DNA of 64,000 nt. It comes from Hyphomicrobiales bacterium. GTDB taxonomy: Bacteria > Pseudomonadota > Alphaproteobacteria > Rhizobiales > JAJFHB01. The notes beneath the pieces are model-generated. The model did no database searches. It was not told the origin of the DNA and saw only the letters and a program-made list of their open reading frames with translations. Below, one piece after another: positions 1 to 64,000 of this stretch (position 1 is the first letter of the stretch; each line of letters starts with the position of its first letter). The stretch lies in NCBI GenBank assembly GCA_021775755.1, contig JAJFHE010000039.1, forward strand, positions 62,001 through 126,000, in the 5' to 3' direction. A program made the position numbers and the translations under genes.

Positions 1-2
1 CC

Positions 3-1871
3 GACTATGCGCGGACCGGATGCATCGTGCATTGGGGTCACAACCCGAACACGTCGTGGCTGACCCATGCACAAGGCGCGTCAGCGGCCAAGGCACGCGG
101 CGCCAAGCTGGTGGTCGTCGATCCGCGCCGCGTTGGCGGCGCGGTGAAGGCGGATGCCTGGCTCAGAGTGCGCCCGGGCGCCGATGGCGCACTGGCGCTC
201 GGGATCGCCGGGCTGATGGTCGCGAACGGCTGGATCGATGAAGAATTCCTGAAGTGCTGGAGTACGGGCCCGTTTCTCATCGACAGGGAAACCGGCCGCT
301 TCCTGCGCGGCAGCGATCTTCAAGCGGCGGGCGATGCGGATGCCTATGCGATCTGGAGCGAGGCGGCCGGGTGTGTTGAAACGGTGAACGGCAACGATAC
401 GGGCGGCGCGGCTCTGCGCGGCAGCTTCGATGTCGAAACGCTTTCCGGTACTCGTTCGTGCTGCACCGCCTTTGAGCTCTATGCCGAACTGTGCGCGCAG
501 TGGACTCCCGAGCGTGTTGCCGATGAAGCCTGGGTTTCCGCCGAACAGGTTGTGGATACCGCACGGTTGCTTTGGGAGAACCGGCCGGTCAGCTATTACG
601 CGTGGTCGGGTGTCGGCCAACACACGAATGCCACTCAGACCGACCGCGCGATATCGCTGCTTTATGCGCTTACCGGCAGTTACGACGCGCCGGGCGGCAA
701 TCTGGTGCATGAGGGCGTGCCGTTGCGCGACCTCTCAGGGCGCGATCTCGTAGCGCCCGAGCAGCGCGAACGTGGTCTGGAAATGGCCGAGCGTCCGCTC
801 GGTCCCGGCCGCGGCGGATGGGTGACGTCCGATGCGTTTTACCGGGCGGTGCTTGAGGAAAGGCCTTATCCGGTCAAAGGTCTCGTTGCGTTCGGCACCA
901 ATATGCTGGTGTCCCATGCAGGCACCGAACGCGGGCGCAGGGCGCTTGAGGCGCTGGAGTTCTGCGTTCATGCCGATCTCTTCATGACGCCGTCGGCGGC
1001 TTATGCGGATATCGTTCTCCCGGTTGCATCGGCGTGGGAACGCGAAGCGGTGCGGGCAGGGTTCGATGCCGACGAGGCGGCGCAGGAGCTTGTGCAGTGG
1101 CGCGCGCCGGCGGTGACGCCACGCGGCGAAGCACGCTCCGACATGCAGATCGTGTTCGACCTCGCCACGCGGCTTGGTCTTGGCAACCGGTTCTGGAACG
1201 GCGACATGGATGCCGCCTGGCAGGCGATGCTTGCGCCGTCCGGCGTGTCGCTCGACGAATTGCGTGCGGCGCCGCGCGGCCTTCGCCTGCCGCTTGAGCC
1301 GCGCTACCGGAAATTCTCCGAAAGCGCCGGAGGAGGTTTTGCAACCCCGAGCGGCCGCATCGAAATCTATTGCGAGACATTTCTCGATCACGGCCAGACG
1401 CCGCTGCCGGAGTATGTCGCGCCGGCGGCCGTGCGGGACAGGTCGAACGCGGAGAAATTCCCGCTCATGATCACCAGTGGCAAGTCCACTCTCTTCTGTC
1501 ACAGCCAGGGCCGTAACCTGCCGAGCCTGCGGGTCAAGCAGAAGGACCCGCCGCTGGAACTGCATCCCGATGCTGCGTTCGCACGGGGCATCGAAGAAGG
1601 TGAATGGGTCGAGGTCGAAACGCCTCGGGGGCGGATGCGTGCGGTGGCGCGTTTCAATGCCTCGCTCGATGAACGTGTTGTTGTCGCGCAGCAGGGCTGG
1701 TGGCAGGGTTGCAGCGAGTTGGGGCTTGAGGGTTTCGGCACGGACGCCGACGGCGGCGCGAACTACAATGCCGTCGTCGGCAACGAGGCGGTCGATCCGA
1801 TCAGCGGTTCGGTACCGCACAGGTCGTATGTCTGCGAAGTGCGTGCGGTGTCAGATGATCAAACGGCCTGA
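3..1871 (+). CDS. Molybdopterin-dependent oxidoreductase, 5'-truncated by window edge
   Basis: The frame is open from the window edge, so the N-terminus, with any iron-sulfur cysteines, is missing. The visible ~622 residues match the DMSO-reductase superfamily (molybdopterin guanine dinucleotide enzymes). An HWGHNPNTSW stretch comes first, then LVVVDPRR of a dinucleotide-binding domain, then a C-terminal ~115-residue molydopterin-binding barrel (LHPDAAFARGIEEGEWVEVE). The substrate cannot be told from this part; relatives act on formate, thiosulfate, polysulfide or sulfoxides. The stop overlaps the end of the convergent metallophosphoesterase gene by 13 bp. Confidence 0.85.
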   Translation, partial: DYARTGCIVHWGHNPNTSWLTHAQGASAAKARGAKLVVVDPRRVGGAVKADAWLRVRPGADGALALGIAGLMVANGWIDEEFLKCWSTGPFLIDRETGRFLRGSDLQAAGDADAYAIWSEAAGCVETVNGNDTGGAALRGSFDVETLSGTRSCCTAFELYAELCAQWTPERVADEAWVSAEQVVDTARLLWENRPVSYYAWSGVGQHTNATQTDRAISLLYALTGSYDAPGGNLVHEGVPLRDLSGRDLVAPEQRERGLEMAERPLGPGRGGWVTSDAFYRAVLEERPYPVKGLVAFGTNMLVSHAGTERGRRALEALEFCVHADLFMTPSAAYADIVLPVASAWEREAVRAGFDADEAAQELVQWRAPAVTPRGEARSDMQIVFDLATRLGLGNRFWNGDMDAAWQAMLAPSGVSLDELRAAPRGLRLPLEPRYRKFSESAGGGFATPSGRIEIYCETFLDHGQTPLPEYVAPAAVRDRSNAEKFPLMITSGKSTLFCHSQGRNLPSLRVKQKDPPLELHPDAAFARGIEEGEWVEVETPRGRMRAVARFNASLDERVVVAQQGWWQGCSELGLEGFGTDADGGANYNAVVGNEAVDPISGSVPHRSYVCEVRAVSDDQTA

Positions 1872-2791
1872 CCGCCCACATCGACCACGACGATCTCCGG
1901 CGGAACGCCGAAGCGCGCCGGCATGATGGTGCAACCAAGCCCACCTGAAACGATTATGTGACGTGCGGCGCCGGGGCCGACAAAGCCCGGTTCGACCACG
2001 TGGCCATAGGCATAGCGGTTGCGGAAGCGCGAGGGCACGACGGGTGAGTAGCCAAGAACGCGTACCTGACCGCCGTGGGTGTGCCCCGCCAGAGTCAGCG
2101 AAACACGGTCGGGCACCTGTGTGAAGATGTCGGGTTCGTGCACCATCAGCAGGACCGGTGCATCGTCGGTAATCTGGGCCAGAGTGCCGGGAAGATCGTC
2201 AACACCCTGCCAGTTGGTACGGCCGTAACGCGCACGCGGCAGGAACGCCAGTTGATCGCCAAGCCCGGCGAGCCAGAACGCATGATCGCCTTTCTCGATG
2301 CGCGTGACGTTGTTTTCGTAGACAGGGACGCCCGCCTCTTCCAGCGCCCGCCGGGCGGGCACGGGTCCAGAACCGCTTATCTGCGCGGCCTCATCGGACC
2401 ACCAGTCGTGATTGCCGAGAATGGCGTGGACGCCCAGGGGGGCGGATAGACCGGAGAGTGCTTCGGCCCATTCCGATGCGTCGACGTTGCCGGTGACCCA
2501 GCGGTGGCCCGCCACATAGTCGCCAAGCAGCACGACGAGGTCGGGATCAAGCGCGTTTGTCTGAGACACGATGCCTGCGATACGTTCCGGCGACATCCAG
2601 GGACGGCAGGCATGAATGTCGGCGAGAGCCGCGACCTTCAGCTTGAGACCGGAGGGCCAGCCGGGCGGATTGACGGCGTATGTCTGAATGCGCAGGCGCA
2701 TCGGTTCCATGCCGAAGGCATAGCCGCCGACGGACAGGCCGGTCAGAAAGGTTGCGCCAAGCCCTGTGAGGAATGCGTGGCGAGTGAACAA
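1859..2791 (-). CDS. Calcineurin-like metallophosphoesterase, membrane-anchored or exported
   Basis: Residues carry the full dinuclear metal signature of the calcineurin-like family: ADIHA (D58, H60), LLGDYV (D91), GNHDWW (N127-D129), HEPD (H218) and GHTHGG (236-239). A hydrophobic segment at residues 6-25 suggests membrane anchoring or export, as in YaeI-type phosphodiesterases. The chosen start is a TTG at 2791 preceded by GGAG at a good distance. The frame stays open to 3055, but that extension lies inside the neighbouring stress-protein gene and is Ser/Ala-rich nonsense. The substrate is unknown. It probably follows the universal stress gene in one transcript (73 bp gap). Confidence 0.85.
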   Translation of the reverse strand: MFTRHAFLTGLGATFLTGLSVGGYAFGMEPMRLRIQTYAVNPPGWPSGLKLKVAALADIHACRPWMSPERIAGIVSQTNALDPDLVVLLGDYVAGHRWVTGNVDASEWAEALSGLSAPLGVHAILGNHDWWSDEAAQISGSGPVPARRALEEAGVPVYENNVTRIEKGDHAFWLAGLGDQLAFLPRARYGRTNWQGVDDLPGTLAQITDDAPVLLMVHEPDIFTQVPDRVSLTLAGHTHGGQVRVLGYSPVVPSRFRNRYAYGHVVEPGFVGPGAARHIIVSGGLGCTIMPARFGVPPEIVVVDVGGQAV

Positions 2792-2864
2792 GCGGAAATC
2801 TCCGTTGGAGGCAAGCGTTGTGCAGTTATCGGGGCGAATTGAGGCAGCGATGTGTTTGGGTATG

Positions 2865-3869
2865 TCAGCGCACGTTGAGGACGGAGTTCTCCGAGGTGCC
2901 CATGACATCGAAGGCGACGCTGCCGACGATGAAGCGCTTGAGGCGGGACTTGCCGCTGTCGGCGACGACGATGAGGCGGAACTTCTTTCCGGCATCGAGT
3001 ATTTTCTCTGCCGGCTTGCCGACAGGAACGACTGTACGAACGACATCAAGGCCATCGGCCTTCAGTTTGTCGGCGGCGGCGGTCAGCTGTTTCTTGACGG
3101 TGCGGGCGTCGGACTTCGATTTGGCGATCGACAGCAATGTTATGGGCTCGCCGATATGGTGCGCCAGTACCGCAGCTTGACGCATGGAGTATTCTGAATG
3201 TTCAGATCCATCGGTGCAGATCAAGAAGCCTTTACCGTGCGAGGCGCCACGGTTCGCCAACACCGAACAAGGTGCAAGCATAGCGACCTTCTGGACGGTG
3301 CTCGGGTCCTGCAGCGCGCCGTATTTGCCGCGCCAGCGTTTCGGCGGACCGGTGATGATCAGGTTGTAGGGCCCAAGCTCGTACTGATCGAGAATGCCCG
3401 TCGTAACGTCGACGGCCAGCTTCAGCTTGAGAACGATAGATTTGCCCGAGGGTGAGCGGTACTCGACCTTGTTGTCGCCGAGGGGGTCGCCAAACACGTC
3501 GGTGTGGCTCGCCATGATTTTCCAGTCCCGCTCCAGATTACCTTCGCCGACGAGTTTTTCCAGCCCGGTCTTGAGATAGCGGATGCCGGGAAGATCGAGA
3601 CCCCAGTCGAGCATGTTCTGGCGCGCCACGCCGACCTGAAGTCCGCCCGAATTCAAACCCTGATCGATGCGCCTGACATAGAGCAGGATGATGTCGCATT
3701 CGTCGGCGTGGCCGATTTCGGCCGCCAGTTTGATGCCGTCATAGGAAGGCTCGGTACCGTTCAGGCACACAAGAATGCGGAACCGGTCGCGGCGGCGCTC
3801 GAATTCGGATTCGAGCTCCTCGATATGCTTGCGCTCTTCCTCGCGGGCCTTTGCGGTCAGTCGAACCAT
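2865..3869 (-). CDS. Tandem-domain universal stress protein (UspA family)
   Basis: A 334-residue protein with two Usp folds. The first starts at about residue 30 (RFRILVCLNGTEPSYDGIKLAAEIG). The second starts near 215 (GKGFLICTDGSEHSEYSMRQAA) and ends with the nucleotide-binding-like segment GKSRLKRFIVGSVAFDVM. A charged, probably helical N-terminus (KAREEERKHIEELESEFERR) precedes domain one. The ATG lies 2 bp after the stop of the SLC13 transporter gene, which points to translational coupling; a GTG overlapping that stop is an alternative start. Tandem Usp proteins often bind ATP and modulate transporters or stress responses; its role here is inferred from this pairing. Confidence 0.85.
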   Translation of the reverse strand: MVRLTAKAREEERKHIEELESEFERRRDRFRILVCLNGTEPSYDGIKLAAEIGHADECDIILLYVRRIDQGLNSGGLQVGVARQNMLDWGLDLPGIRYLKTGLEKLVGEGNLERDWKIMASHTDVFGDPLGDNKVEYRSPSGKSIVLKLKLAVDVTTGILDQYELGPYNLIITGPPKRWRGKYGALQDPSTVQKVAMLAPCSVLANRGASHGKGFLICTDGSEHSEYSMRQAAVLAHHIGEPITLLSIAKSKSDARTVKKQLTAAADKLKADGLDVVRTVVPVGKPAEKILDAGKKFRLIVVADSGKSRLKRFIVGSVAFDVMGTSENSVLNVR

Positions 3870-3871
3870 CG

Positions 3872-5434
3872 TCACGCCCCCAAAAGCGGCCAGTAGATGG
3901 CGGCCGCTGCAAGCATGATGAGCGTCGAAGCGATTACCATGCGCCAGCCGACCCTGAGGAAATCGCCGGGCGAGAGATAACCAGCGGCAAAGACAATGGT
4001 GCAGGCGGGCGTCCCGACAACCGTCAGATAGGCGAAGGCGGACGACACGGCGGTGATGAAGCCGATGACGATGGGGCTTTCGCCGGCAACGGTTGCCATC
4101 TTGAGCGTGATCGGGCCGAGCACGGCGACGGCCGCGCCGTTGGACATGGTGTTGGTGACAAACGTCGTCAATGCGGAAACCGATACCCACAGGCCGATGC
4201 CGGCATCGGCGCCAAGCGGAGCAAGGATCCCGAGGAACCCCTCCGCGACCCATTCGGCGGCGCCCGTCACTTTCATTTGCACGCCGAGTGAAATCGCCGC
4301 CGCATAGAGAAGGACGACACCCCAGTTGACGCCGTTGTTGACGTCTTCCCATTTGACAAGGCCGGCGACGAGGAACGATGCGGCGCCGAGGACGGCAACG
4401 GTTCCCATGCCGATTTCGGAGGACTCAAAGATCCAGCCGTAAAGGATCAGGAAGAACAGCGTGATGGCGATCCAGTTGGCGGGCGTCATCGGCCCTTCCA
4501 TGCGCATCTGCGCGCGCAGTCGGGCGACCGCTCGCGACAGGTGGCGGTGCTCAGGCTTGAACGTCAACATGATGATGAACGTGACGACCGGCAATTGCAG
4601 TAGGAAGATTGGATAAGAGTAGGCCATCCAGGTCACGTAATCGATGAGGAACTTGTGCGTTTCGGGGTTCGTCGGATCGTAGAAGAACTCTTTCCAGTAA
4701 CCGATCATGATGGCGTTCCGGGCGCCGCCCGACGGCGTGCCGATGCCGGCGACGGAACAGCCGTAGCAGATCGAAAACAAGATCACCGCGGCAAGGTTGC
4801 GCACCTTGGAACGGTCCGTATCGGTCAGCGTGATGAGAGTGATGCCGACGGGCAGCATCATCGCGGCCACGGTGTGCTCGCCAACGAAGGATGCCAGCAG
4901 CCCTGAAACCACGGAAATGCCGAAACAGATCGACGTGGTCCGCGTACCGGTCATGCGCACCAGCAGCCAGGCGATGCGAAGGTCGAGCCGCTGTTTGACG
5001 ACCGCCACCGCGAGCATGAGCGAACCCATGATGAAGAGCACCGAGTCCGTCATCAGGCTTCGGGCAACTTCCGTTGAGCCGATGCCGAGCAGGATCACCT
5101 GTCCGACGATGATGATCAACGCTACCGTGGGCAGCGGGATCGGCTCCGTCACGAACAAGATGGTGGCGACGATCGACATGACAAGAACGGTCCAGCCGGC
5201 CTCGGTAAGGCCCGGCGGTACGGGGGCGTAAAGCAGCAGGGCACCAATCGCCATGGCGATAAAGAACCATCGCTTTTCCCAGAAATAGTAGAAATTGAGC
5301 TGGGCGGAGATGACGAACAGACGATGGCGCCCGTGCCTGCGCAACTGCACCGACCAGCGGCCGGACGGCTCATAAGCCTGCAGGCTGTCCCTGACCAGGC
5401 TGAAGGTCTGCGTTGCCTGACGCGCTGCGTTCAT
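3872..5434 (-). CDS. SLC13/DASS family anion (dicarboxylate or sulfate) transporter
   Basis: A 520-residue polytopic inner-membrane protein. About 60 hydrophilic residues precede the first membrane helix (WFFIAMAIGALLLYAPV). The two halves each show a DASS hairpin: ASFVGEHTVAAMMLPVG in the first and TNTMSNGAAVAVLGP in the second, which keeps the SNT-like substrate/sodium site. The family couples dicarboxylate, citrate or sulfate uptake to sodium. The first hairpin has VGEHT where SNTAT is usual, so ion coupling or substrate may differ. It leads a probable operon with the tandem Usp gene. Confidence 0.88.
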   Translation of the reverse strand: MNAARQATQTFSLVRDSLQAYEPSGRWSVQLRRHGRHRLFVISAQLNFYYFWEKRWFFIAMAIGALLLYAPVPPGLTEAGWTVLVMSIVATILFVTEPIPLPTVALIIIVGQVILLGIGSTEVARSLMTDSVLFIMGSLMLAVAVVKQRLDLRIAWLLVRMTGTRTTSICFGISVVSGLLASFVGEHTVAAMMLPVGITLITLTDTDRSKVRNLAAVILFSICYGCSVAGIGTPSGGARNAIMIGYWKEFFYDPTNPETHKFLIDYVTWMAYSYPIFLLQLPVVTFIIMLTFKPEHRHLSRAVARLRAQMRMEGPMTPANWIAITLFFLILYGWIFESSEIGMGTVAVLGAASFLVAGLVKWEDVNNGVNWGVVLLYAAAISLGVQMKVTGAAEWVAEGFLGILAPLGADAGIGLWVSVSALTTFVTNTMSNGAAVAVLGPITLKMATVAGESPIVIGFITAVSSAFAYLTVVGTPACTIVFAAGYLSPGDFLRVGWRMVIASTLIMLAAAAIYWPLLGA

Positions 5435-5592
5435 TACGCACCCAACTGCGGCGAGGCGCCCGGATTTTCGTTGACTGTGTCAGACCGGCAGGTGTTCTCT
5501 CTGCCGTCGAGCGGTCATCCCCAAGCCCTCACCAGCTCTTTCCAGAAGACAGCATAGGCTGAGATCGCGGTTTGACCAAACGGGTGGCGCGA

Positions 5593-5625
5593 AATTCGCC
5601 AATTGGACTCACGTAATGGCGAATT
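5593..5625. repeat. Perfect 9-bp inverted repeat in the 207-bp gap
   Basis: AATTCGCCA and TGGCGAATT are separated by 15 nt, just after the 3' end of the minus-strand aminotransferase gene. No T-run follows on either strand, so it is either a weak processing or termination hairpin or a protein site. Nothing else was recognised in 5435-5641. Confidence 0.4.
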
Positions 5626-5641
5626 CCGGCTCATGCGGTGC

Positions 5642-6784
5642 CTACAGCGCTTCCCCAATGGCCGCCAGTCCGCGGTCGATATCGTCCGAGCTGTTATAGA
5701 GGTGGGGCGAGAAGCGGATGAAATCTCCGCGCAGCGACGCGATGACCTGACGGTCCTTCAAGGTCCTGGCGAAAGCGGCGCTGTCTTTGCCCGGAAACCG
5801 CGCGGCGACGGTGGCGGACCGGCTTGCCGCATCGCCGGGGCCGAGGATTTCCGCTCCCAGGCCCTGCAGCCCGTCTCGCAACCGGCCAGATATCACGCGG
5901 TTGTGGTCGAAGATCCGCTCAATTCCGATCTCCAGCAGATAGTTCACGGCCTGCGTTGCCCCGAGCGCCGTGCCGTAAGCCATAGTGCCGAACTCAAAGC
6001 GTTTGGCGGATTGCGGCAGTACCAGGCGGTCGGCCTGAAAATCCCACATGTCCTCATGCGAACGCCAGCCGACGATGCCGGGGTTCAGTTTCTGCAGCGC
6101 GGGCGCCACATACATAAAGCCGGTGCCGAACGGCCCGCACAGCCATTTGTAAGTCGATGTCGCGACCGCATCGACGCCGGTGGCGGCGACATCAATGGCC
6201 ACCTGGCCGGCGGACTGGGTGGCGTCGACTATGCACACCGCGCCGTGGCGGTGGGCGGCATCGGCAAAGCGCTTGAGATCGTAGGTCTGGCCGGTGCCGT
6301 ATTCGGCATGGGACAGGCAGACGACCGATGTCCGGTCGTCGATCAGGCTTTCCAGTTCATCGGCATCGATTGCAAGATCGTCGCCGGCGTGTGCCCATCG
6401 CACTTCCGCACCGGTGGTCTGCGCCACCCGTATCCACGGATAGATGGTGCTTGGATGCGTGGTGTCGGTGGCGACGATGTTGGTGCCGGCCGCGGGCATC
6501 ACCGCCCAGGCGAGCGAGGCCATCAGAACCGTTTCGCTGGAGGCGACGGCAATGTCGGACGTGCCGGCGTTGAACAGGGCGGCGGCGGCGTTGTTGAGGC
6601 CATCGAGGCAGTCCACTTCCGCCTGCTCATCGAAGGCCACGGTGCCGTCGTCGGCAAGCGCCTGCTGCCACTTTGAAATCGCCTCCGCGCCGGACTTCTG
6701 CGACAGCCCGACGGATGCGGCATCCATGTAGACGTAGCGTTCCGCAGGGGGAAACTGATCGAGAGTGCCGAGGCGTGCGGTCAT
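5642..6784 (-). CDS. Class V PLP-dependent aminotransferase (cysteine-desulfurase-like fold)
   Basis: A 380-residue fold-type I PLP enzyme of the class V aminotransferase/NifS-like group. The cofactor lysine is K213 in STYKWLCGPFG, and D187 in IVDATQSAG is the residue that contacts the pyridine nitrogen. H159 in LSHAEYGTG is also family-typical. No cysteine sits in the usual desulfurase loop, so a transamination or lyase role (for example isopenicillin-N epimerase-like or kynureninase-like) is as likely as desulfuration. Its ATG overlaps the stop of the upstream MFS gene (ATGA), so the two are co-translated, and the transporter may carry its substrate or product. Confidence 0.82.
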   Translation of the reverse strand: MTARLGTLDQFPPAERYVYMDAASVGLSQKSGAEAISKWQQALADDGTVAFDEQAEVDCLDGLNNAAAALFNAGTSDIAVASSETVLMASLAWAVMPAAGTNIVATDTTHPSTIYPWIRVAQTTGAEVRWAHAGDDLAIDADELESLIDDRTSVVCLSHAEYGTGQTYDLKRFADAAHRHGAVCIVDATQSAGQVAIDVAATGVDAVATSTYKWLCGPFGTGFMYVAPALQKLNPGIVGWRSHEDMWDFQADRLVLPQSAKRFEFGTMAYGTALGATQAVNYLLEIGIERIFDHNRVISGRLRDGLQGLGAEILGPGDAASRSATVAARFPGKDSAAFARTLKDRQVIASLRGDFIRFSPHLYNSSDDIDRGLAAIGEAL

Positions 6785-7977
6785 GATGAGGTACTCCTTC
6801 TAAGCCCGGCAGCGAGCACGGTTGCGGCAATAGCGAGGGCGAACATCAGCCAGAATGCCGTGTCGTAATTGCCCTGGGCATCGAACAGCGCGGCGCCGAC
6901 ATAGGCGCCGATACCGCCGCACATGTGGTGGATCATGACAATGAGACCGGAGATGGCGCCGAGATGGGCCATGCCGAAGGCATCGCGCGCGAAGATCACG
7001 GTGAGCGGCGCGGTGAGCCAGAAGGTGGTGCCGAACAACAACGCGAAGACAGCGACGGAAAGCGTGCTCTGGTCGTAGAGGATCAGTCCGAAAATGGCGA
7101 TGCGCAGGACGAAGCAGAAGAGCGTCGCGCGGCCCGGTCCCGATCTGTCGCTCCACAGGCCCGCTGCAATGACGCCGGCAACGCCCGTAAGTCCCATGAG
7201 CGCCAGGAGATTGCCGGCAAACAGCGTGTCGACACCGCGGTCCTGCGCGAAGGCGACGACATGGGTGGCGACGAAGAAGTCCTGAAAGCCGCAGATCGCG
7301 TAGACGGCGACCATGAGCCAGAACTTGGCCGTGCGCATGGCTTCGCCAAGCGTTGCCCCTTGTGCCGGTGCCGGCGTGCCCGACGGCGCGGCGGCATCCG
7401 TCTTGTCACGCACGATGGCGAAGATGACCAGCGGCACGAGCGCGATGTTGACGATGCCGAGCCAGACATAAACCGAGCGCCAGCCGATGTCGGTGAGCGC
7501 TGCGGCAAGGCTTGCGATGATGAGCAACTGGCCGACGCCGACGCCCGATGTCGTGATGGCGTTGGCAAGCCCCGTGCGGCCCGGGAACCAGCGGCTCACC
7601 ATGACGGAAACCGGAGCGATCGATGCAATGCCGTTGCCTATGGCGAAGACGACGCCGTAAAGCGCCAGCGCCTGCCAGGGCTGCGTGACGATGCTCATGG
7701 CGCCGATGCCGAGCGCCGCCACGACAAGGCCGGTGCCGAGAACGGCGCGTAGGCTGAAACGGTCCGACAGCTTGCCGGAAATAAACATGCAGCACGCCGA
7801 AACGATGAGGAACAGGGCGACCGCAAGCCCCAGCGTCGAGCGGCTCCAGCCGAGATCCTCCGCCATCGGTTTCAGAACCAGCCCGATGGCAAACCGCGAT
7901 CCGCCGCCGACGAACATGACGAGGAAGCCGGCGAAGAGAATGGCGACGGCGTGGCGGCTGAGGGTTTGGGAAGGCAT
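6781..7977 (-). CDS. Major facilitator superfamily transporter
   Basis: A 398-residue protein with about 12 hydrophobic helices. It starts MPSQTLSRHAVAILFAGFLVMFVGGG and has a family A-like loop (GKLSDRFSLRAVLG) between helices 2 and 3. It resembles the oxalate/formate antiporter-like or monocarboxylate-transporter-like MFS group (DLGWSRSTLGLAVALFL near helix 2). The cargo is unknown. It is the first gene of a two-gene unit with the class V aminotransferase. Confidence 0.85.
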   Translation of the reverse strand: MPSQTLSRHAVAILFAGFLVMFVGGGSRFAIGLVLKPMAEDLGWSRSTLGLAVALFLIVSACCMFISGKLSDRFSLRAVLGTGLVVAALGIGAMSIVTQPWQALALYGVVFAIGNGIASIAPVSVMVSRWFPGRTGLANAITTSGVGVGQLLIIASLAAALTDIGWRSVYVWLGIVNIALVPLVIFAIVRDKTDAAAPSGTPAPAQGATLGEAMRTAKFWLMVAVYAICGFQDFFVATHVVAFAQDRGVDTLFAGNLLALMGLTGVAGVIAAGLWSDRSGPGRATLFCFVLRIAIFGLILYDQSTLSVAVFALLFGTTFWLTAPLTVIFARDAFGMAHLGAISGLIVMIHHMCGGIGAYVGAALFDAQGNYDTAFWLMFALAIAATVLAAGLRRSTSS

Positions 7978-8109
7978 GGGAGCGAAGCTCGAGAGGAGAT
8001 GGTGTGGAGGGCATGATTAGCACGTCTGCGCTCGTGTGTCGCTTCTGCCCCAGTCGTATCGAACCGTCGATCGCGTCTTGGTCCCCCCAGCCCGGACGAT
8101 GCTTACTGC

Positions 8110-8196
8110 CTACCGCCCCTTCTTGCGGTACGCCCGAGTGCCCGGGCGGCTGCCGCGCGATGACGCAGGGCGGGCGCCTTTGGGGACGGTGCCGGC
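8110..8196 (-). pseudogene. Displaced second copy of the uvrB 3' end (28 codons plus stop)
   Basis: On the minus strand these 29 codons read [17 protein letters not shown] and end KKGR plus TAG. The functional uvrB end at 11374-11460 reads [17 protein letters not shown] and also ends KKGR plus TAG. By eye, 76 of 87 nucleotides match, with no gap. There is no start codon or ribosome site of its own. The fragment follows the caspase-like gene and faces the MFS gene, as if the ancestral uvrB ended here before the 3-kb insertion. Confidence 0.85.
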
Positions 8197-8212
8197 GGCT
8201 CGTTTCGCGTAG

Positions 8213-11200
8213 TCAGTAGCCGGGGTTGAAGTACAAGGCTTCGCTTGGCAGCGAGCCGTAGACGTAAGGCTCCTGTGACTGCCCGGTGAGTTGGCGCACG
8301 GTGTCGCGCACATGGCGGAACAGGAGGCTGATTTCGAGCTTTTCGGTGTCGAGATGCTGCAAGAGCGCGTTCACATAGGGGCTGTTCGCGCCATCGCCAT
8401 CAAGGGCCACTTGCCCGTGGCGTGCTGCATAGGCGACCAATGTACCGCCTTCAGGCTCAATCAGACCGAGGCCGCGGCCGATGCTGCGCGTCGTCGACAT
8501 CTGCATACGGCTGGTGAACGGGTTGTTGCGGCAGGCGTCGAGAATCGCCAGTCGGATCTTGCGTGCGCCGGTCATCGCGCCGAGGACATCGTTGAGCTCA
8601 ATCGCTTCCCATCTCAAATGAGTATCTCGCTCAAGCTTGGCGTCGACCGGTACCAGATAGTTTGTGCCGTCGACTTCGAAGCCGTGACCGGCAAAATAGA
8701 TCACCGCCCAGTCAGCTGTCAGGGCCTTGTCGCCAAACGTACGCAACGCCGAGACGAGCGCCTCGTGGCCGAGGTCAAGTTCAAGTGTGACCCGCGAAAA
8801 CCCAAGGCGCTCAAACGCACCCGCCATGGCGCGCGCGTCATTTGTGGGATTGCGCAACGAAGGTGCGTGCTCATAGCGTGAGTTGCCGATTACGAGTGCG
8901 ATACGGATTTCGTCCGATGGCGCGACTGCGGGTTCGGGGGAAGATGCCGCTGCGGACTCGACTGTGGTGCCGGCCGTACCCGCACCCGCGAGACGCTGAG
9001 CGGCTTGCGACAGTGCGGCCTGATACTCCGCATTGCCAGGCTCGAGTGTGAGTGCGGTCGCGTGGTCTTCCAAGCCGAGCGCAAGATGACCCGCGCGCTC
9101 ATTGGCCGTGGCGCGGTGCGCATAGGCAGGCGCGAAACGATTATCGAGTTCAATCGCCCGGGTGAAGTCCGCTATTGCCCGGGTCGTATCCCCCAAGCCA
9201 AGGTAGGCACGTCCACGGTAGTCGTACGCATCGGCCCGTTCCGTTCCGTTTTCAATGGCCTCCGAGAGAACGGCAAGAGCATCGCCGAACTTCCGGTTGA
9301 GCAGGGCTGCAGCTCCGCTCAGGATTGCAGATTCAAGGCCGCTGTTATCAGAAGCAGCTTGTATGCTTTCCACCTCAGTTTCTTCTCTCGCCGCGCGTTG
9401 CAGCGAGTACACAAGCAGATTGTGGCTGAGGCGGCCGTTTTCATGAAAATCGGAAATACTCTTGTTCCGAGAAGCGGCGAAGAGGCGCATCGCCTCCAGA
9501 GTTCGGTCGTCTAGCGTTCCAATATCTTCGCCGGTTGCAAAGCCGAGGTCCGTCAACAGACGCTGGATTTTGAGGAGTCTGTCGTGTGCAACCGAAAGTG
9601 AACCCAGGAGCACCGGGGCAATGATGTTGCCCGCGTCATCGCGCCAGGACCGCTCATATATGCCCTGCGCTGCGCCAAAGCGCCGAGTTGCCGCGAGCGT
9701 GCTTGCGCCCCAGATGCCATCAACCGCACCTGGATTGTGGCCGAGTTGAGCCAGCAGAGTCTCAATTTTGCGGATGTCTTCGGTGTGAAGGCCATGAGAT
9801 TGCATAGGTGCGCTCTGACCACCGCTACCAATCTCTCGTTCAGCCAGCCTCAAGTTCACCATGAGTGCAATGCGGTTGATTTTGCCGTTTTCGTGGAAAA
9901 CAACATCGGTAATGTCTCGTGAACCAGCGAAACGCCGTACTGCCGCCTGAGATAAGACGTCCCAACGTCCATCTCGAGGTCCGGGGTTCTGACCGATGCG
10001 ATCCAACAGTCCCTCTATTTGCCGGATCTGCCGCGTTGATGGCTGATCACTCTCAACAAATCCGATAGCTGATGTCTGCGTTTCGATCGTAGACCCGTCA
10101 TTGGGGGTATTGCGTTGTGCGAGCAACAACTGATTGATGAGAATTCCACCCTGGACGCGGCCAGAACGAAGCCACACACTGTCACTCATGTTCCGCGATC
10201 GGCCAAATCGTCGAGCCGCCGCCGTGGTTCTGCTGTCCCACTGTCCATCTTGCGGGCCAGGGCTGAAGCCAAGTTGCGACAACAGTCCCTCAATTTCTCG
10301 GATATGTCCGACGTTAAGGCCGTGAGATTGTATTGCATCGATCTGAGCCGACGCGGCATTGGCTGTACCGCCAGTGCCCGCGGCGTGCGTATTCTGGGCC
10401 GTAGCCTGTTGTCGTGCCGTCGATTGCGTGCCTCCACTGGCGTCCGCCCGCGCCGCACTTCTCAGATGCACCAACAACGCGCTCCGGCGTATGCGTCCAT
10501 TCTGGCGGAATACGAACGCTTCAACGTTTTGTGCCGAAGCGAAACGGCGAATGGCTTCAAGGGTGCGTTCGTTCCAGTCACCATCGGGCGCGTCCGCAAA
10601 ATAACCGAGCTTCGCCAGCAGCTCTTCGATCCGGCGAACCTGCGTGGGTGAAGGATTATCGCCGGGTGTGAAATTCTGTACTGCAGTCTCGTTGGTGAAT
10701 CGGGCAAGCTCAAGCTCATTGATGAGCGCTTCCGTGCGGACGCGGCCAGAGTCAAACCATAAACTATCACCCATATTCCGCGACCGGACGAACCGTCGAA
10801 CAGCCGCCGTGGTGCTGCTGTCCCACCATCCGTCTTGGTTGCCGGGGTTGAAGTTGAGCTCGGCCAGCAACTGTTTAATTCTGAGGATTTCGCGCGCGGT
10901 CAAACCTACCGATTGACCGAATAGGAACTGCCCCCCGCTGGGGTTGGACCGCGTCGCGGTTTTCAACGCATCCAGAAGCAAGTCGATACCGACGTTCCCA
11001 GCGCGAAATATTCGGGCGGAATTAATCTGCCTCGATTCCACGAATTTCCGCGCTGCGCGTTCAGTCCTACCGCCCCACGCGCCATCGACGGAGCCGGGAT
11101 CGTAGCCGAGATCGGTCAGGATCCGCTGGATTTCACTAACGCGTGAGTCGGCGATGGCAGGCAGAGGTGGCAACACTACTGCGACAGCCAAACCGAGCAA

Positions 11201-11230
11201 CACAAGCGTTACGAAAAATCTGCGCAACAT
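8213..11230 (-). CDS. Secreted caspase-like protease (orthocaspase) with seven peptidoglycan-binding-like repeats and TPRs
   Basis: A 1005-residue protein starting at an ATG preceded by AGGAGG at 6 nt. Residues 1-28 are a signal peptide (MLRRFFVTLVLLGLAVAVVL). Seven repeats follow (starting near 31, 115, 197, 309, 401, 485 and 550), each with a xIxxIxxLLxxLGxxPGxxDGxW core like the peptidoglycan-binding domain, plus a xFxxxGRIxxxxLLxxL tail. TPR-like helices lie at about 636-745. A C14 caspase domain spans 775-1000, with the catalytic His849 in YFAGHG and Cys900 in LDACRNNPF. Repeats 2 and 4 are about 79 percent identical in DNA, showing internal duplication. GC is lower than in uvrB by eye, and uvrB 3'-end copies flank the gene, so transfer is likely. 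Envelope stress or death-like signalling is only inferred. Confidence 0.9.
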   Translation of the reverse strand: MLRRFFVTLVLLGLAVAVVLPPLPAIADSRVSEIQRILTDLGYDPGSVDGAWGGRTERAARKFVESRQINSARIFRAGNVGIDLLLDALKTATRSNPSGGQFLFGQSVGLTAREILRIKQLLAELNFNPGNQDGWWDSSTTAAVRRFVRSRNMGDSLWFDSGRVRTEALINELELARFTNETAVQNFTPGDNPSPTQVRRIEELLAKLGYFADAPDGDWNERTLEAIRRFASAQNVEAFVFRQNGRIRRSALLVHLRSAARADASGGTQSTARQQATAQNTHAAGTGGTANAASAQIDAIQSHGLNVGHIREIEGLLSQLGFSPGPQDGQWDSRTTAAARRFGRSRNMSDSVWLRSGRVQGGILINQLLLAQRNTPNDGSTIETQTSAIGFVESDQPSTRQIRQIEGLLDRIGQNPGPRDGRWDVLSQAAVRRFAGSRDITDVVFHENGKINRIALMVNLRLAEREIGSGGQSAPMQSHGLHTEDIRKIETLLAQLGHNPGAVDGIWGASTLAATRRFGAAQGIYERSWRDDAGNIIAPVLLGSLSVAHDRLLKIQRLLTDLGFATGEDIGTLDDRTLEAMRLFAASRNKSISDFHENGRLSHNLLVYSLQRAAREETEVESIQAASDNSGLESAILSGAAALLNRKFGDALAVLSEAIENGTERADAYDYRGRAYLGLGDTTRAIADFTRAIELDNRFAPAYAHRATANERAGHLALGLEDHATALTLEPGNAEYQAALSQAAQRLAGAGTAGTTVESAAASSPEPAVAPSDEIRIALVIGNSRYEHAPSLRNPTNDARAMAGAFERLGFSRVTLELDLGHEALVSALRTFGDKALTADWAVIYFAGHGFEVDGTNYLVPVDAKLERDTHLRWEAIELNDVLGAMTGARKIRLAILDACRNNPFTSRMQMSTTRSIGRGLGLIEPEGGTLVAYAARHGQVALDGDGANSPYVNALLQHLDTEKLEISLLFRHVRDTVRQLTGQSQEPYVYGSLPSEALYFNPGY

Positions 11231-11373
11231 CGCAACCCTCCTAGGAGACAATCAGAAAGTAGTTGGCAATCGGTTGCTCGAAAAGTGACAATTCTGTGAG
11301 GATAAAGATGCCATGACTTGTCAGTATTGGGCGTGCAGTGTCGGTGGAACCGAAGAAGTTTCGTCCGTACCAC

Positions 11374-13662
11374 CTACCGCCCCTTCTTGCGGTAGGCGCG
11401 TGTGCCCGCGCGGCCGCCGCGTGAGGAGGCGGGGCGAGCGTCTTTGGGGACGGTGCCGGCGCCGCGGTCGCCTGTATAGGCGCCGGCCTTGTCTTCGATG
11501 GCCATCTGGCGGGCCAGCGGGTCGTCGCGCACCAAAAGTTCGGTTTCGCGCAGGCGGGAAATTTCATCGCGCAGGCGTGCGGCTTCCTCGAATTCGAGGT
11601 CGGCGGCGGCGTCGCGCATACGTTTTTCGAGATCGGCGATATGGGCCTCGAGATTGTGGCCGATGAGATGACCGCCTTCGGCAAAGCCCGCGTCTACCGT
11701 GACATGGTCCTGTTCGTAAACGCTGTCGAGGATGTCGGCGATGTTAGTGCGCACGCTTTCCGGCGTGATGTTGTGTTCGACGTTGTAGGCTTCTTGTTTC
11801 TCGCGGCGGCGGTCGGTTTCGCCGATGGCGCGTTCCATGCTGCCGGTGATGGTGTCGGCATAGAGAATAACGCGACCGTCGATGTTGCGCGCGGCGCGGC
11901 CGATGGTCTGGACGAGGGACGTCTCGGAGCGCAGGAAACCTTCCTTGTCGGCATCGAGAATGGCGACAAGGGCGCACTCGGGAATGTCGAGGCCTTCGCG
12001 CAGGAGGTTGATGCCGATCAGTACGTCGAAGGCGCCGAGCCTCAGGTCGCGGATGATCTCGATGCGCTCCAGCGTGTCGATGTCGGAGTGCATGTAGCGC
12101 ACGCGGATGCCCTGCTCGTGCATGTATTCGGTGAGATCCTCGGCCATGCGCTTGGTGAGCACGGTGACGAGCACGCGCTGGCCGTTGGCGGCGACCTTGT
12201 GGCATTCGTCGATGAGGTCGTCGACCTGGGTCGTGACGGGGCGGATTTCGGTGGGCGGGTCGGTCAGGCCGGTGGGGCGAATGACCTGCTCGACGAAGAC
12301 GCCGCCGGTCTGTTCCATTTCCCAGCGGCCGGGCGTCGCCGAGACGTTTACGGTCTGCGGCCGCATGGCGTTCCACTCTTCAAAACGCAGCGGCCGGTTG
12401 TCGATGGCCGACGGCAGGCGGAAACCGTATTCGGCGAGCGTTGCCTTGCGGTTGTAGTCGCCGCGGAACATGGCGCCGAGTTGCGGCACCGTGACGTGGC
12501 TCTCGTCGAGGAAAACAATGGCTTCGTCGGGCAGATATTCAAACAGCGTCGGCGGCGGCTCGCCGGGCTTGCGGCCGGTGAGATAGCGCGAATAGTTCTC
12601 GATACCGGCGCACGAGCCCGTCGCCTCCATCATTTCGATGTCGAAGCGGGTGCGCTGCTCAAGGCGCTGCGCCTCGAGCAGGCGTCCGGAATTGTGCAGA
12701 TCGTTAAGGCGGGTGTTGAGATCGGCCTGGATCATGCGCATGGCCTGTTGCAGTGTCGGCTTCGGCGTCACGTAGTGCGAGTTGGCGTAGACCTTGACGG
12801 CCTTCAGCTGGTCGGTCTTCTGGCCGGTCAGGGGATCGAATTCGGTAATGCTTTCGATCTCGTCGCCGAACAGCGAAATGCGCCAGGCACGGTCGTCAAG
12901 GTGGGCCGGGTGCACTTCCACCGTATCGCCGCGCACCCGGAAGGTGCCACGCATGAAGTTGCCGTCGTTGCGGCGGTAGTGCAGGGCGACGAGATCGGCG
13001 AGCAGGCGGTTGCGCTCGATGTGCTCGCCGGTCTTCAGTTGAAACGTCATGGCGGAATAGGTTTCCACAGAGCCGATGCCGTAGATGCACGACACCGAGG
13101 CGACGATGATTACATCGTCGCGCTCAAGCAGAGAGCGCGTCGCGGAGTGGCGCATGCGGTCGATCTGCTCGTTGATCGAGCTTTCCTTCTCGATATAGGT
13201 GTCGGAACGCGGCACATAGGCTTCCGGCTGGTAGTAGTCGTAGTAGGAGACGAAATACTCCACCGCGTTGTCGGGAAAGAAGCCGCGGAACTCGCCATAT
13301 AGCTGCGCGGCGAGCGTCTTGTTGGGGGCGAGCACAAGGGCGGGGCGCTGCACCTCCTCGATGACCTTGGCCATGGTGTAGGTCTTGCCCGAGCCGGTGA
13401 CGCCGAGTAGCACCTGATCGCGCTCATGTTCGTTGACGCCCTGCACGAGACCGGCGATCGCCTCGGGCTGGTCGCCGGCGGGCTCGTATCCGGAGACCAG
13501 CGTGAAGATCTCGCCGCCTTCCGACTTCTCTGGGCGGTCCGGGCGGTGTGGCGCAAACTCCACTTCAGGCAGCAGCGGGCGCAGCTCCGGACCGTAGTCG
13601 AAGGGCGTTGCCGGCACCAGCGGGCCTGCCGGGGCTTCGGAGAATCCGGGATCGGACGTCAT
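11374..13662 (-). CDS. uvrB: Excinuclease ABC subunit B (UvrB)
   Basis: A 762-residue nucleotide-excision-repair helicase that loads damaged DNA for UvrC. Walker A is GVTGSGKT at residues 87-94; [12 protein letters not shown] is the beta-hairpin region; [15 protein letters not shown] and the C-terminal UvrB/UvrC-binding helices ([27 protein letters not shown]) are all present. An N-terminal extension of about 50 residues precedes the usual start ([17 protein letters not shown]), as in many alphaproteobacteria. A basic tail of about 35 residues ends in KKGR. The last 29 codons are repeated at 8110-8196, beyond the caspase-like gene. Confidence 0.97.
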
Positions 13663-13780
13663 GTCCTCATATATAGGCCGCGCGCGGTCCGGGCGGAAGC
13701 GGGGATCATGAGAAAGAAGGAGTGAGCGTGGGGTTGCTGACAGGAAATGTCAGGAGCGGATGCGTTTTCACCAAAAGCCG

Positions 13781-13819
13781 AAAAGGGGAAGGGCGGAACC
13801 TGGGGAGAGTTCCGCCCTT
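13781..13819 (-). terminator. Intrinsic terminator of the small secreted protein gene
   Basis: A perfect 11-bp stem (AAGGGCGGAAC / GTTCCGCCCTT at 13789-13799 and 13809-13819) has a 9-nt loop, TCTCCCCAG on the minus strand. A CCCCTTTT tract follows on the minus strand. It also forms the last hairpin of the tandem structure at 13781-13882. Confidence 0.65.
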
Positions 13820-13882
13820 TCTAAGTGAACAGTCGTTTGGGCCTTGGGGGGGCTTGGGGGAGCTGGGGAGGGTGACTGTTCA
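13781..13882 (-). ncRNA. 3'-UTR RNA with two hairpins and C-rich loops
   Basis: The first stem begins at the stop codon of the secreted protein gene: TGAACAGTC (13874-13882) pairs perfectly with GACTGTTCA (13826-13834). It encloses a 39-nt, almost purine-free-looking loop rich in CCC runs (ACCCTCCCCAGCTCCCCCA). The second stem is the terminator with loop TCTCCCCAG. C-rich loops able to pair with GGGAG-type ribosome sites are the hallmark of alphaproteobacterial anti-Shine-Dalgarno small RNAs, several of which come from 3' UTRs. Whether this RNA is processed and stable is unknown. Confidence 0.45.
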
Positions 13883-14197
13883 GCGCTGGATCTGGTGCCC
13901 GAGTTCGAACGCATGCTCGCGATCGTCGGGGCCGAAGTTGTTGCCGTAGGGGTTGGGGCCGCAATCATAGGTGCCGTAGAAATCGCGGTCGCAGTCGGGG
14001 CGGTCATAGCCATGCTGGCCCTGGGCGAAATTGTTGCTGGAACCACCGTGGTAGGAACCGTAGTGGTCGCCATAGCCGGTGTGGCCGTAGCTGCCATAGA
14101 CGCCGACCGAAACGCTGCCGGCAAGAGCGGCGGCTGTAGAGCCCACTGTCAGGGCGGCGGCGAGAGCGGCGGCATTCAAAAAGCGGGTGCGGGTCAT
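13880..14197 (-). CDS. Small secreted Gly/Tyr-rich protein of unknown function
   Basis: A 105-residue protein with a clear signal peptide (TRTRFLNAAALAAALTVGSTAAALA). The mature part is rich in Gly, Tyr, His, Asp and Asn (SYGHTGYGDHYGSYHGGSS) with two cysteines in DCDRDFYGTYDCGPNPYG. The start at 14197 has AGGAG 7 nt upstream; a longer open frame to 14329 has no such site. No family was recognised. The stop codon lies inside the first stem of a tandem hairpin structure. Confidence 0.72.
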   Translation of the reverse strand: MTRTRFLNAAALAAALTVGSTAAALAGSVSVGVYGSYGHTGYGDHYGSYHGGSSNNFAQGQHGYDRPDCDRDFYGTYDCGPNPYGNNFGPDDREHAFELGHQIQR

Positions 14198-14426
14198 CTT
14201 GGGTCTCCTGACGTCGGCGGAGGGGAGGACCGCCTCGGTCGCTGGTTGCTGTTCGATAATGATTAGATAGGGTGCCGATGTTTCAGTTGAACATCTAATC
14301 GATGTGGTTCCGTGTTTCGTTTGTTTCAATGGCAGCGGGTGCCGTCCTCAATAACCTGTAGATGGGAAGCGGGCCCGAATGGTCCGGTGATCTGCATCAC
14401 AGGAATGAAAAATCCGGCCGCAAAAC

Positions 14427-15221
14427 CTACAATTCGCGGTCAAAATAGTCCGTTGCGAAGTGAACAAGATCGCGCACCGGGCAGAAGATGGACGATGCTT
14501 CACCGATATTTCCCTCATATGCGTGCCCGGCCGCAACAAATTGCGCGCCAACGCGGGGAAAGTGAGTGTCATTGTCGTCGTCCATTTCCGGCATGTCGAT
14601 CCATGTCCGCTCGCGGTCACGCATCATCAAGGAGCGGCGGCGGATCGTGCGGCGCCTGGTGGATCGGGATTCCGCGAAATGAAGTGCGGTGCAGCGGTTA
14701 AAGCCAACACCGAGCAGCAGGACATGGCTGGCGATCTCGTAGAGCACTTCGAAAGGCGTGCCGGCGCCCTCGGAAAATTCAAGCGCATGGTGGCGGGTAA
14801 TCGTTTCCGCCAGAGGTCCGCGCGCGCAGACCGAGCTTGTCGGATGGGCGCTGCGCAGTGTGCCGGGCAAGGTGCGGAACGTTTCCGCAATGGCGCCCAT
14901 GGCGGTCGGCGTGGTGCCGCGATCGAAGGCCGGCATTGTGACTCTCAATTCGTCCAGTTCCGGTCCGGGGGCAATGGGCGGAATCCATTCCGACGGATCG
15001 TGGCACGCCGGCGAAGCGGCGGGCATGGCGAGCGTACCGCTATCTTCCAGCACATCGGTCAGGGCCTCAACGACGGTGCCGGCACCGCCCCGGACGCGGC
15101 CGACCCTGCTCAGCGATGCGTGCACCATAACGGTCAAGCCCGGAGCCAGACCGATGCCGGTCAGGTCGCGGCGCAGGGTTTCGGCGGTTTGAGAGGGGCG
15201 GTCGGTCATGACAACACTCAT
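14427..15221 (-). CDS. Aminoglycoside N3-acetyltransferase-like protein (antibiotic_NAT family)
   Basis: About 264 residues of the AAC(3) family, acetyl-CoA-dependent N-acetyltransferases. Family landmarks are MVHASLSRVGRVRGGAGTVVEAL near the N-terminus, SGTLAMPA, the RTLPGTLRSAHPTSSVCARG block, the LLLGVGFNRCTALHFAE block, and a C-terminal IFCPVRDLVHFATDYF. Chromosomal members include resistance enzymes and enzymes of unknown substrate (YokD/FrbF-like), so resistance should not be assumed. The start is uncertain: ATGs at 15221 and 15209 are both possible, and neither has a strong ribosome site. Confidence 0.82.
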   Translation of the reverse strand: MSVVMTDRPSQTAETLRRDLTGIGLAPGLTVMVHASLSRVGRVRGGAGTVVEALTDVLEDSGTLAMPAASPACHDPSEWIPPIAPGPELDELRVTMPAFDRGTTPTAMGAIAETFRTLPGTLRSAHPTSSVCARGPLAETITRHHALEFSEGAGTPFEVLYEIASHVLLLGVGFNRCTALHFAESRSTRRRTIRRRSLMMRDRERTWIDMPEMDDDNDTHFPRVGAQFVAAGHAYEGNIGEASSIFCPVRDLVHFATDYFDREL

Positions 15222-15308
15222 AGCAACGCCACAGCGGTGACGCCATCGCCGGCCTGGCGCGTGTTCTTCACAACTGACACGAACTGTCAGCAGCAAGTTG
15301 ACAAAGGA

Positions 15309-15755
15309 TCAGGCGGCGGAGACGGCCGGTTCGGGGTGTTCCTCGATCACCACGTGCGATGCGTAAAACGCCACCCGGTCTGCAAGCGGCTCGGCGCCGG
15401 CGAGCGTTTCGTCATAGGACCAGGCGATTTCGCGAATGTCGATGCTTCCGTCGTCCGACATCAGATTGAAATACGACGCGTGGCCCTTAATCGGGCAGTA
15501 CGTGCGGTCCTTGTCGGCCGGTGCAAGGTTTGCGCTGATGTCGCCGGCGGGCAGATAGATGACCGGGTCGTAGAGATCGTACCCGGCCTCGATGACGCGC
15601 ACGGCATTATCTGAAGCGCCGAGTTCAACGCCATCTCGCAGGATACGGACGCGTCCGGCAACCGGACGGATGCGCATGAAATGCCGTGCGTCTTTTGGAT
15701 TGTGGATGGTTTCGCGTGACAACGTCACCTGTTCGCGGCTTGATGCTTTGGTCAT
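15309..15755 (-). CDS. DUF427 family protein
   Basis: A 148-residue soluble protein of the DUF427 (beta-barrel, NTP-pyrophosphatase-like topology) family. Diagnostic parts are the motif CPIKGHASYFNL, preceded by VIYLPAGDI and followed by IREIAWSYDETL, with the VAFYASHVVIEE end. Biochemical function is unknown in the family. The start at 15755 has GGAG at 6 nt; the frame stays open 10 codons further. It precedes the AAC(3)-like gene on the same strand, with 87 bp between. Confidence 0.82.
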   Translation of the reverse strand: MTKASSREQVTLSRETIHNPKDARHFMRIRPVAGRVRILRDGVELGASDNAVRVIEAGYDLYDPVIYLPAGDISANLAPADKDRTYCPIKGHASYFNLMSDDGSIDIREIAWSYDETLAGAEPLADRVAFYASHVVIEEHPEPAVSAA

Positions 15756-15884
15756 GGTGGACTCCGCTCGATTTCTCTTTGCCAATTTACGACAATTCCA
15801 CGCGCGGGGTGGCGAAATTTAAATGAGCGCGGCAGAGCGACGTCGCGGTTCAAACGGTGACCGAAACATTCTACGGTCGCGGCC

Positions 15885-16631
15885 ATGTTCGATCTGACCG
15901 ACTATGCGATCATTGCAGCGACATTCCTGGTGGCCGGCGCCATCAAGGGCGTTGTCGGCCTCGGGCTGCCCACTGTTGCCCTGGCTGTATTCACGGTGAC
16001 CCTCGGTCTCCACTCCGCGATGGCGCTTCTCATAGTACCCTCGCTCGTCACCAATGCCTGGCAGGCCGCCGTCGGCGGGCATGGCAGGCAGGTGCTCGCA
16101 CGCATCTGGCCGTTTCTGCTGGCGGTGGTGCTCGCGATCATGGTCGGGACCGAGGCGCTTACCCGCGTCGATCTTGATGTGCTGACCGTGCTGCTGGGCA
16201 CCCTTATCGTGCTTTATGCGGTGTTCGGGCTCACGCGTCCGGCCGTTTCGCTGCCCGGGGCGTGGGAGATCTGGTGCGGTCCTCTCGCCGGGCTCCTGAA
16301 CGGGGTGTTCACCGGCATGACCGGCTCGTTCGTGATGCCGGGCCTGATTTACCTGCAGGCGCTGGGCTTCAAACGTGATGCACTGGTGCAGGCCATGGGA
16401 TTGTTGTTCCTGGTTTGCACGGTTGGACTGCTGGCGGCGCTTGGGGTGCGGGGACTATTGACGCCGGAGCTTTCGACGGCGTCGGCAGCGGGCGTGCTCC
16501 CGGCGCTTGCCGGCATGGAACTCGGCCGGAGATTGCGCCGGCGGTTGTCTGAGGATGGCTTCCGCCGGGTGCTCTACGTCGCGCTGCTTCTGCTTGGGGT
16601 CTACATTGCGGGGAGCGCCGTGCTGCGATGA
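15885..16631 (+). CDS. TauE/SafE (TSUP) family membrane exporter
   Basis: A 248-residue membrane protein with about 8 hydrophobic helices in two related halves. Each half has the family's glycine-rich turn: VAGAIKGVVGLGLPTVALA near residue 16 and LLNGVFTGMTGSFVMPGLIYLQALG near 140. TSUP proteins export sulfite, sulfoacetate or other organosulfur anions, or act in metal/anion transport; the substrate here is not evident. The stop overlaps the start of arfB (ATGA). Confidence 0.85.
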   Translation: MFDLTDYAIIAATFLVAGAIKGVVGLGLPTVALAVFTVTLGLHSAMALLIVPSLVTNAWQAAVGGHGRQVLARIWPFLLAVVLAIMVGTEALTRVDLDVLTVLLGTLIVLYAVFGLTRPAVSLPGAWEIWCGPLAGLLNGVFTGMTGSFVMPGLIYLQALGFKRDALVQAMGLLFLVCTVGLLAALGVRGLLTPELSTASAAGVLPALAGMELGRRLRRRLSEDGFRRVLYVALLLLGVYIAGSAVLR

Positions 16632-17053
16632 TCGAAATCAACGATGAACTGTCGCTTGAAGACGACGAAGTCGCGCTTACGTTCATCCGCTCCGGCGGGC
16701 CTGGCGGCCAGAACGTCAACAAGGTATCGAGCGCGGTGCAACTGCGCTTCGATGCGCGCAACTCACCTTCGCTTCCAGAGCCAGTGCGCAACCGGCTCGA
16801 AGTTATCGCCGGATCGAAACTTACGAAGGACGGAGAAATCGTGCTCACGGCAAACCGGTTCCGCACGCAGGAGGCGAACCGGCGCGATGCCATCGACCGT
16901 CTTGTGGAGATGATCCGAGATGCTGCGATCAGGCCCAAGCGCCGCGTTCCAACGCGCCCCACCCGGGCCTCCAAAGAGCGGCGGCTTAAGGGAAAAACCA
17001 AACGCTCAGGCGTCAAACGCCTGAGAAGCGGCAAGATTTCCAGCGACGATTGA
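16628..17053 (+). CDS. arfB: Alternative ribosome-rescue factor ArfB (peptidyl-tRNA hydrolase)
   Basis: A 141-residue release-factor-like protein. The catalytic GGQ sits in SGGPGGQNVNKVSSAVQLRF (residues 22-41), and a basic C-terminal tail (residues ~105-135, many Lys/Arg) plugs the empty mRNA channel of stalled ribosomes. It hydrolyses peptidyl-tRNA on non-stop ribosomes. Length matches the family (~140). It is translationally coupled to the TSUP gene by an ATGA overlap. A strong hairpin lies inside the tail codons (17005-17025). Confidence 0.93.
   Translation: MIEINDELSLEDDEVALTFIRSGGPGGQNVNKVSSAVQLRFDARNSPSLPEPVRNRLEVIAGSKLTKDGEIVLTANRFRTQEANRRDAIDRLVEMIRDAAIRPKRRVPTRPTRASKERRLKGKTKRSGVKRLRSGKISSDD
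17005..17025 (+). other. Perfect 9-bp hairpin inside the arfB coding 3' end
   Basis: CTCAGGCGT, loop CAA, ACGCCTGAG. It lies nine codons before the arfB stop, in the codons for the basic tail. No U-run follows. Coding-region stem-loops near the 3' end control the unrelated rescue factor ArfA by making non-stop mRNA; a similar role here is inference only. Confidence 0.6.
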
Positions 17054-17085
17054 AAGTGCTCCAGTCGCGAATGCGGCGGGCAAAT

Positions 17086-17322
17086 CTATCTTTTGCGAGA
17101 CCTTCGGTTCCGATCGACCTCGCGCGCCTTTTCAACCATGCGCTGCCGGGCTTCTTCGGTCGGGGGAATCGTTTCCGCCGCCAGTTCACGTCCGGCCACT
17201 TCAAGAAAGGCCGTGATCGAGACACCATGCTTTGCACAGAAATCCCGCCAGCCGGCCGCAGCTTCTCGCGATACCTTTGCTGTGAGGACCTCGCGCTCCT
17301 CGACCTTGTCGCCGTCATTCAT
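17086..17322 (-). CDS. Small ribbon-helix-helix-like DNA-binding protein
   Basis: A 78-residue protein. Residues 13-48 (LTAKVSREAAAGWRDFCAKHG, then VSITAFLEVAGREL) follow the ribbon-helix-helix pattern: an alternating beta strand, helix, turn, helix. The C-terminal 30 residues are strongly charged (EEARQRMVEKAREVDRNRRSRKR). It could be an orphan antitoxin or a small repressor. No toxin lies beside it. It is transcribed divergently from the 17454 gene, and a perfect inverted repeat sits between them, which fits autoregulation. The AAGGA next to the ATG is too close to be a normal ribosome site. Confidence 0.6.
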   Translation of the reverse strand: MNDGDKVEEREVLTAKVSREAAAGWRDFCAKHGVSITAFLEVAGRELAAETIPPTEEARQRMVEKAREVDRNRRSRKR

Positions 17323-17369
17323 TCCTTAAGATTCCGTCCACCAATTTGCCCGACTGCGGCATAGTGCAA

Positions 17370-17393
17370 CAAGTTGCAGATAGAATCAACTTG
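17370..17393. promoter_or_regulatory. Operator-like inverted repeat and divergent promoter region
   Basis: CAAGTTG and CAACTTG are perfect 7-bp arms separated by 10 nt. The right arm overlaps a TTGACA (17391-17396). The surrounding 17380-17430 is markedly AT-rich compared with the window. This fits a binding site shared by the divergent genes at 17322 (minus) and 17454 (plus). A matching -10 is not clear. Confidence 0.5.
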
Positions 17394-17453
17394 ACACATA
17401 TCAATTTATATGCAGATGTATGGTAATAGGTGCTACTAGTTGGAGCTAGCGCT

Positions 17454-17900
17454 ATGGTGCAGCATATAAGTTCCTTGAGTCGTGGGGTGGTTTCGGTTTG
17501 GGCAAACGGGGCCGTCGGTCCGGAAGAACTTTCGACTGCGTGGCGATCGATTTCCGAAATGTGCCACGGTTCCAATGTGCGTGCAGTGCTGGCGGACTAC
17601 CGCCATGCTGAGTTCGATCCGTCTCTGCTCAGGGCTTACGAGTTTGCGATGTGTCTGCGTGATCTATTCGCCACACAACGCCATGTCTTCATCGCTCTTC
17701 TGTCAAGAAAGACTGAAAGCATGACGGATGTTGCCGATGCTGTGGTGCTGGTCGCGAAGAACCGTGGCGTGCGTATCGAGTGCTATCACGACGACCGCAT
17801 GGCGGCGGAAGATGTCGCGGCGGAGTGCGGCGGTCACGCGGCGGAAATTCTCGCAAATCTTGAAACTATCGGATCTCCTCCCAGACGGGCGAGTGTGTAA
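17454..17900 (+). CDS. Hypothetical protein, possibly STAS/SpoIIAA-like
   Basis: A 148-residue soluble protein of unknown family. Alternating strands and helices (GVVSVWANGAVGPEELSTAW; VRAVLADYRHAEFD; RHVFIALLSRK; RGVRIECYHDD) suggest a small alpha/beta fold like STAS or SpoIIAA-like domains, but no diagnostic motif is present. The ATG at 17454 has GGAG 8 nt upstream and was preferred over a GTG at 17430. It has its own upstream AT-rich region and is followed by a hairpin at 17898-17961. Confidence 0.6.
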   Translation: MVQHISSLSRGVVSVWANGAVGPEELSTAWRSISEMCHGSNVRAVLADYRHAEFDPSLLRAYEFAMCLRDLFATQRHVFIALLSRKTESMTDVADAVVLVAKNRGVRIECYHDDRMAAEDVAAECGGHAAEILANLETIGSPPRRASV

Positions 17901-17961
17901 ATTGCGGTGGGCAGCCAGGGGTGTCCTTCAAGGGGTGTGGGGCCACTTCTGCCGCAATTTA
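17898..17961. terminator. Hairpin between convergent genes, probable bidirectional terminator
   Basis: TAAATTGCGG and CCGCAATTTA form a perfect 10-bp stem; it begins in the stop codon of the 17454 gene and ends 4 bp before the gamma-glutamyltransferase stop. The 44-nt loop carries two AGGGGTGT copies. A T-rich end (ATTTA) exists on both strands, but no long U-run. Confidence 0.5.
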
Positions 17962-17965
17962 CCGC

Positions 17966-19780
17966 TCATCGCCCGGCCGCATAGCACTGCATGAAGCGCG
18001 GGCTGGCGCCGGCGCGCAACATTCCGTTTTCCCGTGATGCCATTGTCACGTAGCCGAGGCTGTAATCGTCGAAGATGTCGATGTCGTGGCCACGCCTGGC
18101 GAGATCTGAAATCGCGTCTTTGGAAAACCTTCCCTCAAGCGCCAAATGGCCAGGCATGCATTCGCGTGGAAAAAACGAACTCGGGCAATGGCGCGTGTGG
18201 AATTCCGGCGCGTCAATGGACTGCTGCAGGTTCATGCCGAAATGCGCATGCCGCAGGAACGCGTGCAGGGCCCATTGGTCCTGCTGGTCGCCGCCCGGCG
18301 TGCCGAAGGCGAGATAGGGTTTGCCGTCCTTGAAGGCAAGGCCGGGGGTGAGGGTCGTGCGCGGGCGCTTGCCGGGCGCCACCTCGGAGGGCGAGCCTTC
18401 GTCGAGCGATGCCATCTGGCCGCGCGCCGAGAGCGCAAAGCCCAGACCCGGCACCACAGGTGCGCCGCTCAACCAGCCGCCGCTCGGCGTGCCGGAGATC
18501 ATGTTGCCCTCGGAATCGATGATGTCGAAATGCGTCGTATCGCCGTGCAGCGCGCCGGCGCCGGCAATGGCGTGACGCAATTGTTCGCGCACCACCGGTT
18601 CGCCGAAACAGCTGAGGGCTTCGGCGTGGGCGATGTCCGATGTTGAGCCTTTCGGGCGAAGGGTCAGGGAATTGCCGAAGCCTTGAACGGAACCCGGTCT
18701 GATGTCCCGCGACGCCTCATGGCCGACGAGACTGTGCCGCTCTTCGTTGTAGGCATCGCTCAAAAGCGTATCGAGGGGCACGTCGACATGGGCGGGATCG
18801 CCGTAATAGGCGTCGCGGTCGGCGAGCGCGAGCTTGGCGCACTCGGTGACGGTATGAACGAAGTCAGCGCTTTCGGGGCCCATTGCTTCAAGGTCGAAGC
18901 CCTGCAGCAGGGCAAGCTGCTGCAGCAGCACTGGGCCCTGTCCCCACGGACCGGTCTTGAACACCCGGTAGCCGTGGTAGTCGTAGCTTACCGGATCCTC
19001 AAGGGTCGCGCGCCAGCGCGCCAGATCATCGCCGCACAGGAAGGCGCGGTTTTTCTGGCCCGTCGTATCGATCAGTTCAGCTTCGCGGCAGAAGCGGTCG
19101 ATGCCGTCGGCGACGAAACCCTCATACCAGGCCTTTCGCGCCGCTTCCGCCTGTGCCTCGCGGCCGCTTCCGGCAGCTTCCGCCTCGTGCAGCAGCCGTT
19201 CATAGGTGTCCGCCATGGCCGGCATGCGGAACAGCGCCCCTGCTTCCGGCACATTGCTGCCGGGCAGGAAGACTTCAGCCGAAGAGGGCCATTCTCTCTC
19301 AAACAGCGCTTTTACGGTGGCGATGGCATGGGAGATGCGGGGCCCGAGCGAAAAACCGTCGCGGGCATAGCCGATGGCCGGCGCCATGACATCGCGCAGG
19401 GGCAGGGATCCGTACTGTCCGTGCAGAAGCATCCACGCGCCGAAGGAGCCGGGCACGACGGCAGGCAGCAGGCCGATGCCCGGTATCACGTCAAGCCCGA
19501 GCTCGCGGTAGGCGGCAGCCGTTGCCGCCTGAGGTGCGCAGCCCTGACCGCAGATCACCTTCACCTCGTCGTGGCGGGCATCGTAGAGAATGAGCGGTGT
19601 GTCGCCGCCGGGACCGTTCTGGTCTGGCTCGACGATGTTCAGCGCCATGCCCGTGGCGACAGCGGCATCGAAGGCGTTGCCGCCCTTTTCCAGCATCGCC
19701 ATGCCGGCCGCCGTGGCGAGCCAGTGGGTCGAGGTAACGACACCGAACGTGCCGGCGATTTCGGGACGGGTGGTAAACAT
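17966..19780 (-). CDS. Gamma-glutamyltransferase-family Ntn hydrolase
   Basis: A 604-residue protein of the gamma-glutamyltranspeptidase family, which cleaves gamma-glutamyl amides such as glutathione, or acylates, by an autocatalytically exposed threonine. Seen: MAMLEKGGNAFDAAVATGMALNIVEPDQNGPGGD at the N-terminus (first part of the large subunit), and GDTTHFDIIDSEGNMIS holding the candidate nucleophile threonine. TLTPGLAFKDGKPYLAFGTPGGDQQDQ lies near the C-terminus. It starts FTTRPEIAG with no obvious signal peptide, so it is probably cytoplasmic, unlike E. coli Ggt. A GAGGGGAG ribosome site supports the ATG. Confidence 0.88.
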   Translation of the reverse strand: MFTTRPEIAGTFGVVTSTHWLATAAGMAMLEKGGNAFDAAVATGMALNIVEPDQNGPGGDTPLILYDARHDEVKVICGQGCAPQAATAAAYRELGLDVIPGIGLLPAVVPGSFGAWMLLHGQYGSLPLRDVMAPAIGYARDGFSLGPRISHAIATVKALFEREWPSSAEVFLPGSNVPEAGALFRMPAMADTYERLLHEAEAAGSGREAQAEAARKAWYEGFVADGIDRFCREAELIDTTGQKNRAFLCGDDLARWRATLEDPVSYDYHGYRVFKTGPWGQGPVLLQQLALLQGFDLEAMGPESADFVHTVTECAKLALADRDAYYGDPAHVDVPLDTLLSDAYNEERHSLVGHEASRDIRPGSVQGFGNSLTLRPKGSTSDIAHAEALSCFGEPVVREQLRHAIAGAGALHGDTTHFDIIDSEGNMISGTPSGGWLSGAPVVPGLGFALSARGQMASLDEGSPSEVAPGKRPRTTLTPGLAFKDGKPYLAFGTPGGDQQDQWALHAFLRHAHFGMNLQQSIDAPEFHTRHCPSSFFPRECMPGHLALEGRFSKDAISDLARRGHDIDIFDDYSLGYVTMASRENGMLRAGASPRFMQCYAAGR

Positions 19781-19859
19781 GGGCGGCAGCTCCCCTCGAC
19801 GTCGGATCGCGTCAGGTTAACTTCACGGATGCGCGCCGTCCATCCGCGTTGCGGCGGCA

Positions 19860-20723
19860 TTACTCTATGACGAAGTGCTCCGCCGGTTTCGGATCCTTGC
19901 ACACCCAGCAGATGCCAACGTCCTCGAGATCGACGGAGACCTCGACGCTTTCGTGCACCTTGAGCGCATTCCATGCATCGAGCATGCCGTTCGACCAGCG
20001 GATGTCGTCATAAACGACAATGGCGCCGTCGGTGAGATGCGGCAAAATGATGTTGTAGTAGTCGATGGTGGCGCGGCCATCATGATGGCCGTCGATAAAG
20101 GCGTAATCGAAGGGGCCCTGTTCCGCGACCGTACCGGTCAGGGTGTCCTGAAACCGCCCGACGACGATTTCCACGCGGCCATGGCCGAGACGGTCGAAGG
20201 TCTGTTGCGCAAGAGCGGCGACCGGTGCCGCGCCTTCCATGGTGATCATGCGGCCATTGCCGTTGAGTTCCATGGCGGCGGCTTCATAGGAGCCCGATAT
20301 GCCGAGGCAGGTGCCAAGCTCCAGGCCATTTTTCGTGCCCGCGCTGCGGATGATCTTGTGCAGCAGAAGGGCCGAGCGATAGGGCTTGGAGGTGCGGCGG
20401 CAGAGATGGCCGACGCTGCGCGAGCGGTCGACGCCCTCATACATCTCCTCCATGGACTGGCTCTCGTCGCGGGTGGCGGAGCCGAAATCGGTGTAGGAGA
20501 TTTCGTCTTCGGAAGCCTCAAGTTCGGTGCGGCGCGCTTCGATGGCGTCGACATGGGGACGCTCGTCGGCGGCCACATTATTGGTGATCATGGCTTCGAT
20601 CGCGTCTGCCATGAGATGGGCGAAGCCGTGCCCGCTCTGCCTGAGTTCCGAGATACCCGCGGGCAGGGCAATTTCCGGCACGTCGTCGTCGAAACGCTTG
20701 ATGATGAGATCGGCGAACTTCAT
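19860..20723 (-). CDS. Class I SAM-dependent methyltransferase-like protein with N-terminal extension
   Basis: A 287-residue protein. The C-terminal half is a Rossmann methyltransferase: motif I GLELGTCLGISG (~133-144), motif II near GRMITMEGAAPV, and FDYAFIDGHHDG (~205) as in O-methyltransferase-like family 24, then VVYDDIRW. The first ~110 residues (acidic, with EEMYEGVDRSRSVGHLCRRT) match nothing I know. GAGGATTTC precedes the ATG. It follows the 20763 gene on the same strand by 39 bp, so the two are likely one unit. The substrate is unknown. Confidence 0.78.
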   Translation of the reverse strand: MKFADLIIKRFDDDVPEIALPAGISELRQSGHGFAHLMADAIEAMITNNVAADERPHVDAIEARRTELEASEDEISYTDFGSATRDESQSMEEMYEGVDRSRSVGHLCRRTSKPYRSALLLHKIIRSAGTKNGLELGTCLGISGSYEAAAMELNGNGRMITMEGAAPVAALAQQTFDRLGHGRVEIVVGRFQDTLTGTVAEQGPFDYAFIDGHHDGRATIDYYNIILPHLTDGAIVVYDDIRWSNGMLDAWNALKVHESVEVSVDLEDVGICWVCKDPKPAEHFVIE

Positions 20724-20762
20724 GAAATCCTCGTGAAATAGGGGAGCGGGCGGTGTCCGGTA

Positions 20763-21368
20763 TTACTTATGGCCGAGCGCCGTCGGTTCAAGCACCAGAA
20801 TGCGCCGGTTGGCATAGGGCAGGCCTGCGATGACGTCGTCATGCAGTTTGATGTCGATGTGACAGACCTCGCGCAAGGTGCCGCGTTCGAGCACCTGGGG
20901 GAGCTGCGTGTCGGCGCGCTCGAAATCGTGCACATAGTCGATGACGGTGACCTTCGCGTGGTCGATAAGGTCGAAGAGCTGCATGTCGTCGGGGCGTTGG
21001 TCGCCATAGGGCTTCAGGGAATAGCCGAGAATGACGAGGCCGTAATCGTAAGGTTCAACGTCGAATTCGATCTGCTGAAACTTTGCCGCGAGATGGCGCA
21101 CCCGGCAGGGCTTGCCGTGCAGGGTGTCGGTTTCCACCGGATTGATCTTGGGATCGCAGGAGACGACCGATTCCGGTCCGTGCATGAGAAACGGTGTGAT
21201 CGGCGCCTTGTGGCCGCCAAGTTCGACGATGTGCTTGCATTCGCGCAGATAATAGGCGGCGAGCACCTGGCGGCTCATGGCGACCGGGGCCAGCAGATGC
21301 GGAATGTCGTGATCGTCGGCCGAGGGCGTCATCAGCTCTTCGGCGGAGCGGCTGTGGTCCTGGGACAT
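20763..21368 (-). CDS. Methyltransferase-like hypothetical protein
   Basis: A 201-residue protein. HIVELGGHKAPITPFLMHG resembles a methyltransferase motif I (ELGG), followed by VVSCDPKINP as a possible motif II with an acidic residue, and YDYGLVILGYSL as motif IV-like. The usual GxGxG is not intact, so SAM binding is uncertain. AAGGCC precedes the ATG. It is the first gene of a pair with the 19860 methyltransferase, suggesting they act on one substrate or form a heteromer. Confidence 0.65.
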   Translation of the reverse strand: MSQDHSRSAEELMTPSADDHDIPHLLAPVAMSRQVLAAYYLRECKHIVELGGHKAPITPFLMHGPESVVSCDPKINPVETDTLHGKPCRVRHLAAKFQQIEFDVEPYDYGLVILGYSLKPYGDQRPDDMQLFDLIDHAKVTVIDYVHDFERADTQLPQVLERGTLREVCHIDIKLHDDVIAGLPYANRRILVLEPTALGHK

Positions 21369-21539
21369 GTCTGGCCTTCAAACGCTGTGGATACCGGTGG
21401 TTCGCGGCCAAAAGAAAACGCCGCGGCGCAACTGCTCGCGCGCATGCTCTAACCGATCATGCGTGCAATGTCACGGGGCCGCGGCGATTCCAGTGTCACA
21501 TCGCGCAGGCGATGTGCGGATCGTGCTGATACTCCAGCC

Positions 21540-21713
21540 TCAGAGTCCCTTCGCTACATTGCCAACCAGCAGAACGACATAGGCTGCAATGGCAATCCAG
21601 AACTCGTTGGCCGACACGAACGGGATCGTGTTGACGAACATGCCGACGAGCGCCAGCACCGCCAGAATGATGGAAACGATGAAAATCGGTTGTGTCGGTG
21701 CACTAAGGTTCAT
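21540..21713 (-). CDS. Small two-helix membrane protein
   Basis: A 57-residue protein with two hydrophobic helices (IFIVSIILAVLALVGMFV and FWIAIAAYVVLLVGNVA) joined by a short polar loop. GGAG lies 9 nt before the ATG at 21713. No family name can be assigned. It stands alone, downstream of the SDR gene on the same strand. The 171 bp between it and 20763's start region (21369-21539) holds nothing recognisable. Confidence 0.6.
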   Translation of the reverse strand: MNLSAPTQPIFIVSIILAVLALVGMFVNTIPFVSANEFWIAIAAYVVLLVGNVAKGL

Positions 21714-21815
21714 GTGTCTAGTCTCCGGTATGAAAAGTGGTCCCCCCACTGATCACCAGTCTAAGTGAGTCTTTAGTCGTAGGGAATTGGAGATTTCCGG
21801 GGCTGGATAATGTCC

Positions 21816-22562
21816 TCACCGCCCGCCGCCGACCGGCACGAGCGCGCCGGAGACGTAGCTGGCGGCGTCCGACAGGAGCCAAATAATAGTGGCGGCGACT
21901 TCGTCGGCTGTGCCGGTGCGCTGCATGGGCACGCCGGTGACGAGGCGCTCAAGGCGGTCCCCGACGCCGGCGCGTTCGTGGATTTCCGTTTCGATGAGGC
22001 CGGGATTAACGGCGTTGACGCGGATGCCCTCGGCGGCGACTTCTTTTGCAAGGCCGATGGTGAAGGTGTCGATGGCGCCTTTCGAGGCGGCGTAGTGGAC
22101 CCACTCGTTGGGGCCGCCGAGTTCGGAAGCGCGCGACGACACGTTGACGATGGCGCCGCCTTTGCCGCCGTGGTGGGTCGACAGGCGGCGGATGGCTTCG
22201 CGCGAGCACAAGAAGACGCTGGCGACGTTGACGTTTAGCACTTCGTCGAGGGCGGCGCGGTCGATCTCATCGACACGGGCGACGGGGCCGACGATGCCGG
22301 CATTGTTGACGAGGCCGCAGAGGGCCCCGAGCTCTTTGTCGGACGTCTCGAACAGGCGCACGATGTCGTCTTCACTTGCCATGTCCGCCTGGACGGCGAG
22401 CGCCGTGCCGCCCGCATTCCCGATGTCGTGCACGACCTCTTCGGCCTCCGCGGCACTGGCGCGGTAGTTAACGCACACCGCATAGCCCGCGGCCGCGGCC
22501 TGGCGTGCGGTGGCCGCGCCGATACCGCGGCTTGCGCCGGTGACGATCAGGGTTTTGGACAT
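21816..22562 (-). CDS. Short-chain dehydrogenase/reductase
   Basis: A 248-residue classical SDR. The NAD(P) site is TGASRGIGAAT (residues 8-18). NNAG (NNAGIVGP), the catalytic serine in VNVSSRAS, YAASKGA (Y/K pair), and NAVNPGLIETEI after the active site are all intact. Asn/Arg after the second strand (CVNYRAS) favours NADP. It resembles sugar- or 3-oxoacyl-type reductases; the substrate is unknown. AAGG precedes the ATG. Confidence 0.9.
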   Translation of the reverse strand: MSKTLIVTGASRGIGAATARQAAAAGYAVCVNYRASAAEAEEVVHDIGNAGGTALAVQADMASEDDIVRLFETSDKELGALCGLVNNAGIVGPVARVDEIDRAALDEVLNVNVASVFLCSREAIRRLSTHHGGKGGAIVNVSSRASELGGPNEWVHYAASKGAIDTFTIGLAKEVAAEGIRVNAVNPGLIETEIHERAGVGDRLERLVTGVPMQRTGTADEVAATIIWLLSDAASYVSGALVPVGGGR

Positions 22563-22639
22563 GGCACCTTACTTTCCATTGGCGTGAGTTTCGAAACTGT
22601 GATTTGCCCGCAAACAGGCGTCCGTGGCAAGCAGGGCCT

Positions 22640-23194
22640 ATGCACATTTTAAAGTCTGCCGTTGCCGTGTTTCTTCTCGCCGGCGCGCTGCTGTTCGGAT
22701 CTCTACCGGACCGTCCTGCGCGCGGTGCGGGGCTTGGTGGCGATGTGCGGTCGCTGATCGTCGCGGCGGAACCGGTCGCGGGCAGCGCGGTCATTGACGC
22801 CGACCTTGCCGGGCGGCCGGTAATCGTGACGTTCTTTGCCTCATGGTGCCCACCCTGCACGGATGAGTTCAAGGTCCTCAACCAGGTGCGCGCACGCTAC
22901 GGCGAAGAGCAGGTATCGATCGTCGCACTCAATGTTTTCGAAACCTTCGGCGGCACGGAAAACCCGGCGCGCATGGCGCGTTTCCTCAACCGAACCATGC
23001 CGCAATTTCATGTGGTGCGCGGCTCGCCGGAGCTGCGGGCGCTGTTAGGCGGGGTTGAGCGCATCCCGACGCTCATCGTTTATGACACGCAAGGCCGCGA
23101 GGCATGGCGCTTCGTGCATGAGCGCGATGCGGAGAAAATGTCCGCAACGCTCGATGACATTACAGCGGCTCTGGAGTCCGTGCTCGCCCGGTGA
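22640..23194 (+). CDS. Periplasmic TlpA/ResA-like thioredoxin-fold protein
   Basis: A 184-residue protein with an N-terminal signal or anchor (ILKSAVAVFLLAGALLFG) and a thioredoxin domain carrying WCPPC (C70, C73 counted from the ATG at 22640) in TFFASWCPPCTDEF, plus the cis-proline segment RIPTLIVYD. Such proteins reduce disulfides in the periplasm, for example during cytochrome c maturation. An upstream in-frame start at 22604 would add 12 residues but lacks hydrophobicity. It is divergent from the SDR gene. Confidence 0.85.
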   Translation: MHILKSAVAVFLLAGALLFGSLPDRPARGAGLGGDVRSLIVAAEPVAGSAVIDADLAGRPVIVTFFASWCPPCTDEFKVLNQVRARYGEEQVSIVALNVFETFGGTENPARMARFLNRTMPQFHVVRGSPELRALLGGVERIPTLIVYDTQGREAWRFVHERDAEKMSATLDDITAALESVLAR

Positions 23195-23275
23195 GTGCGG
23201 GCGATCAAGTGACGGCTATGCAGGCTCACGCGACTCGGTTATTGCACGGGGCGCAATACACGAGCGGGAGCGTGC

Positions 23276-23971
23276 ATGAAAACCATCGGAATTGTCGGCG
23301 GCATGAGCTGCGAGTCGACCGCGCTCTATTACGAGCGTCTGAACGCGCAAGCGCGGGCCCGGCTCGGAGGGCTGCACTCGGCGGAATGCGTGATCTGGTC
23401 GGTCGACTTCGCTGAAATCGAAGAGATGCAGGCGAGCGGCGACTGGGCGGCGGCAGCTGCGCGGCTGGTCGACGTGGCGCGGCGCCTTGAGGACGCAGGT
23501 GCTGAGGTCCTGGTGCTTGCAACCAACACGATGCACAAGGTGGCGGATGCCATCGAAAGCGTGGTGACGGTGCCGTTCGTTCATATTGCCGATGCCACCG
23601 CCGACGCCATTGTCGATGCCGAATTTAGCCGCCCCGGCCTTATGGCAACGGCCTATACGATGGAGCAGGACTTCTATGTGGGCCGCATACGCAAGCGCTA
23701 CGGGCTCGACGTGCGAGTGCCCGGCGATGACGACCGCGCCGAAACCCACCGCATTATCTACGACGAGCTGTGCAAGGGCGTGAGGCTCGATGAAAGCCGC
23801 GACATCTACCGTGCCATCGCGCGACGGCTTGTCGAGGGCGGCGCCGACAGCCTCATCCTCGGCTGTACCGAGGTCGGCATGCTGCTCGGCGAGGGAGACG
23901 TCGCCGTGCCGGTCTTCGACACAACGCTGATCCATGCCGACCGGGCACTGGATCTTGCGCTCGCGCAGTGA
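23276..23971 (+). CDS. Amino acid racemase, RacD/YgeA-like (Asp/Glu racemase superfamily)
   Basis: A 231-residue protein with ATNTMHK placing Thr at position 83 and LILGCTE placing Cys at 197. These are the Thr83/Cys197 acid-base pair reported for E. coli YgeA, a broad-specificity PLP-independent racemase, so the missing first cysteine is expected. IGGMSCEST near the N-terminus is the other family mark. GGGAG precedes the ATG. It is probably a cytoplasmic source of D-amino acids; no dedicated partner lies beside it. Confidence 0.88.
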   Translation: MKTIGIVGGMSCESTALYYERLNAQARARLGGLHSAECVIWSVDFAEIEEMQASGDWAAAAARLVDVARRLEDAGAEVLVLATNTMHKVADAIESVVTVPFVHIADATADAIVDAEFSRPGLMATAYTMEQDFYVGRIRKRYGLDVRVPGDDDRAETHRIIYDELCKGVRLDESRDIYRAIARRLVEGGADSLILGCTEVGMLLGEGDVAVPVFDTTLIHADRALDLALAQ

Positions 23972-24042
23972 CTGTGAGCAGGCCGCCTCCAGCTTGTGGA
24001 AACTCGCTTAAAGAGCCGTGAGAATGGTCTATTCTGCTGTCT

Positions 24043-24546
24043 ATGGCCAAAGGTGCGCTGAAGCCAAAACGGCGGCGTAGCGCCTGGGACAAAAAGTTCC
24101 GGGCGCACTGGTCCGTGTTTTTGCCGACAATCGCCGTCACCGTGCTCTATGGCAGTGCATTCGTTTGGCTGTGGGGGGCAGGCGAAGCGAACGGGGCGCT
24201 GGCACGGGTTTGCCTTCTTGTTCTGGCGGTGGGCGTGCCGATGCTGTTCGTGCATGCCGGTTTGCGCTTCACGACGACGCGCCTTCGGATCGGCAAGCGC
24301 GCGGTGATCATGCGTCTTGGCTGGCCGCGCCGGCGGCTGGATTCGGTAAAACTCAGAGAGATAACCCGCGTCGATCTGAGGCGAGGCATTGCCGGGCGGC
24401 TGTTCGACACCGGCACGGTTGTTCTCATTACGCGAACCGGCGTCAGGCATTCGATTTCCGACATCGCCGCACCGCAATCGCTCGTCGCGGCATTACGTGC
24501 CGCCCCAGCCGCGCGCCTACTCAGAACTCAGGCGGGCGAGACCTGA
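24043..24546 (+). CDS. Membrane-anchored bacterial PH-domain protein
   Basis: A 167-residue protein. Two hydrophobic helices at about 25-65 (WSVFLPTIAVTVLYGSAFVWLW and ARVCLLVLAVGVPMLFV) are followed by a bacterial PH (DUF304-like) domain: LRIGKRAVIMRLGWPRRRLDSVKLREITRVDLRRGIAGRLF and GTVVLITRTGVRHSISDIA. Function is unknown. It runs convergently into the sortase-like gene; their 3' ends overlap by about 26 bp. Confidence 0.72.
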   Translation: MAKGALKPKRRRSAWDKKFRAHWSVFLPTIAVTVLYGSAFVWLWGAGEANGALARVCLLVLAVGVPMLFVHAGLRFTTTRLRIGKRAVIMRLGWPRRRLDSVKLREITRVDLRRGIAGRLFDTGTVVLITRTGVRHSISDIAAPQSLVAALRAAPAARLLRTQAGET

Positions 24547-25159
24547 CGGCGCCGGCGGATGATCCGATACCAGCGGTCTGGTGCGCCATCAGCGGCGGGT
24601 TCGAAAACGACGATCGCAAAATCCGCCCCCATGTTTCGACGAACAGCTGACGCGCGGTGTGCCGGACCTGCCGAACCGTGGTGACCCGATAGATATCCCG
24701 GCCGGCGCGGGTTTCGATTTCGACCCGGCCGCCAAGGTTCAGTTCCTTCAGGAAGGTGAAGCGCCGGTCGTTGCCGGCAACGACGATGTTAGATACGGGG
24801 GCGATTGTTGAGGAGGGCCCGCCCGGATGTGGCGTCAGGGCCGTCAGCACCGGCCCGTTCCGCAGACCCGACCTGGGGGCGGGAGAAAGTACGATTGCGC
24901 TTCTGCGCGTTGCCGGCACCCGCAGACGGGCAACCGGCCATTGATCCGACCACGGCCAGGGTCTGGCCGTCGCGTCGCCGTCAAGGACGCGATGCCAGGC
25001 GCTCTCGATCAAGGCGGTGGAAACCGCTTCGCGCGATTTCAGAAACACGCCGTGTGCCACCTGGGCCGCGCCGAACAACAACACTGCCGCAACCGTCAGC
25101 CTGGCAAACAGTGTCACCAGACTCGCGCGCTGACGGTGCGGCAGATTCGCAGTGTTCAA
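24521..25159 (-). CDS. Degenerate class GN sortase-like protein, probably frameshifted
   Basis: After an N-terminal membrane helix (SLVTLFARLTVAAVLLFGAA), the block ARPWPWSDQWPVARLRVP is the class GN (proteobacterial) sortase signature. NIVVAGNDRRFTFLKELNLGGRVEIET aligns with the VIAGHRDTHFxFL active-site region, but Asn130 replaces the catalytic His. Past a G5 run (24626-24630) the frame stops looking like a sortase, while the -1 frame reads FAIVVFEPAADGAPDRWYRI, matching the strand that normally holds TCYPF; there Phe stands for the catalytic Cys. So the protein is catalytically dead, and one base may be missing. The TTG start at 25159 is a guess. Confidence 0.7.
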   Translation of the reverse strand: MNTANLPHRQRASLVTLFARLTVAAVLLFGAAQVAHGVFLKSREAVSTALIESAWHRVLDGDATARPWPWSDQWPVARLRVPATRRSAIVLSPAPRSGLRNGPVLTALTPHPGGPSSTIAPVSNIVVAGNDRRFTFLKELNLGGRVEIETRAGRDIYRVTTVRQVRHTARQLFVETWGRILRSSFSNPPLMAHQTAGIGSSAGAVRSRPPEF

Positions 25160-25176
25160 GTGATCAGGTCCGGGTG

Positions 25177-25701
25177 TCAGTCGCGGGGTGGCCAGCCAAG
25201 CTCGGTCTTGCGTGGCGAGGCATAGGCTGAACTCAGATGCCACCAGAACGTGCCGGCGAGTGCGCCGGCGATGGTGAGGATCATGCACAACAGGCCGATG
25301 AGAATGCTGCGGTCCGCGGTGGCGGTGATGTCGGCGCCGGCTGTTTCAAGCTGGCGTTGCGCAACCGCGTTGGCCGGTGACGCGGAGTGCCACAACAGCG
25401 ATGCATAACGCTTTGGGCGCTCCTGTGCGTGCGGGGGTTTGATCTCGTTTACCCAGGAGATTTCGACGTCCGCGGGCGGTGTTGCCGCGAGCACGCCCTT
25501 GGCACCGGCAATGCCGAGCACGAACCCTGCGATTAGTCCGAATACGAGGTAGAACAGAAGGACCGAGCGGCGGTGCACATCGAGGCGCCGCGAACAGATG
25601 CGCAGCACTTCGCCCGCCTGATCCTCGTAGTGTCCGCCGCTCCGCGCGGCTCTGGCCCGTGCCAGGACGTGGCCTTGTCTCAAAGCGCTTGCTGCCGACA
25701 T
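25177..25701 (-). CDS. Hypothetical membrane protein with two transmembrane helices
   Basis: A 174-residue protein. Helix one is SVLLFYLVFGLIAGFVLGIAG at about 46-66; helix two is ILIGLLCMILTIAGALAGTFWW at about 137-158. A ~70-residue loop between them contains IKPPHAQERPKRYASLLW. The cytoplasmic N-terminus is Arg/Ala-rich. GGGGA precedes the ATG. It lies 17 bp upstream of the sortase-like gene on the same strand and is probably co-transcribed, but it has no LPxTG-type sorting signal. No family recognised. Confidence 0.6.
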   Translation of the reverse strand: MSAASALRQGHVLARARAARSGGHYEDQAGEVLRICSRRLDVHRRSVLLFYLVFGLIAGFVLGIAGAKGVLAATPPADVEISWVNEIKPPHAQERPKRYASLLWHSASPANAVAQRQLETAGADITATADRSILIGLLCMILTIAGALAGTFWWHLSSAYASPRKTELGWPPRD

Positions 25702-25840
25702 GATGGTTCCCCGCATTCACGATCACGATTCGTTTGGCTAAGCGGGAGTTGAGCGTTTCTTTGAGGCCAGAGTTTTGTTGAACTTTGCAGCTTTCCAGGA
25801 GATTTGACGGCAACAATGTGGCGCTCGCCCCCGAGGGGTG

Positions 25841-26461
25841 TCAGCCCGCCGGCCGCCAGCCCATGCCGACATGTCCGGGCTGCGCCGCCACGCGGTCAAG
25901 CCAGGCGCCAATTGCCGGGTAGCCGGAAAGCTCGAACTCACCGTCCGAGGCCATGTGGGTATAGGCGTAAAGCGCGACATCGGCGATAGAACAGGCACGG
26001 CCGGAGAAGTAGTCGGCGCGGTCAAGATGGCGCTCCATGACATCGAGCGCGGCGTAGCCGCGTGAATGCCACTCGGCGATCTGGTCGCCGGTTTTCTGTT
26101 CGCGGCCGCCCGGAATGACCTTCAGCCAGAAACGGGCAACGGCAATGTAGGGCTCGTGGCTGTATTGCTCAAAGAACATCCATTGCAGCACCTGTGCACG
26201 GTCATAAGCGTCGTCGGGCAAAAGCTGTGTGCCATCGGCGAGATACCACATGGCGGCGTTGGATTCGGTAATCGCGCGGCCGTCGTCGAGCACGAGCGTG
26301 GGGACCTTGCCGTTCGGGTTGACGGCGAGAAACTCCGGCGTGCGGCTCTCGCCTTTCAGTATGTCGGTTTCTTCGATCCGAAACGGAATGCCAAGTCGCG
26401 CCATGACAAGCCGCAGCTTGTAGCAATTACCGGAGTCCTGCATGGAGTAGAGTGTGTGCAT
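25841..26461 (-). CDS. Glutathione S-transferase family protein
   Basis: A 206-residue cytoplasmic protein with an N-terminal thioredoxin-like GST domain (LYSMQDSGNCYKLRLVMARLG; FLAVNPNGKVPTLVLDDGRAITESNAAMWYLA, where ES binds the glutathione gamma-glutamyl group) and an all-helical C-domain (CSIADVALYAYTHMASDGEFEL). S8 and N12 near SMQDSGN are candidate catalytic polar residues. The substrate is unknown. It follows the NAD-dependent oxidoreductase gene, 54 bp away on the same strand. Confidence 0.87.
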   Translation of the reverse strand: MHTLYSMQDSGNCYKLRLVMARLGIPFRIEETDILKGESRTPEFLAVNPNGKVPTLVLDDGRAITESNAAMWYLADGTQLLPDDAYDRAQVLQWMFFEQYSHEPYIAVARFWLKVIPGGREQKTGDQIAEWHSRGYAALDVMERHLDRADYFSGRACSIADVALYAYTHMASDGEFELSGYPAIGAWLDRVAAQPGHVGMGWRPAG

Positions 26462-26515
26462 GTGACGTGTTCCACTGCTGGGATGTTGTCGCCGGGAGGC
26501 CGCAACTCGCTTGAT

Positions 26516-27832
26516 TCAAGAGAACGCCGCTTCCATCTCGCGGCGAATGGCGGTGTGTTCTTCTCTCAGGCCCGTAACCGCATCTTGCGAAATTGCATCG
26601 CCGGCCGCAACGTCACGGATGAGAGTGACGCCATGGGCAAGGCCGATGGGCAGGCCGCCGAGCCTGACACTTGAGCGCGCCGGCATGAGGCGGCCCCAGA
26701 CCGTGTAACCGCCCTCGCCGTCAAGGGTTTCTCCCGCTTTCAGATCACGCTTTGCCACGGCCACGACATCGCCGCGCCAGCCGCGGGCGGTGCCGGTGGC
26801 CTCACCGCGCAGGGCCGCGTTGACGATCGATGGATTGAGTTCCAGGCCGATGAGGTGATAGGGGCGGTAGAGAGCGGCATAGCGGCCGCTGTCATCGGTC
26901 GCGAGGCCGTACTGGCGGAAACAGTCGGCGGCGTAGTCGTTGGGCGCTTCGAACACCACATAGACGCCCCAGCGCAGGTCGTTCTCAATTTCGCGGCCAT
27001 CGCGGGCAAGCGAAGAAACGACCTCAACCGTTCCGGAACTTCTCAAGATGCCGCCGCGGTTCGACGGACGCAGTACATTCTGCAGGTCGCTCGCGGCGCA
27101 GGGCGGAAACGCGAGGCCGTCATCAGGCGCATCGAGACCGCAGGCATTGGCAATCGCCGCCATCTCGATGGATGATTTCGTGCCGTCGAGAAACGAATTG
27201 AACATCTGCGGGTTCATGCCCGCATCCGCCGCCTGTTCGGCCGTCAGGCCGTAGTGGTCCCACACCGTGTCAGGGGTGGAGGCGTGGTAAGAGGGCAGAT
27301 ACTTCGTGCCCTTGCCGGCGCAGACGACAGGAAAGCCCGAAATGCGCGCCCAGTCGACCAGTTCCGACACCAGGGCGGGCTGGTCGCCATAGGCCATGGC
27401 GTAGACAAGACCGGCCGCCGCCGCCTCGCGGGCAAGCAATGGGCCCGCGAGCACGTCAGCCTCGACATTGACCATGACGACATGACGGCCATTTCGAAGA
27501 GCCGCGCGGGCGTGGCGCAGGCCGGCGAGCGGATTGCCGGTGGCTTCCACCACGACTTCGATGCCGTCGAAAGCGCAGGCGTCTTCGCCATTGTCGGTGA
27601 ACGTCGTGGCGGCGATCATTTCATCGCGCCAGCCGACGGTTCGGCAGGCTTTGCGTGCCCTGTCGACATCGAGGTCGGCAATCACATCGACGCGGATGTG
27701 AGGTGAGGTTGGTACCTGGGCGAGAAACATCGACGCGAACTTGCCGGCGCCAATGAGGGCAACCCGGATGGGCCCGTTCTCGTCGAGACGCCTGGCGAGG
27801 AGCGGGGGCAGGGACGGGGACAGTGAGCTCAT
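26516..27832 (-). CDS. NAD(P)-dependent oxidoreductase with C-terminal SAF domain
   Basis: A 438-residue protein. The N-terminal Rossmann domain (RVALIGAGKFASMFLAQV; VVVEATGNPLAGLRHARAAL) is homoserine-dehydrogenase-like. The C-terminus (DVVAVAKRDLKAGETLDGEGGYTVWG, LPIGLAHGVTLIRDVAAGDAI) is an SAF domain, as in sugar-acid dehydratases and antifreeze-like proteins. Such fusions occur in sugar or sugar-acid catabolism. The ATG overlaps the stop of the upstream monooxygenase gene (ATGA), so the two are co-translated. The exact reaction is unknown. Confidence 0.8.
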   Translation of the reverse strand: MSSLSPSLPPLLARRLDENGPIRVALIGAGKFASMFLAQVPTSPHIRVDVIADLDVDRARKACRTVGWRDEMIAATTFTDNGEDACAFDGIEVVVEATGNPLAGLRHARAALRNGRHVVMVNVEADVLAGPLLAREAAAAGLVYAMAYGDQPALVSELVDWARISGFPVVCAGKGTKYLPSYHASTPDTVWDHYGLTAEQAADAGMNPQMFNSFLDGTKSSIEMAAIANACGLDAPDDGLAFPPCAASDLQNVLRPSNRGGILRSSGTVEVVSSLARDGREIENDLRWGVYVVFEAPNDYAADCFRQYGLATDDSGRYAALYRPYHLIGLELNPSIVNAALRGEATGTARGWRGDVVAVAKRDLKAGETLDGEGGYTVWGRLMPARSSVRLGGLPIGLAHGVTLIRDVAAGDAISQDAVTGLREEHTAIRREMEAAFS

Positions 27833-29010
27833 GTTTCGCTGTAGATCCAGTTGACGCGTCGGTACCAACTTTGCGGTCCCTGGCGCTGAATGATGCGATT
27901 GCGGATGAACCGGGTGATGCCGCCGGCGTGATAGATATTGCCCTGTTTGCGGCTTTGCCGGCGGATGCGCGCGGTGCGTGGCCTGCGCGCTGCTTCATAG
28001 GCCTTGAGGGCTGCCGCCACACCGTCTGCCGGGTCACGCAGGGTTTCGGCAAGGCGGTCCGCGTCCTCAATCGCCATGGCGGCCCCTTGCGCCAGATAGG
28101 GCAGCACCGCATGGGCGGCGTCGCCAAGCAGCGTGACCCGCCCCGAACTCCACCGGGCAAGCGGCGCCAGATCTGCGAGCGCCCATTTTCGGTAGGCGGG
28201 TGCTGCCTCGAGGATGGCTTTCACCGGACCGCAGGCATCTTCAAACTCCTGCAGCAGTTCGCTTTTGTCGCCAAGTGCGTTCCAGCCTTCGTCGCGCCAA
28301 GCGCTGCTCACCATCGCAACGACATTGAAGGAACGGCCCGAACTGATCGGGTAATGCACGAGATGGCGTCCAGGCAGCATCCATAATGCAGCGGCGTTCC
28401 AGGCGGTGTCTTGCGGCATTGCCTCGCGCTCCAGCGTCACGCGATAGGCGGTGTGGTTGGCGAATGCCGGCGCCACGGTGTCGTTGAGGCCGGCACGGAC
28501 GTTCGACCAGATGCCGTCGGCGCCGATCAGGGCGCGTCCCGTGATGCGGTGGCCATGCTCGGTTGTTGCCGTGACGCTGTCCGGTGTTTGCTCAAAGCCG
28601 GTAACCCGCTGGCCGGTTTTGAGTTTGATCGCGCCGTCGCTCCAGCAGGCGTCGAGGAGAGCCCGGTGAAGGTCCCACCGGTGCGCCACCGCATAGGGTA
28701 CGCCGAAACGGTCTTTGAACCCGGTGCCGAGAGGAATGCGTCCAAGCGCATCGCCGCTGATGCCGTCCATGATACGCAGGTCGTCCGGTTCCACCAGATC
28801 CGGTTCCAGCCTGTCGTAAATGCCCCACTTGCGCAACAGCCGCCCGGCGTTCGGTCCAAGCTGCAGTCCGGCGCCGAATTCGGAAAAATTCTCTGCCCGC
28901 TCGAGCACCACAACCTCATGGCCTGTCCGCGCCAGCGCAACCGCGGCCATGAGGCCGCCAATCCCGCCCCCGGCTATGACGATCGGCAATTGGCTTTCGG
29001 GAGTGTTCAT
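27829..29010 (-). CDS. FAD-dependent aromatic monooxygenase (salicylate hydroxylase-like)
   Basis: A ~393-residue group A flavin monooxygenase. Seen are the GxGxxG FAD site (IVIAGGGIGGLMAAVALARTG), the DG motif (LIGADGIWSNVR) and the GD motif (RVTLLGDAAHAVLPYLAQGAAMAIEDA). NADH-dependent relatives hydroxylate salicylate or 3-hydroxybenzoate. The frame stays open to 29121; the start at 29010 puts the FAD strand at the usual distance from the N-terminus, but no good ribosome site decides it. It leads the pair with the SAF-domain oxidoreductase. Confidence 0.88.
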   Translation of the reverse strand: MNTPESQLPIVIAGGGIGGLMAAVALARTGHEVVVLERAENFSEFGAGLQLGPNAGRLLRKWGIYDRLEPDLVEPDDLRIMDGISGDALGRIPLGTGFKDRFGVPYAVAHRWDLHRALLDACWSDGAIKLKTGQRVTGFEQTPDSVTATTEHGHRITGRALIGADGIWSNVRAGLNDTVAPAFANHTAYRVTLEREAMPQDTAWNAAALWMLPGRHLVHYPISSGRSFNVVAMVSSAWRDEGWNALGDKSELLQEFEDACGPVKAILEAAPAYRKWALADLAPLARWSSGRVTLLGDAAHAVLPYLAQGAAMAIEDADRLAETLRDPADGVAAALKAYEAARRPRTARIRRQSRKQGNIYHAGGITRFIRNRIIQRQGPQSWYRRVNWIYSET

Positions 29011-29124
29011 GTCGTTTGGCGTCATTTTGCAGGCGGGAGTGACGCAAGCAGCATGCGGTGCGCGAAGGGGCTGGTCAACAAGGGTTTCGGGGTAATCGGG
29101 CGCGGGCGTGATTTTGTTCATCCC

Positions 29125-29141
29125 ATATCGTGGAATGATAT
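29125..29141. promoter_or_regulatory. Short inverted repeat in the divergent intergenic region
   Basis: ATATC-N7-GATAT, flanked by CCC on both outer sides, lies in AT-rich DNA between the monooxygenase (minus) and the ketopantoate-reductase-like gene (plus). It may be a regulator site shared by both; the arms are short. Confidence 0.3.
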
Positions 29142-29246
29142 CCCAAAATATTTGCGCTTCATCTCATTTGCCGTATTCTTCTCAAGTGGACTGGCAATCG
29201 TCAGCCATTAAGAGCATCCGCAGGAGTGGATGCTAGGAGAGCGATC

Positions 29247-30254
29247 ATGAAAATCTGCGTTATCGGCGCCGGGGCGATCGGCGGATTGCTGGCGGCCGGA
29301 TTTGCCGGCGCGGGAAACGACGTCACGATTGTCGACCGCGGCGCGCATCTGGCAGCGATTCAGGATGAAGGTCTGACGGTGCATTGGCATGACGGGCGTG
29401 AGCAGACGGTCAAGGTGCGCGCGGTGGACAGTGTCGAAGGTCTCGGCGCGCAGGATCTGGTGGTGCTGGCACTGAAAGCGCATTTCCTCGATCAGGTGGC
29501 GCGCGACATCGATCATGTGCTCGGGGCCGACACAATGATCATGCCGGTTCAGAACGGCATTCCCTGGTGGTACTTTCACAAGCTCGAAGGACGATACGAA
29601 GGACAAAGGCTGGAAAGCCTCGACGCTTCGGGGCTGTTGTCGCGTCATATTCCCTCCGACCGCATAACCGGTTGTGTCGTTTATCCCGCCGCCGGCGCTA
29701 CGGCGCCCGGCGTGATTACGCATGTCGAGGGCGACCGGTTTCCGATCGGCGAACTTGACGGGTCGACGACACCGAGAATTGAGCGCCTGCATGATGCCCT
29801 GGTGGAGGCCGGGTTCCGCACCCGGATCCTCGACGATATCCGCTCCGAGATCTGGCTCAAGGCGTGGGGCAACCTGTCGTTTAATCCGATCAGTGCGCTC
29901 ACCCATGCGACGCTTGCCGATATTTGCGAGTTTCGGGAGACCCGCGATCTCGCCGCCACGATGATGGCGGAAGCGCAAACGGTTGCGGAAAAACTCGGTG
30001 TCACGTTCCGCCACACGATTGACAAGCGCATCGAGGGCGCACGCTCGGTCGGTGCGCACAAGACATCGATGCTGCAGGATGTCGAGCAGGGCCGCTCGCT
30101 TGAAACCGAGGCCCTGATCGGCGCGGTTCACGAAATTGCCGCGATCACCGCAACACCGGTTCCCGCCATCGCAGCGGTCTATGCGTGCGTCAAGCTCCTG
30201 AACCGGACGATGTTGCTCGAGCACGCTGGCGTGCGGCTTCACAAGGTCGCCTGA
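29247..30254 (+). CDS. 2-dehydropantoate 2-reductase family protein (PanE/ApbA)
   Basis: A 335-residue NADPH-dependent ketoacid reductase. The N-terminal Rossmann site is KICVIGAGAIGGLLAAGFAGAG, followed by VVLALKAHFL and the family's VMPVQNGIPWWYF block. The C-terminal helical domain has SEIWLKAWGNLSFNPISALTHA (catalytic-type Lys/Asn region) and VGAHKTSMLQDVEQGRSLETEALIGAV. AGGAGA precedes the ATG at 29247. Genomes of this group hold several paralogues, so a role in pantothenate synthesis is not certain; the divergent monooxygenase pair hints at catabolism. Confidence 0.87.
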   Translation: MKICVIGAGAIGGLLAAGFAGAGNDVTIVDRGAHLAAIQDEGLTVHWHDGREQTVKVRAVDSVEGLGAQDLVVLALKAHFLDQVARDIDHVLGADTMIMPVQNGIPWWYFHKLEGRYEGQRLESLDASGLLSRHIPSDRITGCVVYPAAGATAPGVITHVEGDRFPIGELDGSTTPRIERLHDALVEAGFRTRILDDIRSEIWLKAWGNLSFNPISALTHATLADICEFRETRDLAATMMAEAQTVAEKLGVTFRHTIDKRIEGARSVGAHKTSMLQDVEQGRSLETEALIGAVHEIAAITATPVPAIAAVYACVKLLNRTMLLEHAGVRLHKVA

Positions 30255-30321
30255 GGGGCTCGCTGCGGCGTATCGTTCTGCGGCAGGCAGGGCACTTGCT
30301 TCGCTGCGGCGAGGGGCATAA

Positions 30322-31575
<1,254 letters not shown>

Positions 31576-31626
31576 CTCGATTGGCGGGTTGCGCAGTATC
31601 AGTGTAAGCGCTTCATTAACCGGTGC

Positions 31627-31649
31627 GGCGTTTTGCACCCCAAAACGCC
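31627..31649 (+). terminator. Hairpin downstream of the aspartate aminotransferase gene
   Basis: GGCGTTTT, loop GCACCCC, AAAACGCC: a perfect 8-bp stem 51 bp after the stop. The stem ends in A/T pairs, but no U-run follows on the plus strand, so termination is plausible, not sure. Confidence 0.4.
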
Positions 31650-31665
31650 TCAGAAACAGGCATTC

Positions 31666-31684
31666 TTGCGTTGGAATTACGCAA
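31666..31684. promoter_or_regulatory. Inverted repeat upstream of the DUF992 gene
   Basis: TTGCGT-N7-ACGCAA, perfect 6-bp arms, about 100 bp upstream of a TAATAT (31772-31777) that could serve as -10 for the DUF992 gene. The regulator is unknown. Confidence 0.3.
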
Positions 31685-31823
31685 TCCAGTTCCTATGTCA
31701 GGAATGAGGGTTTAACGAACCTGAAATCGTCACAGTTTTCTGCTGCGTTACGAGCTGGTCGAAGAATGTGCTAATATTGATGGGATCCTCGGAAAACCGG
31801 GATATCTATGAGGAGAATAAAAA

Positions 31824-32312
31824 ATGAGCAAACGGACCCTTTTTACCGCCGCTGCCCTTGCAACCGCTGTGCTGACAGGTGCTGCGTCGCAGGCACTGGC
31901 GGGCGATACCCGCGTTGAAGTCGGCACGCTGCATTGCACCGTAGAGGGCGGGGCAGGTTTCATTATCGGCTCGAGCAAGGACATGAACTGCCGGTTTGAC
32001 CGCCCGGGCGGGCTGCCGAGCGAGCGCTATGTGGGCACGATCGACAAGATTGGCGTCGACATCGGATGGACCGATCAGTCCTACATCGCATGGACGGTTT
32101 TGGCGCCGACAACAGACGTTTATTCCGGTGCGCTACAGGGCACCTATGGCGGTGCATCCGCCGAAGCGACCATCGGTGCGGGCGTTGGCGCCAATGCGCT
32201 GGTCGGCGGTATCGACCGCTCGTTCGCCCTGCAGCCGCTGAGCGTTCAGGCACAGACCGGCCTCAATGTCGCGGGCGGTCTGGCGCGCATGACGCTTCGC
32301 CACGTAAACTGA
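31824..32312 (+). CDS. DUF992 family secreted protein
   Basis: A 162-residue exported protein: signal peptide SKRTLFTAAALATAVLTGAASQALA, then the DUF992 domain. Typical blocks are VGTLHCTVEGGAGFIIGSSK (two conserved cysteines, one here and one in MNCRF), AWTVLAPTTDVYSGALQGTYGG, GVGANALVGG and QPLSVQAQTGLNVAGG. The family is found almost only in Hyphomicrobiales and relatives; function is unknown. AGGAG 7-8 nt upstream supports the start. A strong terminator follows. Confidence 0.9.
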   Translation: MSKRTLFTAAALATAVLTGAASQALAGDTRVEVGTLHCTVEGGAGFIIGSSKDMNCRFDRPGGLPSERYVGTIDKIGVDIGWTDQSYIAWTVLAPTTDVYSGALQGTYGGASAEATIGAGVGANALVGGIDRSFALQPLSVQAQTGLNVAGGLARMTLRHVN

Positions 32313-32345
32313 CGCAGTCCGAATTCCGCACGCGTGTTGCGGTTC

Positions 32346-32376
32346 AGGGGCGCGCTCAGGCGCGCCCCTTTTTTTG
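32346..32376 (+). terminator. Strong intrinsic terminator after the DUF992 gene
   Basis: AGGGGCGCGC, tetraloop TCAG, GCGCGCCCCT: a perfect 10-bp GC-rich stem followed by a run of seven T. Confidence 0.92.
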
Positions 32377-32542
32377 CCTGTTGCGGCGTGCCAAAACGGC
32401 TCAATTCAGCCGCTTATTCACGCGTATTGTCAGAAAAGCGTCATAAACGCTTGCATGTTCCGCTTAAGCTTGAAACCATGTCGTGGGCCCCATCACGGGA
32501 GAGGCAGACAACTCTCAACCGCAGTCATAATGGGAGGGATAC

Positions 32543-34600
32543 ATGGACCAAACGGGCGGCACTTCTGCGCGGGGACCACGGTGCATTGCACTTGTCGGTC
32601 CCTACTTGAGCGGTAAAACAACACTTCTTGAATCTGTTCTTCATCGTACCGGCGCCATTGGCCGCCAGGGCAAGGTCACCGACGGATCGACGACCGGCGA
32701 TGCCTCACCGGAGGCGCGCTCGCACGGCATGAGCGTTGAGCTTAATGTTGCATCCTGCGAGTATCTCGGCGATCAGTTCACCTTCGTCGATTGTCCAGGA
32801 TCGATTGAATTCGCGCACGAGGGGGCCGAAGTTCTGAACGGTATCGATGCGGCGGTCGTCGTGTGCGAGCCCGATGAAAAGAAAGTTCCCGCGCTGCAGC
32901 TGATCTTGAAGCAGCTTGAAGAGCGCAACATTCCACGGTTCCTGTTTCTTAACAAAATCGATAAGGCGGAAGGGGCGATTCGCGACGTGCTGACTTATCT
33001 GCAGCAAGCCAGCGCCAACCCGCTGGTGCTGCGCCAGCTGCCGGTGTGGGACAATGGTATTGCAACGGGATTTGTCGATCTCGCGCTGTCCCGGGCATTC
33101 GTCTACAAAGAACATGCGGAAAGCGAAGTCGTCGACCTGCCCGATGACCTGAGCGCGGAAAACGATCAGGCAAGGTTCGGCATGCTGGAACAGCTTGCCG
33201 ACTATGACGATGAGCTCATGGAGCAGCTTCTTGAGGACATCGAACCGCCCCGCGACAAGGTATTTGAAGATCTTTCCCGCGAGCTTGCATCGGGGCAGAT
33301 TGTGCCCGTGCTTATTGGCTCGGCGGAGAACGGAAACGGCATCCGGCGCCTGTTGAAGGCATTGCGCCATGAAGCTCCAGGCATTGCGGATACGGCGGCG
33401 CGCCTCGGTGTTGAGGCCTCCGGCGACACCGCCGTGGCGCAGGTGCTCAAGACGTTCCACACCACCCATGGCGGCAAGCTGTCGCTCGCCCGCGTGCTTG
33501 CCGGAAACATTCCCGATGGCACAACTCTTTACGGCAAAGAAGGCCAGGACGAGCGGATCGCCGGTGTGTTCAGCCTTATGGGGCAGGAAACCCAGAAGCT
33601 GCCGGGAGCAGCGGCCGGCGACACGGTGGCGTTCGGCCGGCTGGACGAGATCACGACCGGTGAAACGGTGTCGACGGACAAAGGGGAAACAGTTCAGCTG
33701 GGAACGAATTTCGTGCTGCCGCCGGTCTATGGCAAAGCCGTTTCGGCGAAAGAGCGCAAAGACGAGGTCAAACTCTCGACAGCGCTTGCGAAAATCATCG
33801 AGGAAGATCCCTCGATCCGCCTGGAAGTAAATCAGGACACGAACGAGATGATCATCTGGGGCCAGGGCGAAATGCACCTTCGCGTGGACCTGGAGAGGCT
33901 TGCAGGCAAATACGGCATCGAGACAGAAACGCGTGAACGCCGCATCGCTTACAAGGAAACCATTCGAAAGTCGGTGACCCAGCGCGGCCGCCACAAAAAG
34001 CAGTCCGGCGGACACGGCCAGTTTGGCGATGTCGAGATCGAAATCAAACCGCTCCCGCGCGGCAGCGGCTTTGAGTTCACCGATTCCATCACCGGTGGCG
34101 TGGTGCCGAAGCAGTATATTCCCGCCGTTGAGGCAGGGGCTCGGGAGTTCCTTGCAAGCGGGCCGCTCGGGTTCACGGTTGTCGATATCTCCGTGAAGCT
34201 TATCGATGGCTCTTACCATGCGGTGGATTCGTCTGAGCAGGCGTTCAAGACGGCCGGGCGCATTGCGCTGTCGGAAGGTATGCCGCAGTGCTCGCCGGTG
34301 TTGCTTGAGCCGATCGTTGCGGTCGAGGTTCACTGTCCATCCGATGCGACATCGAAGGTCAATCAGATTGTCAGCGGTCGGCGCGGCCAGTTGCTCGGGT
34401 TCGATGGCCGCGACGGCTGGGCCGGCTGGGATACGGTCAAGGCGCACATGCCTGAGTCGGAAATTCAGAACCTCATCGTTGAACTGCGCTCCGCCACGTC
34501 AGGCGTCGGCACGTTCAGCTACGAGGAAGACCATCTGGCGGAACTCACCGGCAAGCTTGCCGAACAGGTTCTGGCGGCCAATGCCGCAGAGGCCGCCTGA
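32543..34600 (+). CDS. Elongation factor G paralogue (EF-G2-like GTPase)
   Basis: A 685-residue translational GTPase of the EF-G family, but clearly not the housekeeping copy. The P-loop is GPYLSGKT (19-26) and NKID is at 137-140. Switch II reads DCPGS (83-87), where EF-G has DTPGH, so the catalytic histidine is Ser87. Domains II to V are present (GQGEMHLRVDLERLAGKYGIETET; QSGGHGQFGDVEIEIKPLPRG in domain IV). It is missing the usual str operon neighbours and stands alone between two terminators. EF-G2 paralogues have roles in stress, recycling or unknown translation steps. GGGAGG precedes the ATG. Confidence 0.88.
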   Translation: MDQTGGTSARGPRCIALVGPYLSGKTTLLESVLHRTGAIGRQGKVTDGSTTGDASPEARSHGMSVELNVASCEYLGDQFTFVDCPGSIEFAHEGAEVLNGIDAAVVVCEPDEKKVPALQLILKQLEERNIPRFLFLNKIDKAEGAIRDVLTYLQQASANPLVLRQLPVWDNGIATGFVDLALSRAFVYKEHAESEVVDLPDDLSAENDQARFGMLEQLADYDDELMEQLLEDIEPPRDKVFEDLSRELASGQIVPVLIGSAENGNGIRRLLKALRHEAPGIADTAARLGVEASGDTAVAQVLKTFHTTHGGKLSLARVLAGNIPDGTTLYGKEGQDERIAGVFSLMGQETQKLPGAAAGDTVAFGRLDEITTGETVSTDKGETVQLGTNFVLPPVYGKAVSAKERKDEVKLSTALAKIIEEDPSIRLEVNQDTNEMIIWGQGEMHLRVDLERLAGKYGIETETRERRIAYKETIRKSVTQRGRHKKQSGGHGQFGDVEIEIKPLPRGSGFEFTDSITGGVVPKQYIPAVEAGAREFLASGPLGFTVVDISVKLIDGSYHAVDSSEQAFKTAGRIALSEGMPQCSPVLLEPIVAVEVHCPSDATSKVNQIVSGRRGQLLGFDGRDGWAGWDTVKAHMPESEIQNLIVELRSATSGVGTFSYEEDHLAELTGKLAEQVLAANAAEAA

Positions 34601-34622
34601 CGCATCCACAAATTGAATCTGG

Positions 34623-34659
34623 AAGCCCGGGTCCGCTCTGCGGGGCCGGGTTTCTTTTT
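34623..34659 (+). terminator. Intrinsic terminator after the EF-G paralogue
   Basis: AAGCCCGG pairs with CCGGGTTT (one G-T pair), with a 15-nt loop, followed by TTTCTTTTT. Confidence 0.82.
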
Positions 34660-34760
34660 GATTACCTGTCCTCGCGCAAGTTTGATTTGGCTGTGTGTGC
34701 GTGCGTGCTTATCTGCCTACTGATGATTTGATACCCAATACGCGGTGAGGGAGAATTTCG

Positions 34761-35720
34761 ATGCTGATCAAGCACCCCAGAGGATGGGATATCCCGGAAA
34801 CACTGACGACACCGGAGCATGTGTTTCTGAACCGTCGGTCGTTTCTGGCAGGTATGACCGGTGCTGTTGGAGCAATCGGCCTGGGGACACTCAGGGCATC
34901 CGCGGAAGAGATCGACCCGACCGCCGACCTCTATCCGGCCAGGCACAACGAAGCGTTCGTCGCCGGCCGCGCAACGACCCCTGAAAAAACCAACTCGATG
35001 TACAACAACTTCTACGAGTTCGGGTCTCACAAACAGATTTACGATGCCGCCCAGGCGTTGCCCATCAGACCTTGGGCGGTGGTTATCGACGGTGAGGTCG
35101 AGCAGGAAATGACCATCGACATCGATGATCTGATCCGCCGCATGACGCTTGAAGAACGAGTTTATCGCCACCGCTGTGTCGAGGCCTGGTCGATGGTTGT
35201 GCCTTGGACTGGGTTTCCGATGCGGAAACTCGTTGACTTGGCCAAACCTCTGACGTCCGCGACCTATGTCCGCATGGAGACATTTCAAAATCCGGAAGTC
35301 GCCCGCGGCCAACGCGCGAACTGGTATCCATGGCCCTATGTCGAGGGCCTTACCCTGGACGAGGCCGTCAATGATCTCACGTTCATGGTGACCGGCGCCT
35401 ACGGCAAATCCATGGCGAAACAGTTCGGCGCGCCGATCAGGTTGCATGCGCCGTGGAAGTACGGTTTCAAATCGGTCAAATCGATTGTCCGCTTCACGTT
35501 TACGCGCGAGCGGCCGGTCAGCTTCTGGGAGGAAATCCAGGCATCCGAATATGGTTTCTGGGCAAACGTCAATCCGGAGGTTTCGCACCCGAGGTGGAGC
35601 CAGGCCAGCGAGCGCGTGCTCGGCACCGATGAGCGCATCCCGACCCAGCTTTACAATGGCTATGGAGAATGGGTTGCCGATCTCTATAAGGGCCTGGAAG
35701 GCGAACGCCTGTTCATGTAG
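34761..35720 (+). CDS. msrP: Periplasmic methionine-sulfoxide reductase, catalytic subunit MsrP
   Basis: A 319-residue molybdoenzyme that repairs oxidised methionines in periplasmic proteins. The twin-arginine signal is NRRSFLAGM (R25/R26). The molybdenum-ligating cysteine is C139 in YRHRCVEAWSMVVPWTG. Further family blocks are NWYPWPYVEGL and MAKQFGAPIRLHAPWKYGFKSVKSI. Length matches YedY/MsrP. The heme partner msrQ, often adjacent, is not in the neighbourhood. GAGGGAG lies before the ATG. Confidence 0.94.
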   Translation: MLIKHPRGWDIPETLTTPEHVFLNRRSFLAGMTGAVGAIGLGTLRASAEEIDPTADLYPARHNEAFVAGRATTPEKTNSMYNNFYEFGSHKQIYDAAQALPIRPWAVVIDGEVEQEMTIDIDDLIRRMTLEERVYRHRCVEAWSMVVPWTGFPMRKLVDLAKPLTSATYVRMETFQNPEVARGQRANWYPWPYVEGLTLDEAVNDLTFMVTGAYGKSMAKQFGAPIRLHAPWKYGFKSVKSIVRFTFTRERPVSFWEEIQASEYGFWANVNPEVSHPRWSQASERVLGTDERIPTQLYNGYGEWVADLYKGLEGERLFM

Positions 35721-35733
35721 CTCACAGGCCGGT

Positions 35734-36891
35734 TTAAACGTCAAAGAACCTAATGTCGTTACGGGTTTGCGGCGGCCAAACGATTGCGTTCGGACGTCGA
35801 GTGCCGGGTGCTTCGCGGGCCGGGCGCCACGCGGCGACATCTTCGTTGTTTGCGCTCAGGTGGCTTGCGACCGCTGCGAGTTCGCTGCCGGTGCATTTTC
35901 TGATCGTGTATCCCTTGAGGCGGTTCGTCAGGTTCTCCAGCGGCCTGCGCGACAGCAGACCCGTTTCCAGCAGCTCCTTGTTGCGCAACCGGCCGCCGTC
36001 CGGCGTCGTGAGTTCGTGCGTCAGGATGAGGCGCTCCATGTCGCCCCAGCCCGCTTGTGCATCGGTGGCGTCGACGAGGCCTAAGGGAACCTGAAAGCCG
36101 CAGGCAAGCGCGGAAGCTCCCGACGGCCCGGCAATCATGAAACGCGCACGAGATGCGGCGAAGGCCTGCAGCATGAAACTGTTGGGAAGCCGGCTCAGGT
36201 CGACAACGCCGCGGCGTTGGGGAAGAGGGTGCATCTCGGGATGTCCAAGCCGTACGACCTGTCCGCCAAGTTCGTCGATGATGTGATCGGCGAGCGTGTT
36301 GAACGCCTCCGGGTCGCTGTCGCGAATGCCACCGAGATTGGCGCGCCAGCGATAGTTGCTGTCGCGGTAATGAATCGCGGCGAACCAACGATTTCGTTCC
36401 AGTCCGAGCTCGATGAGGCGGTGCGCCAGCCGGTGTTCAAGCTCAGGCGGCACGCGCAGGGGAACAATGTCGGGGAGCCCGTGAACGCTGCGGGCGTCGG
36501 CCATCCAGTCATTGATGACGAAATCGTAGAAGTGCCGTTTTGATCCTTTGCGGGCGTCAACGAATAACGGTCGCCAGAAGCGGTCGCGCTTGAAGCACGA
36601 GCGGAGCCAGGCGGGCATTTCGCCCTTGATCACCCTGACTTTGTCGATGTTGGGCGCGAGCGACATCACTTTGCGGCTGTAAGGCCGGACATCGCGAAAA
36701 TAGACATGCAGTTTGGCGTGGTCGAACTGGTTCTTTACGGTCGCGTAGAACACGACCTTTGAGATGAGATCGCCAAGCGTCGTTTCGAGGGTCTGGGCAA
36801 GGATCGAGAACGGACGCTCCGGGACGCGGCCAATGTCGCGATAGAGAAGATCGGAACTGACCTGTCCCCGCGTGAACGGCTTCGCGCTCAT
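35734..36891 (-). CDS. TIGR04372-type glycosyltransferase
   Basis: A 385-residue protein matching the TIGR04372 glycosyltransferase pattern. It has WFAAIHYRDSNYRWR, then ADHIIDELGGQVVRLGHPEMHPLP, VDLSRLPNSFMLQAFAASRARFMIAGPSGASAL near the nucleotide-sugar site, and a basic, less conserved C-terminus. Members sit in O-antigen or surface-polysaccharide loci, but no such locus is visible here, so the acceptor is unknown. The ATG at 36891 has GGAAACAGG upstream; a TTG four codons earlier is less likely. Confidence 0.78.
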   Translation of the reverse strand: MSAKPFTRGQVSSDLLYRDIGRVPERPFSILAQTLETTLGDLISKVVFYATVKNQFDHAKLHVYFRDVRPYSRKVMSLAPNIDKVRVIKGEMPAWLRSCFKRDRFWRPLFVDARKGSKRHFYDFVINDWMADARSVHGLPDIVPLRVPPELEHRLAHRLIELGLERNRWFAAIHYRDSNYRWRANLGGIRDSDPEAFNTLADHIIDELGGQVVRLGHPEMHPLPQRRGVVDLSRLPNSFMLQAFAASRARFMIAGPSGASALACGFQVPLGLVDATDAQAGWGDMERLILTHELTTPDGGRLRNKELLETGLLSRRPLENLTNRLKGYTIRKCTGSELAAVASHLSANNEDVAAWRPAREAPGTRRPNAIVWPPQTRNDIRFFDV

Positions 36892-37031
36892 GCCTGTTTC
36901 CAAAGTTACGAATCAGTGTTTCTGGTTGCGGGAACGTTAGTCGCGTCGTCGTGCCAAACCATTGATGCAGATCAACAATCTGGTGTGATCGTGCTAAGGG
37001 GATACGCACCGGCGCAGCCCGTCGCGCGGAC

Positions 37032-37178
37032 AAAAAAGAGCCGGACCTAGGGGGGAGAAAGGCCCGGCTCAAAATTTTGCGTCCCGCTAAGGACAAACGG
37101 AGGGCCAATCCAGGGGTGAGGGTCGGATTGGCCATACAGCGGGCGTTGCAAGGGGAGGGAGTAACCGCCCGCTGTGAA
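37032..37178 (-). ncRNA. Candidate small RNA: three hairpins with C-rich loops and a U6 terminator
   Basis: Read on the minus strand there are three stems. Stem I is a perfect 10 bp (ACAGCGGGCG at 37166-37175 with 37136-37145), loop containing CTCCCTCCCC. Stem II is a perfect 9 bp (GGCCAATCC at 37125-37133 with 37103-37111), loop GACCCTCACCCCT. Stem III is 7 bp (GAGCCGG at 37064-37070 with 37038-37044), loop containing CTCCCCCC, followed by six T: an intrinsic terminator. Three hairpins with unpaired anti-Shine-Dalgarno C-rich loops is the layout of alphaproteobacterial small RNAs such as the NfeR1/alpha-r14 type. A 7-bp repeat TGAACGT/ACGTTCA (37175-37181, 37197-37203) lies at the 5' side. 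Promoter not identified. Confidence 0.72.
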
Positions 37179-37299
37179 CGTTGCTCTGTAAAGATCACGT
37201 TCAGACAATATTTGGGGATTGTCGGAGATTCAGCAAGGTGGGCTGGCACATAGGAGATATGCGTCTGACGCATAGCTCATGCTGACAAGTTTTCGCGCT

Positions 37300-38187
37300 T
37301 CAGAAAGACCACTCTTTCGCTTTTGCGACGACAAAGTCCCTGAAAATGGCGACGCGCTTGGAATTTCGCAGTTCTTCGGGATAAACGAGATAGGTATCGA
37401 AGTGCGGCATTTCCTCATCGCGCATGAGCTGAACGAGTGCTCGCCTGTCACCGACGACGTAGTCTGGAAGAGCCGCAATTCCCAGTCCCATCTGAGCGGC
37501 CCGGGCGAGGCCAGTGACGTTGTTGATCTTCAGCACCGACTGGCGCGGCGTGCCGTCTTCGCGTCCGATCGTCTCGAGCACATTGATTGTGTGGAGATAG
37601 GGCGGTGGCGTTCCAAAAGAGAGAATGCTGTGGTTGTCGAGGTCGCTGATCGACTGCGGCACACCGTTACGCTTCAGGTAATCCGTCGAGGCGTAGATGT
37701 GGTAGTGCACGGTAAACAGGCGGCGTTGAATGAGATCGGGTTGCGTCGGCTGGCGCAGCCTGATCGCCACGTCCGCCTCGCGCATGGAAAGATCGAGCTC
37801 TCTGTCGGCCAGCAGTATCTGCGTGTTGATGTCGGGATAGAGCTCGATGAACTCCGAGATGCGCGGTGTCAGCCAACTGGTTCCAAGGCCGATTGTCGTG
37901 GTGATCTTCAGATCGCCTGACGGCTTTTCCCGCGAATCCATGAGCCGGGTTTGCGCGGTGGCAAGCCGGGTGAAGACATCGTGGGCGGTGCGGTAAAGCA
38001 TCTCGCCTTGTTCGGTCAGAATAAGCCCGCGCGCATGACGGTGAAACAGCGGCACCTTGAGGTCAGCCTCAAGGGCACTAATCTGCCGACTCACCGCGGA
38101 CTGGCTGAGCGCCAGTTCTTCGCCGGCATGCGTAAAACTGCCAGCGTCAGCCACCGCGTGGAAAATGCGAAGCTTGTCCCAATCCAT
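37300..38187 (-). CDS. LysR family transcriptional regulator
   Basis: A 295-residue regulator. The N-terminal winged helix is WDKLRIFHAVADAGSFTHAGEELALSQSAVSRQISALEADLKVPLFHRHARGLILTEQG in family order, followed by the effector domain from about residue 93. It follows trxB on the same strand by 63 bp, a linkage seen in related bacteria, and may be co-transcribed with it. The effector and targets are unknown. The C-rich-loop RNA lies about 120 bp downstream. Confidence 0.92.
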   Translation of the reverse strand: MDWDKLRIFHAVADAGSFTHAGEELALSQSAVSRQISALEADLKVPLFHRHARGLILTEQGEMLYRTAHDVFTRLATAQTRLMDSREKPSGDLKITTTIGLGTSWLTPRISEFIELYPDINTQILLADRELDLSMREADVAIRLRQPTQPDLIQRRLFTVHYHIYASTDYLKRNGVPQSISDLDNHSILSFGTPPPYLHTINVLETIGREDGTPRQSVLKINNVTGLARAAQMGLGIAALPDYVVGDRRALVQLMRDEEMPHFDTYLVYPEELRNSKRVAIFRDFVVAKAKEWSF

Positions 38188-38250
38188 TGTTTAGTGCGCT
38201 CCATTGCGGTTCGACGACCGGGCGGGCCGGTCAAGGTCCGCAGGTGCTGC

Positions 38251-39213
38251 TTACTCCGCAGCTTCGCTGTGCGTTTCAAGCGCGGCGAGATACTTCTCCG
38301 CCTCCAGGGCGGCCATGCAGCCCATGCCGGCTGCGGTTACCGCCTGGCGGTAAATGTCGTCCGTCACGTCGCCGGCGGCGTATACGCCGGGCTTTGCCGT
38401 GGCGGTGGAATCGGGAGCGGTTACAATGTAGCTGCCGTGTTGCATCTTAAGCTGCCCCATAAACAATTCGGTCGCTGGAGAATGTCCGATGGCAACAAAC
38501 ACGCCGTCGGCGGAGATCACCTGCGTCGCGTCGGATTTTACATTTCGCGCCTTGATACCGGTGACGCCCGGCGGGTTGTCGTCGCCGAGAATTTCCTCAA
38601 CCACCGTATCCCAGACGGGCGTGATCTTTTCATGGGCGAACAGGCGATTCTGCAGGATTTTCTCCGCCCGCAATTCGTCGCGGCGATGCACGAGTATGAC
38701 TTCCGACGCGAAGTTGGTGAGGAACAGTGCTTCTTCGACAGCCGTGTTGCCGCCGCCGACCACGATGACCTTCTTGCCGCGGTAAAAAAAACCGTCGCAG
38801 GTCGCACAGGCCGAGACACCGAAACCTTTCAACTTCTCTTCGCTCTCCAGGCCGAGCCAGCGCGCCTGGGCGCCGGTGCAGACGATGAGCACGTCGCAGG
38901 TATATTCATTGCCGCTGTCGCCGGTGAGCCGATAGGGCCTTTGTCCGAGATCGACTGAGACGATGTGATCCGACACCAGCTCGGTGCCGACCTTTTCGGC
39001 CTGCTCGCGCATCTGTTCCATGAGCCAGGGGCCCTGAATGAGATCGGCAAAGCCCGGATAGTTTTCCACTTCCGTGGTGATCGTCAGCTGTCCGCCGGGT
39101 TGAATACCCTGAATGAGCACGGGCTCAAGCATCGCGCGCGCGGCATATATTGCCGCCGTGTATCCGGCGGGTCCGGAACCCAGGATGAGAACTTTTATAT
39201 GTCGTGTGGTCAT
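38251..39213 (-). CDS. trxB: Thioredoxin reductase TrxB
   Basis: A 320-residue flavoprotein that reduces thioredoxin with NADPH. The FAD site is [20 protein letters not shown], the redox pair is CATC in [12 protein letters not shown], the NADPH site is [17 protein letters not shown] followed by [10 protein letters not shown], and the C-terminal FAD contact is [34 protein letters not shown]. Length and all motifs are normal. It heads a probable unit with the LysR gene. Confidence 0.97.
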
Positions 39214-39469
39214 GGCTGCTCGTCAGATGGGGGCGCCGTGGAGGATTTCCAGTCGGGCGGCTGCAAAATAGACCGACTCGCTTGGCGGACAAAGCCCTTA
39301 TCGCTGGCTGTTCACACGTCTTTAGACAGATTCCATATGCTCGTGAAACAGTCCGACACGGGAGAGATGCACCGCTGCGCAACAATATTGCTTATTTCCG
39401 ACCGATTATTGCGCTATGCTCGCAAATATGCGGTGGTTAGGCACTCGTGAGCGCCGCCAAAGAGGTGAC

Positions 39470-39961
39470 ATGAAAAACACCATTAGCCTTGATGCGGTCG
39501 ATTGGCGCATCCTGCGCGAGCTGCAGGACAATGGGCGTATTACCAACGTCGAACTGTCACGCCGTGTCGGGATTTCGCCGCCGCCGTGCCTGCGCCGCGT
39601 GCGGGCGCTTGAAAACGGCGGTGTAATCAAAGGCTATCGCGCCATTCTCGACCAGCGCCAACTCGGTTTCGACGTCACGATGTTTGCCATGGTCGGGCTG
39701 CATAGTCAGGCTGAAGCCGATCTCATTGCGTTTGAAAAACTGGTTGAAGCCTGGCCGGTGGTGCGGGAGTGCTACATGTTGAGCGGCGAGGTGGATTTTC
39801 TGCTCAAATGCGTGGCAACCGACCTTGCATCGGCACAGGATTTCGTCATCAACGAGCTGACATCGGCCGCCAATGTCGACAGCGTCAAGACGACCCTGAC
39901 GCTGCGCCAGTCGAAGAGCGACGCCGTGCTGCCGCTGTCACTGGCGCGCTCAGAGGATTGA
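39470..39961 (+). CDS. Lrp/AsnC family transcriptional regulator
   Basis: A 163-residue regulator: N-terminal helix-turn-helix (VDWRILRELQDNGRITNVELSRRVGIS, then PPPCLRRVRALENGGVI) and a C-terminal RAM ligand-binding domain (VTMFAMVGLHSQAEADL; VRECYMLSGEVDFLLKCVATDL). It probably senses amino acids and often regulates itself. GAGGTGAC precedes the ATG at 39470; an earlier ATG lacks support. Upstream, ATTGCG-N7-CGCAAAT (about 39404-39424) is a candidate autoregulatory site. Confidence 0.9.
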   Translation: MKNTISLDAVDWRILRELQDNGRITNVELSRRVGISPPPCLRRVRALENGGVIKGYRAILDQRQLGFDVTMFAMVGLHSQAEADLIAFEKLVEAWPVVRECYMLSGEVDFLLKCVATDLASAQDFVINELTSAANVDSVKTTLTLRQSKSDAVLPLSLARSED

Positions 39962-39988
39962 CTTTTCTTGAAGATGCAACCGGCGGCG

Positions 39989-40459
39989 TCAGAAACTGAC
40001 GGCCACGAGTTCATAGCTCTTGCCGCCGCCGGGGGTGGCGACTTCCACGCTTTCACCAACGCTCTTGCCGATGAGGGCACGCGCAATTGGCGACGTGATC
40101 GAGATCTTGCCGTCCTTGATGTCGGCTTCGTATTCGCCAACGATGCGATAGGTGACTTCCGCTTCGGTGTCTTCGTCGATCAGACGCACTTTGGCACCGA
40201 ACTTGACGGTGTCGCCGGAGAGGCGTGTGGTGTCGATGACTTCCGCGCGGCTGATGCTGTCTTCGATCTCCGCAACGCGCGCTTCATTGAGGCCCTGCTG
40301 CTCTTTGGCCGCATGATACTCGGCATTTTCCGAAAGGTCGCCGTGAGCCCGCGCTTCCGCGATTGCCTTGATAATTTTCGGCCGCTCGACGGACTTCAGC
40401 CGCTTGACTTCTTCAAGCATGGTGGCATGACTTTCCGCTGTCATCGGAACCTTATCCAT
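39989..40459 (-). CDS. greA: Transcription elongation factor GreA
   Basis: A 156-residue factor that stimulates RNA polymerase to cleave backtracked RNA. The N-terminal coiled coil carries the acidic tip ([36 protein letters not shown], with the conserved D and E). The C-terminal FKBP-like domain ends [23 protein letters not shown]. Start ATG at 40459 chosen by length and a purine-rich GGGAAAAAGCGGAA upstream. It is downstream of carB, with 125 bp between. Confidence 0.95.
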
Positions 40460-40584
40460 TTCCGCTTTTTCCCACTTTTCTTCTGACTGGTGCAGAGCTG
40501 TGCTGCCCAGCAAGTCAATCCTCGATTGCATGAGAGATGATCGCCAGAGCATAATATGCGCTCATTTCGGCCAATCCGCAACTC

Positions 40585-43500
40585 TCATTCAGCGGCGACA
40601 CTCGCCGAGTTTCCGATATAGTCCTGCAGCGGCGCAACCTCAAGATCGCCGGCTTTGCAGGCTGCAATAGCCTCTGTCGCGGCGACCGCGCCGGCAACGG
40701 TTGTGTAGTAGGGGATCTTGTTGAGAAGTGCTGTTTGGCGCAGAGAACGGCTATCCGCAAGCGCGATGGCGCCCGCCGTCGTATTCACGACAAACTGAAC
40801 CTCGCCGTTCTTCATGGCGTCAACGATGTGGGGTCGGCCCTCGAGCACCTTGTTGATCTTTGCACAGCCAACTCCCTGTTTGACGAGGTAGCGCTGCGTG
40901 CCGCCGGTGGCGATGAGCTCAAACCCGAGTTCGCGCAATTGCCGTGCCGTTTCTACGATGCGGGATTTGTCGACGTCTCGCACCGACAGGAACGCCTTGC
41001 CCGATTGCGGCAGCACCGTACCGCCGCCGAGCTGGCTTTTCGCGAACGCCACCGCGTAGGAGCGGTCGAGACCCATCACTTCGCCGGTTGAACGCATTTC
41101 CGGGCCGAGCAGCGTGTCGACTCCGGGGAAGCGGGCGAACGGGAACACCGCTTCCTTGACCGCGACGTGCGCAAACTCGGGCCGGCTGAGGTTGAAACTG
41201 CTCAAAGCTTCACCGGCCATGATACGTGCGGCGATCTTCGCGATCGGTGTGCCAATGGTCTTGGCGACGAAGGGCACCGTGCGGCTGGCGCGGGGGTTTA
41301 CTTCGAGCACGTAGATCTCTTCGCCCTTGATCGCATACTGCACATTGGTGAGGCCTACCACATTGAGCGCCAATGCAAGTTCGCAGGTCTGGCGTTCAAG
41401 CTCGGCAAGCACTTCCGGGGGTAGCGAATGTGGCGGCAGGGAACAGGCGCTGTCGCCGGAATGAATGCCCGCCTCTTCGATGTGTTCCATGATGCCGCAG
41501 ATGAAGACGTCCTTGCCGTCGCACAGGGCGTCAACATCAACTTCGGTAGCGTCGGATAGATAGGAATCGAACAGCAGGGCGTTTTCGGCAAGAACCGCGT
41601 CGACCTGGGCCGCGCGATCACTGGGGAAGCGCATCGAGATTTCCGGCGTTACCAGTTCGGGTAGCGTGTTGGCGACATAGTCGGCGAAGGCGGCTTCATC
41701 GCGCACGATTGCCATGGCGCGGCCGCCGAGCACGTATGACGGCCGAACGACCAGGGGAAAGCCGATCTGTTTGGCGATGCGCCGGCTGTCCTCGATGGAA
41801 TTGGCAATGCCGTTGTCGGGCTGGCGCAGACCGAGATCCTGGAGCAGGTTCTTGAAGCGGTCGCGGTCTTCGGCAAGATCGATGGCATCCGGCGAGGTGC
41901 CGAGGATCGGTATATCGGCGGCCTGTAGTGCGGCGGCAAGTTTAAGCGGCGTCTGGCCGCCGAACTGAACGATGACGCCGACGAGTTCGCCGTTTTGCTG
42001 TTCGGCATGCAGCAGCTCAAGCACGTCTTCCGCCGTCAGCGGCTCAAAGAACAGCCGGTCGGAGGTGTCGTAATCCGTTGACACGGTTTCCGGATTGCAG
42101 TTGACCATGATCGTTTCATACCCCGCCTCGGTAAGCGAGAACGCGGCATGGCAGCAGCAATAGTCGAACTCGATGCCCTGGCCGATACGGTTGGGCCCGC
42201 CGCCCAGGATAACGATCTTACGGCGGTCGCTCGGCGCAAGTTCGCTGCCCGTGTCGCCGGCGGTCAGCCCTGTCTCGTAAGTTGAGTACATATAGGCGGT
42301 TGGCGTTGCGAATTCAGCGGCGCAGGTGTCGATGCGCTTGTAGACCGGGCGTACACCGAGCCCGTGACGGTGCGCGGTGACTTCCGCCTCCGAAAGGCCG
42401 GACAGTTGGGCAAGCCGCGCATCGGAGAAACCCATGGCCTTGAGCAGGCGCATGTTTTCGGCGTCGCCCGGCAGGCCGTGTTCGCGTACCCGCTCTTCCG
42501 TCCGCACCAGTTCCTCGATCTGCTCGATGAACCAGGGGTCGATGTGGCAGTAGGAATAGATGTCACCGCGCGGAAATCCGAGCCGCAGAGCCTGGGCAAC
42601 CTTCAAAAGGCGGTCAGGCGTCGGTGTGCCGAGTGCGGCGCGTATGGCGTTCTTGTCGTCGCCCTCGCCGAGGCCGTCAATGGCCATCTCGTTAAGCCCG
42701 TTGAGGCCCGTTTCGAGCGAACGCAGCGCCTTTTGCAGCGATTCCTGAAACGTGCGCCCGATCGCCATCGCTTCGCCGACCGACTTCATGGACGTGGTCA
42801 GGATGCGTTCGGCGCCCGGGAATTTCTCAAACGCAAACCGTGGGATCTTGGTAACGACATAGTCAATTGTCGGTTCGAAAGACGCGGGCGTGACGCCGCC
42901 GGTGATGTCGTTGGCGAGCTCATCGAGCGTGTAACCGGCCGCGAGGCGTGCCGCGACCTTGGCAATCGGAAATCCCGTCGCCTTGGAGGCGAGGGCGGAG
43001 GAGCGCGAAACGCGGGGGTTCATCTCGATCACCACCATGCGGCCGTCTGAGGGATCGACCGCAAACTGCACGTTGGAGCCGCCGGTCTCGACGCCGATCT
43101 CGCGCAAGACGGCGATCGAGGCGTCGCGCATGCGCTGGTAGTCTTTGTCGGTCAATGTCAGCGCCGGCGCGACGGTAATTGAATCGCCCGTGTGCACTCC
43201 CATCGGATCGATATTTTCGATGGAGCAGATGATGATGCAGTTGTCGTCCTTGTCGCGGACGACCTCCATCTCAAATTCCTTCCAGCCGAGAACCGATTCC
43301 TCGACCAGAACCTCCGTCGTCGGCGAGGCCTCAAGGCCGCCGTTGACGATATGGAAGAATTCTTCGCGGTTATAGGCAATGCCGCCGCCGGTGCCGCCAA
43401 GCGTGAATGAGGGCCGGATAATGGCGGGCACGCCGGTGTGGACCAGCGCGTCGAATGCGACGCTCATCGCCTTGTTGCGGTAGCGTTCCTTGCGGTCCTG

Positions 43501-44082
43501 CTCACCCTCGCGCCAGTCCAGGTTGACTTGCTCTTCGAGACCACGGTGTTCTTCGGAACCGGTGGCCCGGGCGGCGATATCGGCAAGCTGCTGCTCGTAG
43601 CTGGCACGGTCTTCCGCCTTGAGGGCGGTTGCATTGGCAAGCTTGGCGCGCGGCACATCCAGCCCCAGATCCTGCATTGCGATGCGGAAAAGTTCGCGGT
43701 CTTCGGCCTTGTCGATAACATGTGCCTCGGCGCCGATCATCGCCACCCCGAAGCGCTCAAGAACGCCGTCGCGTTTCAATGACAGGGCGGTATTGAGGGC
43801 AGTCTGGCCGCCCATGGTGGGCAGCAAGGCGTCGGGCCGTTCGCGCTCAATGATACGCGCCACGATTTCCGGTGTTATCGGTTCGATGTAGGTCGCATCG
43901 GCAAGCTCGGGATCCGTCATGATGGTTGCCGGATTGGAGTTGACCAGGACGATGCGGTAGCCCTCCGCCTTCAGGGCGCGGCAGGCCTGGGTTCCGGAAT
44001 AGTCGAACTCACAGGCCTGACCGATAACGATCGGTCCGGCACCAATGATAAGGATGCTACGGATATCCGTCCTTTTGGGCAT
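40585..44082 (-). CDS. carB: Carbamoyl-phosphate synthase large chain CarB
   Basis: A 1165-residue enzyme making carbamoyl phosphate from bicarbonate, ammonia and two ATP for pyrimidine and arginine synthesis. The two ATP-grasp halves are evident ([17 protein letters not shown] start; [17 protein letters not shown] at the second half), with the [19 protein letters not shown] and [20 protein letters not shown] blocks and the C-terminal MGS-like allosteric domain ([25 protein letters not shown]). It is ~90 residues longer than the E. coli enzyme because of an insert after residue ~180, as in other alphaproteobacteria. carA is not adjacent. Confidence 0.97.
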
Positions 44083-44315
44083 TTGCGGACCTGAGGCTTG
44101 GAAAGTCGCCGGGTTCCTACACCAACCAGCGCAGAGTCGCCAGCATAAAAAGGCCGCTTGTGGATGGAGGTGGAAGTGTTGGAGGTCTCAGTGGCCTCGG
44201 AATGGCCTCGGGAATGGGTTGGCCGCGGGGAACAGAGCTCCAGTACCAGCATCTGAGAGGGGGGCGGATAATGATGCCGGCAGAAGATGTCCCCCGCGTC
44301 CTAACGTGTCAGGAG

Positions 44316-44480
44316 CTAGGCAGCCTCACACGCAATCCTTTCGCAAGCGCCAAGTGTTACGGGTCCGTCCTGGACGGAGAGCGCCGAGGCCGGCGCGGTC
44401 GGAGCGGGCATGATCATCGCCATGGCGAGGCCAGCGAATACGGCGGTCGTCAGAGCGAGCAACTGGATTTTGCGGTTCAT
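44316..44480 (-). CDS. Small secreted peptide
   Basis: A 54-residue product. Residues 1-36 form a long signal sequence (RKIQLLALTTAVFAGLAMAM); the mature part would be ~20 residues ending ACERIACEAA, with two cysteines five apart. AAGGA lies 8 nt before the ATG. No family was recognised. It lies upstream of carB on the same strand, with a 233-bp gap (44083-44315) in which only short GGCCTCGG direct repeats are seen. Confidence 0.5.
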   Translation of the reverse strand: MNRKIQLLALTTAVFAGLAMAMIMPAPTAPASALSVQDGPVTLGACERIACEAA

Positions 44481-44663
44481 GCGATCGGTCCTTGGCCAAT
44501 GGCGGCGTTTATCTTGAGACAGACAGTGACAGATCGCTTTGGAACCGAACCTGAATGGCATGTTCATCTCCCGTTCATCTTCGTAACGGGCGGCAGACTC
44601 GGCCGGTTTGTGAGTTTCCCGCGGAAATTGGCGGTTTATCGCCGAATTACGATGCGGGATTCT

Positions 44664-44689
44664 GTAAATATGTTCTGGATCATATTTAC
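44664..44689. promoter_or_regulatory. Operator-like palindrome upstream of the TetR gene
   Basis: GTAAATATG-N8-CATATTTAC: perfect 9-bp arms, AT-rich in a GC-rich genome, centred 72 bp upstream of the TetR start. Size and symmetry fit a TetR dimer site and autoregulation. The same region could control the minus-strand secreted peptide gene. Confidence 0.68.
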
Positions 44690-44748
44690 TGGACAGGTAT
44701 CATTTTGCCCAAAGCCCGCCGTGGATGGAGCGAAAAACGGAGACAATC

Positions 44749-45354
44749 ATGCCCTACAGCGCCGAGCATAAAGCCAATACCCGCCGCAATATCGTTCGCA
44801 GCGCCCGGCGGCTGTTCAACAGGCGCGGGTTCGACGAGGTTTCGATTGACGAAATCATGGCCGGGGCCGGCCTGACCCGCGGCGGCTTTTATGCGCATTT
44901 CAAGACCAAGGACGAGCTCTACGCTGAGGCCGTGACGCTCATTCTTGAAGAACACCCTTCTGAACACTGGGACGACCTGGGGCTGGACCTGAGCGATGGC
45001 AACGCGGGCCGCTCGATCGTCAGCGCCTATCTCAGCCAGCAACATCTCGATGACATCGATGGCAGTTGCCCGATGATTGCGCTGCCGAGCGATATCGCGC
45101 GCGGCGGCCCGGCGGTGAAGCTCGCGTTCCGACAGGTGTTCGGGGCCATGGTCGGCATGTTCGATGCAAGTCTCGACGATGAAGACGAGGTGTCCCGGCG
45201 CGAGCGTGCGCTTGCCATCGCGTCTCTGTGCGTTGGCGGAATGGTGCTTGCGCGAGCAATGGACGGTGATGATGAGATGGCGCGTTCCGTGCGCCGCGCG
45301 GCCCACGCCTGTGCGCAACGGCTTGGCGGGTGGGAGCAGCCCGTGAACTCATAA
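44749..45354 (+). CDS. TetR family transcriptional regulator
   Basis: A 201-residue regulator. The N-terminal helix-turn-helix (TRRNIVRSARRLFNRRGFDEVSIDEIMAGAGLTRGGFYAHFKTKDELYAEAV) is canonical; the C-terminal ligand domain (TetR_C_16/33-like, with CPMIALPSDIARGG) is variable. GGAGAC precedes the ATG at 44749. The strong palindrome at 44664-44689 is the probable autoregulatory operator. No target transporter lies next to it; the divergent gene is the small secreted peptide. Confidence 0.92.
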   Translation: MPYSAEHKANTRRNIVRSARRLFNRRGFDEVSIDEIMAGAGLTRGGFYAHFKTKDELYAEAVTLILEEHPSEHWDDLGLDLSDGNAGRSIVSAYLSQQHLDDIDGSCPMIALPSDIARGGPAVKLAFRQVFGAMVGMFDASLDDEDEVSRRERALAIASLCVGGMVLARAMDGDDEMARSVRRAAHACAQRLGGWEQPVNS

Positions 45355-45373
45355 ACGCGTGCAGCAGAGAGGC

Positions 45374-45763
45374 TCACTCTTTCTCGATTGAGCGCGCGAA
45401 GGCGGCGATATCGTCGACTTCCTGTTGCGTCAGGTGAATGGGGGCGATTGGCGAGGGCAGGTCGTTGAGCGGCGGAATGCCCTCGACGCGCACGAATGCG
45501 GGATGCGGACGCAGCGCATAGAATGTTGAAAACGCCGCGAAGTACTCTTCATTCGACTCCACCATGATCTGAAATGACGGTGTCATGCCGATGCTCATGG
45601 AATCGTGGTCCGGCACGATGTGGCACCGTGTGCAGTGGGTGACGGAAAGCCGGCGGCCGTTGACGGGGTCGCCGGCGCCGGCCGGCAAGATGAGGCAAAG
45701 CGTGAGGGCGATGAATGCCCAAATGTGTGCTGGTTGAACTGCATGCCAGTGCGCGGTGTTCAT
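45374..45763 (-). CDS. Small periplasmic c-type cytochrome
   Basis: A 129-residue exported protein: N-terminal hydrophobic signal (IWAFIALTLCLILPAGAG), one heme site HCTRCH (C44, C47, H48), and a methionine-containing stretch (SMSIGMTPSFQIM) that may provide the sixth ligand. The C-terminus LTQQEVDDIAAFARSIEKE is the typical last helix of class I cytochromes c. GGGAG precedes the ATG. It lies 28 bp after the arginase-family gene on the same strand. Confidence 0.82.
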   Translation of the reverse strand: MNTAHWHAVQPAHIWAFIALTLCLILPAGAGDPVNGRRLSVTHCTRCHIVPDHDSMSIGMTPSFQIMVESNEEYFAAFSTFYALRPHPAFVRVEGIPPLNDLPSPIAPIHLTQQEVDDIAAFARSIEKE

Positions 45764-45791
45764 GGCGGCTCCCTCATCATGTGGCGATCGC

Positions 45792-46766
45792 TCAGCGCCG
45801 GCAAAGTCTTCCAATCACGTTGCAGGTGATGCGGCCGGCGGCGAGCGCGCCGATGCCGTCGACATCCATGTTGGGCACAAGCTCGATAATGTTGAAACCG
45901 GCGATCCTGGCCTTGTCCGCAACGCCGTGGATCATATCCACCACATGCCAGTAGCTGAGACCGCCCGGTGCGCGGCCGAGAACGGCTGGACAAACCGCGG
46001 GGTCGAGGCCGTCGCAGTCGAGCGATATCAGAACCTGCGCCCCGGCCGGGATCAGATCCAGCGCCTGTTTGACGCCACTGGCATGAACCTCGCGCGCACC
46101 GATGAACGTTACGCCCCAGTCGATGGCGTCCTTTACGTCGCCCGGGCGGGCGCTGCCGGTATTGCGCTGGCCGACCTGAATGATGCGCTCGATGTGATCC
46201 ATTTCGGAGGCCCGGCGCATGGTGCTCGAAAGCCCCTTGGTTTCGCCCTGCACCTCCTCGCGCCAGTCGATATGCGCGTCGATCTGGAGGATCGTATAGG
46301 GGCCGCGGCCTTCAAGCGCCTCGAAGACGGGGATGGGAATGGAATCGTCGCCGCCGATGACAATCGGCACCGCTCCTTTGCCGACGACGGTTTGTATTGC
46401 CGAGCGCAGGCGTGCGCGGTTGGCGGCGCCGTCCGCCTCGTCATAGCCGAGGTCGCCGCAATCGACGACGCGGGTCGAGCCATCGCCGAAAATCGGCCCG
46501 CCGAGATCGAAGTCATAGTGACCGGCGGCACCGGCATAGACCGCTATCGCATCGCGAATGGCGCCGGGGGCGTCCTTGCAGTAAGCGCCGATAGCAGGAT
46601 ACGGCGTCGCGCATGGAGCGCCGATAATGGCGACGTCGGCGTCGAACTGCGCCATGTCGGTGCACTTCGGAGCGTCCAGAAAGGTTTCAATGTCGCCGCC
46701 TCCCAACATCTGGGAAATGCTTTTCTTGTCGTTGTCCGCCACAGTCCTGGCCCTTTTTGCTGTCAC
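45792..46766 (-). CDS. Arginase/agmatinase family (ureohydrolase) enzyme
   Basis: A 324-residue protein. Metal-site motifs are QIDAHIDW (D163, H165, D167) and SLDCDGLDP (D250, D252), but the first motif reads GGDDS (138-142), where ureohydrolases usually have GGDHS; Asp141 replaces the His ligand. The fold and length match agmatinase or guanidinobutyrase. The substrate could be a guanidino compound, with altered metal binding. The start codon is GTG; a second GTG eight codons in is possible. It is co-oriented with the cytochrome c gene. Confidence 0.83.
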   Translation of the reverse strand: MTAKRARTVADNDKKSISQMLGGGDIETFLDAPKCTDMAQFDADVAIIGAPCATPYPAIGAYCKDAPGAIRDAIAVYAGAAGHYDFDLGGPIFGDGSTRVVDCGDLGYDEADGAANRARLRSAIQTVVGKGAVPIVIGGDDSIPIPVFEALEGRGPYTILQIDAHIDWREEVQGETKGLSSTMRRASEMDHIERIIQVGQRNTGSARPGDVKDAIDWGVTFIGAREVHASGVKQALDLIPAGAQVLISLDCDGLDPAVCPAVLGRAPGGLSYWHVVDMIHGVADKARIAGFNIIELVPNMDVDGIGALAAGRITCNVIGRLCRR

Positions 46767-46890
46767 GCAATAATCTGTCCGGCAATATGCTGTCCGGTGC
46801 TGGTTTCGTGCCGCACTATGAAGACTGTCCGGCGGTGCCGCAAGCGCCCACCGGTGCGTCGGATCGCGCTTTCAAGGACTTGAGGAAAGC

Positions 46891-47205
46891 ATGAAACTGC
46901 CCGTACTGCTGCTGTTGTCGATGTTGATCGCCGCCGTTGGTGCTGTGGCCGGGCGTGCCGCCGATGCGCCGCAGAGTGGTGCCTTAAACGAGGACCTGAT
47001 CATCGACTGGGATGCCCGTATCGCGGCATGCCGGTCGGCGGGCGGAACATGGCTGCACGGGCATAATGAATGCGAACGCATCGACGAGGCGGCGTGCGGG
47101 AGCGCCGGCGGACACTACTACCCGTGCGCTTCGGCGTGCCGGCATCGCCCTGATAACCTTGTCTGCATTGCCATGTGCGTCCCGATGTGCGGGTTTGCCG
47201 GGTGA
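46891..47205 (+). CDS. Small secreted cysteine-rich protein
   Basis: A 104-residue product with a signal peptide (KLPVLLLLSMLIAAVGAVAG). The mature part has eight cysteines in a spaced pattern (ACRSAGGTWLHGHNEC, AACG, PCASAC, VCIAMC, MCG), enough for four disulfides or metal binding. GAGGAAAGC precedes the ATG. No family was recognised. It has no co-directional partner closer than the amidase (102 bp away). Confidence 0.68.
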   Translation: MKLPVLLLLSMLIAAVGAVAGRAADAPQSGALNEDLIIDWDARIAACRSAGGTWLHGHNECERIDEAACGSAGGHYYPCASACRHRPDNLVCIAMCVPMCGFAG

Positions 47206-47230
47206 GCAAGAATTCCCTGCCTGTTGATTT

Positions 47231-47244
47231 AGTACGACCGTACT
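47231..47244. promoter_or_regulatory. Palindrome upstream of the amidase gene
   Basis: AGTACG-AC-CGTACT, perfect 6-bp arms, 64 bp before the amidase ATG. It is a possible operator for a TetR- or GntR-type regulator; no -35/-10 pair was fixed. Confidence 0.35.
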
Positions 47245-47307
47245 GGCCATGGCGCGTGAGGGTGGCGTATGCTCGCGCGCTTGGCACTGAATCAGGAGTG
47301 AGGGATC

Positions 47308-48708
47308 ATGGCGGACGATCTGATCTGGTACTCGGCGGCGGAGCTGCTGCGCGGCTACAAGTCCGGTGTATTTTCGCCTGTTGACGTGGTGCAGGCCGTT
47401 CTCAACCGTATCGATGCGGTTGATGGCAAACTCAACGCGTTCTGTGTGGTCGATCGCGAGGCAGCGCTTGACGCCGCCCGCGCCAGCGAGGCGCGCTGGC
47501 GGAAGTCGGCACCCCAGGGCCGCCTCGACGGCGTTCCGACCGTGGTCAAGGATCTCCTCCTGACTAAAGGCTGGCCGACGCTCAGGGGATCGCGCACCTC
47601 CGATCCGGACGGCCCGTGGAACGACGACGCGCCCGGCGTGGCGCGGGTGCGTGAGCACGGCGCGGTGCTCATCGGCAAGACGACGACGCCTGAATTCGGC
47701 TGGAAGGGCGTCACCGACAACACGCTCACCGGCATTACCCGCAACCCGTGGGACATCTCGAAAACGCCGGGCGGGTCCAGCGGCGGGTCGTCGGCGGCCA
47801 TGGCGGCGGGCATGGGCGCGCTCAGTTTCGGTACGGACGGTGGCGGATCGATCCGCATTCCGGCGGGTTTCACCGGCATCTTCGGCCACAAGCCTTCGTT
47901 CGGCCGGGTGCCCGCCTGGCCACTCAGCCCGTTCGGCACCGTGGCGCATGTCGGACCGATGACGCGCACGGTGGAAGACGCGGCACTCATGCTCACGGTC
48001 ATTGCCGAGCCCGACGCGCGTGACTGGCACTCGCTGCCCTATGAGGCGCGCGACTACACGGACGGTCTTGGCGATGGCATAAAGGGGCTGAAAATCGCTT
48101 ATTCGCCCGGGCTCGGCTATGTCGATGTGCATCCCGAGATCGCAGAGCTTGTGCGCGCCGCCGTGGGCACGCTCGAGGAACTCGGTGCCCATGTGGAAGA
48201 GGTCGACCCGGGTTTTGAGGATCCAATGCCGATTTTCCGGACACTGTGGTGGTCGGGTGCGGCTATCGCCCTGGGCCGTCTGCCGGATGAAAAGAAGGCG
48301 TTGCTCGATCCCGAACTTGCCAATGTGGTGGAGGAAGGACTGAAGCTCTCCTTGATGGAGCATCTCGATGCCGTCAATGCGCGCGGCGCGCTCGGTACGC
48401 ACATGCGCACGTTCATGGAGGATTACGATCTTCTGGTGACGCCGACCCTGCCGATCCCCGCCTTTGATGCCGGGCTCCTGTCGCCAGCTGAGGACGAGCA
48501 CGGAAAATGGACCAACTGGACGCCGTTCTCCTTCCCCTTCAACCTCACCCAGCAACCCGCCTCAAGCGTGCCCTGTGGGTTCACCAAGGCCGGCCTTCCG
48601 GCGGGCCTTCACATCGTCGGGCGTATGTTCGACGACATGACGGTTCTGCAGGCATCTTATGCCTATGAGCAGGCGCATGAATGGTGGAAGGCGCGGCCGG
48701 ATCTCTAA
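47308..48708 (+). CDS. Amidase signature family hydrolase
   Basis: A 466-residue enzyme with the full Ser-cisSer-Lys triad: K81 in VPTVVKDLLLT, cis-Ser S157 in GGSSGGSSAA, and nucleophile S181 in GTDGGGSIRIP. It hydrolyses a carboxamide. Specificity is not evident, and its lack of GatB neighbours argues against GatA. AGGAGTGAGGG precedes the ATG. Its TAA overlaps the displaced acyl-CoA dehydrogenase 3' fragment on the other strand. Confidence 0.92.
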   Translation: MADDLIWYSAAELLRGYKSGVFSPVDVVQAVLNRIDAVDGKLNAFCVVDREAALDAARASEARWRKSAPQGRLDGVPTVVKDLLLTKGWPTLRGSRTSDPDGPWNDDAPGVARVREHGAVLIGKTTTPEFGWKGVTDNTLTGITRNPWDISKTPGGSSGGSSAAMAAGMGALSFGTDGGGSIRIPAGFTGIFGHKPSFGRVPAWPLSPFGTVAHVGPMTRTVEDAALMLTVIAEPDARDWHSLPYEARDYTDGLGDGIKGLKIAYSPGLGYVDVHPEIAELVRAAVGTLEELGAHVEEVDPGFEDPMPIFRTLWWSGAAIALGRLPDEKKALLDPELANVVEEGLKLSLMEHLDAVNARGALGTHMRTFMEDYDLLVTPTLPIPAFDAGLLSPAEDEHGKWTNWTPFSFPFNLTQQPASSVPCGFTKAGLPAGLHIVGRMFDDMTVLQASYAYEQAHEWWKARPDL

Positions 48709-48754
48709 AGCCCCATCTGCCTGACCGCCAGGTCTTGTATGGTCTCTGCCGAAC
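48705..48754 (-). pseudogene. Displaced copy of the acyl-CoA dehydrogenase 3' end
   Basis: On the minus strand this reads AETIQDLAVRQMGL and TAG; the true gene end at 49462-49511 reads EEIMRDLAVRQMGL and TAG. About 40 of 50 nucleotides match, without gaps. It has no start of its own. It overlaps the amidase stop codon and lies just beyond the Doc toxin gene. Confidence 0.75.
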
Positions 48755-48790
48755 AGGTGTCTGTGCGACCGATAGACCGCGAACCTCCGT

Positions 48791-49165
48791 TCATATCTCG
48801 GCCGTGTTCGTCCGCAGCCATGCCTCGAGCGCTTCAAAACTGATTGCGTGGCGTTCGTAAAGTCCGGAAAGGAAGTCCCAGGTGTCTTCCGCGTCGGCCG
48901 TGATCATCACTCCGTTGATTGCGAGAAACGTATAGGCGCCGGCAAATGCCGTGCGCTTGTTGCCGTCGATGAATGGGTGGTTCTGCGACAAACTTTCCCA
49001 AAGCGCCGCGGCTTCGGCGATCACGTCTGGATAGTAGCCGGTCTGCGGTCTGAAAAGCGCCGCCTCCAGTTGCCCCGGATCGCGTATGCCGTCACCCCCG
49101 CCATAAGTTTCAACCTGGTCGGCGTGGATCGCGAGAATGTCGGCGATCGTCAAATAATCGGTCAC
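48791..49165 (-). CDS. Doc-type toxin (Fic fold, death-on-curing family)
   Basis: A 124-residue protein with the intact Fic/Doc core HPFIDGNKRTA (H63 to R71) and the Doc-like N-terminus (LTIADILAIHADQVETYGGGDGIRDPGQLEAALFRPQ). Doc proteins phosphorylate EF-Tu and stop translation until neutralised. The GTG start overlaps the stop of the upstream antitoxin gene (GTGA), the usual antitoxin-toxin order. Flanking acyl-CoA dehydrogenase 3' copies suggest the pair was inserted here. Confidence 0.9.
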   Translation of the reverse strand: MTDYLTIADILAIHADQVETYGGGDGIRDPGQLEAALFRPQTGYYPDVIAEAAALWESLSQNHPFIDGNKRTAFAGAYTFLAINGVMITADAEDTWDFLSGLYERHAISFEALEAWLRTNTAEI

Positions 49166-49389
49166 TGGGCAAGCTTTTTATAGAGCGGGCCGAAGCGTGG
49201 GTGGCTTGCCTGATAGGCGCGCATGACATGAGGCCGCGGCCTGCCGCTGTGATGTTTCTCAAGGAGGTCGGCGAGCGCTTCATCGACAAGTGCCTGAATC
49301 TGGCGGCCTTCCTGTCTTGCAAGCTCACGCAGGCCGCTCAGCAGTTCCGACTCGACCTGCGTGGCGAATTTTTCCCGGGCTTCCGGCAT
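49162..49389 (-). CDS. Antitoxin of the Doc-type system
   Basis: A 75-residue protein. Residues 8-45 (FATQVESELLSGLRELARQEG, then RQIQALVDEALADLLEK) fit a ribbon-helix-helix DNA-binding domain; the C-terminal ~28 residues (HHSGRPRPHVMRAYQASHPRFGPLYKKLAQ region) are likely the unstructured toxin-neutralising tail. It overlaps the toxin start by 4 bp, so the two are translationally coupled. It is unlike Phd, which has a different fold, so this is a mixed pairing. Confidence 0.78.
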   Translation of the reverse strand: MPEAREKFATQVESELLSGLRELARQEGRQIQALVDEALADLLEKHHSGRPRPHVMRAYQASHPRFGPLYKKLAQ

Positions 49390-49461
49390 TGCAAGGCTAT
49401 CCTAACGTCATTTTGGCGTAGTTTCTTTTGTCATGATAAATCATGAAACGTCAAGAAATCC

Positions 49462-50604
49462 CTACAATCCCATCTGTCTGACCGCCAGGTCGCGCATGAT
49501 CTCTTCTGAACCGCCGCCGATGGCGACCACCTTGACCTCGCGGTACATGCGCTCCACCGGGTTGCCGCGCAGGTAGCCGGCGCCGCCGAGGATCTGCATG
49601 GCTTCGCTGGCGCAGAACTCAAGCGTTTTGGTGGCGAGGAATTTTGCTTTGGAAATTTCCGCGAGCGGCATCTCCGCGTTGTCGCTGAGCCAGTAGATCT
49701 GGTTGAGAAAGGCTTCAAGCGCATCGATCCTGGCCGACATGTCGGCGATCTTGTGGCGGATTACCTGATGTTCGATGAGGCGCTTGCCAAAAGTCTCGCG
49801 CTCCTTGGCCCAAGCGATCGACTCGTCAAGGCAGACCTTGGACATGCCGAGTGCCTGGGCGATGAGACCGATGCGCTCATAGTTGAAGTTTTTCATCACC
49901 GAGATGAAGCCGCGGTCCTCCTCGCCCAGAAGGTTTTCGGCCGGCACCCGGCAATTGTCGAAGTAAAGCGTTGCCTGATCGGAACACCACCAGCCCATTT
50001 TCCGCTCAAGGGCGGAGCGCGTGAAGCCTGGCGTCTCGGCATCCACGAAGAACAGGGAGATGCCGGAAAGGCCCGGGCCGCCGGTGCGTGCGGCAACGAC
50101 GAAGTAGTCTGATGTCATGCCGCCCGTGATGAAGGTTTTGGTGCCGTTCAGCACGAAGTGGTTGCCGTCGCGTTCCGCCCGGGTTGTGAGATTTGCGACA
50201 TCGGAGCCGCCGGAAGGCTCTGTGATGCTGAGCGATGAACTTTTGGCACCCGAGACGATGTCGGGAAGGGCGCGGTCTTTGATTTCTTCGGAAGCGAGCA
50301 TCTGAATGGGGCTGATTGAAATCATCGTGCCGCCGAGGGCGGCGACTACGCCTGTGGCGCCGCATTTGCTCATTTCTTCAGATGCGGCCGCGCGCATCAG
50401 GCAATCGTCGAAGCCGAGGCCGCCGTACTTCTCCTCGACGCCGAAGCCGAAGTAGCCGAGCGCGCCGGCTTTTTCGTGGATCTCGCGGGGGATGGCGCCG
50501 GCCTCGTCCCACTCATCCACATGAGGGCGCACTTCTGCGTCAACGAAGCGTGCCATGGTTTCGCGAAACGCCTTGTGCTCTTCGGTTTCGTAGGGGTTCA
50601 GCAT
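49462..50604 (-). CDS. Acyl-CoA dehydrogenase
   Basis: A 380-residue FAD enzyme oxidising an acyl-CoA at the alpha-beta bond. Seen: LSITEPSGGSDVANL (FAD/substrate strand), FVLNGTKTFITGG, RETFGKRLIEHQVIRHKIADM, and the C-terminal QILGGAGYLRGNPVERMYREVKV, which includes the conserved FAD-binding Gly-Gly. Catalytic base: a Glu/Asp in the family position is not certain by eye. Chain length specificity is unknown. The last 50 nt recur at 48705-48754. Confidence 0.93.
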   Translation of the reverse strand: MLNPYETEEHKAFRETMARFVDAEVRPHVDEWDEAGAIPREIHEKAGALGYFGFGVEEKYGGLGFDDCLMRAAASEEMSKCGATGVVAALGGTMISISPIQMLASEEIKDRALPDIVSGAKSSSLSITEPSGGSDVANLTTRAERDGNHFVLNGTKTFITGGMTSDYFVVAARTGGPGLSGISLFFVDAETPGFTRSALERKMGWWCSDQATLYFDNCRVPAENLLGEEDRGFISVMKNFNYERIGLIAQALGMSKVCLDESIAWAKERETFGKRLIEHQVIRHKIADMSARIDALEAFLNQIYWLSDNAEMPLAEISKAKFLATKTLEFCASEAMQILGGAGYLRGNPVERMYREVKVVAIGGGSEEIMRDLAVRQMGL

Positions 50605-50944
50605 TGGGATTTAACGCCTCAGCCATTGTTCGCGGCGCCCGGGCCGCGAACGACCATATGGCTGCCCCGGTTCGCTGTCCAGCGTGACCGCCGAGTTCGG
50701 CAGCCGTGGGTATTGGCGTCTCCACCGGGCGCATTCAAGGGGCATCACGGAAACGCGTTCGAATTGTGAACCGTTCGGTCCATAATATCGTATCACATTG
50801 ATATCATGCGAATAATTCCATCTTACCGGTGTGAGCGGAAGTGATTTTAAATGGGTGGTGCGGCGCCCCACATATCGATCAGTTCGCACCGAACGTGGTG
50901 CGGTATCGGCAACCGATGACATCCAGAACTGGAGTTTGAGAACA
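50605..50944. other. 340-bp divergent intergenic region
   Basis: Non-coding as far as can be seen. It holds an AT-rich core near 50781-50820 with the palindrome TATCA-CAT-TGATA (50791-50803), a possible operator between the acyl-CoA dehydrogenase (minus) and the small secreted protein gene (plus). No clear promoter hexamers were fixed. Confidence 0.4.
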
Positions 50945-51220
50945 ATGAATGCCCGTAAAATGATCTTCGCCGCCGGCTTCCTCCTCGCCGGTGTGGCTTC
51001 CGCCGCAGCTGAAAGCGCCTATGAGCCGACCAACGCCGTTCCCCAGGGGCTCGAAAGTGGTCCTGGCCAGCAGATACTGCACCTCTCCGCCGTATCCGAC
51101 GCGCCTGCGCAGACGGCCGTTCAGTCACGCCGTCAGGGCGGTCCGAATGAGCTGATCACCGGCAATGCCGGTTTCCGTCGCGGCTACGACACGTTCGACG
51201 TGCTCGACAACATTCGTTGA
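50945..51220 (+). CDS. Small secreted protein of unknown function
   Basis: A 91-residue product: signal peptide NARKMIFAAGFLLAGVASAAA, then a polar mature part ending FRRGYDTFDVLDNIR without cysteines. GGAG lies 10 nt upstream of the ATG. No family recognised. A strong terminator follows 25 bp after the stop, so it is a single-gene unit. Confidence 0.65.
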   Translation: MNARKMIFAAGFLLAGVASAAAESAYEPTNAVPQGLESGPGQQILHLSAVSDAPAQTAVQSRRQGGPNELITGNAGFRRGYDTFDVLDNIR

Positions 51221-51245
51221 CGTTCTGCGTTCAAAGATCTGAACG

Positions 51246-51280
51246 ACGCCAGAATCGGTGGATCCGGTTCTGGCGTTTTT
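51246..51280 (+). terminator. Intrinsic terminator after the small secreted protein gene
   Basis: ACGCCAGAA pairs perfectly with TTCTGGCGT (9 bp), with a 13-nt loop, followed by five T. Confidence 0.88.
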
Positions 51281-51287
51281 CGTTCAA

Positions 51288-52673
51288 TCACGCCGGGGCG
51301 GAATGCGCCGGATAACGGCGGGTCAGCAGCGAAAAACGCCAGGCGAGCAGGGTGCCGGTGACACAGAGCCCGAGGGCCATGCCCCACCACAGGCCGACCG
51401 CGCCCATTTCGAGCGGGAAGGCGAGGAGGCAGCCGCCGCCGATGCCGAACACCCAGTAGCCAAGTCCCGCCAGCCACAGGGGCGCGACAGTGTCTTTCAG
51501 TCCGCGCAGGGCAAGCGAGGCAATCACCTGCATGCCATCGAAGACCTGGAACAGGGCCGCGATAATCAGAAGTTTCGCCGTCAGTGCCGCAACGGCTGCG
51601 TATCCCGGATCGTCGGGTGAGAGAAACATGCGCACAAGAGTGTCCGGCAGATTGAGGGGAACGATCATCAGGGCGACCAGAAACACGGCGCCGATGCCGA
51701 TGCCGAGCAGGCCAGACTGGCGCGCCGCCCAGAGATTGCGGCTGCCAACGCCGAACGCGACACGGACCATGGTCGCCTCGGCGAGCCCGTGCGCCGTGAC
51801 AAAAGCGATGCCGACCCAGCCCATAATCACCTGATACGTGGCAAGCGGCACGGGGCCGAGGATGCCTGAGAGGATCGATACGGCAGTGAAAAGGCCGGCT
51901 TCCAGAATGACGAGGCCGGCAACGGGAATGCCCAGCCGCAGGATTTCGCCGCAGACGGCAAGGTCGACACGCAGGCGCCCCAGAAACACGCCATAGCCGC
52001 GGAACTTCGGCGTCTTGAAGGTGTAGACGATCAGGGCAGCGAGCTTGATGCAGGCGACGATAACGGTGGCAAGTCCCGCCCCGAATACTCCGAGCGCCGG
52101 CAGGCCGAACGCGCCTTCGACGAACCCGAGCGTCAGCACGTAGTTGAGGCCGACGGCTGCCACCATGATCACCATCAAGGCGCCGGTGCGCGCGAGTGCG
52201 GCGGCGAAGGTGCGTAACACGGCAAACCACAACAATGGCACCACCGCACCCGCCATGGCGTGTAAGTACGGCTGCGACAGCGCCACCACCTGGGGGTCCT
52301 GCCCGGTGGCGGTCAGCACGTGATTGAGGTTCCACACAAGGATGGCCGCGGGGATGCCAACAGCGGTGGCGACAATGAACCCCTGGCGCGTGGCGATGCC
52401 GGCGTCCTGTTTGCGGCCCGCGCCTTCGGCCTGCGCCACAAGCACACCAACCACCGACAGGAGACCCATCAGAATGACGAGGACTTCAAACGTCAGATCG
52501 CCGGCAAGGCCGACGGCTGCAAGCTCCAGATATCCGATCCTCCCGACCACCATCTTGGTGGTGAGGAACATGGCGAATTCGGCGAGATAGGCGCCGGCCA
52601 GCGGCAAAGCGATGCGCAGCAACAGGCCCGTTTCGACGCGCCGCGAGGGAAGCGCTGGCGAGATCGTTGTCAC
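51288..52673 (-). CDS. MATE family multidrug/cation efflux transporter
   Basis: A 461-residue protein with 12 predicted helices in two MatE halves: LRIALPLAGAYLAEFAMFLTTKMVVGRIG begins the first, and GIPVAGLVILEAGLFTAVSILSGILGPVPLATYQV begins the second. MATE proteins exchange Na+ or H+ for organic cations. The GTG start overlaps the nitronate monooxygenase stop (GTGA). No dedicated regulator lies beside it. Confidence 0.9.
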   Translation of the reverse strand: MTTISPALPSRRVETGLLLRIALPLAGAYLAEFAMFLTTKMVVGRIGYLELAAVGLAGDLTFEVLVILMGLLSVVGVLVAQAEGAGRKQDAGIATRQGFIVATAVGIPAAILVWNLNHVLTATGQDPQVVALSQPYLHAMAGAVVPLLWFAVLRTFAAALARTGALMVIMVAAVGLNYVLTLGFVEGAFGLPALGVFGAGLATVIVACIKLAALIVYTFKTPKFRGYGVFLGRLRVDLAVCGEILRLGIPVAGLVILEAGLFTAVSILSGILGPVPLATYQVIMGWVGIAFVTAHGLAEATMVRVAFGVGSRNLWAARQSGLLGIGIGAVFLVALMIVPLNLPDTLVRMFLSPDDPGYAAVAALTAKLLIIAALFQVFDGMQVIASLALRGLKDTVAPLWLAGLGYWVFGIGGGCLLAFPLEMGAVGLWWGMALGLCVTGTLLAWRFSLLTRRYPAHSAPA

Positions 52674-53647
52674 GAAGCGAGCATGCCCTCAAGCCGTTGC
52701 CGGATGAGCGCCTCTGCTTCTTTCATGATGCCGTCGATCAGTTCCTGGCAGGTGGGGATATCGTTGATGAGGCCCGCGACCATGCCGCAGCTCCACGCGC
52801 CGACGTCCATGTCGCCGTCCAGCATCACTTTCGGATAGACGCCGGCTACCAGTTCCATGATGTCGTCTATCTGGATCTGCCCGCCTTTATCGCGCTCGAT
52901 CTCGATGATCTTCTCCACAGCAGGATTATTGAGCACGCGCTCGGTGTTGCGCAGGCTGCGCATGACGAGACGGGTATCGAGTTCCGACGCCGCGACGATC
53001 GCCTGTTTGACGTTGTCGTGCACCGGCGCTTCCTTGGTGGCGATGAAGCGGGTGCCCATGTTCATGCCGTCGGCTCCCATGGCGAGCGCGGCAACGAGGC
53101 TTCGGGCATCCGCCATGCCGCCGGAGGCGACAAAGGGGATTTCGAGTTCGTCAGCGGCGCGCGGCAGCAAGATCATGTTCGGGATATCGTCTTCGCCGGG
53201 GTGCCCGCCGCACTCAAATCCGTCGACGCTCACCGCATCGCAGCCGATCGATTGGGCTTTCAGCGAATGGCGCACGGATGTGCATTTGTGGATGATCTTG
53301 ATGCCGACGTCTTTCATGCGCGGCAGATGTTCCTGCGGATTGCGGCCGGCGGTTTCAACGACCTTGATACCCCCTGCGATGATCGCGTCGATATACTCGG
53401 GATAGGGAGGCGCGGTGAATGCCGGCAGAAAGGTCAGGTTCACGCCGAATGGTTTGTCGGTCAGGTCGTGACACTTTGCGATTTCGTTGGCGAGATCGCC
53501 CGGCGTCTTCTGCGTAAGACCGGTAATGATGCCAAGGCCGCCCGCGTTGGAAACCGCGGCTGCAAGTTCGGCAAAGCCGACATAGTGCATGCCGCCCTGG
53601 ATAATCGGGTGCTCGATGCCGAGCATTTCCGTGATGCGTGTTTTCAT
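52670..53647 (-). CDS. Nitronate monooxygenase family flavoprotein
   Basis: A 325-residue FMN-dependent TIM-barrel enzyme (2-nitropropane dioxygenase family). Seen: GIEHPIIQGGMHYVG at the N-terminus, FGVNLTFLP, VDGFECGGHPGEDD with the family His, FVASGGMADARSLVAALAMGADGMNMGTRFIATKEAPVH near the phosphate site. Substrates may be alkyl nitronates or, in close relatives, enoyl/other flavin-linked reductions. AGGGAG precedes the ATG. It is co-translated with the MATE gene and divergent from the thiolase gene. Confidence 0.87.
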   Translation of the reverse strand: MKTRITEMLGIEHPIIQGGMHYVGFAELAAAVSNAGGLGIITGLTQKTPGDLANEIAKCHDLTDKPFGVNLTFLPAFTAPPYPEYIDAIIAGGIKVVETAGRNPQEHLPRMKDVGIKIIHKCTSVRHSLKAQSIGCDAVSVDGFECGGHPGEDDIPNMILLPRAADELEIPFVASGGMADARSLVAALAMGADGMNMGTRFIATKEAPVHDNVKQAIVAASELDTRLVMRSLRNTERVLNNPAVEKIIEIERDKGGQIQIDDIMELVAGVYPKVMLDGDMDVGAWSCGMVAGLINDIPTCQELIDGIMKEAEALIRQRLEGMLAS

Positions 53648-53819
53648 CGGTCACTCCCTGCCTGATCCGCGCCCGGTTGTGCCTCAAGGGCGAAGCGGTG
53701 TCCAGCCGACAAAGAGCCACGTGGAAACGATGGACCCGGCAGTCGACGCCGGTTAGCAAATGAACTATCCAAGGCGATAGCCGCATTTGGAGATTACTGT
53801 GTAGTGGTGAGGTGGAGAC

Positions 53820-55004
53820 ATGCCTGAGAAGGAAATTGTGCTGGCGGGCGGCAAACGCACGCCGTTTGGCGATTTTGGCAAGTCGCTGAAAGACGTTCCC
53901 GGTGCAAAGCTTTGCGAACACGCTGCGATTGCCTGCCTGGAAAGTGCCAACGCGAACGCCTCGGGTGTCGATCATCTGGTGCTCGGAAATGTGCTGCCGG
54001 TGGACCAGGAAGGCTATTTCGCATCGCGTTTCGTCGCACTCAATATCGGCATGCCGGAAGAGAGCCGGGCGCTCAATGTCTCGCGTGCCTGCGGTTCGGG
54101 TACGCAGGCGATCGCCAGTGCCGCCGAACAGATCCTCACGGGGCGCAGTGGGGTGGCGCTTGCCGGTGGCTACGAGAATTTCTCGCGCGCACCCTATGTG
54201 GCGAACGACGCCCGCTGGGGTGCCAAGCGTGGGCCGATGACCATGGTCGACACACTTGACTATGCGTACCGCGATCCGTTCGATTTGACGCTAATGGGCG
54301 GTACGGCGGAGGCGCTGTCGGACGATTTCCAGTACACGCGCGATGCGATGGATGAATGGGCGCTGATGAGCCAGAACCGGGCGCAGGAGGGCATCGCATC
54401 AGGTTTCCTCGCCAAACAGATTGCGCCGATCGAGGTTCCTGAGCGTAAGGGCGTGCGGCTCTTTGATGTGGATGAGTATCCCAAGGCCGGCGTCACGGCG
54501 GAAAAACTAGCAAAACTCAAACCCGTGTTTCGCGATGGCGGCCGTGTCACGGCCGGCAATTCGTCCGGCGTTACCGATGGTGCGGCCTTTGTTGTGGTCG
54601 CGGGCCGTGAAGAGGCCGAAGGTCTCGGCATCTCACCGCGCGCGCGGATCGTCGACTGGGAAGTGGTCGGTGTGCCGCCGCGCATCATGGGCTGTGGGCC
54701 GGTGCCGGCGATTGGCAAGCTGCTTGAGCGCCGGGATATGAAGGTATCCGACGTCGACTACTATGAAATCAATGAAGCATTTGCTGCGGTCAATCTGCAT
54801 GCGGAAGCACAGCTCGGTGTGCCCCGCGATGTGACCAATCTCTATGGCGGCGGCATTTCAATCGGCCATCCACCGGGTGCAACTGGCGTGCGTATGACGC
54901 TCACCGTGTTGGACCATATGGAAACCACCGGCGCCCGCAACGCCATCGTTTCCATGTGTCTCGGCGCCGGGCAGGGCATGGCGATGCTGATCGAGCGGGT
55001 GTGA
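53820..55004 (+). CDS. Acetyl-CoA acyltransferase (thiolase)
   Basis: A 394-residue thiolase. The acyl-binding cysteine is C91 in SRACGSGTQA, the base histidine is in SIGHPPGATG, and the second cysteine is in SMCLGAGQG; NEAFAAVN is also present. It either cleaves 3-ketoacyl-CoA in fatty acid breakdown or condenses acetyl-CoA. GHPPG instead of GHPLG and NLYGGG instead of NVNGGA place it in a less common subgroup. GGTGGAG precedes the ATG. The nitronate monooxygenase gene is divergent (172 bp between). Confidence 0.93.
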   Translation: MPEKEIVLAGGKRTPFGDFGKSLKDVPGAKLCEHAAIACLESANANASGVDHLVLGNVLPVDQEGYFASRFVALNIGMPEESRALNVSRACGSGTQAIASAAEQILTGRSGVALAGGYENFSRAPYVANDARWGAKRGPMTMVDTLDYAYRDPFDLTLMGGTAEALSDDFQYTRDAMDEWALMSQNRAQEGIASGFLAKQIAPIEVPERKGVRLFDVDEYPKAGVTAEKLAKLKPVFRDGGRVTAGNSSGVTDGAAFVVVAGREEAEGLGISPRARIVDWEVVGVPPRIMGCGPVPAIGKLLERRDMKVSDVDYYEINEAFAAVNLHAEAQLGVPRDVTNLYGGGISIGHPPGATGVRMTLTVLDHMETTGARNAIVSMCLGAGQGMAMLIERV

Positions 55005-55147
55005 CTTAGCGAGCCCGGGAAAGACCGGCCGCTACCGTGATTTCCGCCGGCACGGGAACCCGATTGCATCCGTAGTCCATGCGGTTTGACAGCAGGTCTG
55101 TCTCATGGAACTTTTGTGAAGGCGCGCGTCAAATTCTGGGGGCCTCG

Positions 55148-55840
55148 ATGACATCGATACGAATATTCGGTATCGGCGGTGCGGCAGTGGTTGCATTGAC
55201 CCTGTTTTGTGTTGCTGCCGGGCCTGTCCGGGCGCAGGACAACACTCCAAGCGTGACATTCAACCTGTTCTCTCTTGAGGGGCTGGTCGTCGGCGATACC
55301 TATTCGATCGATGGTGCGTTCAGCGAGAAAAACGGCGTGCCGGTGCCTGCTCCGTTCAGGTTTCTGGTGCCCCGCGAGGACAATGTCACGCCGCTGTTTA
55401 CGCTTCCCGATGCATCGGGCGGCCTGATGATCAAGGTCAACTTTACGACTGAAGATCGCCAGCTCATCGAAAACCTGCTGTTCGTCAATATGCGGTTGCC
55501 GATGGTCGAGCGTGAAGAACGGCTTACGATTCTTGCCAGACTGCTTGCCAACGATGGATACAAGCAGGCCGTGTCGGACTATCCGCAAAATGAATATATA
55601 GGCGCACGCGAAACCAAGGTTGGCGATTACGATGGGGTCGAGGTGGTCGGCAAGTACATCGATCCGCAATTGGGGCTGATGTATTTGCGCCTTGTCGGCA
55701 TTCCAAATCCCAACGGTGTCGAAAGCGTGTTTGCGATTTCCAATATTGTCGCCAGCCGTGTGCAACTGGAAAGCGTCGGCGATCTGGCGCGCACCCGCTC
55801 GGGCACTGCGCTGCGGCACTTTGAGTACCTCACTCCCTAA
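55148..55840 (+). CDS. Secreted hypothetical protein
   Basis: A 230-residue exported protein: signal peptide from about SIRIFGIGGAAVVALTLFCVAAGPVRAQ, then a domain with strands (VTFNLFSLEGLVVGDTYSIDG; GGLMIKVNFTTEDRQLIENLL; EVVGKYIDPQLGLMYLRLVGI). No cysteines in the mature part. No family recognised; the start at 55148 is chosen for the signal sequence and a GGGGG run upstream. It precedes the core-MetE gene by 135 bp on the same strand. Confidence 0.68.
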   Translation: MTSIRIFGIGGAAVVALTLFCVAAGPVRAQDNTPSVTFNLFSLEGLVVGDTYSIDGAFSEKNGVPVPAPFRFLVPREDNVTPLFTLPDASGGLMIKVNFTTEDRQLIENLLFVNMRLPMVEREERLTILARLLANDGYKQAVSDYPQNEYIGARETKVGDYDGVEVVGKYIDPQLGLMYLRLVGIPNPNGVESVFAISNIVASRVQLESVGDLARTRSGTALRHFEYLTP

Positions 55841-55975
55841 GCAGTGACGCGTGGCCGTTCGGGTGGCTTCATCCTGTCAACCGCATTCAAGTTAATGTGC
55901 GCAGGCCGTGTCTTGCTGGCAAACGCCGCGCCCGCCTGCCATGATGCGTTTGACGGAGTTTTTTGCGAGGGGATC

Positions 55976-56995
55976 ATGATCAAGACAACAGTTGCGGGCA
56001 GCCTGCCGAAGCCTGCCTGGCTTGCGGAACCGGAAAAACTCTGGGCGGCCTGGGCGCTTGAGGGCGACGCGCTTGCGCAAGGGCAGCGCAAATCGGCGCG
56101 CCACTGGATCGACGTGCAGGAAGAGGCCGGCATCGACATCGTCAGCGACGGCGAGCAGTTCCGCAGGCATTTCGTGCATGGCTTCCTGGAAGATATCGAA
56201 GGCATAGACTGGCAGCTCATGACCACCATGGGCATCCGCAACGACCGCTACGATGCGCAGGTGCCGACGGTGACCGGCCCGGTCCGGCGCCCGAAATCCG
56301 TGCACGGCGAGGGGGCCGCCTACTGCCGAAGCGAGACCGACCACAAGCTCAAGTTCACCCTGCCCGGTCCGATGACGATCTGCGATACGATCGCCAATGC
56401 GCATTATGACTCAAGGCCCGACATGGCGATGGCATTCGCCGACCTGCTGAACCAGGAAGCGCGTGAGCTCGAAGCGCTCGGTGTCGATGTCATTCAATTC
56501 GACGAGCCGGCGTTCAATGCGTTCATGGACGATGTGCGCGAGTGGGGTGTTGATGCGCTGCACCGCGCTACGGAAGGCCTGTCTTGCACGACAGCCGTGC
56601 ATATCTGTTACGGCTACGGAATCAAGGAGAACATCGACTGGAAGCGGACGCTTGGCGATGAGTGGCGCCAGTATGAGGAGTTCTTCCCGGTGCTCAATTC
56701 TAGCCGTATCGATCAGGTGTCACTTGAGTGCGCCAACTCAAAAGTGCCGATGTCGCTGATCTCGATCCTCAAGGACAAGGAAGTTCTGGTCGGTGCCATC
56801 GATGTGGCCAGCCTGGATGTCGAGACGCCGGAAGAGGTGGCAGCGACCCTGCGCGCGGCGATGGAATTTGTCGATCCCGAACGTATCATCGCCTGCACAA
56901 ATTGCGGTCTTGCTCCGCTGCCGGTGGACGTTGCGGAAGGCAAGCTCAACGCTTTGGGTGCCGGGGCGGCGCTGTTGCGCGAGGAATTGGGCTGA
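55976..56995 (+). CDS. Cobalamin-independent methionine synthase-like protein (core-MetE type)
   Basis: A 339-residue protein equal to the C-terminal catalytic half of MetE. Zinc ligands are apparent: His and Cys in VHICYG, Glu in SLECAN, and Cys in CTNCGLAPL. FDEPAFNAF is the substrate loop. The N-terminal MetE domain, which binds the polyglutamyl folate, is absent, so the methyl donor may be something other than methyltetrahydrofolate. GAGGGGATC precedes the ATG. Confidence 0.88.
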   Translation: MIKTTVAGSLPKPAWLAEPEKLWAAWALEGDALAQGQRKSARHWIDVQEEAGIDIVSDGEQFRRHFVHGFLEDIEGIDWQLMTTMGIRNDRYDAQVPTVTGPVRRPKSVHGEGAAYCRSETDHKLKFTLPGPMTICDTIANAHYDSRPDMAMAFADLLNQEARELEALGVDVIQFDEPAFNAFMDDVREWGVDALHRATEGLSCTTAVHICYGYGIKENIDWKRTLGDEWRQYEEFFPVLNSSRIDQVSLECANSKVPMSLISILKDKEVLVGAIDVASLDVETPEEVAATLRAAMEFVDPERIIACTNCGLAPLPVDVAEGKLNALGAGAALLREELG

Positions 56996-56998
56996 TCG

Positions 56999-57013
56999 GC
57001 CCTTATGAAGGGC
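56999..57013 (+). terminator. Short hairpin after the core-MetE gene
   Basis: GCCCTT, loop ATG, AAGGGC, 4 bp after the stop. A U-run is lacking, so this is a weak terminator at best. Confidence 0.35.
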
Positions 57014-57072
57014 AGAATTCTGCGGTTTCGATTGTCATGGCGGTTTCGTTTACACGTCAATGTGATCGTTCG

Positions 57073-57121
57073 GTTTACCGGACATTTCTTGTAAACGTAC
57101 GATTTGTTCGTTATATCGAAC
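57073..57121 (+). promoter_or_regulatory. Promoter with embedded palindromes upstream of the ATP-grasp gene
   Basis: CTTGTA (57088-57093), 17-nt spacer, TTATAT (57111-57116): a good alphaproteobacterial sigma-70 match. The -10 is framed by GTTCG and CGAAC (57106-57110, 57117-57121), and the -35 overlaps GTTTAC-N12-GTAAAC (57073-57096). Such overlap suggests a repressor binding over the promoter. The expected start point is near 57123, 33 bp before the ATG. Confidence 0.6.
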
Positions 57122-57155
57122 GATACTCCATGTTCGATGAGCGAGGCGAAACGTC

Positions 57156-58154
57156 ATGCCGGGGCTGCCGAAAGTTTACGTCATTCATGAAAACAGTGTG
57201 TGGCTGCCACCATTGCGCGAGGCGTTCGATGCGCTGGCAACGCCGTACGAGGAATGGCTGCTCGACAAGCACGTGATCGACCCCGGTGCGGAGCCGCCCG
57301 AGGGCATCTTTTTCAACCGCATGAGTGCGTCGAACTACACGCGTGGACACCATCACGCGAATTATTCGACCGATATTGTTCTGCGCTGGCTCGAAGCGCA
57401 CGGCCGCCGTGTCATCAACGGCTCTGAGGTGCTGGCGCTGGAATTCTCTAAAGCAGCTCAGCAGATTCTGCTTGACCGCGCCGGCCTTGCGACGCCGAAA
57501 ACCGTTGTCGCGGTTGGCCTTGAGAGACTTGCCGATGCCGTCGAGCAACTGGGCATCACTCCCTTCATCGTCAAACCCAACCAGGGGGGCAAGGGACTTG
57601 GCGTGCAGCTTTTTGAAAGTTCCGACGCGCTCCGGGCGGCGATTGATGGTGGGCAATTTCCCGAAACCGTCGATGATGTCTGGCTCGTGCAGGACAAAAT
57701 CGAGAGCGACAATGAGTTCATCACACGCGCGGAATTTGTCGGCGGCAGGTTCATCTACGCGGTTCAGGTTTATGCCGGCGGGAGCTTCGAGCTTTGCCCG
57801 GCAGACGCCTGCAATGTCAGCTTCGACGATTTCTGTCCGGCGGAATCGAATACCGACATTGCGCCGGAACCGGAAGGTCCGAGATTTGAGATTGCACAGG
57901 AAACAGATGACGTTTTGATGCGCAGGCTTGAGCAGTTCCTGAGCGCCAACGGTATCGAGGTGGCGGGCATTGAGTTTATCCGCCGTCCGGACGGCACACC
58001 GGTGATCTACGACATCAATACCAACACCAACTACAATGCAGGGGCGGAAGAGCGCGCCGGCATCGAAGTCGGTGGTATGGGCGCAATTGCGCAGTTCCTG
58101 AGCGGCGAGCTTGCGGCGTTGCGCGGCGCGCAGCCGAATACCGCTACCGGCTAG
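57156..58154 (+). CDS. ATP-grasp family ligase (RimK/glutathione synthetase-like)
   Basis: A 332-residue protein. PFIVKPNQGGKGLGVQLFES is the ATP-grasp glycine loop with its Lys; VAGIEFIRRPDGTPVIYDINTNTNY carries the metal-binding Glu/Asp/Asn triad (IEF and DINTN). Such enzymes join a carboxylate to an amine via an acylphosphate. The N-terminal domain (IFFNRMSASNYTRGHHHANYSTDIVLRWLEAHG) resembles uncharacterised RimK-like proteins. The substrate is unknown. Its promoter region is well defined and looks regulated. Confidence 0.82.
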   Translation: MPGLPKVYVIHENSVWLPPLREAFDALATPYEEWLLDKHVIDPGAEPPEGIFFNRMSASNYTRGHHHANYSTDIVLRWLEAHGRRVINGSEVLALEFSKAAQQILLDRAGLATPKTVVAVGLERLADAVEQLGITPFIVKPNQGGKGLGVQLFESSDALRAAIDGGQFPETVDDVWLVQDKIESDNEFITRAEFVGGRFIYAVQVYAGGSFELCPADACNVSFDDFCPAESNTDIAPEPEGPRFEIAQETDDVLMRRLEQFLSANGIEVAGIEFIRRPDGTPVIYDINTNTNYNAGAEERAGIEVGGMGAIAQFLSGELAALRGAQPNTATG

Positions 58155-58168
58155 GGTCCTGACCCTAG
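58151..58168. terminator. Hairpin between convergent genes
   Basis: CTAGGGTC-CT-GACCCTAG, perfect 8-bp arms; the left arm contains the TAG of the ATP-grasp gene, and the isomerase gene ends 11 bp further on. It lacks a long U-run on either side. Confidence 0.42.
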
Positions 58169-58178
58169 ACTTTACGGA

Positions 58179-58952
58179 TTACTCTGCCGCGGCCTGAGCT
58201 GCCGCCGCGGTGGCCGTTCCCGCCGACCGGGCCGCATCGAACACGCGCTCGAAAAGGCTGCCGTATCCCGGTGCCACTTCCCCTACTTTGAGTAATCGCA
58301 GGCAATCAGCGAATGTTGCCTGGTTCGATGAAATCACCGGCTTGCCGAGATCGGCCTCGAGTCTGGCGATGTTTTCAACGGTCCGGAAGCCGGTGCAGGA
58401 AATGAACACGGCCTCTGCGCGATCGCTGTCAACGGCGCGGGCGCGCTGGAACGAAACCTCGGCCGGGCATTCCTGGATGTCGGGAGTGTCGACAATTCCG
58501 CCGCCCTGCCAGCCGGTAACCTCGAAACCGTTGGCGTGCAGGTAGTCGACCTCGAGTTTCGTCACTTCGTCGATATAGGGCGTCGCCAATGCAATACGGG
58601 AAACGCTGAGGAGCCTGAGCGCCCTTACCACTGCGGTTGTCGTCGTCGTGGCCGTTACGCCGGTTTCATCTTCGACGCGCTTGATCAAGCGGTCGTCATA
58701 ACCCGGTCCGCCGACAAAGCTTCCCGATGTACAGCCAAAGGCGATGACACCGACACGCACAGTGGCAACCTGCCGTGCGCAACGTGTCACGTCACCCTCC
58801 ATGGCCAACAGACTGTCGGGCGTCACGTCGCGCAGTTCGATGCGGTTGGCATGGGTGGTGACGCCCTCCGGTGCCATCCGGTGGAACTCGGGCTCCATCA
58901 TGGAGTTGCCGGTTGGAACCATCAGGCCGATACGGCCGCGCCATCCATACAT
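58179..58952 (-). CDS. Maleate isomerase/aryl-malonate decarboxylase family protein
   Basis: A 257-residue protein of the Asp/Glu racemase superfamily. Both catalytic cysteines are present: C74 in AFGCTSGSF and C186 in ISCTGFRT. Aryl-malonate decarboxylase keeps only the second, so an isomerase or racemase reaction (as in maleate cis-trans isomerase) is favoured. AAGGAG lies 6 nt before the ATG at 58952. It is the last gene of the liv operon, pointing to a role in breaking down the imported compound. Confidence 0.85.
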   Translation of the reverse strand: MYGWRGRIGLMVPTGNSMMEPEFHRMAPEGVTTHANRIELRDVTPDSLLAMEGDVTRCARQVATVRVGVIAFGCTSGSFVGGPGYDDRLIKRVEDETGVTATTTTTAVVRALRLLSVSRIALATPYIDEVTKLEVDYLHANGFEVTGWQGGGIVDTPDIQECPAEVSFQRARAVDSDRAEAVFISCTGFRTVENIARLEADLGKPVISSNQATFADCLRLLKVGEVAPGYGSLFERVFDAARSAGTATAAAAQAAAE

Positions 58953-58975
58953 TGCGATCTCCTTGGGCTTGCCGG

Positions 58976-59572
58976 TTACTCGGCGGCGGATTGGTGTTGC
59001 GGCAGGCTGTCTTCCGATGCGCCATGTGCCAGCATGTCGGCAACGACACCGTCTTCCATGCCGATCTGCATGGCATCGTTGAAGCGGTTGAAGAAGCCGC
59101 AAAGCGCGGTGCGCAGGGTCAACTCGACAATCTGCTCTTCGCTGAAGTGCTTTCGCAAATCGTCGAAAATCTGGTCGCGGATGTACTGGAAGTTATTGGT
59201 CACCTGCACGGCATAATCGCGTACCAGCATGTCGACTTCGTCAAAGCCTGGCACCTGCGGCTCGAGGATGTTGGCCACCGCTTCGGGCGCTAGTCCCTGT
59301 TCGATGAGACGTGGTGTGTGATGTGCGACGCAATAGGTGCATTCGTTGATCTTCGACACCACGACGAGGGCAATTTCGAGATGGCGTTTGTCGAGGATCT
59401 GTTCGTCGGCGAAGTCGAGCAAAAGCCCCATGATGTGTTTGACGGCAGGGGGGCGGTGTCCGAATACGCGGACCTGATTCAGAAACGGTCCGTACTGCTC
59501 GGCAAAGCGCTCATAGGTCGGGCGGACATCTTCGGGCATTTCGTGGGCTTCAACATTACGGACACGGGCCAT
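58976..59572 (-). CDS. Carboxymuconolactone decarboxylase/AhpD-like protein
   Basis: A 198-residue all-helical protein with the AhpD-type redox/proton-relay motif ECTYCVAHH (C78, C81, H85). Members either decarboxylate gamma-carboxymuconolactone or reduce peroxides. The neat CxxC favours the redox form, but the context (liv-type transporter and maleate-isomerase-like gene) would suit either. AAGGAG precedes the ATG at 59572. It lies 93 bp after the substrate-binding protein gene, the widest gap in the operon. Confidence 0.83.
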   Translation of the reverse strand: MARVRNVEAHEMPEDVRPTYERFAEQYGPFLNQVRVFGHRPPAVKHIMGLLLDFADEQILDKRHLEIALVVVSKINECTYCVAHHTPRLIEQGLAPEAVANILEPQVPGFDEVDMLVRDYAVQVTNNFQYIRDQIFDDLRKHFSEEQIVELTLRTALCGFFNRFNDAMQIGMEDGVVADMLAHGASEDSLPQHQSAAE

Positions 59573-59665
59573 GGCGGTGCTCCTTGATCGGTTGGTTCTC
59601 GCGTTCGGTGTGGCGGCCCGGGATACCACAACAGCTGGTCCCGGGCCGCCGGTTTTGTCAGGCTA

Positions 59666-60883
59666 TCAGTATTCGAGGCGTTCGATCACGACATCGGCGC
59701 CGCCCTTGATCTCGGCGAGCTGGAAATCGCGGCCGAGAACCATGCCTTCCGCATCGAACTCGACGGACGAGCTGGCGCCGGAGTAGTTGATCTCCTCCCC
59801 GGCACGGATTGCGGCAAGACCGTCGGTGATGTTGTAAACGGTCTTTTTGCCCTCGCCCGTGGTGACATCCCACATCGCCTTGGCCACTTGCGCCGTGTCG
59901 GTCGTGCCGGCTTTCTCAACCGCAAGCAACAGTGTCGACATCTGGTCGCGGCCGGCCGTGCCGAAGGGATGCTGCACGCCATCCATCTGCTCGAGCTCGG
60001 CCTCCTCGACATACTGGCGATAGGCTTCAGACGAGATCGGCGGCACGGGGAGCCCGTGAATGATGCCGTTTGCCGCTTCGCCGACCGCTTCCTTGAACTT
60101 TGAGCCGGTCGAGATCGAAACCGTAATCACCTGGCCTTCGTAGCCCTGGCGGAAGATCTCCTTGTAAACGGCGGTAAAATCCGTGACGTAGGAGGGAATG
60201 AAGACAGCGTCGGGGTTCGACTCGATGAGTTGCGAAACCTCCGAGCGGTAAGACGACTGATTGCCGTTGTAGTAGAACGGATCGATCATCACCTTGTCCG
60301 CACCGACGATCTCGACGAAGCCGTCCATCATGGAGCGGGTGAAGTCGTTGTTGAGGGCCATCAGGTTGAACGTGTTGAAACCGCGGCGCAGCGCGAGGCT
60401 TGCGATGGCGCGTCCCCAGACCGGGCTCAGAGCCTGAAAGTTGAACACCAGACCCTTTTCGTCGCGAACCGGAATATCGGCCGATGACGACGTACACATC
60501 TGAATGACGCCGGCCTCCTGACATTTCGGCATGATGCCGAGGGTCACGGATGACGACCAAGTGCCGAGAATGCCGATCACACCATTGACGTTGATCAGCT
60601 TGTCGGCTGCGCGTACGGCGGATTCCGGGTTGGTCTCGGAGTTTTCCTGGGTAAGGTTGATCTGCCGGCCCAACACGCCGCCTTGCGAGTTTACAAGTTC
60701 GACGACGCGCTTGTGCGAGGCGGTGATCTTCGGGCCGAAGGGGCCGCCACCGCCGGTATTGGGTGTCAGGCTGCCGACATTGATGTCGTCCGCGGCGCGC
60801 AGGATTGCCGGAGCCATTGTGGCGGCGGCGAATGTTGCCGCACCGGATTTCAATACAGTTCTGCGGGTAATGTTGCGAGACAT
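59666..60883 (-). CDS. ABC transporter substrate-binding protein (branched-chain amino acid/urea-type)
   Basis: A 405-residue periplasmic receptor with a twin-arginine signal (SRNITRRTVLKSGAATFAAA). The mature fold is the type I LivJ-like family: INVGSLTPNTGGGGPFGP at the N-terminus, GVIGILGTWSSSVTLGIMPKCQEAGVIQMCTSSSA, and VFIPSYVTDFTAVYKEIF. Close relatives bind branched-chain amino acids, amides, urea or aromatic acids. GGGAGGAAAC precedes the ATG. It is encoded with the LivGFHM-type permease. Confidence 0.9.
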   Translation of the reverse strand: MSRNITRRTVLKSGAATFAAATMAPAILRAADDINVGSLTPNTGGGGPFGPKITASHKRVVELVNSQGGVLGRQINLTQENSETNPESAVRAADKLINVNGVIGILGTWSSSVTLGIMPKCQEAGVIQMCTSSSADIPVRDEKGLVFNFQALSPVWGRAIASLALRRGFNTFNLMALNNDFTRSMMDGFVEIVGADKVMIDPFYYNGNQSSYRSEVSQLIESNPDAVFIPSYVTDFTAVYKEIFRQGYEGQVITVSISTGSKFKEAVGEAANGIIHGLPVPPISSEAYRQYVEEAELEQMDGVQHPFGTAGRDQMSTLLLAVEKAGTTDTAQVAKAMWDVTTGEGKKTVYNITDGLAAIRAGEEINYSGASSSVEFDAEGMVLGRDFQLAEIKGGADVVIERLEY

Positions 60884-60916
60884 GTTGTTTCCTCCCGTTG
60901 GTTTTGGAACGTCTCT

Positions 60917-61855
60917 TCAGGACTGCGCATCGGCGGTGGACGAACCACCCCCCGGAGAGCGGCCATATCGGAACCTGGGTTCCGGCATCAGGCCGCGCGG
61001 CCGTACACGCAGAATGATGATCAGCAAGACGCCGATCAGAATGACGCGGATGGCGGAAAGCTTCTCCGCGTCCAGAAAATCGATGAAGTCGCCCATGAAA
61101 CGGCTGCCCTCAAGGATCGCCATGACAATGCCGGCACCAAGCAGAAGCCCCCAGTTGTTGCCGGCGCCGCCGACAATGACCGACATCCAGATGAAGATCG
61201 CCACCATCGGCATGAAGACTTCCGGCGAAATGTTCTGAACGTAATGTGCGTAAAGGGCACCCGCCGCGCCCATGAAACCGGCGCCGATGGCGAACACCTG
61301 GACGCGGTGCCGCAATACGTTCTTGCCGAGCACTTCCGCCACGACGTCGTCTTCGCGGATGGCGCGCAGGGACCGACCCATCGGCGAGCGGCGGATGCGT
61401 TCTGCAATGAAGAATGCAAGAGCCACAACCGCCAGCACCATGGCGAGATAAACGATGGGGTATGTGGTGCGGTCGAACATATCGGCGAAGGGCCGCGCGT
61501 CGATCTTGAGGCCACGCGGTCCTTCGGTAATTTCGTCCTCATTAAGGGCGATGAGACGTATCAATTCGCCAAATCCAAGCGTGACAATGGCAAGGAAGTC
61601 TTCGCGTAGCCGAATGGACAGGAGTGCCACAAGAGCACCCGCGGCGATGCCGACCACGGCGGCGGCCGGCATGGCGAAGCCTACGGGCCAACCGGCTTTT
61701 ACAGTCAGGAGGCCGCTCGAATAGGCGCCGAGCGCGTAAAAACCGGCAATACCAAAGTTGACCATGCCGGTCATGCCCCATTGCAGGTTAAGCGCGATTG
61801 CCAGGATCATGAAGAACCCGACATAAGTCGCCATGGAGATCAGATATGCGCTCAT
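60917..61855 (-). CDS. livM: ABC transporter permease, LivM type
   Basis: A 312-residue permease with ~9 helices. FILAIALNLQWGMTGMVNFGIAGFYALGAYSSGLL starts the LivM core; EDFLAIVTLGFGELIRLIALNEDEITEGPRGL and IREDDVVAEVLGKNV are the family's cytoplasmic loops, the latter being the EAA-like coupling helix. AGGAAG precedes the ATG. It lies 10 bp after livH and 33 bp before the binding-protein gene. Confidence 0.92.
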   Translation of the reverse strand: MSAYLISMATYVGFFMILAIALNLQWGMTGMVNFGIAGFYALGAYSSGLLTVKAGWPVGFAMPAAAVVGIAAGALVALLSIRLREDFLAIVTLGFGELIRLIALNEDEITEGPRGLKIDARPFADMFDRTTYPIVYLAMVLAVVALAFFIAERIRRSPMGRSLRAIREDDVVAEVLGKNVLRHRVQVFAIGAGFMGAAGALYAHYVQNISPEVFMPMVAIFIWMSVIVGGAGNNWGLLLGAGIVMAILEGSRFMGDFIDFLDAEKLSAIRVILIGVLLIIILRVRPRGLMPEPRFRYGRSPGGGSSTADAQS

Positions 61856-61865
61856 GTTGTGCGGC

Positions 61866-62729
61866 TCACTTCCTGATTTCCGGCTGGCCGAGCAACCCGT
61901 GCGGGCGCGCCAGCAGCAGGACGGCGATGATCATGAAGCCGACGCCAACCTTGTAGGACGAGGGCAGCACGAGGACGGTGAGCTCTTCCGCCATGCCGAC
62001 CATCACGGCGCCGAGCATGGCGCCATAGGGCGAACCGATACCGCCGAGGATCGCCGCGGCAAATATCGGGATGGTCAGGTTCCACCCCAGCAGCGGTTCA
62101 ATGACCAGATCGAGGCCTGCGAGAACGCCGGTGAGCCCGAACAGCGCACCACAGAAGAGCCAGGTGAAACCGATGACGAGGCCCGTATTGATGCCGCGCA
62201 CTTCCGCCAGAACAGGGTTATCGGCAGTGGCACGCATGGCCTTGCCGATATTGGTGAAGCGCAAGAGCAAATGCGTGGCGACGGCGACCGCGAGAGCGAG
62301 CGCGATGATATCCATTTGCTCATAAGTAATGCGAATGCCGGCGAATTTCACCGGTCGCTGCAACGGGATGTCGAAGCCGCGCACTTCGGCGGAATAGATG
62401 ATGCGGATGATGTGCTCGAGGATCAGCGTCAGGGCAATCGACACAACGAGCAGAGTGACCGGCCCGTGTCCGCGCATCGGTTTGAAGACAATGATATCGG
62501 AGAGCCAGACGATGAAACCTGTCAGGGCCATTGCCGCGACGGCGGAGGCGAGCAGCGGCAGGCCGAGCTGCACGTTGAAGGCATAGGCAGCGAACGCACC
62601 TGCTGTGATGTAACCGCCAATCGCGAAGTTCGGAAACCGCATCACACCAAACAGCAACGAGAACGCAATTGCCGGCGGGGCAATGAGTGCGGCATTGACG
62701 ATGCCATTGACGAATAGCTGCATGTTCAT
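61866..62729 (-). CDS. livH: ABC transporter permease, LivH type
   Basis: A 287-residue permease with ~8 helices: LFVNGIVNAALIAPPAIAFSLLFGVMRFPNFAIGGYITAGAF begins the LivH core, and IGKAMRATADNPVLAEVRGIN is the coupling helix region. ILGGIGSPYGAMLGAVMVGMAEELTVLVLPSSYK closes the core. The ATG overlaps the stop of livF (ATGA), giving translational coupling. Confidence 0.92.
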   Translation of the reverse strand: MNMQLFVNGIVNAALIAPPAIAFSLLFGVMRFPNFAIGGYITAGAFAAYAFNVQLGLPLLASAVAAMALTGFIVWLSDIIVFKPMRGHGPVTLLVVSIALTLILEHIIRIIYSAEVRGFDIPLQRPVKFAGIRITYEQMDIIALALAVAVATHLLLRFTNIGKAMRATADNPVLAEVRGINTGLVIGFTWLFCGALFGLTGVLAGLDLVIEPLLGWNLTIPIFAAAILGGIGSPYGAMLGAVMVGMAEELTVLVLPSSYKVGVGFMIIAVLLLARPHGLLGQPEIRK

Positions 62730-63442
62730 GCGCGGGTCCCCAGATAAAGTTCCGACACTTCTTCGTTGTCGAGCAGGTTTGCCGCGTTGTCGGCGAGCAC
62801 AATCTGACCCGCCGCCATGACATAACCGTGGTGTGAAATCCGCAGAGCCTGGATGGCATTCTGTTCCACCATGAGTACCGCTATTCCCGTCGCGTTGACT
62901 TCGCGGACCGTGTCGAACATCTGTTCCACCATAACGGGCGAGAGGCCGGCGGAAGGCTCATCGAGCAGCAACACTTGCGGATCAACCATCAAGGCCATGC
63001 CGAAGGCAACCATCTGGCGCTGGCCGCCGGAGAGGTTTCCCGCCCGTGTCGTGGCGCGCTCCTTCAGGACCGGAAACAGGCCGTGGACCCGCGCAAGACG
63101 CTCTGAGTAGTTCGCCCGATCGGTCCAGGCGCCCATCTGCAGGTTTTCCGTGACCGTAAGCTGGCGGAATACATTCGCTTCCTGAGGTACGAAGCTGACG
63201 CCGCGCCGTGCCACGTCGCTGGCGCCCAGACCGCCGATTTCCTGACCGTCCACGATGATCGAACCGGTGCGGCGGCGCAGCACGCCGGCGATTGTTTTGA
63301 TGACGGTCGATTTGCCGGCACCATTGGGGCCGATGATCGTTGCGATCTGCCCCGCATGAGCTTCGAGACTTACCTCGTGGATGATGTCGCCGCGGCCGTA
63401 GCCGGCGCACACGTCCGTCACTTTCAAGAGCGCGTCAGCCAT
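62726..63442 (-). CDS. livF: ABC transporter ATP-binding protein, LivF type
   Basis: A 238-residue ATPase: Walker A GPNGAGKS (39-46), Q-loop FVPQEANVF, signature LSGGQRQM, Walker B VLLLDEPSAGLS and H-loop VEQNA. LGTRA ends the LivF-type C-terminus. It overlaps livG upstream by 8 bp and livH downstream by 4 bp. It pairs with the LivG-type ATPase as a heterodimer. Confidence 0.94.
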   Translation of the reverse strand: MADALLKVTDVCAGYGRGDIIHEVSLEAHAGQIATIIGPNGAGKSTVIKTIAGVLRRRTGSIIVDGQEIGGLGASDVARRGVSFVPQEANVFRQLTVTENLQMGAWTDRANYSERLARVHGLFPVLKERATTRAGNLSGGQRQMVAFGMALMVDPQVLLLDEPSAGLSPVMVEQMFDTVREVNATGIAVLMVEQNAIQALRISHHGYVMAAGQIVLADNAANLLDNEEVSELYLGTRA

Positions 63443-64000
63443 CGTGAGCGCCTCCGAGATAAGCTTCGATAACGCGCTTGTCTTTGCGGATTTCGTCGAA
63501 ACCGGCTTCGAGAAGATGGCGGCCTTCGGTCATGACAATGACCGGGTCGCACAGCGCGGCAATCAGGTCCATATCATGCTCGACAATCAGGAATGTCTTG
63601 CCGTGGTCCTTGTTTAACTCAAGGATCATCTCGCGCAGGGTCGTCATGAGAGCCGGGTTGACGCCCGCGCCTGGCTCATCGAGGAGGATGACCGAGCAAT
63701 CGATCATCAAGGTGCGCGCCAGCTCAAGAAGCTTTTTCTGTCCGCCGGAGAGGTTGGACGCATACTCGTCACGTAAATCGCCAAGCCGCGATATTTCCAT
63801 GACCTCGAGTGCGCGCGCATACACCGCTTGCTCAGCTTCGTGCACGCGCCTTTGCGCCGAGAACAGTGGCACGAGCTTTTCACCAAGCTGTTGTTGCGGC
63901 GACAGCATGAGGTTTTCCAGCACGGTCAATCCGCCAAACTCGCGCGACAGTTGAAAAGTGCGGATCATGCCGCGGCGGGCGCGTTCATAGGTCGGCAACC
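63435..64000 (-). CDS. livG: ABC transporter ATP-binding protein, LivG type, 5'-truncated by window edge
   Basis: Only the C-terminal ~188 residues are inside the window: GMIRTFQLSREFGGLTVLENLML (Q-loop region), NLSGGQKKLLELARTLM (signature), VILLDEPGAGVNP (Walker B) and LIVEHDMDLIAALCD (H-loop). The Walker A part lies beyond the edge. It is the first visible gene of the liv-type operon and overlaps livF by 8 bp. Confidence 0.92.
   Translation of the reverse strand, partial: LPTYERARRGMIRTFQLSREFGGLTVLENLMLSPQQQLGEKLVPLFSAQRRVHEAEQAVYARALEVMEISRLGDLRDEYASNLSGGQKKLLELARTLMIDCSVILLDEPGAGVNPALMTTLREMILELNKDHGKTFLIVEHDMDLIAALCDPVIVMTEGRHLLEAGFDEIRKDKRVIEAYLGGAHDG

Follow-up and report, generated by a model that had tools for sequence, protein, structure and literature searches.

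What lies in the gap behind the LysR-type regulator gene of this Hyphomicrobiales bacterium, and to which of the known alphaproteobacterial RNAs does it stand closest? The question arose from the window, that is, the whole stretch of 64,000 nt analysed here, for which the initial annotation had proposed a small RNA with tandem hairpins and anti-Shine-Dalgarno (aSD) type loops on the minus strand, a proposal that comparison with other genomes supports. In the published accounts, the aSD motifs of AbcR and NfeR1 were shown to act in the silencing of mRNAs, including those of transporters (PMC8844928, PMC10746234); in related S. meliloti RNAs the stems diverge and the loops stay (PMC3927594), and most such RNA families are described as confined to Rhizobiaceae (PMC7143759). 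Our literature search, which was incomplete, returned nothing recognisable as this RNA or as lsrB-linked aSD RNAs of this build.

The hairpin array

The gap had been given as 408 bp between a glycosyltransferase and a LysR gene. The length holds if the downstream gene starts at ATG 36891, and the LysR label is borne out by PF00126 and PF03466; the glycosyltransferase label is not, as that frame has no Pfam match at 1e-5. Reading along the minus strand, the order of elements is box, -35/-10, 5′ hairpin (SL0), SL1, SL2, the small hairpin SL3, SL4 and six T (Table 1). The three consecutive perfect stems of 10, 9 and 7 bp first described are recovered as SL1, SL2 and the outer seven pairs of SL4, whose full stem (37038-37070) has 11 pairs, one of them G-U. 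Their C-rich loops were also quoted correctly (CTCCCTCCCC, CCCTCACCCC and CTCCCCCC for SL1, SL2 and SL4), as was the run of six T after the last stem (37032-37037), and the additional 7-bp repeat reported at the 5′ side is probably SL0 (37176-37202).

Table 1. Features of the locus, in window coordinates.
Feature	Position	Strand	Basis and remarks
msrP-like molybdopterin oxidoreductase, convergent	34761-35720	+	PF00174; relatives often have it downstream of lsrB and RNA
389-codon frame between RNA and msrP	35734-36903	-	no Pfam match at 1e-5
Predicted small RNA, ~170 nt	37032-37201	-	promoter/terminator geometry, covariation, R1 match
SL4, terminator-like, U6 tail 37032-37037; loop with CUCCCCCC at 37050-37057	37032-37070	-	fold, covariation
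SL3, short hairpin GUCC UUAGCG GGAC	37081-37094	-	fold, covariation
SL2, 9 perfect pairs, 10 with G-U; loop with aSD2 CCCUCACCCC at 37113-37122	37103-37133	-	fold, covariation
SL1, 10 perfect pairs; loop with aSD1 ACUCCCUCCCC at 37152-37162	37136-37175	-	fold, covariation
SL0, 5′ hairpin GAACGU...ACGUUC	37176-37202	-	fold
Predicted promoter: -35 CTTGCT 37232-37237, 18-nt spacer, -10 AAATAT 37208-37213	37208-37237	-	
LysR-type (LsrB/VtlR-like) box TATGCG-N5-CGCAT-ATCTCCTATG, T-N11-A core	37249-37274	-	sequence pattern; predicted site
lsrB/vtlR orthologue, LysR family, no cysteine	37300-38187	-	PF00126 and PF03466, relatives, published context
trxB-like reductase, upstream of lsrB	38251-39213	-	PF07992; name from the published Agrobacterium order (PMC7486931)

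The claim that three such stems are unlikely by chance was confirmed. The gap has three hairpins with a C-rich loop and a stem of at least 7 pairs; among 1000 shuffled versions, 867 had none, 122 had one and 11 had two, and not a single one reached three. Both strands of the 64 kb together hold 32 C-rich-loop hairpins (23 + 9), and only at this gap do three lie within 200 nt. The sole other pair within 200 nt in the window is found at ~50953 on the minus strand. Moreover, the folding z-score is -6.2 for 37032-37203 and -5.2 for 37032-37201, with 0/200 shuffles as stable in either case. A simple terminator scan did not list SL4, since it is limited to loops of 3-8 nt and that of SL4 has 11 nt. 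A 238-codon frame (36557-37273) that overlaps the hairpins was considered as coding and set aside, the gaps between relatives not coming in threes.

Conservation of the structure

Searching with the LysR gene recovered 110 lsrB loci, and in many of these relatives C-rich-loop hairpins with differing stems are found directly behind lsrB. A covariance model, R1, was built from 11 genomes, namely the window, the nine next nearest by lsrB (L036-L044) and the msrP-side copy of G039. The consensus fold of alignment A1 recovered only 11 terminator pairs and 3 SL3 pairs, and therefore the structure of R1 was set by hand from the fold of the window. R1 matches 37032-37178 with 119.6 bits, the window sequence itself being part of the model.

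A check for compensatory changes in relatives had been set beforehand, and changes on both sides of the stems proved abundant: across 21 aligned matches, 31/32 pairs have at least one sequence in which both partners are changed. In this alignment 83.3% of cells are paired vs 63.8% in shuffles, and the covariation score is 0.481 vs 0.192 in shuffles (sd 0.014; 0/500 as high) and 0.04-0.15 for slid structures; these values come from a 21-row alignment (A3) that was fitted to the structure and leans to it because it was aligned with the model, and 11/21 of its rows also built R1. The proportion of cells paired in relatives is 94% for SL4 and 63% for SL3, the weakest helix. When arms are cross-paired between genomes, pairing is retained in 272/660 cells for SL1 (10 genomes, without G002, whose SL1 is irregular) and 343/736 for SL2 (11 genomes); arms of the same genome pair in 80/80 and 83/84 cells, respectively, figures that are high because the arms were chosen to pair.

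The loops of SL1 and SL2 hardly vary among the model genomes. The C-rich signature said to be shared by three loops is present in the window but is not general for the third, as the SL4 loop is C-rich in part of the model genomes only and the terminator loop of the f5 relatives is not C-rich. Taken together, these comparisons indicate that the locus is very probably a genuine small RNA gene, with stems that persist through changes in their letters.

The place downstream of lsrB

The LysR gene at 37300-38187 is the LsrB/VtlR orthologue, and the RNA lies ~100 nt past its stop on the same strand. Published gene orders are trxB-vtlR-abcR1-abcR2 in Agrobacterium (PMC7486931) and, in S. meliloti, AbcR1/2 between lsrB and SMc01226 (PMC8844928). 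With its LsrB/VtlR orthologue beside a trxB-like gene, the window therefore has the RNA in the place of the Sinorhizobium/Agrobacterium AbcR1/2.

This place recurs among relatives. R1 was searched against the window and 68/144 loci picked by hand, a selection from which many rhizobial loci were left out. Among 58 non-model sources, 29/32 matches (E<0.01) are on the lsrB strand, 0-700 nt behind the gene, a target that comprises 6.1% of the strand-bases searched; the 29 matches fall in 27/58 sources, and 31/58 have no R1 match after lsrB at this threshold. The other three matches lie beside msrP (L066 and L068) or on the opposite strand (L081). At the level of whole genomes, an R1 match (E<=0.001) was found in 23/101, our own included, and none in 78/101. 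The match lies just after lsrB in 19/23 and, for genomes outside the model, in 9/12, coordinates having been compared; the four genomes with R1 but without a match just after lsrB are G004, G052, G091 and G039, the last having its copy beside msrP. The genome of the window carries a single R1 copy (E 3.6e-24; next E 8.3). A class-wide R1 search (E<=1e-4, strict filters, few candidates scored) matched our own genome and none of 288 others. In Sinorhizobium L110, a holder of true AbcRs, R1 was without a match even at E<=1, and a plain DNA search of 61 genomes returned 3 matches besides our own, that in G039 via the box region only.

The convergent oxidoreductase gene at 34761-35720 (PF00174), whose product we take to be MsrP, has relatives in 46/110 lsrB loci, and in 45 these are downstream and convergent (counts include duplicates on one contig; many loci are too short to show msrP). 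Examples of this arrangement are L046, L056 and L126. In L002, L066 and L068 the RNA is absent beside lsrB and adjoins msrP.

Comparison with known RNA families

At the gathering threshold, Rfam gave 0 matches in the window. RF02345, the model that matches behind lsrB of L110 with 111.6 and 100.6 bits, has a cut-off of 40 bits and yielded no match at E<=10 in 36900-37310 and none in our own genome at E<=0.01 with strict filters. In Brucella endophytica (L104), R1 (32.7 bits) and RF02345 (63.9 bits, cut-off 40) share the interval 4258-4373, and they also coincide in G063 and G085, where RF02345 is below its cut-off (37.5 and 32.5 bits).

Like AbcR1/2, the RNA lies downstream of trxB-lsrB/vtlR on the same strand and ends in a terminator-like hairpin; a predicted LysR-type box and sigma-70-like promoter stand in front of it. 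Its first hairpin loop has an aSD1-like motif, and another aSD-type motif follows downstream. The aSD motifs of AbcR are CUCCUCCC in the 5′ hairpin loop and UUCCCCUC between stem-loops (for AbcR biology see PMC8844928 and PMC7486931). Hfq binding and the silencing of ABC transporter mRNAs are further marks of this family. In the window, an aSD1-like CUCCCUCCCC is found in the SL1 loop and CCCUCACCCC in SL2, and the f5 relatives have UUCCCCUC, but in a hairpin loop. Unlike AbcR1/2, the RNA has no RF02345 match, the loop with its second motif belongs to a hairpin of its own, there is an extra short hairpin, and it is longer and single (~170 nt as predicted, one copy, as against 114-121 nt and two in tandem in S. 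meliloti).

The AbcR aSD2 core GTTCCCCTC occurs in 43/101 lsrB-downstream stretches, with 0 on the opposite strand and 0.45 in shuffles; with C[CT]CC[CT]CCC, a looser pattern, specificity drops (46/101, opposite strand 4, shuffles 8.75). The window does not contain the exact 9-mer GTTCCCCTC, its SL2 loop being CCCTCACCCC, and three f5 genomes have it in the SL2 loop. In a tree of 101 LsrB proteins with midpoint root, a fork with support 82/89 places the window on one side; the rhizobia and all 40 rows labelled with the 9-mer fall on the other. Rows carrying both R1 and 9-mer labels were counted as R1 type, so that f5 genomes carry the 9-mer on the side of the window too. The R1 type is clustered in this tree (0/500 shuffles as low), yet it is not one clade (5 changes).

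The order at lsrB, the overlap of R1 with RF02345 and the aSD2 core seen behind lsrB in relatives lead us to regard the RNA as this lineage's AbcR, that is, as a positional orthologue in another lineage of the Hyphomicrobiales with both motifs in hairpin loops. The second aSD motif in a hairpin loop of its own gives it an NfeR1-like outline. The RNA is filed in neither RF02345 nor RF02344, both score tests having failed.

That outline raises the alternative of a divergent ar14 (NfeR1-type) RNA copy having taken over the AbcR place at the lsrB locus, which we judge unlikely. RF02344 is the best Rfam match (E 1.7e-5 in a 411-nt search; in the whole genome E 5.5e-5 and the only match at E<=10), the RNA shares with NfeR1/alpha-r14 several tandem hairpins, C-rich aSD loops and freely changing stems, and NfeR1 is also reported to be activated by LsrB (PMC10746234). 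However, the score is 37.1 bits against a cut-off of 58.8, so that the logic of NfeR1/alpha-r14 seen by the initial annotation survives as a likeness and falls short of the family model. NfeR1 is described with an identical CCUCCUCCC in all three loops (PMC10746234), whereas the loops of the window differ from one another and none of the three (CUCCCUCCCC, CCCUCACCCC, CUCCCCCC) contains it; the genomic place also differs. Moreover, the related RNAs sit in the AbcR place, f5 members carry the GUUCCCCUC of AbcR in SL2, and R1 and RF02345 coincide at the same intervals in three genomes, all of which favours the positional orthologue of AbcR.

CcsR/cuckoo RNAs have C-rich loops of the aSD type, as does the RNA of the window. 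RNAs of that kind are often linked to DUF1127 genes (PMC10253847); here the flanks are lsrB and a frame without Pfam match (1e-5), with no DUF1127 association, and the kinship with Ccs/cuckoo RNAs first suggested is not upheld. In a Sneathiella locus (L120), three CTCCC-loop units lie at 4063-4629, ~175-740 nt after lsrB, and score 45.5, 43.1 and 35.4 bits with SorX RF02784 (cut-off 46.6); L126 has hairpins similar to these units. They resemble the RNA of the window in their place downstream of lsrB, their CUCCC loops and their repeated copies, and differ from it in having other hairpins, R1 reaching only E 0.034 (L126: 0.14). This hints that SorX-like RNAs also reside at lsrB. The L047 match to a plant microRNA family was attributed to chance, as were others that scored far below cut-off.

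A predicted LysR-type box and promoter

The predicted box fits 6/7 specified positions of the LsrB/VtlR consensus GCAT-N3-TG-N3-T (PMC8844928 section 5; PMC7486931), with TC in place of the consensus TG. It scores 12 or 13 of 13 in 22/101 non-redundant lsrB-downstream stretches, the window included, against 0.1 of 101 in shuffles; the counts for the box and for the aSD2 core used 101/110 lsrB stretches (5 duplicates and 4 too short were left out). In the genome of the window, the box pattern, which was written to fit the site in question, has 1 match without mismatch (this site) and 4 more with 3 mismatches, and the reversed-pattern control has 2.

The predicted transcription start is at ~37201. 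In 10/10 genomes examined, the window included, CTTG stands at a constant distance from the box and is followed after 18 nt, a spacing picked by inspection, by a hexamer with A at position 2 and T at position 6; G039, the eleventh model genome, is without CTTG at the promoter position. A pattern scan for sigma-70 promoters gave none at the RNA locus. In sequence, an LsrB/VtlR box appears to precede an AbcR1-type promoter position here. Tandem RNA copies (two or more) follow lsrB in L051, L052, L055 and L062; boxes of their own precede the copies in three of these loci, numbering two in L051, two in L052 and three in L055.

These elements bear on whether the hairpins are simply the 3′ UTR of lsrB, the RNA being cut from a trxB-lsrB mRNA or merely forming its end. 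The location on the same strand ~100 nt past the lsrB stop, the terminator-like end and the pattern scan without a promoter would all suit such an origin. Nevertheless, we regard it as quite improbable: box and -35/-10 keep a fixed spacing in 10/11 genomes, the hairpins exceed what a terminator needs and their loops are near-constant, and the RNA is ~2.5 kb from lsrB in L066 and L068 and on another contig than lsrB in G039. Processing of a 3′ UTR and an own promoter may coexist. That the hairpins act in cis on the downstream frame, as its leader or attenuator, is very hard to credit, for although they lie upstream of it on the same strand, the frame has relatives only in the window's own loci among the loci compared, yet the RNA is conserved, and a terminator-like hairpin stands between the two.

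Proposed action, targets and activating signal

Our best explanation, in which we have good though not complete confidence, is a trans-acting RNA of ~170 nt, activated by LsrB/VtlR and the positional orthologue of AbcR1, the loops of which block ribosome sites. The neighbouring LsrB/VtlR-type regulator would switch on its transcription, and C/U-rich aSD sequences would be displayed in stable hairpin loops, at least two in number and three in the window. By analogy, these loops would pair with GGGAG-type ribosome sites and translation would be blocked, the targets most likely being transporter mRNAs. Comparison between genomes shows an RNA gene with kept stems, its place after trxB-lsrB and the spacing of box and promoter.

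With regard to targets, the SL1 loop pairs more strongly in our own genome with 23 leaders of periplasmic binding proteins than with 30 dehydrogenase leaders (mean -15.0 vs -13.0 kcal/mol, p = 0.04 uncorrected). Pairing of the terminator loop is also stronger for the binding-protein leaders (p = 0.0075), and for SL2 there is no difference (p = 0.35). However, the Shine-Dalgarno sites themselves are stronger in the binding-protein leaders than in the dehydrogenase controls (p = 0.017), and therefore the pairing is consistent with transporter targets and no proof of them. Start codons were set by rule. Of 24 binding-protein loci one, L166 with its 2901-codon frame, was excluded; the dehydrogenase controls are the 30 best among 65 matches; and 0/54 reading frames were broken.

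As for the activating signal, Agrobacterium LsrB is reported to sense oxidants via cysteines (PMC11975290). The Sinorhizobium LsrB rows (L110 and L112) have three cysteines that fit the published sensor positions with a numbering shift of four. The LsrB of the window has no cysteine, and the same is true of 58/110 aligned orthologues (window and duplicates counted). The published thiol switch therefore cannot be its signal, and activation must rest on another. We infer that the link between LsrB and the RNA may be older than the thiol switch.

Conclusions

Beyond what the initial annotation contained, the analysis adds SL3, the place after trxB-lsrB that is held by AbcR1/2, a predicted LysR-type box with its promoter, msrP as a neighbour, and RNAs at the same place in many genomes of the order. 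On our reading, the LsrB-AbcR pair, known from Sinorhizobium, Agrobacterium and Brucella, is extended to other lineages of the order by an RNA whose design lies between two known aSD RNA families. A simple locus rule follows, namely to search downstream of lsrB or beside msrP, and this finds RNAs where Rfam models fall short. Moreover, with an LsrB that has no cysteine, the activator of the RNA can here be studied apart from the thiol-switch model.

Given an RNA of another build at the AbcR place, the AbcR family may have a longer history and more diverse forms than current descriptions suggest. More tentatively, and at somewhat less than even chances in our estimate, lsrB and its own downstream anti-ribosome-site RNA would be an ancient unit in the order that predates redox sensing by cysteines, with alpha-r14 and alpha-r15 as outcomes of one family that is stable only in its loops, promoter and place. 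Under such a one-family reading, stems would turn over freely and a motif could shift from single strand to hairpin loop or back, and families defined by sequence would therefore split what is one gene.
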